A stretch of DNA of 32,087 nucleotides, from NCBI RefSeq assembly GCF_011947365.2, contig NZ_JAAVSH020000001.1:28038-60124 (forward strand), in the 5' to 3' direction. Below the pieces are notes generated by a model that was given only the letters and a program-made list of their open reading frames with translations, was not told the DNA's origin and did not search any database. The translations under genes were made by a program, and so were the position numbers. This stretch comes from an endosymbiont of Lamellibrachia barhami. GTDB lineage: Bacteria; Pseudomonadota; Gammaproteobacteria; Chromatiales; Chromatiaceae. Numbering within the stretch: the first letter of the stretch is position 1; each line of letters opens with the position of its first letter. Of the stretch, positions 1 to 32,087 are shown one piece after another.

Positions 1-14
1 ACTGCTTACCCGTC

Positions 15-1001
15 GTGCGCGTAGCGCGCCAGAGGGGAAGCAAAGTAGGCATCCGAACACGGCGTCAAGTCATCTCGGGAGCTGACTACGGAGCGGCAAC
101 GAGCTTGCGAGGTTGTCGCGTAGTGTCAGTGACCGGGACGACCGGGGCACTAATAGGTTGTCGAAGGCCGAGTCGATTTTGGGGACTGGGATGTCCCAAA
201 ATCTTTCACGAGGTCGAAGACTCGCTTCAATCACTGAAGAATTTTGAGCGACGTTGTTCCGAGCGCCCCTGGGTTGAGATTTTGCCATCTGAAGATGATG
301 CCTTGAGGGGTGAAGCCAGAGAACTTTTTTCATATATAAACGAACGCTGTCTCGATTATCACATTCCTGATGCCTGGGCGCAGTTACCCTGGACAGATGA
401 GATAGGGGATGAATTGCGTGTTTTACGCAAGACACTCTCATTCTATAACGGACACAGGCATTACGAAATAGTAGACCGACGGGGAGGCTATCCCCGGCGA
501 ACTGAGATGCTTTTTGCAATCGCGGATTCGGAAGTTCCTGAGGGTGTTGACCGCCTTGTGCCACTCAATGGTATGTCGGCCACGCTTCATAAGCTAAATG
601 CTGCTTACAAACTCAATCTGAACAGCACAACTGCTACGGAGTATCTCGATTTCTTTTGCGACATGGTGCATGGTGATGAAGGCCTGTTTCATATTGTGGA
701 ATCGATAGACGATGCCAAGTGGCGCTGTCACTCAAAAGATCAGCGCGATGTGCTGTCGGATACGATAAGACCGATTCGGATCTGGCCGGCCAGTGACCCT
801 GGCAAGGACTTTATGGTTGCAGATGCCTTTCTAACCTATTCAGATACCTTTTTTCATGCATGTTTTCATGTCTATCCAGATGGGAGTGTCGTTATGGATG
901 ATGATACGTCGGTGATGGGCCGCATGGGTATGGTGCCGGAACTCTTTACTACCAAGACGCATTTTCTCCTGCGTCTCCCTCGAAATTTTGTGTTGCCATA
1001 A
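15..1001 (+). CDS. Unrecognised protein upstream of a beta-helix membrane protein
   Basis: I do not recognise this family. The reading frame is open from near the left edge to a TAA at 999-1001. From about residue 60 (after FWGLGCPKIF) the sequence reads like a real soluble, acidic protein with a normal residue mix and no signal peptide or membrane segment. The first ~55 residues are Arg/Gly/Thr-rich and unlike the rest, and there is no convincing ribosome site before the ATG at 15, so the true 5' end is probably further in, at an alternative start codon, or outside the window. Its stop lies 23 bp before the next gene, which has a GAGAAG ribosome site, so the two are probably co-transcribed and may work together. 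Coding status is likely; function unknown. Confidence 0.6.
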   Translation: MRVARQRGSKVGIRTRRQVISGADYGAATSLRGCRVVSVTGTTGALIGCRRPSRFWGLGCPKIFHEVEDSLQSLKNFERRCSERPWVEILPSEDDALRGEARELFSYINERCLDYHIPDAWAQLPWTDEIGDELRVLRKTLSFYNGHRHYEIVDRRGGYPRRTEMLFAIADSEVPEGVDRLVPLNGMSATLHKLNAAYKLNLNSTTATEYLDFFCDMVHGDEGLFHIVESIDDAKWRCHSKDQRDVLSDTIRPIRIWPASDPGKDFMVADAFLTYSDTFFHACFHVYPDGSVVMDDDTSVMGRMGMVPELFTTKTHFLLRLPRNFVLP

Positions 1002-1024
1002 CCAGAATACTATTTGAGAAGATA

Positions 1025-3616
1025 ATGACTGAATCCATGCCTGTTTCGAACGAGATTATCGACGCGGATATGTTTGTCGCAGCGCTAAAGCGGGGCGATA
1101 TGGCTGAGATTGAACATAAGCGTGTACGCGGCGCCGTCCAGTTTCGTGGAGAAAGCGTAACTTTTCCAATGCGGGCGTTGTATACCTGTTTTGAGGGTGA
1201 AGTCGACTTTACCGGTACGAAGTTTGAAGGGGGCGCAGACTTCTCCGGTTGTACATTCTCAAAAACAGTTGCCTTTCGAAATGTCAGGGTTGTTGGGGAT
1301 TTTATTCTCGATGATGTGGATGTTTTGGATATGCCCTCTTTGTGGGGAGCACGTCTTTTGGATGCAGTTTCGCTTAATCTGAATGGGCTGCAGGTTGAAG
1401 GGAATTTTGTTTTGGATCGCACTACGGTCCACGGTATAGTTCTGGCAAAGGGCCTTCAGGTAGAGCGGAATGCGAGCATTCGTGGATGTGAAATCAACTC
1501 GCCGAATCCCAAGAATATAAATGCTGTTACTCTCGATAATGCAAGGATTGGTGGGGATTTTAATTTTGGCTGCTGGGCGCAACATGGAGCACTTTATCGT
1601 AAGAACGGAGCTTATCGAGAGTCCCTGGTCAGAGGAAGTGTCAGCGCAACCAATATTCGGGTTAAAGGAACGGTCAATATAGCCGGGTTGCAAGTTCTTG
1701 GTAGCTTATCCTGCTGGGGTTCGGTTTTCGAGAGTAGCGTATTTATAAAACCTTTCATGAAACAGGCGGATGATGGTATCAGTGTGGCCGCACATACTGT
1801 GGTCTGTGGAACGCTAAATTTTGCAGCGGCAAAAATATCCGGGCATTTAGAGATAGAGAGTACGCGTGTCGATGGTCAGCTAAATCTGCTTTCGTTGGAA
1901 TCAGGGACTATTGTCCTAGGAATATTCGAATACCCCACCCCTGCTGATACCGGCCCCTGTATTCTCGGCGGTTTGGTGCTGATAAATGCGCGAATACATG
2001 GCGATGTGAGAATGCCGTTGCTCGTTGTGACCGGCGTGGACCATACTAAAGGTGCTCCAGGGCTCTTCATCAATGGCTCCGACATTGAAGGTGATATTCT
2101 GTTCTGGCGCAGCACCTTGCAGTATAACAATAGTGCTGGCGGCATAAATCATTCGATTGATTTTCTTACCGAAGGTGCATTTGTTGGAGGGCATCTTGAA
2201 ATATGCCAATCGAACATCCGTGGTGAATGTGATTTTGTCAATGTTACAGTGGCCGGAGTGATCAGGTTAAACGATAGCCACATTGCCGGTGATATCGCCT
2301 TTCGTTCGCGGACAACACTGCTTGCCTCGTATAAAACGCCAAAAGTCGTGCGGGATCGCCTGCCAGACAGTGATACGAAACTACGTCGTGCGACTGCTGC
2401 AAATCTTGACCTGACCATGGTTCGTTGTGATAACGACATCGATCTAACGGGCCTGGATCTTATCTCGGAACGACCGGATGCTGAGTATGCAAACGAACTT
2501 CTTGATGGAGTCAAGGTCGGCTGTGTGGTGGCGAGAGGGCTACAGGCACAAGGTGAAGTTGAACTCTTTGCCATCAATGATGAGTTTAATGTTACGGACA
2601 GTGTAAACATCCCAGGCGCGGCCGACTTCAGGTATCTGAAAGCGTTTCGGTTTGTGATTTCATACAATAGTTTTGATGCTGAAACATTCAAAGAGTGTGA
2701 TATCGACAGAATTGGCCTGCGTTTGACATCGGCCGAACTTGGCGAATTGAGAATCGAGGCACGGAGTAAAGAACATAAGCGGTGGCGTCTTTTCGGTGGA
2801 AGAACAGAACGTTTTCCCCGTCCACTGCATCTGCAGGATCTGTCGGTGCGTGCCTGGGATATCCGCAACTATGAGCAGACAGACAAGTTTCAGACGCTGC
2901 TCTCCTGTGATCCCATGTTCAGGCGCGACACCTATGTGAGGTCGGAACAGTCCGTTCGGAATGCGGGGCATGAGAGTGAAGCCAATGCAATATATCGTGC
3001 TGCCCAGTGGCGCGCGCGCCGTCAGGTGTGGCGGGATGCCTGGCGCAGTAAATGGTGGTTTTTTCGTCTTCCCCTGGAGTCTCTGAGAGGGATTTTTCTG
3101 CACCTGCCCTTTGCCCTATTGCTCGGTTACGGCACTACGCCGCTACGACTTCTTCTGATCATCGGTGTGGTTTGGGGGATGATGATGCCCTTCTATGGTA
3201 CGCGTGAAAACTTCGAGCCCAGCCTCGCTTATCGTGAGGTGCGTGCTGCAGAGGGACTTGCTCCCCTCAAAATACCACCGGCGGTTATATGGCAGGACGC
3301 AACGCCGTTCTTTATATCGCTGCGTTATCATATTCCTATCATTGGGCTTGTGGCCCGGAATGAATGGGATCTGGCAGAGGAGTCAGGCCTGCACCTGTTC
3401 TGCAAAACGTCACCTCATTTGAGAGGCTCCAGTGATCTGCAGGAGGTAGACGAAAAGTCAAAACGTGATGCTCCTCTACAGTCTGAAACAGGCAAACCGG
3501 ATTGCTGGTTAAACAGTTCACTAAAACCAAAAGATGTAGGAATTATCATCTCACTGCTCAATTGGGCGTTATGGCCCCTGGTGCTGACATTCAGTATTCG
3601 GAAGATGCTTCGGTGA
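1025..3616 (+). CDS. Large pentapeptide-like beta-helix protein with C-terminal membrane segments
   Basis: An 863-residue protein. Residues ~30-560 are built of irregular repeats of the type F/L-x-G-x-x-F/V and GLQVEGNF or ARIGGDFNF, as in pentapeptide-repeat and related right-handed beta-helix proteins. After ~residue 600 comes an Arg-rich helical stretch (EANAIYRAAQWRARRQ) and then LLGYGTTPLRLLLIIGVVWG, the GYG-x-x-P-x-R-x-L membrane entry typical of C-terminal tails on pentapeptide proteins. A last hydrophobic segment lies within 20 residues of the C terminus. These architectures are often loosely annotated 'membrane-associated oxidoreductase'; no redox motif is visible here. It probably forms a rod-like scaffold tethered to the inner membrane. 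It directly follows the unrecognised gene, with GAGAAG 3 bp before the ATG. The partner or cargo is unknown. Confidence 0.8.
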   Translation: MTESMPVSNEIIDADMFVAALKRGDMAEIEHKRVRGAVQFRGESVTFPMRALYTCFEGEVDFTGTKFEGGADFSGCTFSKTVAFRNVRVVGDFILDDVDVLDMPSLWGARLLDAVSLNLNGLQVEGNFVLDRTTVHGIVLAKGLQVERNASIRGCEINSPNPKNINAVTLDNARIGGDFNFGCWAQHGALYRKNGAYRESLVRGSVSATNIRVKGTVNIAGLQVLGSLSCWGSVFESSVFIKPFMKQADDGISVAAHTVVCGTLNFAAAKISGHLEIESTRVDGQLNLLSLESGTIVLGIFEYPTPADTGPCILGGLVLINARIHGDVRMPLLVVTGVDHTKGAPGLFINGSDIEGDILFWRSTLQYNNSAGGINHSIDFLTEGAFVGGHLEICQSNIRGECDFVNVTVAGVIRLNDSHIAGDIAFRSRTTLLASYKTPKVVRDRLPDSDTKLRRATAANLDLTMVRCDNDIDLTGLDLISERPDAEYANELLDGVKVGCVVARGLQAQGEVELFAINDEFNVTDSVNIPGAADFRYLKAFRFVISYNSFDAETFKECDIDRIGLRLTSAELGELRIEARSKEHKRWRLFGGRTERFPRPLHLQDLSVRAWDIRNYEQTDKFQTLLSCDPMFRRDTYVRSEQSVRNAGHESEANAIYRAAQWRARRQVWRDAWRSKWWFFRLPLESLRGIFLHLPFALLLGYGTTPLRLLLIIGVVWGMMMPFYGTRENFEPSLAYREVRAAEGLAPLKIPPAVIWQDATPFFISLRYHIPIIGLVARNEWDLAEESGLHLFCKTSPHLRGSSDLQEVDEKSKRDAPLQSETGKPDCWLNSSLKPKDVGIIISLLNWALWPLVLTFSIRKMLR

Positions 3617-3874
3617 TTTAACCGCTCTCTTGAGGGATAAGTGGAGGAGTGGCGTGAGGTAGTGCCCTGATTTGGGGCATCTGGTGGCGGCTGTTTCAGA
3701 CGGATATTCCCATGAGCCAGTGATGAGTGCCTGCTTAAAATGCTGACCTTGAAAATCGTCCCAAGCTTTGCTTTCCTTAAGGTAGATACCCATTGAGCAA
3801 TATGTTTTTTCCAGCGGGGGGAAGAGAGGAACCGGCTGGAGAATAGGCCTTCGTACGAGCAAGCAAGATTCAGC

Positions 3875-4282
3875 ATGCGCCACTTCATTCGGCATCCATC
3901 CGACATACCCATCGATTTCGATTTGGGTGAGATTGTCGCTGACAACCATGATTGTCTGAAAAACATCAGTGACGGAGGGCTCTGCTTTATCGCAAATCAT
4001 TGGATTGCCCCCGGCACTGTCATCCATGTGGCCATCTCCATAACGCCGCCGGAGTTCCATGCCTCAGGGATAACGGTTTGGTGCAAGGCGCTGGAAGACT
4101 GTTATGAGGTTGGCGTGAGATTTGAAGATTCGGGTGATGAGTTTGCCCTGCGCATGGTAGAGCAGGTCTGCCACATCGAACAGTACAAACAGGATGTGTT
4201 GAAAAAAGAGGGGCGGCGGCTTACCGGTGAAGAGGCGGCAATAGAGTGGATTGAACGCTATGCGGCGGGGTTCCCCCACTGA
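3875..4282 (+). CDS. PilZ-domain protein (likely c-di-GMP receptor)
   Basis: A 135-residue single-domain cytoplasmic protein. It begins MRHFIRHPSDIPIDF, carrying the RxxxR arm of PilZ domains, followed at ~residue 30 by NISDGGLCF, which matches the (D/N)xSxxG switch motif. Both c-di-GMP-contacting motifs are therefore present, and the length fits a stand-alone PilZ domain with a short helical tail. By family knowledge it should bind c-di-GMP and signal to a partner in motility, secretion or surface behaviour; the partner is not evident here. The 258 bp between the beta-helix gene and this start contain no convincing ORF or hairpin, so it may have its own promoter there. Confidence 0.88.
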   Translation: MRHFIRHPSDIPIDFDLGEIVADNHDCLKNISDGGLCFIANHWIAPGTVIHVAISITPPEFHASGITVWCKALEDCYEVGVRFEDSGDEFALRMVEQVCHIEQYKQDVLKKEGRRLTGEEAAIEWIERYAAGFPH

Positions 4283-4337
4283 ACCGGTCGCTTGGTTCGC
4301 CTGATCCCTTCAGGAGATTGGCCTGCTTGCCGTGGGG

Positions 4338-4538
4338 TCAGCGTAGAGTGGTGCGCTCGACGCCGCCCGGAAAGTGGTGGGTGTGGGCCGGACGCGGAGG
4401 AGATGCCTCCACATGCAGTTGCCTTGTCTGCAGGTGCGTGCGCTTACACACAGGACACTCATAACGTGACTGTTCGGTGGTGGCATCCTGCAGGGATTCT
4501 GTTTGTACCATCATGGACGAGCAGTGCGAACACAACAT
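4338..4538 (-). CDS. Small zinc-ribbon-like protein
   Basis: About 66 residues, beginning MLCSHCSSMMVQTESLQDA, with a second pair ECPVCKRT: a Cys-x2-Cys ... Cys-x2-Cys pattern about 25 residues apart that would fit one zinc-ribbon knuckle. The start at 4538 is chosen because AGGGGA lies 7 bp before this ATG; an in-frame start 20 codons upstream (4598) gives extra residues of no obvious character. The C-terminal third is Pro/His-rich. It lies 122 bp downstream of nrdB on the same strand, and a role with ribonucleotide reductase is only a positional guess. The family is not identified and coding status is probable rather than certain. Confidence 0.55.
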   Translation of the reverse strand: MLCSHCSSMMVQTESLQDATTEQSRYECPVCKRTHLQTRQLHVEASPPRPAHTHHFPGGVERTTLR

Positions 4539-4660
4539 GACAATTTCCCCTTTACCGTCATTGGTAGCTAGATTGGGCTTGTTTGTGGTGAAAAGCAAGA
4601 TATTTGCACTTCACCGGATTCAAAAAGGCATCCCTGCCGGTATGACTCCTTGACTACTAA

Positions 4661-5821
4661 TCAGTCCCAGTTCAGCGCGCCACCGGCCTGATACTCGGTG
4701 ACACGGGTTTCGAAGAAGTTCTTCTCCTTGCGCAGGTTGGCCTGCTCGTCGAGCCAGGGCAGGGCATTCTCGGCACCGGGGAAGGGTTCTTCCATCCCGA
4801 GCTGCCGCGCCCGGCGGTTGGCGATAAAGCGGAACTGCTCGATGTGATCCTCTTTCGAATAACCGAGGATCGGATCCTTGAGGATATAACCCGCATATCC
4901 TGTCTCAGCTTCCAGCGCCTCGTCCCACATCTCCCGAACCGCTTTGGGATCGAGCTGTATGCCCTCTTCATACATGATCTGTTTCACCACGCGGATGCCG
5001 AATGAGGCGTGCATCACTTCGTCGCGCATGATGTACTGCAGCTGTTCCGCAGTGCCCTTCATCAGACCCCGGCGCTGCAGGGCGAAGATCGGGCTGAAGC
5101 CGTTGTAGAACCAGCAACCTTCGAAGATGCCCGCAAAGAAGATATAGGCCATGACGAAGTTCTGCAGCTCATCGGGATCCCGCAGATCGATGTCGGCACG
5201 CAGGATCGAGGAGAGACGGCGGTTGGTGATCTGGATCTTGCGGTTGATCTCCGGCACCACGCGATAGCGGTTGTAGATCTCCCCCTGGTCGAGACCGATG
5301 GTCTCGATGCAGTGCTGGTAGGTCCAGGTGTGCAGGGCCTCTTCGTAGACCTGCCGGGCCTGGTAGATCTGCAGCTCGGGGGCGGACATCTTCTCCATCA
5401 CCGCCAGGCCGATGTTGCGCATCGCCAGGATGTCGGAGGTGGTCAGGTAGGAGAGTACGTTCTCGTAGAGATGCCGTTCCTCCAGCGTCAGGCTGTGGTG
5501 GTAGTCGTGCACATCCTGCGCCATGTTGATGTCCAGCGGCGTCCAGTGGTTCTTGTTGCCGTTGAGGAAATAGTCCCAGGCCCAGGGGTATTTGAACGGC
5601 GCCAACTGGTTGATATCGGTCAAACCGTTGATGACGCGTTTGTCATCCGGGTTGACCGGCTTTATATCCAGATTCATCGATGCCTCGGCCGGCATCTCCG
5701 TTGTTGCGGTTGCGACAATGGCTTCCTGTGTCTGCAGCTCGTCATCAACGGCTGCCTCGGCCAGTGGCGCCGGATTGGCTGTCGCTACCGGCGCTGCCAA
5801 TGGATCGTCCCAGTTCAGCAT
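4661..5821 (-). CDS. nrdB: Ribonucleotide reductase class Ia, beta subunit (diiron-tyrosyl radical)
   Basis: The beta subunit houses the diiron centre and stable tyrosyl radical that starts each turnover in NrdA, making dNDPs aerobically. With the chosen start (MLNWDDPLAAP, 386 residues) the metal ligands can be placed by spacing against E. coli: D130, E161, H164, E234, E268 and H271, with radical Tyr at Y168 (EALHTWTY). Every interval equals the E. coli one (84, 115, 118, 122, 204, 238, 241). The start at 5821 is preferred over an ATG 9 bp upstream because AAGGGG abuts the upstream ATG but sits 9 bp before this one, and because Pseudomonas NrdB starts with a similar MLSWD sequence. A ~50-residue Ala-rich N-terminal extension precedes the fold. 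It lies downstream of nrdA, separated by paired hairpins. Confidence 0.96.
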   Translation of the reverse strand: MLNWDDPLAAPVATANPAPLAEAAVDDELQTQEAIVATATTEMPAEASMNLDIKPVNPDDKRVINGLTDINQLAPFKYPWAWDYFLNGNKNHWTPLDINMAQDVHDYHHSLTLEERHLYENVLSYLTTSDILAMRNIGLAVMEKMSAPELQIYQARQVYEEALHTWTYQHCIETIGLDQGEIYNRYRVVPEINRKIQITNRRLSSILRADIDLRDPDELQNFVMAYIFFAGIFEGCWFYNGFSPIFALQRRGLMKGTAEQLQYIMRDEVMHASFGIRVVKQIMYEEGIQLDPKAVREMWDEALEAETGYAGYILKDPILGYSKEDHIEQFRFIANRRARQLGMEEPFPGAENALPWLDEQANLRKEKNFFETRVTEYQAGGALNWD

Positions 5822-5883
5822 TGTTTTCATCCCCTTGATGAATGAGTCCCACGCCGGAGTAACGGCATTAACTCTGTATTTTG

Positions 5884-5936
5884 TGTAGGAGCGGCGCCGC
5901 TCCTACATATTCAAAAAGGTTGTCGCGTCAGCGACA
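5884..5936. repeat. REP-like palindrome pair between nrdA and nrdB
   Basis: Positions 5884-5907 are a perfect 24-bp palindrome of the form TGTAGGAGCGG followed by its complement CCGCTCCTACA around a CG centre. Its GTAG head is typical of bacterial REP elements. A second hairpin follows at 5921-5936 (TGTCGC, loop GTCA, GCGACA). Together they would form two adjacent stem-loops in the nrdA-nrdB transcript. They could shield the upstream nrdA message or attenuate nrdB. The palindromes are seen directly; membership of a genome-wide REP family is inferred. Confidence 0.75.
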
Positions 5937-5968
5937 CAAGGCCTTTAACCTTTCGCCTTTAACCTTCT

Positions 5969-8851
5969 TTACTGACACGCCTCGCATTCCGGATCGAGGA
6001 TAGAGCAGGCCTTGGGTGCTTCGCTGTTACTGCCAAGCAGATTGACCTGGCCGCCGTCACCGATGGACACCACGCTGGTCTTCTCCGCAGCAGTGGCGCC
6101 GATGGAGCGCAGGTAGTAGGTGGTCTTGAGTCCACGCACCCAGGCCAGTTTGTAGAGGTTGTCCAGCTTCTTGCCGGAGGGTTCCGCCATATAGAGGTTG
6201 AGGGACTGGCCCTGGTCGATCCATTTTTGGCGGCGGGAACCCGCCTCTATGAGCCAGCGCGCATCCATCTCGAAGGCGGTGGCGTAGAGCGCCTTCAGCT
6301 CCGCCGGGATGCGGTCGATGGGTTGCAGACTGCCGTCGTAGTATTTGAGATCGTTGACCATCACTTCGTCCCACAGATCCAGCTTTTTCAGGTCATGTAC
6401 CAGGTAGGCATTGACCACGGTGAACTCGCCGGAGAGATTCGATTTGACGAACAGGTTCTGATAGGTGGGTTCGATGGACTGACTCACACCACAGATGTTG
6501 GAGATGGTGGCGGTGGGTGCGATGGCCATGCAGTTGGAGTTGCGCATGCCCTGGGTGGTCACCTTCTGGCGCAGGTGATCCCAATCGAGGGTCTGGCTTT
6601 CGTCGACCTGCAGGTAGTCGCCGCGGCTCTCCTTGAGTTTTTTCATCGAGTCGATGGGCAGGATGCCCTGGCTCCACAGAGAACCTTCGTAGGTGGAGTA
6701 ACGGCCGCGCTCGGCCGCCATGTCTGAAGAGGCCTGGATGGCGTAGTAGCTCACCGCCTCCATGGAGCGGTCGGCGAAGTCGAGGGCCTGCTCCGAAGAG
6801 TAGGGGATGCGCTGTTTGTAGAGCGCATCCTGAAAACCCATGATGCCCAGCCCAACCGGGCGGTGGCGCAGGTTGGAGTTCCGTGCCTGAGGCACGCTGT
6901 AGTAGTTGTAGTCGATAACGTTGTCGAGCATGCGCATGGCGGTGGTGACGGTCTTCTCCAGCTTCGCCAGATCGAGGCCGTTCGCATCGACATGGGCAGG
7001 CAGATTGACCGAACCCAGGTTGCAGACCGCGATCTCTGCATCGTTGGTGTGCAGGGTGATCTCGGTGCAGAGGTTGGAACTGTGTACCACGCCCATGTGC
7101 TGGTTGGTGTAGCGGATGTTGCAGGGATCCTTGAAGGTCACCCAGGGGTGGCCGGTCTCGAACAGCATGCCGAGCATCTTGCGCCACAGATCCACCGCCT
7201 TCACGGTCTTGAAGATCTTGATCCCGCCCTTGGCCGCCTTCTCTTCGTAGGCGTTGTAGGCCGCTTCGAAGTCGTTGCCGATGAGGTCGTGCAGATCTGG
7301 TGTCTCGTTGGGGGTGAACAGGGTCCAGTCGCCCTCTTCGGCCACGCGTTTCATGAACAGGTCCGGGATCCAGTTGGCGGTGTTCATGTCGTGGGTGCGG
7401 CGGCGCTCGTCACCGGTATTCTTGCGTAGCTCCAGGAACTCCTCGATGTCGATGTGCCAGGTCTCCAGGTAGGCGCAGACTGCACCTTTGCGCTTACCGC
7501 CCTGGTTGACCGCCACGGCAGTGTCGTTGGCCACCTTGAGGAAGGGAACCACCCCCTGAGACTTGCCGTTGGTGCTCTTGATATGGGCGCCCAGACCGCG
7601 CACACGGGTCCAGTCGTTACCCAGGCCGCCGGCGAACTTGGAGAGCAGGGCGTTGTCCTTGATGGAGCTGTAGATGCCGTCCAGGTTGTCGGGCACGGTG
7701 GTCAGGTAGCAGCTGGAGAGCTGTGGCCGCAGGCTGCCGGAGTTGAACAGGGTCGGCGTGGAGCTCATGAAGCTGAAAGACGAGAGCAGTTCATAAAACT
7801 CGATGGCCCGGTCTTCACGGTCGATCTCGTTGATTGCCAATCCCATGGAGACGCGCATAAAGAAGGCCTGAGGCAGTTCGAAGCGCACGCCGTCCTCACT
7901 ATGGACGAAGTAACGGTCGTAGAGCGTCTGCAGGCCCAGGTAGGCGAACTGCAGGTCGCGTTCCGGCTTGATGGCGGCGCCGAGTCGTTCCAGGTCGTAC
8001 TGACCGAGGCGGGTGTCGAGCAGTTCCAGCTCCCCTGCGCGATGGATATAGGACTTGAAGTAGTCGCTGTAGCGTGCCCCCATCTCGGCTTGGGTGCCGA
8101 CGTTGTTCTCCTGACCGAGGAAACCGAGTGCCTCGCGGCGCAGGATATCCAACAGCAGGCGGGCAGCGACCTGGGAGTAGTTGGGCTCCTGGTCGATCAG
8201 GGTGCGTGCGCTCATTACCAGCGCCTGGGAGACATCGGCCTCTTTTACGCCGTCAAACAGATTGCGACAGGTATCGTCCAGGATCGCTTCGGCCTCCACC
8301 TCTTGCAGACCGTTACAGGCCTCCTCAACCAGAGAGCGAAGCCTGCTGATATCCAGCGGACGGATGCTGCCGTCAGCCATGGTGATCTTGACCAGGTGTT
8401 CCGGGGGCAGACCCCCTTCAGCCGCCTTCTGTGCCGCCTCTTCCGCGCGCTTCTGATTCTGCTGCTCGCGGTAGAGCACGTAGGAACGGGCGATCTTGTG
8501 CTCGCCGGAGCGCATCAGGGCCAGTTCCACTTGATCCTGGATATCCTCGATATGTACCGTTCCACCAGCTGGCGTGCGGCGGGTCAGGGCAACCGTAACC
8601 TGATGGGTAAGTTCCTTGACAGTGTCGTGGATTCGGCCTGAAGCAGCCGCGCTGCCACCCTCGACCGCGAGAAAGGCCTTGGTTACCGCGACAGAGATCT
8701 TGCTGGCATCAAAATGGGTGACCTTGCCGTTGCGACGGATGACCTGGAACGCACTGCTGTTGCCAGAAGCGGTTTCCGGAGCGAGTGATTGCTGGACGGT
8801 CGGCGGTAGGGTGTTGGATGCAACGTCATCCTGGCTGGCTTCGGTGACCAT
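5969..8851 (-). CDS. nrdA: Ribonucleotide reductase class Ia, alpha (catalytic) subunit with two ATP cones
   Basis: The catalytic and allosteric subunit reducing NDPs to dNDPs, about 960 residues. Two ATP-cone regulatory domains precede the catalytic barrel (about residues 36-130 and 155-245), as in the long Pseudomonas-type NrdA, so dATP inhibition is expected. Catalytic features: Cys381 (LSSCYLTT) and Cys610 (AVCNLGSVNL) as the substrate-reducing pair; N593-L-C595-T-E597 as the thiyl-radical loop; a Tyr pair (KTTYYLRS) for radical transfer; and a C-terminal redox tail CSILDPECEACQ. The start at 8851 is chosen over an ATG 63 bp upstream because AGGAGG (8856-8861) sits 4 bp before it, and the extra 21 residues (Pro/Cys-rich) are not typical of the family. 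It is transcribed ahead of nrdB. NrdR and DnaA boxes lie upstream. Confidence 0.96.
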   Translation of the reverse strand: MVTEASQDDVASNTLPPTVQQSLAPETASGNSSAFQVIRRNGKVTHFDASKISVAVTKAFLAVEGGSAAASGRIHDTVKELTHQVTVALTRRTPAGGTVHIEDIQDQVELALMRSGEHKIARSYVLYREQQNQKRAEEAAQKAAEGGLPPEHLVKITMADGSIRPLDISRLRSLVEEACNGLQEVEAEAILDDTCRNLFDGVKEADVSQALVMSARTLIDQEPNYSQVAARLLLDILRREALGFLGQENNVGTQAEMGARYSDYFKSYIHRAGELELLDTRLGQYDLERLGAAIKPERDLQFAYLGLQTLYDRYFVHSEDGVRFELPQAFFMRVSMGLAINEIDREDRAIEFYELLSSFSFMSSTPTLFNSGSLRPQLSSCYLTTVPDNLDGIYSSIKDNALLSKFAGGLGNDWTRVRGLGAHIKSTNGKSQGVVPFLKVANDTAVAVNQGGKRKGAVCAYLETWHIDIEEFLELRKNTGDERRRTHDMNTANWIPDLFMKRVAEEGDWTLFTPNETPDLHDLIGNDFEAAYNAYEEKAAKGGIKIFKTVKAVDLWRKMLGMLFETGHPWVTFKDPCNIRYTNQHMGVVHSSNLCTEITLHTNDAEIAVCNLGSVNLPAHVDANGLDLAKLEKTVTTAMRMLDNVIDYNYYSVPQARNSNLRHRPVGLGIMGFQDALYKQRIPYSSEQALDFADRSMEAVSYYAIQASSDMAAERGRYSTYEGSLWSQGILPIDSMKKLKESRGDYLQVDESQTLDWDHLRQKVTTQGMRNSNCMAIAPTATISNICGVSQSIEPTYQNLFVKSNLSGEFTVVNAYLVHDLKKLDLWDEVMVNDLKYYDGSLQPIDRIPAELKALYATAFEMDARWLIEAGSRRQKWIDQGQSLNLYMAEPSGKKLDNLYKLAWVRGLKTTYYLRSIGATAAEKTSVVSIGDGGQVNLLGSNSEAPKACSILDPECEACQ

Positions 8852-9050
8852 GTCTCCTCCTGGCTGTGTCGGGCAGACACACTTGTTCGGGTTCAGTTTT
8901 AAAACGGGGGGCAATCCCGGTTTTTCGTAGGTACTGGAAAGAAATGTTTAATAACTATTGTTCTGTTCCTACAGCGTCCATTCTTTATTGACTGTGCAAC
9001 GCACAGGCCGTTTTTGTGTCCGTTGTGATCGATATGAAATGATCTGTTAA

Positions 9051-9066
9051 ACACAATATATATGTA
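9051..9066. promoter_or_regulatory. NrdR box (distal)
   Basis: ACACAATATATATGTA matches the NrdR consensus ACACWATATATWGTGT closely, with the right half degenerate. It is the first of two boxes whose starts lie 32 bp apart, about three helical turns, the arrangement used by the ATP/dATP-sensing repressor NrdR. It lies about 200 bp upstream of the nrdA start. Confidence 0.85.
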
Positions 9067-9082
9067 AAATATCAAGTGTCAA

Positions 9083-9098
9083 CCACAATATATTGTGG
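9083..9098. promoter_or_regulatory. NrdR box (perfect palindrome)
   Basis: CCACAATATATTGTGG is a perfect 16-bp palindrome matching the NrdR consensus in the central 14 bp. With the copy at 9051-9066 it forms the paired site expected for cooperative repression of nrdAB when dATP is plentiful. The nrdR gene itself is not in this window. Confidence 0.9.
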
Positions 9099-9137
9099 AT
9101 TGGAGTGGGTATAAGCTTGTGTAAGTTGTGCGCAGGT

Positions 9138-9146
9138 TGTGGATAA
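9138..9146 (-). promoter_or_regulatory. DnaA box
   Basis: TGTGGATAA is the exact complement of the consensus TTATCCACA. It lies 40 bp beyond the NrdR boxes, upstream of nrdA. In E. coli nrdAB is activated by DnaA through such boxes, which couples dNTP supply to replication; the same role is inferred here. Confidence 0.7.
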
Positions 9147-9205
9147 CTTTTAATCCAGAACAAGCATTATTTTGAAAATCATCCGCTTAGTGCTGTGTGT
9201 GAGAT

Positions 9206-9214
9206 TTATCCCCA
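9206..9214 (+). promoter_or_regulatory. DnaA box-like site
   Basis: TTATCCCCA differs from TTATCCACA at one base and is oriented opposite to the box at 9138-9146, giving an inverted pair about 60 bp apart. It is weaker evidence than the perfect box. Confidence 0.4.
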
Positions 9215-9470
9215 GACGAGGACTAAAGGTGAGGAAATAGGGACAAAAAATATTTAGTGTCCGGCAGGAAACAGATAACCCGCCACGAAATGCATGCTGC
9301 GACTCCTGGACAGGCAAATCGCGGCGGGGCGTTTATTACATGTGGGTGGTTGGCAGGTCAGAGGGGGTGTGAAATGGATCATGATTTGATCCGTGAATCG
9401 GGAAATAACATCCTGAACAAGGTATAGATTTGCCCTGTGTTGCCGAAAACAGATAACGATGCAGCAATGA

Positions 9471-10091
9471 ATGCTGAGCAATATTCCAAATAAAGATGGA
9501 GATGGGGAATTGGAAAAGCGGTCGATTCTATATGTTAGTGCAAATCCTTTATCGGGTTTGGAGCTTCGGGATTATCTGGGCCAGGCAGGGTGTCGTCTCC
9601 TCGACGTTGTCCGTCCCAATAGCGACATTCTTGCCTGGGTGCTGCGTGAGCAGCCTGATCTACTCCTGATCGATGTGGACACCCCCTCTTCATCGCTGCT
9701 TGAATCGCTGGAGGTTGTGGTCTCGGTGTCGGCTCTGCCGGTGGTAATGTTGAGTCGCAACAGGGATGGCCATCTGATTCATCGCGCGATCAATGCCGGT
9801 GTGACCTGTTATGAAGTCGGCACAATCGGGCAAGTAGAGCTGGGTGTGATTGTCGATGCGGCCATTGCGGGTTTTGAGCGGTTGCGGAATCTGACGCAGG
9901 CTATGGAGAGTGCACGTGTCAAGTTGGCGGAGAGTTATCGTATCGACCGTGCCCGCAGTCATCTGATGATGAGGTTGGGTATCGCCGAGGAAGAGGCAAG
10001 GGCCAAACTGCTGTCACTCGCCAGAGAGCGTCGACGGCGTTTGGTTGATGTGGCGGACAGTGTGCTCACCGTCCCCCTGGCGATGGTGTGA
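9471..10091 (+). CDS. ANTAR-domain RNA-binding response regulator (NasT/AmiR-like)
   Basis: A 206-residue protein. An N-terminal receiver-like domain (RSILYVSANPLSG ... PDLLLIDVDTP, with the Asp in LIDVD; later LPVVMLSRN) leads into a helical C-terminal region (residues ~140-200: RIDRARSHLMMRLGIAEEEA ... LARERRRRLVDVADSVL) matching the ANTAR three-helix domain. ANTAR proteins bind paired hairpins in nascent leaders and prevent termination, most often in nitrogen metabolism. The usual partner genes (a NasS-like sensor, nitrate assimilation genes) are absent nearby, so its target is unknown. The N terminus has about 15 extra residues before the receiver fold; a TTG closer to the domain is an alternative start. 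Confidence 0.85.
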   Translation: MLSNIPNKDGDGELEKRSILYVSANPLSGLELRDYLGQAGCRLLDVVRPNSDILAWVLREQPDLLLIDVDTPSSSLLESLEVVVSVSALPVVMLSRNRDGHLIHRAINAGVTCYEVGTIGQVELGVIVDAAIAGFERLRNLTQAMESARVKLAESYRIDRARSHLMMRLGIAEEEARAKLLSLARERRRRLVDVADSVLTVPLAMV

Positions 10092-10135
10092 AGATCATGT
10101 TTCCGAAGTTCGCACCAGGTACCGACTGAATAATC

Positions 10136-10167
10136 AGCCAATCATGAATTATTAATAGTGGTTGGCT
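10136..10167 (+). terminator. Possible stem-loop after the ANTAR gene
   Basis: AGCCAATCA (10136-10144) can pair with TGGTTGGCT (10159-10167), one G-T wobble included, across a 14-base AT-rich loop. It starts 45 bp after the stop. The following T run is only two bases beyond the stem, so it may be a weak terminator or only a 3' structure. Confidence 0.35.
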
Positions 10168-10337
10168 TTGCCTGTTGGATTGCGTATCTTTATCGTTTGC
10201 GTCGTGAGTGGCGCTAAGGTATGCATATCTGGAATCCAGCGGTAGTGCCCTTGTTTGGTTATTTTGTCCGTTCCGGCAAAGGCGTGAATTTCAGAGTGTT
10301 AAAGAATAATTATTAGCGTCTGACGAGGAGTTTCCCG

Positions 10338-10796
10338 ATGCTGGTTAGCGACATTATGTCAAGATCACCGAAGACGGTGACACCTGATACCAAACTGTTG
10401 GAAGTGGTCTCACTGATGTGCCTGTTTCGCTACAGCGGCCTTCCGGTTGAGGATGAAGATGGAAAACTGATGGGTATCATTGCGGAGAAGGATGTTCTGC
10501 ACCGTATGTTTCCAAAGCTGGAGGATTTTGCGGATGTAATGGCTACACCGGATTACGACGGTATGATGAGCCAGTACAAGGATGTGGTGAACCTGAAGGT
10601 ATCTGATCTGATGACCCCCAGGGTTGTTACCATCGATCCGGATATGCACATATTACGTGCCGCCACCGTAATGGTACGGCATAAGTTTCGACGCATCCCG
10701 GTTGCAGTAGACGGCAAACTCGTCGGTATGTTGAGTCTGGGCGACATACACAAGGCCATCTTTCAGGCCAATCTGTCGGAAACTATCTGTAAATAA
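10338..10796 (+). CDS. Tandem CBS-domain protein
   Basis: A 152-residue cytoplasmic protein that consists of one Bateman module: the first CBS domain is at residues ~1-60 (VSDIMSRSPKTVTPDT ... GLPVEDEDGKLMGIIAEKD) and the second at ~90-148 (VSDLMTPRVVTIDPDM ... RRIPVAVDGKLVGMLSLGD). CBS pairs bind adenine nucleotides such as AMP, ATP or SAM and act as energy sensors. No catalytic or transporter partner is attached, and a 40-residue linker separates the two domains. GAGGAG lies 7 bp before the ATG. A strong hairpin terminator follows the gene, and the 246-bp upstream spacer suggests its own promoter. Confidence 0.92.
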   Translation: MLVSDIMSRSPKTVTPDTKLLEVVSLMCLFRYSGLPVEDEDGKLMGIIAEKDVLHRMFPKLEDFADVMATPDYDGMMSQYKDVVNLKVSDLMTPRVVTIDPDMHILRAATVMVRHKFRRIPVAVDGKLVGMLSLGDIHKAIFQANLSETICK

Positions 10797-10834
10797 CAGC
10801 GGGTGGGATTATTGTTTTTGGCCCAGTGGGCCAT

Positions 10835-10863
10835 AAAAAAACGGCGCATTTGCGCCGTTTTTA
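10835..10863. terminator. Bidirectional intrinsic terminator
   Basis: ACGGCGCA (10841-10848) pairs with TGCGCCGT (10851-10858). It is flanked by six A on the left and a T run on the right, so it can act for the CBS gene (+) and, from the other side, for the DUF302/cytochrome transcript (-), which ends at 10914. Confidence 0.9.
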
Positions 10864-10882
10864 TTGTCCAAATGAGAGGCCC

Positions 10883-10898
10883 GAGTCAAATTTGACTC
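10883..10898. repeat. GAGTCAAATTTGACTC palindrome (REP-like)
   Basis: A perfect 16-bp palindrome followed by CGACCCCG. GTCAAATTTGAC flanked by GACCCC-type ends is a pattern I associate with dispersed palindromic repeats in proteobacteria, some linked to REP-associated transposases. Only one copy is visible in the window, so repeat status is inferred. Confidence 0.5.
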
Positions 10899-10913
10899 CG
10901 ACCCCGGCAAGAA

Positions 10914-11432
10914 TCAGAATTCGCCTGTAGCGCCGGCAACCATCACATCAAGCATGGCCTGATTGACGCGGATGGCGATTTCGGTCAGTTCTGCGGGCAG
11001 CATCTGGCTGTTGATCAGCATATCCAGGTTCAGCATCATCAACCATAGTTTGCCGTTCTTGTCCTCAACCATGGCAATACGGCAGGGCATGTAGGCCGCA
11101 TAGATGGGGTCATGCATAATCATCTTGCGGGCGTCTTCCGGGTTGCAGAACTGGAAGATGTCGAGGTAGGGCGTCTTCAGACCACGTGCCTGCAACTCCT
11201 TCGAAACTTGCTGGCGGGCAACGAACTTCAGATTGATCTCAGCAGCACGGGACATCAATGCCTGTATCGCATCTTCACGCGTGATGCCATCTTGAAGGCT
11301 CATCTGTACAACGGTTTGTTTGATGTCTGTAATGTTGATCTGTGGCATCGTTGACTTATCGGCTGCCAAAGCGGTAGTGGGGATCGTGATCGCCAGTGCC
11401 AGCAAAAACCAAAGGTTTTTCAGTGCATTCAT
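10914..11432 (-). CDS. Exported DUF302-family protein
   Basis: A 172-residue protein with a clear Sec signal peptide (MNALKNLWFLLALAITIP, cleavage after ALA at residue 23). The mature part matches DUF302: a first half with paired helix and strand (MSLQDGITREDAIQALMSRA), then YLDIFQFCNPEDARKMI and PCRIAMVEDKNGKLWLMMLN. DUF302 proteins are small periplasmic or cytoplasmic alpha-beta domains that often sit beside cytochrome and sulfur-oxidation genes; their chemistry is not established. Two Cys (in QFCNPE and MPCRIA) are conserved-looking and could ligate metal or form a disulfide. It starts 51 bp downstream of a diheme cytochrome on the same strand, probably in one operon. Confidence 0.85.
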   Translation of the reverse strand: MNALKNLWFLLALAITIPTTALAADKSTMPQINITDIKQTVVQMSLQDGITREDAIQALMSRAAEINLKFVARQQVSKELQARGLKTPYLDIFQFCNPEDARKMIMHDPIYAAYMPCRIAMVEDKNGKLWLMMLNLDMLINSQMLPAELTEIAIRVNQAMLDVMVAGATGEF

Positions 11433-11483
11433 TAAGGTACTCCGGTAAATGGTTATATTTGCTTGGTAACGCTGTCGATAACG

Positions 11484-12095
11484 TTATCTTTTGTTGTTGG
11501 GCGCCAGCGAAGAGACGTAAGCCAGAATGCTTTCAATCTGCTGATTGGAAAAATTATCGAACGTATCATCATCAGGCTCGTCGTCGTGAACCCGTTTGCG
11601 CCACTGGAACATCTTGATCTGACGGAAGAGATATTGGGAATATTGCAGGGCCAGGGCAGGTATGCCTTTGCGGGATTTCCCCATGCCGTTTTTACGGTGG
11701 CAGCTTTTGCACTCCTCCCCGTAGATTGCTTCTCCCTGCGCAATATTGCCCGGCCATTGTGGAATCGCACCCAACCCGGGGGCAACCTTGTTCAGGTTGA
11801 TACTTTCGTAGTAGGCGGCAATATCGTCGATATCATCCTCGCTTAGTGAATGCAGGGATGCGGTAATAACCATGCGCAGGTTTGGACGGTCGCCGTTGAT
11901 GTAGGCTTCCACCTGTTGAACCATATAGCCGGCAGGTGTTCCTGCCAAACGCGGGGAAGCGGGACCGGGTGTACCCTGTCCCAGCTGGCCGTGGCAGAGC
12001 GCACAGCTGCGGCTGAGTTTTTTACCGTTTTCCATGTCTACTGCCTGTGCAGCGAACGGTAGTGTTAAGAGAAGTGTCAGCAATAGCCGTTTCAT
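11484..12095 (-). CDS. Periplasmic diheme cytochrome c (cytochrome c4-like)
   Basis: A 203-residue protein with a signal peptide (MKRLLLTLLLTLPFAAQA) and two class I heme domains: CALCH at 31-35 and CKSCH at 129-133. Each is followed by the family's downstream Met region (PRLAGTPAGYMVQQV; PALALQYSQYLFRQI). The two-domain layout, size and AGxPAGYM motif are those of cytochrome c4-type or sulfide-dehydrogenase-type diheme carriers, which shuttle electrons in the periplasm. It is the first gene of the pair with the DUF302 protein and is divergent from another diheme cytochrome 404 bp away. The C-terminal domain has an unusual acidic patch (HDDEPDDDTFDN). Confidence 0.9.
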   Translation of the reverse strand: MKRLLLTLLLTLPFAAQAVDMENGKKLSRSCALCHGQLGQGTPGPASPRLAGTPAGYMVQQVEAYINGDRPNLRMVITASLHSLSEDDIDDIAAYYESINLNKVAPGLGAIPQWPGNIAQGEAIYGEECKSCHRKNGMGKSRKGIPALALQYSQYLFRQIKMFQWRKRVHDDEPDDDTFDNFSNQQIESILAYVSSLAPNNKR

Positions 12096-12499
12096 GAACG
12101 AGCCTCCAGGGTTTGTGTATGAGTCGTTAAGTTTTCGAGAAAAAGCGCTTGATCCCGCAGATTCGATCCCAGTTCTTTCGTTGTTATGGGATGCTCCTTC
12201 AGCTCATCAGGGATGAGGTTAGCTGTTAATTGCGTTGTTATTGCTTTTGTATTTGCCGCATCTGCCCCTATTAATCAGCACGACAATAAGCGGATATTCA
12301 GCAGGTATTGGCTTGTGCGGCATTCTGGCAGATGTCGGATGATAGTTCAATTTTCCCTTTATTATCAATGGTTAAGATAATTATCAAATGCTAATCAAGA
12401 GGCGTATTGACGCTAGAGAAACCATCGATGAAAGATTGCCTGATATGTAATAAAAGGCTATTCTCAAGCCCGTTCATCACACAAACGCGTGAGAAGTCG
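12096..12499. other. Divergent promoter region between two cytochrome genes
   Basis: A 404-bp AT-rich spacer with starts on both sides, so it must carry promoters for both cytochromes. GATAATTATC (12376-12385) is a 10-bp palindrome inside AAGATAATTATCAA, which is a poor half-match to an FNR site (TTGAT-N4-ATCAA). A 54-codon frame from 12213 has a signal-like start but no recognisable family. Nothing else is supported. Confidence 0.5.
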
Positions 12500-13285
12500 A
12501 TGAGTAGATATTTGCTAAAGACAGGGGCTGTTTTTCTTGGTTTGATAGCAGCGGGAATTGTTGCGGCAGGGACGTCGGAAAAGGCGATGGAGGAGTACGA
12601 GGCGGCACTCCTTAAAGAGCCAAATCTTGAAAATGGAAAGAAGGTGTATGAGATTTGTGCGGTCTGCCATACGCCGGAGGGGTGGGGGCATGAAAGCGGC
12701 ACTTATCCGCAGGTTGCAGGTCAACTGAAAACGGTAATCATCAAGCAGCTTGCCGACATCCGCGCCCGCAACCGCGACAATCCAACGATGCGGCCATTTA
12801 CTTCGCCCCGCCTGCTGGGCGGTGTACAGGAGATCGCTGATGTTGCCGCCTATATTGCGCTGTTGCCTATGACTCCCAACAACGGCACGGGTTCGGGGCA
12901 TGATCTTAAACATGGCAGGAAACTCTATGAAGAGAACTGCACAGAGTGTCATGGTGACAATGGTCAGGGTGATAAGGCTGAGCACATACCGGCGATCTAC
13001 GGCCAGCACTACCGCTATCTGATGCGTCAGTTCGAGTGGATAAAAAAAGGTCGTCGCAGAAACGCCGATCCCAAGATGGTCAAACAGATCCGCCGCTTTA
13101 CCATGCGGGATGTCATGGCGGTGATGGACTACTCCTCTCGTCTGAAGCCGCCGACGGATAAGGTTGCCGAGGCGGGTTGGCAGAATCCGGATTTCCCGAA
13201 ATACTCCAGATCATCCAAGATTTATGGTGGTTATGCGATCGAGCAACGGTCTCATGATATGAGAAGGCCGATCAGGCCCAAGTAG
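12500..13285 (+). CDS. Exported diheme cytochrome c
   Basis: A 261-residue protein with an N-terminal signal or anchor (MSRYLLKTGAVFLGLIAAGI) and two heme-binding sites, CAVCH at 53-57 and CTECH at 147-151, each in a class I cytochrome fold (GQLKTVIIKQLADI; GQHYRYLMRQFEWI). The start at 12500 (GAGAAG 3 bp upstream) is preferred over an ATG 93 bp earlier, because the earlier residues would precede the signal peptide with a Cys-rich stretch of no known type. The C-terminal ~60 residues after the second domain are basic and have no heme. It is likely an electron carrier or partner of a periplasmic dehydrogenase in the same block as fccAB. A terminator follows 30 bp after the stop. Confidence 0.87.
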   Translation: MSRYLLKTGAVFLGLIAAGIVAAGTSEKAMEEYEAALLKEPNLENGKKVYEICAVCHTPEGWGHESGTYPQVAGQLKTVIIKQLADIRARNRDNPTMRPFTSPRLLGGVQEIADVAAYIALLPMTPNNGTGSGHDLKHGRKLYEENCTECHGDNGQGDKAEHIPAIYGQHYRYLMRQFEWIKKGRRRNADPKMVKQIRRFTMRDVMAVMDYSSRLKPPTDKVAEAGWQNPDFPKYSRSSKIYGGYAIEQRSHDMRRPIRPK

Positions 13286-13314
13286 TCTCGATGCGCGATG
13301 AAGCTTGTAGCAAT

Positions 13315-13338
13315 AAAAGGCGGGTTTACCCGCCTTTT
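13315..13338 (+). terminator. Intrinsic terminator of the diheme cytochrome gene
   Basis: AAAAGGCGGGT pairs with ACCCGCCTTTT over a 2-base loop, ending in four T. It lies 30 bp after the stop at 13285 and points along the plus strand. Confidence 0.88.
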
Positions 13339-13369
13339 CTATCCGTGCGGTTTTATGTCTGTTTTAGTA

Positions 13370-13382
13370 GGGGCGCCGCCCC
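13370..13382. repeat. Short GC palindrome, REP-like
   Basis: GGGGC-GCC-GCCCC, preceded by TAGTA so that it reads GTAGGGGCGCC. It shares the GTAGG-GCG start with the palindrome at 5884-5907 and lies between two convergent terminators, a usual place for REP elements. Confidence 0.4.
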
Positions 13383-13433
13383 AATTTAATAACCCGCCCG
13401 TTTGCAGTGGGGGTTGTTTGTTCTCCCAATAAA

Positions 13434-13461
13434 AAAGGCGGAACCCGAGGGTTCCGCCTTT
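13434..13461 (-). terminator. Intrinsic terminator of the fccA-fccB operon
   Basis: AAAGGCGGAACCC pairs with GGGTTCCGCCTTT around a 2-base loop. On the minus strand the stem is followed by six T, so it ends the fccAB transcript 59 bp after the fccB stop. Confidence 0.9.
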
Positions 13462-13519
13462 GAAAGGATCGTTGTGAAAACGTCCTCAGCCGTCATCCCT
13501 GACGGTTGTGGTTCATCTC

Positions 13520-14812
13520 TTACATAAAGATGTCGTTGGTGATGTTGTCGAACCAGCTGTAGGCGTACTGCACCTCGCGGGCCCGCATTTCGGCAGAGGC
13601 ATCCTTGGGTGTCAGACCGCCGGAGACTTTGGTGATCTTGGAGCCGTCTTTAGCCAGACGATAAACTGCCGCAACGGAGATACCGTAGCCCGGGCCGATG
13701 ATAGAGTAGCAGGTGTTGACGTAGGCCGGCGTACCAAGCTCCTGACCATTCAGCATCGCAACAATAGCAGCGGCGCAGACCTTGGCTTCAGAGTTGGCTG
13801 CATAGCCGGATTTCGGCATACCCTTTGCAATAGCGGCATCACCAATCACATGGATATTCTTGTGAATGGTTGACTCAAAGGTGTGCAGGTTGATCGGACA
13901 CCAGTCGCCTTTGGTCAGGCCCGCAGCGAATGCGATCTTGCCAGCCTTCTGGGCGGGGATCACGTTCAGTACGTCCGCAGTGACTTCGTTGAAGCCGGTG
14001 GTCGCAGTACGGGTCTTGGCGTCGATGCCGGTCAGCACATTGTCGTCGGAACCCTTCGGGGTGCCGTGCCACTCGATCATGCTGTTGTCTGTGCCGTAGC
14101 CATAGAGATCCTTCCAGCCCTGTACGAACAGGCCCATCTTGGAGAATTTCGGCTTTGGATCCAGGATGATGATCTTGGACTTTGGCTTGTGCTGCTTAAA
14201 GTAGTGTGCGATCTGCGAGGCGCGCTCATAGGGTCCGGGAGGACAACGGAAGGGATTGGTTGGCGGGCAGATACAGACAGTGCCGCCATCCTTCATTGCC
14301 AGCAGTTGCTTGCGCAGGGTCACGGTCTGTGAACCGGCCTTCCAGGCGTGGGTGATGGTCTCCGCCACATTGGCATCGTAACCTTCAATGGTCTCCCACT
14401 TGAAATCGACACCTGGGGCGACGATGCAGCGGTCGTAATTGAAGCTCTTGCCGCCCTTGGTCTTGACCACGCGTTTGCCGGCATCGATGCCGGTAACGAT
14501 GTCGTGAACGACCTTCACACCGTGCTTGCCAACACCACTGTAACCGAACTTGATGGAGTCGATGGTACGGTCGCCACTCAGAACCTCGTTGGAGAGGTAG
14601 CAGGTGTAGTAGTGCTTGTTGGCTTCGATCAGGGTGACATCGATGGTCGGATCGGCCAGCTTCAGATACTTGGCAGCAGTTGCGCCACCGGTACCACCAC
14701 CAACCACCACCACCTTCTTACTTGCGCCCAGAGCGATAAAAGGGGTACCGATCATGCCAACAGCAGTCGCTGCACCAGCACCTTTTACAAAACTTCTACG
14801 GGTAATCTTCAT
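13520..14812 (-). CDS. fccB: Flavocytochrome c sulfide dehydrogenase, flavoprotein subunit
   Basis: A 430-residue periplasmic flavoprotein that oxidises sulfide to sulfur or polysulfide and passes electrons to the FccA hemes. It starts with a Tat signal ([19 protein letters not shown]), as expected for a folded flavoprotein export substrate. The FAD-binding GxGxxG motif is [17 protein letters not shown] (34-50). Cys71 in [10 protein letters not shown] corresponds to the cysteine that links covalently to FAD in Allochromatium. Cys190 in [12 protein letters not shown] and Cys368 in [13 protein letters not shown] match the spacing of the Cys161-Cys337 redox disulfide once the ~30-residue signal is removed. 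The C-terminal FCSD domain (YVNTCYS to [12 protein letters not shown]) is complete. It follows fccA by 14 bp. All catalytic features are intact. Confidence 0.97.
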
Positions 14813-14826
14813 GTTTTCAATCCCCC

Positions 14827-15438
14827 TTATTGCTGGCTTGCGTAGAAGTGCATCAGATCGTCAATACTGCCGTCGCCTTTCGCCTTCAGCATCTTGTTGA
14901 GTTTCTTTTTCATCTTCTTGGAAATGGGACGGTCGCCCGCCCTATAGTCAGCCAGGGTCCACTTCAGGTAGGGTACCAGCTGGCCGGCGAGGACACCGGA
15001 ATCGTCTTCAGCGTCAGTTCCACCATCTGCATGACACTTTTCACAGTACTTGTCGTGCAGCTTGGCGCCCTTCTTGGCCTTTGCTGCATCGAACTTCTGG
15101 TTCGCTGCGACAAAAGGCTTTTTACCGTAGAAACCTGCCATTGCAGTAAATTCTTCGTCGGTATAACCCTTGGCAATGCGGCCCATAATCGTGGATATAA
15201 TCTCGCCACTCTTATAGCCTTGCATGATCTCAACAAAGTATTCAGTGGAGAGACCACCGATGCTGGGGATAGCCGGACCGACGCTGGCGCCGTTGGTGCC
15301 ATGGCAACCGGCGCAGGTGTCGGACATCATTTTTGCGCTGGCGCCCATCATCAGGGGTTTGTCAGCGGCGAAAGCCAGTGTAGATGCACTGAGAGCCAGT
15401 GCGCCGATCAGGGCCTTCTTAATGGTTGTGTATGCCAT
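14827..15438 (-). CDS. fccA: Flavocytochrome c sulfide dehydrogenase, diheme cytochrome subunit
   Basis: A 203-residue diheme cytochrome c that takes electrons from the FAD of FccB during sulfide oxidation. It has a Sec signal peptide ([20 protein letters not shown], cleavage near AFA at residue 24), CAGCH at 42-46 and CEKCH at 132-136, giving the two fused class I domains and overall size typical of FccA. The Lys-rich C-terminal stretch ([18 protein letters not shown]) is common in this subunit. GGAGGAAAC lies just before the ATG. It is the first gene of the fccAB operon, with 314 bp of noncoding sequence upstream holding candidate operator repeats. Dual export (Sec for this subunit, Tat for FccB) is the usual arrangement for this enzyme. 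Confidence 0.95.
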
Positions 15439-15752
15439 GTTTCCTCCTTTGGGTTTTGAACAGGCTTACAATGGTATAAAGGGATTATTATCCCAGTAAA
15501 AAATGCGCTGAAATCTTAAACTACGTGAAGACTTCAACTGCATTGGCGCGCTAGCGAAAACTCCCTGACTTTCTTTGGATTTATTGTGGATTCCATCCAC
15601 TTCGCTTGCGCAATGCTCTGGATAACAGGTTGTTGGGAAAACGACCGGTTACCGGTGTCAAACGGGTGTCATCGCTTGACACTATTATTTATTAAATACA
15701 TGAAGATGAGTCGGTTGCATTAGGCTATCTCATCCTCCACATACTTCGTCTA
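15439..15752 (-). promoter_or_regulatory. fccAB upstream region
   Basis: A 314-bp noncoding stretch ahead of fccA and after the ankyrin gene. It contains a hairpin GTGGAT-TCC-ATCCAC at 15586-15600 and, further up, GGTGTCA repeats (separate entry). No confident -35/-10 pair can be named on the minus strand. Confidence 0.5.
15654..15682. promoter_or_regulatory. Phased GGTGTCA repeats, candidate operator
   Basis: GGTGTCA occurs at 15654-15660 and 15665-15671, exactly 11 bp apart (one helical turn). The second copy forms an inverted repeat with TGACAC at 15677-15682 across TCGCT. Three half-sites on one DNA face suggest a regulator site about 220 bp above the fccA start; the regulator is unknown. 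Confidence 0.4.
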
Positions 15753-16694
15753 TCAGCCTGCTCTCTCGAGCAGATTGACGATATGCTTTTTTCTTTTCTT
15801 TTTGGCAATGTCTGCCGCTGTGCGACCGTTGCTGTTTCTAATTGTTTTATCGGCGCCCTGCTTCAGCAGAAGCCGGGTCATATCCGCGGAGCCACTGCTC
15901 GCAGCTTCCATCAGTGGCGTGATGCCATCATGATCAGCGTGGTTGATATTGGCGCCTTTGTCAATCAGCAGTTTTGTGATTACTATGTGCCCTTGTCCCA
16001 CTGCCCAAATCAATGCCGTCGCGCCGTCACGATCTTCTTTGGCGATGGAAGCGCCGAGTTTCAGCAGGCTCTCTACCGTCTCTTCGTTGCCGCGGTCGGC
16101 CGCAAGTATCAACGCGGTGGAGCCGTTTCTGTCCTGGGCATCGGCGTTGGCGCCATGTTTGAGCAGCATTTCGGCGGTATCCGTATGACCTTTTCTCGCC
16201 GCCATCATGAGAGCGTTTCTGCCGTGCTTGTCCGACGCGTGGGGATCGGCCCCCTTGAAGAGAAGTTGTTCTACCATGTCCGTGATGCCGTAACGGGCGG
16301 CAATCATCATTGAGTCCCAGCCGGCCCGGGTGCGATCATGTATATTTGCGCCGCGTTCGAGCAACATTGCGGTAAGTGCCGGATGCCCGTTTTCGGCTGC
16401 AACAGTAAGTGCAGTGCAGCCTGCGAGGGTACGGAAGTTGACCTGAGCACCCCGGTTCAGCAGCAGGACGACAGTTTCGAAATTGTCGTTTTCGACCGCC
16501 ATCATGAGAGCGGTCTTGCCGAATTTATTGGCGGTGTCGACCGAAATGCCTTTATCCAGAAGTTCAATGATGACGTCTGTGTCACCGACAATGGCGGCCA
16601 GTCTCAACTCTTTTGCCATCTCCTTGTCACCGGAGAGGACTGGAGTTGAGATGAGCAGCGCAAGCAGTATTGCGGCAAGCTTGTTTTTCTTCAT
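15753..16694 (-). CDS. Exported ankyrin-repeat protein
   Basis: A 313-residue protein: a Sec signal peptide (MKKNKLAAILLALLISTPVLSG), then an almost uninterrupted array of about eight 33-residue ankyrin repeats, each with the G-x-T-A-L/LMxAA-x-x-G-x-x-x-x-x-x-LLxxGA pattern (for example GKTALMMAVENDN, GRNALMMAARKGH, GITPLMEAASSGS), closed by a basic tail (KKKRKKHIVNLLERAG). It is a protein-binding scaffold expected in the periplasm. It is the second gene after a tetraheme cytochrome (36-bp gap) and sits above fccA, so it probably docks or stabilises a cytochrome or other periplasmic partner. No enzymatic motif is present. Confidence 0.92.
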   Translation of the reverse strand: MKKNKLAAILLALLISTPVLSGDKEMAKELRLAAIVGDTDVIIELLDKGISVDTANKFGKTALMMAVENDNFETVVLLLNRGAQVNFRTLAGCTALTVAAENGHPALTAMLLERGANIHDRTRAGWDSMMIAARYGITDMVEQLLFKGADPHASDKHGRNALMMAARKGHTDTAEMLLKHGANADAQDRNGSTALILAADRGNEETVESLLKLGASIAKEDRDGATALIWAVGQGHIVITKLLIDKGANINHADHDGITPLMEAASSGSADMTRLLLKQGADKTIRNSNGRTAADIAKKKRKKHIVNLLERAG

Positions 16695-16730
16695 GATTCT
16701 ACCGTGACTGTTCCGGGTTCAATGCGCTGA

Positions 16731-17312
16731 TCATGCCTTGTCGTTATCTTCCTCGGTGGCTTCTTCCGGTTCATCCGGCTCCTCATGTGCGATGCCCTTG
16801 TGGCAGTCGATACATGTCTTGCCTTCGTCCTCCGCTCTTGCGTGACGCTTACGGGCGATGCGATCCTGTTCGCTCAGATCCATCTGGCTGAAGTCATGGC
16901 AGCTTCGGCATTCGCGGGAGTTCGTACTACGCATCTTATCCCAAACCCGGTTAGCCATCTCCCAGCGGTGGGACTCATATTTTTCTTTGGTGTCGAGGGT
17001 GCCGAGGATCTCATGCAAGACATCCTTATATGCCATTACCTTTGCGACCATCTTGGGTATGAACGGTTTGGGAACATGGCAGTCCGCGCAGGTGGCCCGT
17101 ACCCCTGAGGCATTTTTGTAATGCGTTGTCTCTTTGTACTCTTCCAAATTTACTTTCATGGAGTGGCAGCTCGTACAGAAGTCCATTTCGTTTGTGAATC
17201 CAAGGCCCACATTGAAGAGTCCGGTAAATACGACGCCGGCGAGGAAGATGATGCCTACGAAGACAATGGATACTTTGCCCGCAGCGTTACCGCTGGCATT
17301 GTTGCGAAACAT
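16731..17312 (-). CDS. NapC/NirT-type membrane-anchored tetraheme cytochrome c
   Basis: A 193-residue protein with one N-terminal membrane anchor (residues ~13-38: KVSIVFVGIIFLAGVVFTGLF), then four CxxCH sites: CTSCH 46-50, CADCH 75-79, CRSCH 135-139 and CIDCH 167-171. The anchor-then-four-heme layout and length match the NapC/NirT family of quinol dehydrogenases that pass electrons between the membrane quinone pool and periplasmic enzymes. The C-terminal tail is very acidic (EEPDEPEEATEEDNDKA). No nitrate or nitrite reductase lies nearby; the context is an ankyrin protein and fccAB, so electron exchange with sulfide oxidation is possible but inferred. It is first in its transcription unit. 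Confidence 0.93.
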   Translation of the reverse strand: MFRNNASGNAAGKVSIVFVGIIFLAGVVFTGLFNVGLGFTNEMDFCTSCHSMKVNLEEYKETTHYKNASGVRATCADCHVPKPFIPKMVAKVMAYKDVLHEILGTLDTKEKYESHRWEMANRVWDKMRSTNSRECRSCHDFSQMDLSEQDRIARKRHARAEDEGKTCIDCHKGIAHEEPDEPEEATEEDNDKA

Positions 17313-17765
17313 ACTCCATCCTCAATCTTTTGTTTTAGGTATCGCAGAAAACGGTGATCTCTCCTGCCTGATCTACGAGTGCTGACTTGTTATTGGAAAA
17401 ATATGAGCACCCAATATTATTTGGCGGATAGTACGTCATGCAGTCAATCAATGCAAAACTATGAACTATATGAATTTATTAGAGAAAGCTGATGTTTATA
17501 TCCTATTTCGATGGGCTGAGTGGTGGTGCTTGCATTTCTGATGCTGATTTCAGATTGGGTAGATAGTAGCGAGACCCCCTTTCCTCAGAATCGGCGGAGT
17601 TGGATGTCAGTAGATACTGTGCTTACCGGCATAGGCGTACTGCCTGGTTGCGATGCGAATGTGGATGCACTCCCGCCGGTATCCTGCTCAATACCTGCCG
17701 GCGGGTGTGTGACAAGGGTTATGTGGCCTTGAGGTGCGCAGGGATAGTGTAAGCCGGTTTAAAAC
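17313..17765. other. Spacer upstream of the tetraheme cytochrome gene
   Basis: A 453-bp stretch. Its left part must hold the promoter for the tetraheme/ankyrin unit. At 17672-17705 CCCGCCGG and CCGGCGGG form an 8-bp inverted repeat around an 18-base spacer, possibly a 3' structure for the MBL-thioredoxin transcript, which ends at 17766. A 70-codon plus-strand frame here has no family character. Confidence 0.5.
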
Positions 17766-18398
17766 CTAATCTGCAACAAACGGATTGTTGCGGCGTTCTT
17801 CACCAAAAGTTGATTCAGCGCCATGGCCGGGGATGAAGCGTACCGCACTTCCCAGGGGCCAGAGTTTTCCCTTTATCGAATGGATCAGCGCTGCATGGTT
17901 GCTTCGCGGAAAGTCGGTTCGGCCAATCGATCCGTGGAATAGCACATCCCCCACCAGCGCCAGTTTGCTCTCACGGTGGAAGAAAACGACATGCCCTGGT
18001 GTATGACCCGGACAATGCAGAACCTCAAGCTCCACTTCGCCGAAGCGTACACGGTCCCCATCCTTCAACCAGCGTTCCGGTTCGAAGGTTTCCACGGCTG
18101 AAAAACCAAACATGGCCGCCTGATCGGGCATGCCTTCGAGCCAGAATCGGTCGTCCTGCTGTGGACCCTCGATAGGTATATCCAGTTTTCTGGCCAGTGC
18201 TGCTGCGCCGCCGGCGTGATCGATATGTCCGTGGGTGATGAGGATCAGTTGTGGTTTCAGTTGATGGACAGAAACTGCTTCAATGATTCGTTCGATATCG
18301 CCACCGGGGTCGACAATGGCGGTGGCCAGGGTCTTTTCACACCATAGCAGCGTACAGTTCTGCTGAAAGTCGGTAACCGGGATGATCAATGCCCGCAT
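17766..18398 (-). CDS. MBL-fold hydrolase, glyoxalase II-like (YcbL family)
   Basis: A 210-residue cytoplasmic metallo-beta-lactamase-fold protein. Metal-binding THGHIDHAGG (H56, H58, D60, H61) is followed by HCPGHTPGHVVFF, GDVLFHGSIGRTDF and the C-terminal PGHG, the full ligand set of the glyoxalase II and persulfide dioxygenase group. The length and short helical tail fit E. coli YcbL (type II glyoxalase activity). Its ATG overlaps the stop of the thioredoxin gene by one base (TAATG), so translation is coupled. In this sulfur-oxidiser setting a persulfide or glutathione-thioester substrate is possible, but specificity cannot be read from sequence. Confidence 0.9.
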   Translation of the reverse strand: MRALIIPVTDFQQNCTLLWCEKTLATAIVDPGGDIERIIEAVSVHQLKPQLILITHGHIDHAGGAAALARKLDIPIEGPQQDDRFWLEGMPDQAAMFGFSAVETFEPERWLKDGDRVRFGEVELEVLHCPGHTPGHVVFFHRESKLALVGDVLFHGSIGRTDFPRSNHAALIHSIKGKLWPLGSAVRFIPGHGAESTFGEERRNNPFVAD

Positions 18399-18784
18399 TA
18401 GCTGATTCTCTGTAGTAGTTTTTCAAGTTGTCTCTGTGATTTGGCGCCCACCAAGACCTCTGTAATGACATTGTCCTCTACCAGGACTGTTGTCGGCGTG
18501 GCGCGGATGCCGTAGGCGGCAGCCGTCTCTGGCGCTTGTCTGGCATCATATTTGATGACTTTCTCATGTTTTTTGGCCATTTCGTCAATGATCGGCGTCA
18601 TTTGGCGGCAGGGACCGCAATGCGCGCTGTAAAAATAGACCAGTCGCGATGAGGGGAGATCGGGGCCGTTACCTGATACTGCCACGCTTTTCCCGACACT
18701 GCGACGGGCGGAGAGATAGGTAAGCAGTGGCATCAGTAGCAGGAATGCCGCCAGGACGAGAATAACCAGGAGTGGCCAGTTCAT
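18398..18784 (-). CDS. Membrane-anchored thioredoxin
   Basis: A 128-residue protein: one N-terminal hydrophobic helix (MNWPLLVILVLAAFLLLMPL), a short linker, then a thioredoxin fold with active site HCGPC (C56-C59) and the cis-Pro loop RATPTTVLVED. CGPC is the classical low-potential thioredoxin motif, so a reductase role is likely rather than an oxidase one; which side of the membrane the domain faces is not fixed by sequence, because ARRSVGK after the helix favours the cytoplasm. It is upstream of, and overlaps, the MBL hydrolase gene. A linked role in reducing or regenerating a thiol cofactor for the hydrolase is inferred. Confidence 0.88.
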   Translation of the reverse strand: MNWPLLVILVLAAFLLLMPLLTYLSARRSVGKSVAVSGNGPDLPSSRLVYFYSAHCGPCRQMTPIIDEMAKKHEKVIKYDARQAPETAAAYGIRATPTTVLVEDNVITEVLVGAKSQRQLEKLLQRIS

Positions 18785-19048
18785 GGTGCTTTGTCCTCAT
18801 AATCGTTGTGATTCGCTTATTCGATTGTGCCGGTTGTGGGCTTTCTGTGCCAGCGTAATTCAAAGTCGGGCGAATCGTCGCTGAAGACCGGGAAGGTGCA
18901 GCCGGCTCAGACAAGTGGTGAGGATTTTTTCGGAGCAAGCATGGCAGGATCCCATTTCTTCGGAAAATAGTGTGTCGGGCAGACAATGTTTTGGCACAAT
19001 AACAGCGCTATTTAACAGATAAGTTTTCAGGATTGGATTGCTACAGTT

Positions 19049-19711
19049 ATGAACCTGATTTTTGTCCTTGGCGGATTACTGATCGCGGCACTGATGCTGG
19101 CTAGCATAGTTCATCGTTATCAGGTGCACATGGCGCAGAAACGAATGAAGATCCAGCGCCTGCTGCGAGGTGTGGATCTTGTGGAGGATCTGCTGGATCG
19201 GCTTTCGGGATGTCCATTTCCAGCCGAGACGCGGCAACTGCTGCAGAAGGATATGTTGGCGCGTTATCAGGCCATCAGGGGGGTGGATCGCCGTTACGAA
19301 GGGATCGACAAGCTGATTGGCGAGATCGGGCAGGCTCTGGCCTCAGCAGAAGTGGTATCACAGAGTCAAAATATCTTCGACAAACCGCACTTGCAGAAGG
19401 TGGTCGATGCATTTGGCGAGCTGATGGGGTTTCTGCAGGAGGGGGGGTTATTGCACCGGACACCGGCAGAAGTGGTTCGCGAACATGTAGAGAAGTTGGC
19501 TATGCAGCGTGCGGAGTGCGTCTCCCATTTTCACTTCACCAAGGCTGAACAATCATTTGAAGAGGGTAAAGTTCACGACGCCTTGGGACATTGCAATGCC
19601 ATCAAGGAGTTCCTGACAGAGAAGGGGCCGAACTCTGATGAGGTGAGGGCACTCTACGATGAAGCTGAGGCGTTCAGGAAACGGATCGGCGAGCACGAAG
19701 CTGACAACTAA
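19049..19711 (+). CDS. Membrane-anchored helical protein of unknown function
   Basis: A 220-residue protein with an N-terminal membrane helix ([21 protein letters not shown]), then an almost wholly alpha-helical, charged cytoplasmic region. Residues ~30-60 and 100-200 look coiled-coil or TPR-like ([23 protein letters not shown] resembles one TPR unit). I do not recognise a named family. It is convergent with yacG, the two stop codons overlapping within 4 bp (19708-19711), and divergent from the thioredoxin gene. The neighbourhood (zapD, yacG) hints at a cell-division or envelope setting only by position. Confidence 0.8.
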
Positions 19712-19899
19712 TGCTCCGAAAGGTCCTCGTCGAATGACGTCTCTTCAGAAGGAATTTTATGCTTCTCGTCGAACCACTCCCCAAGGTCGATCAGGCGACA
19801 GCGCTCACTGCAGAAGGGCCGCCAGGGTGATTGTTTTCCCCAAGTGACGTTTTTACCGCAGGTAGGGCAGGGGACAAAAGTGGGCTCGCGGTCACTCAT
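19708..19899 (-). CDS. yacG: DNA gyrase inhibitor YacG
   Basis: A 63-residue zinc protein of the YacG family, which binds GyrB and blocks gyrase DNA binding. The four Cys ligands are C11, C14, C30 and C34 ([11 protein letters not shown] and [16 protein letters not shown]), and the C-terminal half is acidic ([13 protein letters not shown]), as usual. The start at 19899 gives the family's normal length; the reading frame stays open further upstream but there overlaps zapD in another frame. It lies 5 bp after zapD, the common gammaproteobacterial order zapD-yacG. Confidence 0.96.
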
Positions 19900-19904
19900 G
19901 AGGA

Positions 19905-20672
19905 TTAGAGCACACAGCTCGTGAGCATGAAATCGACGTCCTGCTTCGACGCAACGGGTCTCCCGGTATCCACTGCCTCCAGAAAGCGGATGCTGAAACG
20001 ATGTTTGTTGCCGCTGATTTCCACGAACAGCGAGGAGCCTTCCGGCAGGCCGACGCGGATCATCTGCGCGGGTGAGGGTGTCTCCAGTGACTTCTGGTAA
20101 AAGCCCTCTCTGGCCTGTTCCCGGACCGGGTGGTTGCTGGTGCGGATCAGGTTCAGTAACAGGATGATGGCCTCGCGCACAGGGTTGAGTTCCTGGAGCC
20201 ACTCCAGCATCTGATTCCGGCGGACCTCGTAGGGTTGATTCAACCAGTAGTGGTATTGCGGCAGGTCGAAGTTGCAGCTGCCGCCCGGAATGCTGCTGCG
20301 TTGCATAATGGCGGTGAGGAACTCATTCTCGCGCAGCTTTTTGCCAATCTGACCGTCCAGCCGATAGACCTGATGGATCGCCTGCTCCAGGTCGTCCAAT
20401 ACCTGCCCGAGGGCCTGCATGTTGACCCCTGGCTGGCGGCGAATACGTTCCAGATTGGTGGTATGCCGCTCAAGTTCCTTGAGGATTTCAGTCTTCAGAT
20501 CAGAACGGCTAAAGATGCTGATGGTGCCCAGCAGGCCATCGAGGGCGGTGCGGTTGCTCCAGGCATCCTGGGGAGAGAGGAAATGGTCAATCTGCAGAAA
20601 CAGGTGCTCAAGACGCAGAAAGGTGCGAATCCTTTCATTGAGCGGATGTTCATAGATGACAAGATGGGTCAC
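19905..20672 (-). CDS. zapD: Cell division protein ZapD (YacF)
   Basis: A 255-residue cytoplasmic protein that cross-links FtsZ filaments through the FtsZ C-terminal tail. Family hallmarks are the N-terminal [19 protein letters not shown], the helical middle ([19 protein letters not shown]), the [19 protein letters not shown] block and the C-terminal beta part ([19 protein letters not shown]). The length is normal. ZapD is confined mainly to gammaproteobacteria, which supports the assignment of the window. It is followed at 5 bp by yacG. The coaE gene that often precedes zapD is not present; instead a TlpA-type gene and an intron remnant lie upstream. Confidence 0.96.
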
Positions 20673-20748
20673 GGCGGCTTGGGTGTCTTCAGGGTGTAAT
20701 CTTTAATTGTCCCCCATTAGGGTGCGAGAGGTAAATAGCCGGTAAGGC

Positions 20749-21234
20749 TTATTTCAGCGCCCGCACCATGTCGAGCAGCGCCGGGTCGTCCCATGCCCGG
20801 CCGCCGATGGCCCGGTAGACCAGTCTTCCCTGAGGGTCGACCACATAGGTTGTGGGCAGGCCTCTGACCGGCCAGGATTGGATGGTTGCCGAATCCTGAT
20901 CCAGCAGAAGAGGAAACTCCACCGGAAAGTTTGCAGTGAACTGAAAGATGGTGTCTTCATCTTCACCGATGTTGATGGCCAGCATAGCGATCCCCTCCGG
21001 TTCCAGAATCTCCCAGGCGCGTTGCATGGAGGGCATCTCCTCCCGGCAGGGTGGGCACCAGGTGGCCCAGAAGTTCACGATGACCACCCGGCCCCGATAA
21101 TTGGAGAGACGGTGTTCGGTGCCGTCCAAATCAGTGAGCTGGAAATCACCGGCTGTGGGCCGTTCCGGCAGTGCCTGCAGCAGTTGCGAGCTACCTGCGG
21201 CCTGCACCGGTTGAAAGAGAAGGGTGCAGAGCAT
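20749..21234 (-). CDS. TlpA/ResA-type thioredoxin, probably 5'-truncated
   Basis: A 161-residue thioredoxin-fold protein with active site NFWATWCPPCREEMPSM (C60-C63) and cis-Pro loop VRGLPTTYVVD. This is the TlpA/ResA type, which reduces cysteines of apocytochromes or metal-site proteins outside the cytoplasm. The domain is complete, but the signal peptide is odd: after the ATG only MLCTLLFQPVQA remains, with no positive n-region, and the nearest Shine-Dalgarno-like AGGAG (21248-21252) is 13 bp away. The DNA just upstream codes, on the other strand, for a decayed group II intron reverse transcriptase, so the original first codons and promoter seem to have been replaced. In frame the reading continues upstream for 15 codons without an ATG. 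It may be poorly expressed. Confidence 0.8.
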   Translation of the reverse strand: MLCTLLFQPVQAAGSSQLLQALPERPTAGDFQLTDLDGTEHRLSNYRGRVVIVNFWATWCPPCREEMPSMQRAWEILEPEGIAMLAINIGEDEDTIFQFTANFPVEFPLLLDQDSATIQSWPVRGLPTTYVVDPQGRLVYRAIGGRAWDDPALLDMVRALK

Positions 21235-21237
21235 GAT

Positions 21238-21932
21238 TCCGGATAAACTCCTGGAATTGCGCCGAATGCGTTTTGCCCGTTATGCAGACGACTTTGTCGT
21301 CTGTGTAGAGTCGACATCGGCAGGACACCGCGTGATGGCGTGGATAAAGCGCTTTCTGACCACCAAGTTAAAGCTGGTGATCAATGAGGAGAAGAGCAAG
21401 GTGGTGAAAACCAACGACCTCCGTTTCCTCGGCTTTACCTTTAGAGGCAAAAGATCCGGTGGAGCGATAAAGCACTGAGCGACTTCGGCGCACAACATCT
21501 GTCGACCATCGAAACGTCGGGAATCTCATGCATCGCTCGTACCGCGAACTTCGCCTTTATATCCGGGGCTGGACTGGATCCATTTGGTCTTTTCGGAATA
21601 TTATCACTTTAACAGCTTGATGAATGGGCTACGCGTCGTGTGTACGGCCAGTTATTGAAGCAGTGGCGTAAACCACGCACTCGCATCCGGAAACTCATCA
21701 AGCTTGAAACCAGGATACGAACAGCTGTGTATCTTGGGTTAAGCTCAAAAGGGCCTTATCGTTTAGCCAGAACATTGGCTACGCAATCTGGAATGACCAC
21801 AAGTGGTTGGAGAAATAGGCTCATCTCTGTTAGAGAACAATGGATCAAGTTTCATCATGTTGATGAACCGCCCGGTGACCCGCATGCCAATAGTAGGTGG
21901 GAGGGAGGGCTAGAGACCCTCCCTTACCTGAT
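21238..21932 (+). mobile_element. Decayed group II intron remnant (class C-like), 5'-truncated
   Basis: The stretch carries the 3' half of an intron-encoded protein followed by a 3' RNA end. The RNA part begins GAACCGCCCGGTG at 21866 and ends in a hairpin AGGGAGGG/CCCTCCCT (21902-21909 with 21917-21924), then TTACCTGAT. This resembles the domain V/VI ends of class C introns, in which GGGTGGTGTGGG normally follows; here that segment is altered, so splicing is unlikely. The whole 5' ribozyme and the first part of the protein are missing. The 3' edge abuts TTAGGC and then the end of the metalloprotease gene, which runs the other way. Confidence 0.8.
21241..21868 (+). pseudogene. Group II intron reverse transcriptase/maturase, broken by frameshifts
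   Basis: The first readable piece (to 21478) contains the polymerase motif RFARYADDFVVCVES and then LKLVINEEKSKVV and LRFLGFTF, as in intron reverse transcriptases from about RT5 on. Homology continues in other frames: IRWSDKALSDF, then YRELRLYIRGWTG, then FGL, SEYYH, LDEWATRRV, and finally QWRKPRTRIRKLIKL ... LISVREQWIKFH, the maturase C terminus. At least four frame changes and a missing N-terminal half show that it is dead. Confidence 0.88.
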
Positions 21933-21941
21933 TAGGCTTTT

Positions 21942-22505
21942 TTACAGATTTTCGGCTGTTTTCCACAATTTTTCATTCCCTAATTCTACATACCATTTTT
22001 CGAAGCGTTTCTTTGCTTCTATATATCTCTGAGGAACATCATGCATATTGTCATTACTAATATAATATGCCATTCCCTCAATTAACCAATCTGGTTTAAA
22101 AAGCATCTGTATTACGCCAATTCTTTCAGCTTGGATATGGTGTACAAATTCATGGATTATTTTTGTATTGCTCCAACCACGAGGGCTAATAACTACTCCG
22201 GAAGTACCAACCGCGTGTGCTACTGATGGTGATTTAAAACCAAATGATTCATAGCAATTTTCTGTTGCACAGAATATTGCACGAGGGCTATTATAAAAAT
22301 AACCAACAGCATTATTTGTTACGATAGCTGATTCCAGATAGAGCAACTCTGCGGCTTCTCTTTTTCTTATATCATCCAGACAGATCTTTTCATTAATACA
22401 TGTTAATCCATTCAATTCAGGAGCAAGAACACGCATAGGTTTATAGAAGCCCCATGCAGCGACAGGAAGAGCCATAATTACTAGAGTTATTATTACCTTT
22501 TTCAT
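21942..22505 (-). CDS. Exported metalloprotease-like protein (gluzincin type), AT-rich
   Basis: A 187-residue protein with a Sec signal peptide (MKKVIITLVIMALPVAAWGF). Zinc site HEFVH at 118-122 is followed 20 residues on by WLIEGMAYY, supplying the third ligand Glu143; this HExxH ... EGxAxY layout is the minimal gluzincin core of the peptidase-MA-like group. Four cysteines (36, 42, 79, 84) could form two disulfides. The start at 22505 is used (AGAAG 8 bp upstream); a GTG two codons earlier is possible. Composition is clearly more AT-rich than the flanking genes. It begins about 20 bp after a GTTAGGC site and stops 4 bp before a GCCTAA site on its own strand, the layout of an integron gene cassette. 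The substrate is unknown. Confidence 0.82.
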   Translation of the reverse strand: MKKVIITLVIMALPVAAWGFYKPMRVLAPELNGLTCINEKICLDDIRKREAAELLYLESAIVTNNAVGYFYNSPRAIFCATENCYESFGFKSPSVAHAVGTSGVVISPRGWSNTKIIHEFVHHIQAERIGVIQMLFKPDWLIEGMAYYISNDNMHDVPQRYIEAKKRFEKWYVELGNEKLWKTAENL

Positions 22506-22524
22506 GCTCACTTCTGCGTTTAGA

Positions 22525-22632
22525 GCCTAACATCGACATAGGTGGGAAAGCCTAACTCGGTAAACACTGCAGCAGTGTTTGGTGTGATAGGCTATGGTGT
22601 TATATTGTATTTTACATGACGATAGGTTAGCG
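22525..22632 (-). other. attC-like imperfect inverted repeat
   Basis: On the plus strand GCCTAAC (22525-22531) and ATCGACATA (22532-22540) can pair with GTTAGCG (22626-22632) and CATGACGAT (22615-22623). The outer arms match 5 of 7 and the inner 7 of 9, with two unpaired bases (AG) on one side only, like the extrahelical bases of attC. Inside lies a second arm pair AGCCTA/TAGGCT (22549-22554 and 22588-22593) around the hairpin AAACACTG-CAG-CAGTGTTT (22562-22580). Read on the minus strand the element ends in GTTAGGC (consensus GTTRRRY), 20 bp before the metalloprotease start. The opposite core, CGCTAAC, is imperfect. Confidence 0.5.
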
Positions 22633-22998
22633 TCATTTCAACGAGAAATAAAATCTTTGCCATGAAGGGCCTGGAATGAACGATTGTTCTGCTACAGACT
22701 TCACTGATAAGGTTGTGCTGTCTGGCGCAACTATCAGAAAACGCAAGAAAAACAAAAAGATTACATAAGATGCCGGCTGTGATAAGCCAGAAACTTATCT
22801 GAAGCACTACGATTTTATCAGGCTAAGTGCTTACTATCCTGAACATTCGGCGTCCGATGGTATCAGTCTGTGATCCTGATTGGTCGCGGCCTATTAAATC
22901 GCTCTATCGCAAAAGCACTATTAAAAAATGGCTGGGCCAGCCCGCTTGGCCTAGGCATAAACTATTGGAAGTTTTACCGCTTACGAGCGCTGGACAGC
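22633..22998. other. Spacer with no firm gene, AT-rich
   Basis: A 366-bp stretch between the attC-like repeat and the TfoX-domain gene. It contains a 30-codon plus-strand frame at 22676-22768 (MNDCSATDFTDKVV..., Lys-rich end) without known relatives, and an open frame continuous with the TfoX gene from a GTG at 22870 that may be untranslated. GGCTGG-G-CCAGCC at 22930-22942 is a small perfect palindrome. Nothing else is supported. Confidence 0.45.
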
Positions 22999-23301
22999 AT
23001 GGCCGATATCTATAACAAAAGAGTATCTGACCTCAAAGGCTTGGGTGAAAAGTCAGAAGAATGCCTGAATGAAATAGGCATCTATACAAGAATGGATCTG
23101 GAAAAAATTGGAGCCATTGGTGCGTTCCTCAAAATGAGGAGTGAATGCTGCGTCGAGCCAAGCCTGAATCTTTTGTATGCAATGGTAGGCGCGCTGGAAG
23201 ACAAGAACTGGCTAAAGGTAGCAAAAGAAGAGAAGGGGCGGTTGTTAATGGAATTGGAGGGTTACAAAGAATTGGAAGCGCTGTTGAGGCGTGACGGTTA
23301 A
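22999..23301 (+). CDS. TfoX C-terminal-domain protein
   Basis: About 100 residues, essentially one TfoX C-terminal domain: RVSDLKGLGEKSEECLNEIGIYTRMDLEKIGAI, a helix-hairpin-helix-like start, then LYAMVGALEDKNWLKVAKEEKGRLLMELE. In full-length TfoX/Sxy, the competence regulator, this follows an N-terminal domain that is absent here; stand-alone copies are common in proteobacteria and their role is unclear. The ATG at 22999 is chosen because it gives the usual stand-alone length. The frame is open 43 codons further to a GTG at 22870, but those residues (RSIAKALLKNGWASPLG...) belong to no domain I know. It is convergent with the carbonic-anhydrase-like gene, 13 bp between stops. Confidence 0.8.
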   Translation: MADIYNKRVSDLKGLGEKSEECLNEIGIYTRMDLEKIGAIGAFLKMRSECCVEPSLNLLYAMVGALEDKNWLKVAKEEKGRLLMELEGYKELEALLRRDG

Positions 23302-23314
23302 ATTCGACGCTCTC

Positions 23315-24091
23315 CTAATGAATGCTCGTCCAGATCATACGCCCATTCAGCGGTTGCACAGGACGGGCATTGTAGCCGATAGCATCGGTAAATTTTCGCA
23401 GCTGCAGATCGGGTATCTCGATCGGGTTTTTGAACACGATCCAGCGAGCAGGTTCTTTACAGGGAGGTGTTGTCAGTGATCCGTTGTAGAGTACATGACT
23501 TCTATTGGTCGGCAGCAGAAAGATTGCGTTGATACCGATCTGGCGACTGTATCTCTGGCCACCATTTTCTTGTGGCAGGTGGCGGGCGATTCGCTTGACC
23601 ATCAGGTTGTTGCGTCTTCCCGCGTTTACCGGAATTGCGAGTATCACAGGGTTGCCGTTGTTGTCGATATGGTTGAGCTGAATCTCCATATCAGCAGCCC
23701 TGCCCAGATAGGTATGTTCACCAGGTATATGCAGATCAATACTGCGCAACTGAAAACGTTCACCACCCATCTTCATGAATCCACCGGATTCCATATCCAG
23801 TGAAATGCCGTGGTTAGATCGTCGGATTGACAGGATGCTGGTGCGGTAGAAAAAAGAGAGTGGCAGGTGCTCGGATTCTATGGCGCCCTGGATATCCACA
23901 GGCGATTGCGCTTGGCCTGCTCCACACGCGCTGAATGCGCTGGAGAGAGTGCTCCATTTCTCCGGGGGCGTTTCACCGCTATAGCTCCAAGCCTGTCCTG
24001 ATTGTGAGTCCGTGTCGCGTGCACTGAGACTCAGCGACAGCGAGAGAAAGACGGCCAGAGCGAAAAATTTAATCACTGATTGCATGTTCAT
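23315..24091 (-). CDS. Alpha-carbonic-anhydrase-like protein lacking two zinc ligands
   Basis: A 258-residue exported protein (signal MNMQSVIKFFALAVFLSLSL) with the alpha-carbonic anhydrase fold markers QSPVDI (62-67), GSLTTPPC (204-211) and NARPVQPLNGR (241-251), plus Cys56 and Cys211 in the positions of the bacterial disulfide. Aligned with the canonical FHFH ... ELHLVH pattern, however, the zinc histidines 94, 96 and 119 become Asp119, His121 and Gln139 (RSIDLHIPGEH; MEIQLNH). The network Glu residues (Glu125, Glu137) and Thr208 remain. Normal CO2 hydration is therefore unlikely, as in vertebrate carbonic-anhydrase-related proteins; a binding role is more plausible. It is the last gene of a minus-strand series, 108 bp after the YyaL-like gene. 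Confidence 0.9.
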   Translation of the reverse strand: MNMQSVIKFFALAVFLSLSLSLSARDTDSQSGQAWSYSGETPPEKWSTLSSAFSACGAGQAQSPVDIQGAIESEHLPLSFFYRTSILSIRRSNHGISLDMESGGFMKMGGERFQLRSIDLHIPGEHTYLGRAADMEIQLNHIDNNGNPVILAIPVNAGRRNNLMVKRIARHLPQENGGQRYSRQIGINAIFLLPTNRSHVLYNGSLTTPPCKEPARWIVFKNPIEIPDLQLRKFTDAIGYNARPVQPLNGRMIWTSIH

Positions 24092-24199
24092 AATCGTGTC
24101 AGAGTCTAACCAATGGTGTGCGGCTGTGACATAGGGGAAACCACGCGGCGCAGGTGCAGTCCGTGGGGGGAGTTCCCCTTAATTAATTCGGGACACCAC

Positions 24200-26563
24200 T
24201 CAGATTGAAGGTAGGGTGGGAATATGGAGTTGCAATGTCTCCGGCGGCAGACAGACCTCATCGCTGCACGCCTGTAATTTCACATCGATGGATGTTGTCT
24301 TGACTGCAGCCGTGTCAGAGGTGGGAGTCAGCATCGCCTGTAGCGTAATCACTCCTGCATAAACGGAGAGCGGATCACTTTGAAAAGCCAGCTGCTGTAA
24401 CGTGGGTTCTGGATAGGTGACGGGGCCCATGCTCCATTGGCCAGCGCTGTCGGCCAGATTGATCTCAGTGGCGATTAAATTCTTGCTCAAAGGCTGATTG
24501 GCATTGATGTGCCAGCCCTCAGGAATGGTGATGGTGATGGTTAACAGCTGTTTGTCATTCTTGAGTGTCCTGGCCTTGCCCATGAGGCGGATGCCGCCTT
24601 GTGCGGCATATCGGCGGGCGCTCAACTCCCCCTGCTGTAGATCATCGATGGCGCTCAACATGTAGGTGTAGCCGTTGGGATGCCGCTCAATTGCGGTGGC
24701 GAAACTGCCGATCAGGTTATTGGCGTGAGTGCGATAGTCCAGCTTGCCGGTGCGTACCCAGAGCATCTGTAACGACTTAAGGGCCACTGAACTACCGGAT
24801 GGGATGGCGCTGTCGGTGCCGCTGTCCTTGGGGCGTCCCATTGCGCTGAAGTTGCTCTCCTCTTCATTCATATAGAAGCCGCCGTTCTGTTCGTCGCGAA
24901 ACCGGCCGATCATGGCATCGGCGATCTCTTGCGCCCGTTGCAGCCACTTTTTATCTTCGGTCAGATCGTAGAGATAAAGCAGTGCTTCAGAAAGATAGGC
25001 GTAATCCTCCTGCGCTGCGGCAACCGAGGATTGTCCGTCGAGGTGTACCCGCCAAAGCTTGCCGGCAGCTTTGCGATTTTGCTGCCAGATAAACTCCCCC
25101 GCCTGTTCTGCGGCCTTCCGGTAAGTATCTGCAGCAAGAAGGTCGGCGGCCTGTGCAAAGGCGGTGATCATCATGCCGTTCCAGGCGGTGACCTCTTTGT
25201 CGTCCCTTAACGGATGTTCCCGGCCTTCGCGTACCTTGCGTAATACCGTATTGATATGATCGATCCGCATCTGCAGGGCGGTAAGATCCAACTTGTTTTC
25301 TTCGGCATAACTCTCCAGGTCTGACTGCAGGTGGAGGATATTCTTTCCTTCGAAGTTGCCACTGTCTGTGATGTTATAGAGATCGATTGCCAGGTCGGCA
25401 TCTTCCGGCGCCAAAGCGTCACGAATCTGGGCGGGTGTCCAGATGAAGAAGGCCCCCTCTTCACCCTCACTGTCGGCGTCGGTGGCTGAGTAGAAACCGC
25501 CGTTGGGTGAGGTCATCTCGCGCATGACGTAATCGAGAGTCTGAGTGACCACTCGACGGTATTTCTCCTTGCCGGTGAGTCGCCATGCATACAGGTAGGC
25601 GCGAGCGAGATGAGCCTGGTTGTAGAGCATCTTTTCGAAGTGCGGCACCAGCCATTCGTTGTCCGTGGAGTAGCGGTGAAAACCGCCCCCCACCTGATCG
25701 TAGATCCCCCCCCGGGCCATTGCATCGAGGGTGACCTCCGCCGCCTCCAGTGCCGCTGAATCATTACTGCGTTCCGCCTGTTGCAGCAACAACAATAACC
25801 AGGGTTCGTGGGGGAATTTTGGTGCCACGCTGAAGCCGCCCTGCAGTTCATCAAAACTGCCGAGCATCGTCTTGAGTGCTGCGGCGATGGCGGTCTTGTC
25901 GAGTGCCTTGGCTGTGCCTTTGTGGTTGTTGGCTGTTTTTACGGCTTCCGCCACTCGATCCGCCTGATCGAGGACGCCGGCTTTTTTGTCGCGCCAGACC
26001 TGCTGAATCTGTGAGAGCAGCTGTCCGAACTGGTCGGGTGGGAAATAGGTGCCGCCATAGAAGGGTTTGCCCTCCGGGGTGAGAAAGCTCGACATGGGCC
26101 AACCGCCATGGCCGGTCATCAGCATCACAGCGGTCATGTAGACCTCGTCTACGTCGGGATGGCTCTCCCGGTCGACCTTGATGGCCACGAAATGCTCATT
26201 CAGTATTTTGGCCAACTGGAGGTTCTCGAAACTCTCCCGCTCCATAACATGGCACCAGTGGCAGGTGGAGTAACCGATGGAGAGAAAGACCGGCTTGTTC
26301 TCACGTTTTGCCTTTTCAAAGGCCTCTTCCCCCCAGGCATGCCAGTCCACCGGATTATGGGCATGTTGCAGCAGATAGGGGGAGTCTTCCAGGATCAGGC
26401 GGTTGATATATATCGGTGAGCCGTCTGCGTTTAAGTGTTCGGTGCGGGGTTTGTAATCCTCTCCCTTGGCCTCGTAGGCGGCTTTGAGTTGTTGATCGAT
26501 TTCCATAGGCCTCGTGACCGTGTTGTTGGCGTGGGTTGCAGCGAAAGCCGTGCCGCCGAGCAA
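24200..26563 (-). CDS. YyaL/DUF255 thioredoxin-domain protein fused to a DsbD-N-like domain
   Basis: About 787 residues from a TTG at 26563. An N-terminal thioredoxin-like domain ([18 protein letters not shown]; active site [12 protein letters not shown]101-C104) leads into the long alpha/alpha-barrel typical of YyaL/SPATA20 ([40 protein letters not shown]). Then comes an extra ~100-residue C-terminal beta domain: [31 protein letters not shown] and [17 protein letters not shown]. That end matches the N-terminal domain of DsbD, whose Cys pair receives electrons; here the pair is at about 766-771. An export signal core ([13 protein letters not shown]) overlaps the start. A well-placed ATG at 26607 ([11 protein letters not shown]), 3 bp after the previous gene's stop, is one base out of frame, which suggests a frameshift in the signal region. 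Confidence 0.9.
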
Positions 26564-26610
26564 GAGCAGAGCCAGAGCAGCAGACTGGGGATGAGTCGTT
26601 TTATCATGGG

Positions 26611-27159
26611 TTACCCGCGATCCTCGGCCAGTAGTTGGTTGATCAGTTGGACGCCGCTTGCCGGATCAAAACTGCCGAATCGCTGGAAGCGGATACGTCC
26701 TTCTTTGTCGATGATGGCCATCTCCGGTGTGCCGCGGGTGCGGTATCGTTTCATGGTTTCCGGGATTTCGTCGCCGTCAACGTGCCGATCGATTCCCACC
26801 AGGTGTTGGATATTTTTTTGTTTGAGATAGGTGCGCAGCTTTTTGGGATTCTGATAGTCATGCCCTTCAAACACGGTGTGGATACTCAGCATCACCAGGT
26901 TTCCCGCTGTTATCTCGTCGGCAAACTGTTGCTCCCACCTGGCCATCAACGGCACCGAAAAGCTGTTGCAGCCAGGGCACCAGAGTTGGAAAAAGTCGAT
27001 CACCACCACCTTGCCTTTGAGTGCCGCCAGGGTGGTGCCATCGCCGTTGATCCATTCGGAGATATCCCACTCCGGTGCGGTGCGGCCGTTGGCCAGAACG
27101 CCTTGAGTCAGACTCATTAACAGTAGTGTGATAAGGAGTTTTGATAGATAGGCGCGCAT
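26611..27159 (-). CDS. Periplasmic TlpA-like thioredoxin (CPGC)
   Basis: A 182-residue exported protein: signal peptide [20 protein letters not shown] (cleavage near VLA at residue 23), then a thioredoxin fold with active site [13 protein letters not shown] (C61-C64) and cis-Pro loop [15 protein letters not shown]. The CPGC active site and the inserted segment [20 protein letters not shown] place it near TlpA/DsbE-like reductases. It lies between the rhodanese gene (10 bp before) and the YyaL-like gene (3 bp after, if that gene uses the ATG at 26607), so it is firmly within one operon. A role in keeping sulfur-carrying or cytochrome thiols reduced is inferred. Confidence 0.9.
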
Positions 27160-27169
27160 GGTTTGGTTC

Positions 27170-28072
27170 TCAATGTTTTAGTTGGACCTTCTGTTCCATG
27201 GGTAGGGCGTGGTCAAGCGCCCACTCGGCGGTCGATCCATCGTAAAGACGAGCCTGCTTGTTACCCAAGAGTTCGTGGGAGACGAACCAGCCAAGGGCGG
27301 CGCGATGGCCTGTATGACAATAGTTGATCTGTGGGCCGCTCAGCGGTACCTGATTGGCGGCATAGATCTTTTTCAGATTATCGATGGTATGAAAGGTTGC
27401 GCCGCCATTGGCGGTCAGCCAGTCGTAAGAGATATTGACAGCTTTGGGCAGACTGCCTGGGCGTTCTTTGCCGCTGCCGGAGTAGATGCCCATGTATTCG
27501 GCGCGGCTGCGATTGTCCACCGCCAGCGCCCCCTTTTCGAGGGCCGCTTTTACCTCTTGTGCGTCGGGGATGTAGTCGGCCCTGAGGTTGACCTTGAAGA
27601 CCTTCGGCACTGCTTGGTTGAGACCGTTCTGCAGTGGGTAGACCCGCTTCTGTGCATAGTTGATCAGCCCCCCGCCGAGGATGGAAACCTGATCATGCCC
27701 CAGTGCCTTGAAGGTCCAGTAGACGCGTGAGGCGCTCGCCATGTCACCAGCGCCGTTTCCGGTGGTGACCAGTACGACGTGGGTATCATTATCGATGCCC
27801 AGACGGCCGATCAGTTTCTCCAGTTGCGCGGGAGGCGTCATGATCTGGGGTATCTTTTTCGCCGACGTGCGTCGCCAGTCACCGTAGCTGGAGTTCACCG
27901 CGCCGGGGACATGGTATCGCTGATAGGCTTTGGCGTCCTGCAGATCGAGGATTACGACCCCGCTCTTCCCGCGATTGTTATGCACCCACTCCGGTGAGAC
28001 CAGCGGCTGAGCCGCCAGCGCAAAGGTTGTGGTGAAGATGAGGAGGAGAGAGAGGGCAAAGGGCTTCATCAT
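27170..28072 (-). CDS. Periplasmic tandem-rhodanese sulfurtransferase
   Basis: A 300-residue protein with a signal peptide (MMKPFALSLLLIFTTTFALA) and two rhodanese domains. The N-terminal domain (residues 25-145, VVILDLQDAKAYQRYHVPGA) has lost the catalytic Cys (TTGNGAGDMA). The C-terminal domain (160-295) has the active loop YCHTGHRAAL with Cys252 and the preceding DNRSRAEYMGIYSG. This active C-terminal/inactive N-terminal layout is that of thiosulfate or 3-mercaptopyruvate sulfurtransferases; the periplasmic location suggests sulfane sulfur from sulfide or thiosulfate oxidation as the substrate. It is 10 bp upstream of the TlpA-like gene and 74 bp after the Cys-rich peptide gene. Confidence 0.93.
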   Translation of the reverse strand: MMKPFALSLLLIFTTTFALAAQPLVSPEWVHNNRGKSGVVILDLQDAKAYQRYHVPGAVNSSYGDWRRTSAKKIPQIMTPPAQLEKLIGRLGIDNDTHVVLVTTGNGAGDMASASRVYWTFKALGHDQVSILGGGLINYAQKRVYPLQNGLNQAVPKVFKVNLRADYIPDAQEVKAALEKGALAVDNRSRAEYMGIYSGSGKERPGSLPKAVNISYDWLTANGGATFHTIDNLKKIYAANQVPLSGPQINYCHTGHRAALGWFVSHELLGNKQARLYDGSTAEWALDHALPMEQKVQLKH

Positions 28073-28111
28073 GGTTTTTCTTCGTCTATTGGCCTGTTTG
28101 AAATGTGACTG

Positions 28112-28134
28112 CCGGGAACCGTGTTGGTTCCCGG
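28112..28134. other. Intercistronic stem-loop
   Basis: CCGGGAACC pairs perfectly with GGTTCCCGG across GTGTT, between the Cys-rich peptide gene and the rhodanese gene. No U run follows on the minus strand, so it is more likely a processing or stability hairpin than a terminator. Confidence 0.6.
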
Positions 28135-28146
28135 AGTGGCTATTCG

Positions 28147-28401
28147 TCAGCTGCCGGGCTGGACGTTGAGGCCGAAACCAATACCGCCGCCCTGCTGCAT
28201 GCGGTACTTACCTGCGGCCCTGGTTGCAACGAAGCTGGTGAACTCTTCGACATTCTCAAAATCCATCTTTTGTGTAAATTGCACCAGTGCATCGATCAGT
28301 TTTTTGGTCTCGGCGATCTCTTCATGGCTGCGCCCGCAGCCCTGGCAGTGGGTGCCGCCTTCTGTGCAGTTGTCTCCGCCCTGGCAGGGTATGAATATCA
28401 T
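28147..28401 (-). CDS. Small Cys-rich protein, DUF1289-like motif
   Basis: An 84-residue protein without a signal peptide. Four cysteines lie in the first 22 residues (C6, C12, C19, C22: PCQGGDNCTEGGTHCQGCGR), and HCQGCGRSHEEIAETKKL resembles the CxGCGRTxxEI motif of DUF1289, thought to bind metal. A helical middle (ALVQFTQKMDFENVEEFTSFV) and a Gly-rich tail follow. GAGG lies 7 bp before the ATG. It is first in the series leading into the periplasmic rhodanese and TlpA genes, but it appears cytoplasmic itself. Function unknown; the family link is suggestive only. Confidence 0.72.
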   Translation of the reverse strand: MIFIPCQGGDNCTEGGTHCQGCGRSHEEIAETKKLIDALVQFTQKMDFENVEEFTSFVATRAAGKYRMQQGGGIGFGLNVQPGS

Positions 28402-28572
28402 AGGATAATCCTCAATTGTGGTGTGAATCGTTGTCGGCGCAGTTTATCCATGAAGAGACCGGGCGTCACCCTTGGAAGAAAGCAGTCATTCGCCCAGCGT
28501 GCCAGACGGAATAATCTATAGGATATTTCTATAAGCATTCTCTAATATAGGCGACGTGCCTCGATGTTATTT

Positions 28573-28602
28573 TCCACATAAGGCGTATGGTTTAAATGTG
28601 GA
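28573..28602. promoter_or_regulatory. Inverted repeat before the sulfur-globule-type gene
   Basis: TCCACAT (28573-28579) and ATGTGGA (28596-28602) are perfect inverted arms around 16 bases, 40 bp before the start codon. This could be an operator or a leader hairpin in a gene expected to respond to sulfur supply. Confidence 0.4.
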
Positions 28603-28641
28603 CGGGAAAAAGTGACAGCAGTATGTCGCAGGAGGTTTATC

Positions 28642-28926
28642 ATGAAGACAATGCGCAAATTCCTGACTGCAACAGCAGTGGCAGCACTTGTGGCACTGCC
28701 GGTATCCACCGCAGATGCCTGGTGGGGTGGTAATGGATGGGGTGGCTTCGGTTTCTCCTTTGGCTTCTCCGGTTCAGGCTGGGGGCGCAATTGGTACCGG
28801 CCATGGTATGGGTATAGAAATTACGGTTACTATCCCTACCACTATGGCTACTACCCTTCCTATTACCCGGTATACACGCCGGTTTTGACGCCAACACTTG
28901 AAGTACCACAGTTGGCTGAAAAGTAG
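28642..28926 (+). CDS. Sulfur-globule-type envelope protein (Gly/Tyr/Trp-rich)
   Basis: A 94-residue exported protein: signal MKTMRKFLTATAVAALVALP with cleavage after ADA (residue 26), then WWGGNGWGGFGFSFGFSG and a Tyr-rich stretch (RNYGYYPYHYGYYPSYYPV). This composition and the WWGG start after the signal are hallmarks of the SgpA/SgpB proteins that form the coat of periplasmic sulfur globules in purple and other sulfur bacteria. The start at 28642 is set by AGGAGG 6 bp upstream; an ATG at 28612 in frame would put Arg-rich residues before the signal. The gene stands alone, with an inverted repeat before it and a nested inverted repeat right after the stop. Other Gly/Tyr-rich envelope proteins cannot be excluded. 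Confidence 0.82.
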   Translation: MKTMRKFLTATAVAALVALPVSTADAWWGGNGWGGFGFSFGFSGSGWGRNWYRPWYGYRNYGYYPYHYGYYPSYYPVYTPVLTPTLEVPQLAEK

Positions 28927-28994
28927 CTGTCGTTAATCAGACCTGACGGTTTTAGCCGTGATTTCGTCCATTGTCGCGGCTAAAAAAACGACAG
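28927..28994. repeat. Nested inverted repeat directly after the stop codon
   Basis: CTGTCGTT (28927-28934) pairs with AACGACAG (28987-28994), and inside it TTTTAGCCG (28950-28958) pairs with CGGCTAAAA (28977-28985). The two perfect stems make a 68-base structure beginning with the first base after TAG. No T run follows on the plus strand, so it is not a classical terminator. Confidence 0.7.
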
Positions 28995-29118
28995 GGATTC
29001 TGCGCCCATTTACCCCCATTAGTACAAAAGCACCGCTTCTCTATGCACCTGTGGCTGAGAGGTGTTATGTTTCCTTATTGTATGGGATCGCTGCTGGCCG
29101 GGAGAGAATCGATAGTAG

Positions 29119-29538
29119 ATGAATTTGATGGCGAAAAATATTATTCGCGGCGTTACGCTGCTGTTTCTGCTCATGACGCCTTTTCTCTCCGTTGCGGGGA
29201 ACGATGCCTATGAAGCGGCACTGACCTCGTTTGAAGCGGGTGACTACAAAGGTGCTTACAACTCCTTCAGATCGCTGGCGGAGGAGGGTGTGGTGGATGC
29301 CCAGTACTATCTCGGTATGCTCTATCTCTACGGACAGGGGGTGAGAAAGAGTAATTCCCGGGGAGTGGAGTGGCTGAAACAGGCTGCTGGAAACGGCTCC
29401 TATCAGGCGGCCATTAACCTGGGGCAGATGTATCTCTCCGGTGAAGGCGTCGCACTCAATGAGACCGTGGCAATCCAATGGTTGGAAATGGCGGACAAGC
29501 TGGCCAAAGCGCAAGATCTGGAAGAGGATTGCGATTGA
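29119..29538 (+). CDS. Exported Sel1-repeat protein
   Basis: A 139-residue protein: N-terminal signal or anchor (NIIRGVTLLFLLMTPFLSVAG), one TPR-like helix pair (AYEAALTSFEAGDYKGAYNSF), then two Sel1-like repeats (DAQYYLGMLYLYGQGVRKSNSRGVEWLKQAA and the following AINLGQMYLSGEGVALNETVAIQWL). It is a protein-protein interaction scaffold, probably periplasmic. It stops 3 bp before gspA and so heads that operon, which suggests a role in assembling or stabilising the secretion accessory proteins. ATG at 29128 is an alternative start. Confidence 0.88.
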   Translation: MNLMAKNIIRGVTLLFLLMTPFLSVAGNDAYEAALTSFEAGDYKGAYNSFRSLAEEGVVDAQYYLGMLYLYGQGVRKSNSRGVEWLKQAAGNGSYQAAINLGQMYLSGEGVALNETVAIQWLEMADKLAKAQDLEEDCD

Positions 29539-29541
29539 GCC

Positions 29542-31320
29542 ATGCAGTTTAGCGATTTCGGGTTTCAGGAAAATCCCTTTTCCATTACGCCTGACCCCCG
29601 CTATCTCTATCTGAGTCGTGGGCATGAGGAGAGTCTGGCTCACCTGATCTACGGAACCGGGCCGAATGGCGGCTTCGTGCAGCTGACCGGTGAAGTCGGT
29701 ACCGGCAAGACCATGCTGGTGCGCAGTCTGTTGGAGCAGAATCTCGAAAACGTCGATATCGCCCTGATCTTCAATCCCCGACTCTCGCGTCGCGCTTTCA
29801 TGGCGGCCATCTGCGACGAACTGGGCATTAAATATGTGGGTCCCCCCTACTCCCTCAAACAACTGACCGATAATCTGAGCCACCATCTGTTGAAGACGCA
29901 TGCGGCCGGACGCAATACGGTCCTGGTGGTGGACGAGGCGCAGAATCTGAGTCCCAGGGTGCTTGAACAGGTCCGCATGCTGACAAATCTGGAGACTTCG
30001 CAACACAAGTTGCTGCGCATTATTCTGGTGGGTCAGCCAGAGTTGCAGCAACTGCTGGCGCGTAAGGATATGCGACAGGTTGCCCAGCGCATTACAGCAC
30101 GCTATCACCTTCTTCCGTTATCCCGCCGGGAGACTGTCCGCTATATCCGGCACCGGCTTGTCGTGTCGGGGAACCGTGAAGATCTTTTCACCTCGTCAGC
30201 GCTACGCCTGGTGTATTACCTGTCCAGAGGTGTTCCGCGAATCATCAACACCCTCTGCGAGCGGACTCTGTTGGCGATTTTTGCCACTGGCGCCAAGCGG
30301 GCTGGGTCCAGGTTGGTTTGGCGTGCGGCTAGAGAGGTCAAAGGTTCCAGTGTGGTGTTGGGAAAACTCAGTCGCCTCATGCCTGTCCTGCTGATCGTGT
30401 TCTCCACTGTGGCCATCGCCTGGTTTCTGCTGCCACTATTTACAGACTCAATGTCGGAGTCGGGTGAGGTGGTTGCACAGCTGCTGGATCGGCCCGCCAA
30501 GGTAGAGCATGAATTGTCTCTGCCGCCTCTGGCCCCCCTGGTACCGGATGACTTTTCTGTGATTCCGCCTGAGTCTGGAGCGAAAGAAGTCTCGGTACTG
30601 TCGCAAACAGAATCTGCACCGGCCGTATCAGTCCCTCCCGTATCTGAAGCAATCGACACCCTGCCTGAAGCTGGTCTGAAGGTTGATCTGGAGGGGCAGA
30701 TCGCGCATGTGGCAGACAGCAATCGGGCGGTGCATCTGCGACTGTTTGAGTTGTGGGGCAAAAGTATCAAGCTGCTCTCATCAGAGAGCGCCTGCAAAGA
30801 GGCGCCGCCATTGGGTTTGCGTTGTCTCACCGGTATTGGTGGCTGGGAGGATCTGGAGCGCATCAACAGGCCGCTGCTGCTCAAGTTAAAATTGGGTTAC
30901 CGGCAACGTTATATCCTTCTCAAATCCATGCAGGGGGAGAATTTAACGGTAGATTACGGTGCGGGTGACCGGCGGCTGAAACGGGCAGACATCGCTCCCC
31001 TCTGGCCTGGTGATTATGTGGTGGTGTGGCGCCCAAGAACAAAATCAGCCCTGGTGGGGCCGGGTTCGACAGGCGTCCCTGTCACTTGGCTGAGGTCGCA
31101 GCTTGCCAAAGCAGAGGGTTTGGAACCCCCAGCCGTGATCGGCCGGGATGCATACAATGCGGAGTTGCGGCAGCAACTGAAACGCTTCCAGTCCAAACAT
31201 GGGTTGTCCTCAGACGGTGTTGCAGGGCAGCAGACCATGATTACCCTGAACAATGTGCAGCTCACCGCCGACACTCCAACCCTGAGAGCAGTTGTGACCA
31301 GCGAAGGGGGCAAAGGATAA
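29542..31320 (+). CDS. gspA: General secretion pathway ATPase GspA (ExeA) with peptidoglycan-binding tail
   Basis: A 592-residue inner-membrane protein. Residues 1-270 are an AAA ATPase with Walker A GEVGTGKT (50-57) and Walker B VLVVDEAQN (127-135). There is one membrane helix at about 279-300 (LMPVLLIVFSTVAIAWFLLP), a Pro/Glu-rich periplasmic linker, an inserted domain with Cys pair (SACKEAPPLGLRCL), and a C-terminal peptidoglycan-binding fold (AELRQQLKRFQSKHGLSSDGVAGQQT). This is the ExeA/GspA layout; with GspB it helps insert the type II secretin through the cell wall. Its TAA is followed immediately by the gspB ATG. The core gsp genes are not in the window. Confidence 0.95.
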   Translation: MQFSDFGFQENPFSITPDPRYLYLSRGHEESLAHLIYGTGPNGGFVQLTGEVGTGKTMLVRSLLEQNLENVDIALIFNPRLSRRAFMAAICDELGIKYVGPPYSLKQLTDNLSHHLLKTHAAGRNTVLVVDEAQNLSPRVLEQVRMLTNLETSQHKLLRIILVGQPELQQLLARKDMRQVAQRITARYHLLPLSRRETVRYIRHRLVVSGNREDLFTSSALRLVYYLSRGVPRIINTLCERTLLAIFATGAKRAGSRLVWRAAREVKGSSVVLGKLSRLMPVLLIVFSTVAIAWFLLPLFTDSMSESGEVVAQLLDRPAKVEHELSLPPLAPLVPDDFSVIPPESGAKEVSVLSQTESAPAVSVPPVSEAIDTLPEAGLKVDLEGQIAHVADSNRAVHLRLFELWGKSIKLLSSESACKEAPPLGLRCLTGIGGWEDLERINRPLLLKLKLGYRQRYILLKSMQGENLTVDYGAGDRRLKRADIAPLWPGDYVVVWRPRTKSALVGPGSTGVPVTWLRSQLAKAEGLEPPAVIGRDAYNAELRQQLKRFQSKHGLSSDGVAGQQTMITLNNVQLTADTPTLRAVVTSEGGKG

Positions 31321-31953
31321 ATGTCGCTGATTCTCGAGGCCCTGAAGAAAGCGGAGCGCCAGCATCGGATTGGTCAAGTGCCCCGGCTCGGTGCAGTCAA
31401 CACCCAGCAGGATTTGGGGCAATCCCGTTGGTTCGGTATCGTGGCGCTGGTATTCCTGGGCCTGGGCATGTTGCTGCTGGGTCTCTATTTGGGACAGGAG
31501 GATCCGCAGCAGATGGTGTCTGGTCCGGCGTTGGTACCCGACACGCAGCCTGCCAGACAGGAGGCGCCGAAGTTCTCTGTTTCGCAGTCGCAGCAGCCTG
31601 TGCCTGTACAGCCACAGGTGGCCGCTGTGCAGAAACTGAAAATCCAGCCGCCTGAACCGGAAGCGTCCTTGTTCACGACGCCAGTTGTTGAGGAGCCTCC
31701 GGCCCCTGTACTCCAGGTTCCACCAAAATCGATCAGCGAGCTGCCGCCAGGATTTGTGGATAATCTGCCAGAGCTCAATATCGATGTGCATAGTTACAAT
31801 GACCAGCCCAAACGTCGTTACGTGTTGATCAACCTGGAGAAGTACCGGGAGGGAGACTATCTGGACGCAGGCCCCCTGTTGTCTGAAATTCTGCCGGATG
31901 GAGTGGTGCTCGAACACATGGGCGAGCGGTTCAAAATGCCGATCGGCAATTAG
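31321..31953 (+). CDS. gspB: General secretion pathway protein GspB
   Basis: A 210-residue inner-membrane partner of GspA. It begins MSLILEALKKAERQHR, the usual GspB start, has one membrane helix at ~37-58 (WFGIVALVFLGLGMLLLGLYLG) and a long Pro/Gln/Val-rich periplasmic linker. It ends in the conserved GspB domain (ELNIDVHSYNDQPKRRYVLI ... LLSEILPDGVVLEHMGERFK), which resembles pilotin- and secretin-binding folds. It is joined stop-to-start with gspA, implying coupled translation of the GspAB complex. Confidence 0.95.
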   Translation: MSLILEALKKAERQHRIGQVPRLGAVNTQQDLGQSRWFGIVALVFLGLGMLLLGLYLGQEDPQQMVSGPALVPDTQPARQEAPKFSVSQSQQPVPVQPQVAAVQKLKIQPPEPEASLFTTPVVEEPPAPVLQVPPKSISELPPGFVDNLPELNIDVHSYNDQPKRRYVLINLEKYREGDYLDAGPLLSEILPDGVVLEHMGERFKMPIGN

Positions 31954-32051
31954 TAAATCTTCATGATAATGTCTGATCAACAAGTCGTAGATGCCATGAG
32001 GGGGTATTTGAGCTAAGCCTCTATTAGGGAGTATAGAAAGAGGACTTAGTG

Positions 32052-32087
32052 ATGAAACATGCTCAAACACCCCTGATGGAAAGTATG
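32052..32087 (+). CDS. Start of a further gene, cut by the window edge
   Basis: A reading frame begins ATGAAACATGCTC (MKHAQTPLMESM) 98 bp after gspB, with GAGG 9 bp upstream, and runs to the right edge. Twelve residues are too few to name it. Confidence 0.45.
   Translation, partial: MKHAQTPLMESM

Follow-up and report, generated by a model that had tools for sequence, protein, structure and literature searches.

A cluster of four minus-strand genes in the 32,087-nucleotide stretch of DNA analysed here (the window) raises the question of what a YyaL/SPATA20 protein does when it ends in a DsbD_N domain and is encoded beside a TlpA-like thioredoxin and a rhodanese. The YyaL/SPATA20 family (COG1331) is found in bacteria and archaea and also in mammals, and to our knowledge has no agreed function. 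In bacteria it has been described as entirely unstudied (PMC6822775).

Domains of the fused YyaL-type protein

The reading frame and its Pfam matches define a YyaL-type protein of 787 aa that starts at a TTG (24200..26563, minus strand, as are all the cluster features below), with the signal-peptide part lying in another frame. Its thioredoxin-like DsbH/DUF255 domain (Thioredox_DsbH, residues 54-208, 25940..26404) matches PF03190 at E 4.9e-71, with 238.4 bits against a Pfam cut-off of 27, and holds a CHWC dithiol at residues 101-104 (26252..26263). An alpha/alpha-barrel follows (about residues 224-644, 24632..25894), which has an AGE/sugar-epimerase fold according to the structure model and its Foldseek matches to 7TKV and to epimerases. 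The overall fold is that of 7TKV (E 4.6e-46 over 594 columns), the top Foldseek match of the model, with a TM-score by target of 0.85.

The initial annotation had described the C-terminus as a DsbD-N domain, and this assignment is well supported. PF11412 (DsbD_N) scores 38.2 bits in the whole protein (E 1.6e-9) and 43.2 bits in the domain alone (E 4.6e-11), above the curated cut-off of 25. The domain spans residues 668-777 (24233..24562) and is almost all-beta in the predicted model, and the paired redox cysteines of DsbD_N are present near its end as C766 and C771 (C-x4-C, residues 766-771, 24251..24268). All 21 tails tested from related fusions agree, compared with 0 of 42 ordinary YyaL proteins tested. 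As judged from sequence, the DsbD_N tail marks a whole subfamily of YyaL. In the structural searches, nDsbD is absent from the 50 Foldseek matches listed for the whole-protein query, in which the barrel swamped the search and the matches are YyaL-family chains, sugar epimerases/isomerases and glycosidases. The DsbD_N profile gave no match among PDB chains at E up to 10.

The protein shares with YyaL/SPATA20 (PF03190 DUF255; 7TKV, Bab1_2064) the CHWC thioredoxin-like domain, the alpha/alpha-barrel and a C-terminal C-x4-C-xx-P, but has a DsbD_N domain in place of the short tail, and its fusion relatives have a signal peptide. It resembles DsbD in joining a DsbD_N domain, with paired cysteines followed by PP, to a thioredoxin-type domain in one polypeptide, but its thioredoxin domain comes first and the transmembrane domain PF02683 has no Pfam match in the 787-aa chain. 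The genome encodes a separate full DsbD, and its one DsbD_TM match lies outside the fusion chain; that DsbD has C-x5-C where the fusion has C-x4-C, and, compared by eye, GWHINAN in the fusion takes the place of GYYLYRD. A six-frame DsbD_N search of the genome picked up the two copies of DsbD but not the domain in the fusion and is thus not fully sensitive. Two further likenesses are weak. The thioredoxin domain matches DsbH (NF043050) at 20.1 bits against an NCBIfam cut-off of 190, and a thioredoxin-type stretch is shared with the TsoB rhodanese/DsbD fusion-like selenoprotein (NF045694) (27.9 bits, cut-off 805), although no rhodanese is fused in the window protein. DsbH (PDB 2JU5, from Chlamydia) is not known to have either the barrel or a DsbD_N tail.

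Conserved cysteines and spread of the fusion

Ordinary YyaL proteins, about 690 aa long, have a short C-terminal tail with the pattern C-x4-C-xx-P, present in 78 ordinary members, and in the fusions this pair of cysteines sits on the DsbD_N domain. The sole invariant cysteines are C101, C104, C766 and C771 in the fusion alignment (n = 28, with P774 also invariant in 28/28) and C50, C53, C663 and C668 in the ordinary alignment (n = 42), the aligned sets (A2 and A3) having been drawn from loci already known to have the tail. The locus set as a whole was found partly via CHWCHVME, a pattern biased towards CHWC, and represents the best 80 of a longer list. A script assigned 48 fusion loci, and four more (L132, L136, L137 and L149) were added by eye. 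Two loci flagged as long, L085 and L124, were counted as ordinary owing to their tails; L064, not flagged as long, is in neither count. Four were set aside, two of them cut (L014 and L029) and two complete but shorter than 500 aa (L219 and L220). In a quick tree, for which 95 of 149 rows were taken, the starred branches require the fusion label to have changed twice or more.

A shorter YyaL subfamily, 570-607 aa in length, has CHWC but lacks the C-terminal dithiol (10/10 examined), which argues that some YyaL functions do without the tail; the idea of a universal C-terminal dithiol in YyaL was rejected on this ground. These ten are among 14 loci without the tail motif. The others are L067, whose terminal C-x4-C lacks the proline, L077, whose end looks shifted, and the single odd cases L218 and L221.

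The tail-less proteins also bear on a different account of the family, in which the barrel, as a sugar-epimerase or glycosidase-like enzyme, would be the working part, the two dithiols would keep it reduced or switch it, and TlpA would reduce the switch. The subfamily retains both CHWC and the barrel region, and many polar residues of the barrel (D, H, E, K and R) are invariant in fusions and ordinary YyaL alike, which, together with the AGE-type fold found by Foldseek on the model, is consistent with an enzyme. However, no recurrent sugar genes were seen by eye among the neighbours listed, and we regard this account as unlikely, if deserving of some weight.

At least 28 of the 369 genomes of the class carry the fusion. 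The tail was read in 26 of them, and the remaining cases are G041, where the gene is cut by a contig end, and G299, for which only the match range was used. Records named Amphritea, Photobacterium, Ketobacter and Granulosicoccaceae have it, as do Acidobacteriota and Armatimonadota groups. The fusion had been linked at the outset to sulfur oxidation, but its carriers include records not named as sulfur oxidisers, and specificity for sulfur oxidisers was rejected on these record names. A lead from PMC6822775, that SelO is an alternative to YyaL, was likewise rejected since there is no co-occurrence signal: SelO is present in 96 of the 202 class genomes that have a YyaL match versus 93 of the 167 that have none (Fisher p 0.14), and in 15 of the 28 fusion carriers listed in the class.

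Neighbours of the fusion gene and state of the locus

The four open reading frames of the initial annotation (84, 300, 182 and 787 aa) are present with their CHTGHR and CPGC motifs, and the gaps of 74 bp between Cys-rich peptide and rhodanese and of 10 bp between rhodanese and tlpA are correct. The 84-aa Cys-rich peptide (28147..28401) is weakly DUF1289-like, at 19.3 bits under the Pfam cut-off of 27, and is kept in 5/5 congeners. The 300-aa protein (27170..28072) is an exported tandem rhodanese with Pfam Rhodanese matches in two stretches and CHTGHR in the second domain, and the 182-aa protein (26611..27159) is a TlpA-like exported thioredoxin with WCPGC that matches AhpC-TSA at 30.0 bits (cut-off 26). 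With TlpA/ResA/CcmG proteins (PDB 3LOR and 3EYT) the latter shares a signal-like start, thioredoxin fold families and WCPGC, but unlike that group at large it belongs to a narrow subfamily: 4 of 369 genomes have relatives with an E value under 1e-60. Promoter-like and terminator-like matches at the cluster are no more frequent than in shuffles. Since all four genes are kept in the five congeners (91-96% identity; in G005, tlpA carries an intron and the rhodanese a frameshift), the arrangement is, on this comparison of sequences, more than chance.

A same-strand tlpA gene lies no more than about 250 bp away at 10 of 53 fusion loci (52 fetched plus the window), in five genera and once interrupted by an intron, versus 0 of 62 ordinary YyaL loci. 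The other 43 fusion loci have no TlpA nearby, a few of their stretches (such as L043, L046 and L163) ending near the gene; TlpA is therefore a recurrent neighbour of the fusion, not a constant or obligatory one. Relatives of TlpA at E up to 1e-20 occur in 11 of 369 class genomes, five of them with the fusion, and co-occurrence holds with the query genome removed (4/10 versus at least 27/368, p 0.004). The four genomes with the closest relatives, below the 1e-60 line that was drawn after a gap in the scores was seen, all have the fusion.

The rhodanese adjoins the fusion in two genera only. Among the matches listed, a rhodanese relative occurs in 16 class genomes, 12 of which have no fusion, and co-occurrence is weak with the query genome removed (3/15 versus at least 27/368, p 0.09). 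In a set of 55 relatives, 8 of 12 rhodanese-bearing genomes have the fusion, although six of these eight are from one genus. The rhodanese was rejected as a constant partner on its two-genus adjacency and weak co-occurrence, and is a lineage-specific neighbour. The genes do co-occur in the neighbourhoods of relatives, and of the thiol relay first drawn among three proteins, the TlpA part has some support from adjacency in five genera and from co-occurrence, whereas the rhodanese part has little.

These counts weigh on the idea of a periplasmic persulfide-sulfur relay made up of rhodanese, TlpA and fusion and linked to sulfide oxidation and sulfur globules. The genes had been placed next to sulfide oxidation genes, and flavocytochrome c sulfide dehydrogenase genes are indeed present, but about 9 kb off (13520-15438). 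Their presence, the active-site-like CHTGHR, a gene order kept in six species of one genus and the overlap among the 55 relatives all fit such sulfur transfer, though none is specific to it. The restricted adjacency of the rhodanese, its many occurrences without the fusion, its frameshift in G005 and the carriers not named as sulfur oxidisers speak against it, and we consider it very unlikely.

The 5' end of the YyaL gene in the window looks broken. A 5-bp tandem duplication (GCTCT GCTCT, 26563..26572) that the initial annotation had overlooked throws the signal peptide out of frame. The supposed 3-bp gap after tlpA leads to an ATG at 26607 that is in a different frame and stops after 58 codons, and the first start of the 787-aa frame is TTG 26563. 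Frame reading and congener comparison identify 26564..26607 as a remnant 5' end, with the ATG and the start of the signal peptide. In 5/5 same-genus relatives the 5 bp are absent and the signal peptide is in frame from the ATG. The window's copy is probably defective or mis-assembled; the duplication probably either keeps the protein from being exported or has killed the gene.

This break, the frameshift and tlpA intron in G005, and single genes missing at the locus in G028, G012 and L047 might suggest a locus in decay, with three genes that drift jointly through descent and that these bacteria can do without. However, the window's fusion frame is intact past the signal peptide, the fusion matches of 5/5 congeners (93-94% identity) contain no stops, and the tlpA intron has the sense orientation and may be spliced out. 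We find decay quite unlikely.

A candidate soluble relay

We propose, with a confidence just short of even, that the fusion is an exported, membrane-free YyaL/SPATA20 reductase whose C-terminal dithiol sits on a DsbD-alpha domain and which delivers electrons to TlpA or a comparable client. The CHWC pair of the DsbH-type thioredoxin domain would, in the periplasm, pass electrons to the C-x4-C pair of DsbD_N, which would then reduce the client. By analogy, the two domains may act as DsbD-gamma and DsbD-alpha do within DsbD, minus the membrane domain, and the separate complete DsbD of the cell is a possible electron source. A bare relay would not need the invariant polar residues of the barrel, an observation that counts against this proposal. 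So do the many fusion loci that have no TlpA close by, the tail-less YyaL subfamily and the structural searches that listed no nDsbD.

The same reasoning could extend to all tailed YyaL/SPATA20 proteins, which might be a soluble form of the DsbD gamma-to-alpha relay that relies on a short C-x4-C tail in some members and on a whole DsbD_N domain in others to the same end, a generalization that we hold as tentative and rather doubtful. A domain of known function that takes the place of the C-terminal dithiol of YyaL is a direct clue to the role of the family.

Architecture and reading frame of the YyaL-type protein

The initial annotation named four minus-strand reading frames, for a Cys-rich peptide (28147-28401), a rhodanese (27170-28072), a TlpA (26611-27159) and a 787-residue YyaL-type protein (24200-26563), and we find all four at these coordinates in the window (G000:C1:28038-60124 of the 4.17-Mb query genome). 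Pfam matches divide the YyaL-type protein into Thioredox_DsbH (residues 54-208), an epimerase-like barrel and DsbD_N (residues 668-777, E 1.6e-9), the last of which bears out the proposed DsbD-N signature at the C-terminus. Its closest named relative among the matches listed, from which records very near the window may have been left out, belongs to Candidatus Thiodiazotropha (ex Epidulcina) (65% identity), which makes the source probably a gammaproteobacterium related to the symbionts of lucinids. In an AlphaFold2 model built from 28 aligned sequences (mean pLDDT 89.8, pTM 0.92), the fusion is almost all beta from residue ~650 onward, whereas the tail dithiol of an ordinary relative, with a short C-x4-C-xx-P tail, sits in a small alpha/beta region (model, mean pLDDT 93.1). 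Because of this difference, the two tails look unlike in predicted fold.

The 3-bp gap reported between tlpA and the YyaL gene does not hold, as the ATG at that distance from tlpA opens a different frame from that of YyaL. GCTCT is duplicated in the window (26563-26572), and these 5 bp are absent from all five same-genus genomes, in which the frame runs from the ATG after tlpA through the signal peptide into the mature protein. The first in-frame ATG, GTG or TTG of the window copy is the TTG at 26563, a start that excludes most of the signal peptide. The duplication reflects genuine slippage in the genome or else a fault of the assembly, and the gene is probably broken in the query genome.

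The locus is also disrupted in relatives. Within tlpA of the congener G005 lies a group II intron in sense orientation (L036, 9837-12191, minus strand; two Rfam matches) with a reverse transcriptase frame named by eye; it may splice, leaving TlpA functional. The G005 rhodanese is frameshifted, and the locus lacks the rhodanese in G028, tlpA in G012 and both in L047.

Tail classes across the family

We classed 148 YyaL loci as fusions (52), proteins with the short C-x4-C-xx-P tail (78) or proteins without the motif (14), and set four aside. DsbD_N was detected in 21/21 fusion tails tested (E up to 0.01) and in 0/42 tailed ordinary proteins tested (E up to 0.001). CHWC is present in all 78 tailed ordinary proteins, with the caveat that loci were found partly by the pattern CHWCHVME. 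In the 28 fusions aligned, the CHWC and tail pairs are the only invariant cysteines, and the same is true of 42 aligned ordinary proteins, both sets having been picked among loci that already had a tail. A subfamily of 570-607 residues (L208-L217), a separate starred branch in our tree, keeps CHWC and lacks the C-terminal dithiol in 10/10 examined. CYWC replaces CHWC in the fusions L149 (G279) and L146 (G084); the L149 tail is C-x5-C, as in DsbD.

In a quick tree of 95 cores with tails cut off and support by SH-aLRT only, one block, not starred (support 82), holds 40/48 fusions, and two Acidobacteria lie inside it. Four further proteobacterial fusions stand beside it without a settled position, and a starred branch sets the fusions L058, L089, L119 and L149 apart with the ordinary proteins. 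The fusion label needs three changes, at least two of them forced by starred branches. Taken together, the tail classes, the shared invariant cysteines and these label changes suggest, at the level of sequence, that the DsbD_N domain and the short dithiol tail are exchangeable C-terminal modules.

By a strict hydrophobicity rule, a signal-like start occurs in 23/49 fusions, 12/76 ordinary proteins and 7/13 without a tail. Most fusions failing the rule still show such a start by eye; none was seen in L089, L066 or L064.

Gene neighbours

Of the thiol relay neighbourhood proposed initially, the TlpA part has some support, and the rhodanese is in the same gene row at only seven loci, in the window genus and G012. 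Our survey set 53 fusion loci (52 fetched ones and the window) against 62 ordinary loci. At 10 of the 53, TlpA is encoded on the fusion's strand no more than ~250 bp away: six in the window genus (in G005 with the intron inside the gene), one each in G028, G130 and G357, and one in a Granulosicoccaceae record, with a TlpA that is 30% identical and downstream of the fusion. Neither gene was found near ordinary YyaL (0/62) within the stretches fetched, which were of unequal length and often from distant phyla, where search sensitivity is lower. The remaining fusion neighbours, read by eye, are varied.

TlpA (E up to 1e-20) occurs in 11/369 genomes, five of which carry the fusion among the matches listed; with the query genome removed, this is 4/10 versus at least 27/368 (p 0.004). 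The four closest TlpA genomes (E below 1e-60, a cut chosen after the scores were seen) all carry the fusion (3/3 without the query, p 3.6e-4, relatedness ignored). In G012 and G230, TlpA is encoded on a separate contig. A rhodanese match at E up to 1e-45 is present in 16/369 genomes, four of which carry the fusion among the matches listed (G000, G012, G130, G279; p 0.09 without the query); the G130 copy lies elsewhere in the genome, after a DsbA-like gene named by eye.

Directly downstream of the YyaL gene, in the window and five congeners, is a carbonic anhydrase (eukaryotic-type Pfam model; 23315-24091, minus strand). Divergent from the operon is a Gly/Tyr/Trp-rich 104-residue protein (28612-28926, plus strand), 93-100% identical in congeners, without a Pfam match and sulfur-globule-like by eye only. 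The window also encodes, on the minus strand, the flavoprotein and cytochrome of flavocytochrome c sulfide dehydrogenase (13520-15438) and a 313-residue ankyrin-repeat-like protein (15753-16694) adjoining a NapC/NirT-type cytochrome gene.

A possible role for the fusion

In DsbD, the gamma domain, which has a thioredoxin fold, donates electrons to the alpha domain, and this in turn reduces DsbC, CcmG and the like. The fusion likewise pairs a thioredoxin-type with an alpha domain but has no membrane part, and of the neighbours tested, a CcmG/TlpA-type protein recurs most often. On the simplest reading of these features, the fusion may act in the periplasm as a soluble reductase of TlpA: the thioredoxin-type domain would reduce DsbD_N, as gamma reduces alpha, and DsbD_N would then reduce TlpA. 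The query genome's own DsbD is complete (G000:C1:1776497-1778107, two tandem DsbD_N ahead of the membrane domain) and could be the electron source. Since the barrel holds invariant polar residues, there is room for a reading that we rate second, in which the barrel is an enzyme whose redox state is controlled by the dithiols.

Passages of PMC7084401 describe a cytoplasmic YyaL of unclear role. A full-text search of open-licence PubMed Central identified no paper on a YyaL-DsbD fusion, and the architecture may well already be listed in domain databases. The suggested tie to sulfur oxidisers is not supported: judged by the names of the records that carry it, the fusion is not specific to them. 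The fusion is real and conserved; it is not a new system, and it is informative about YyaL, an orphan family.
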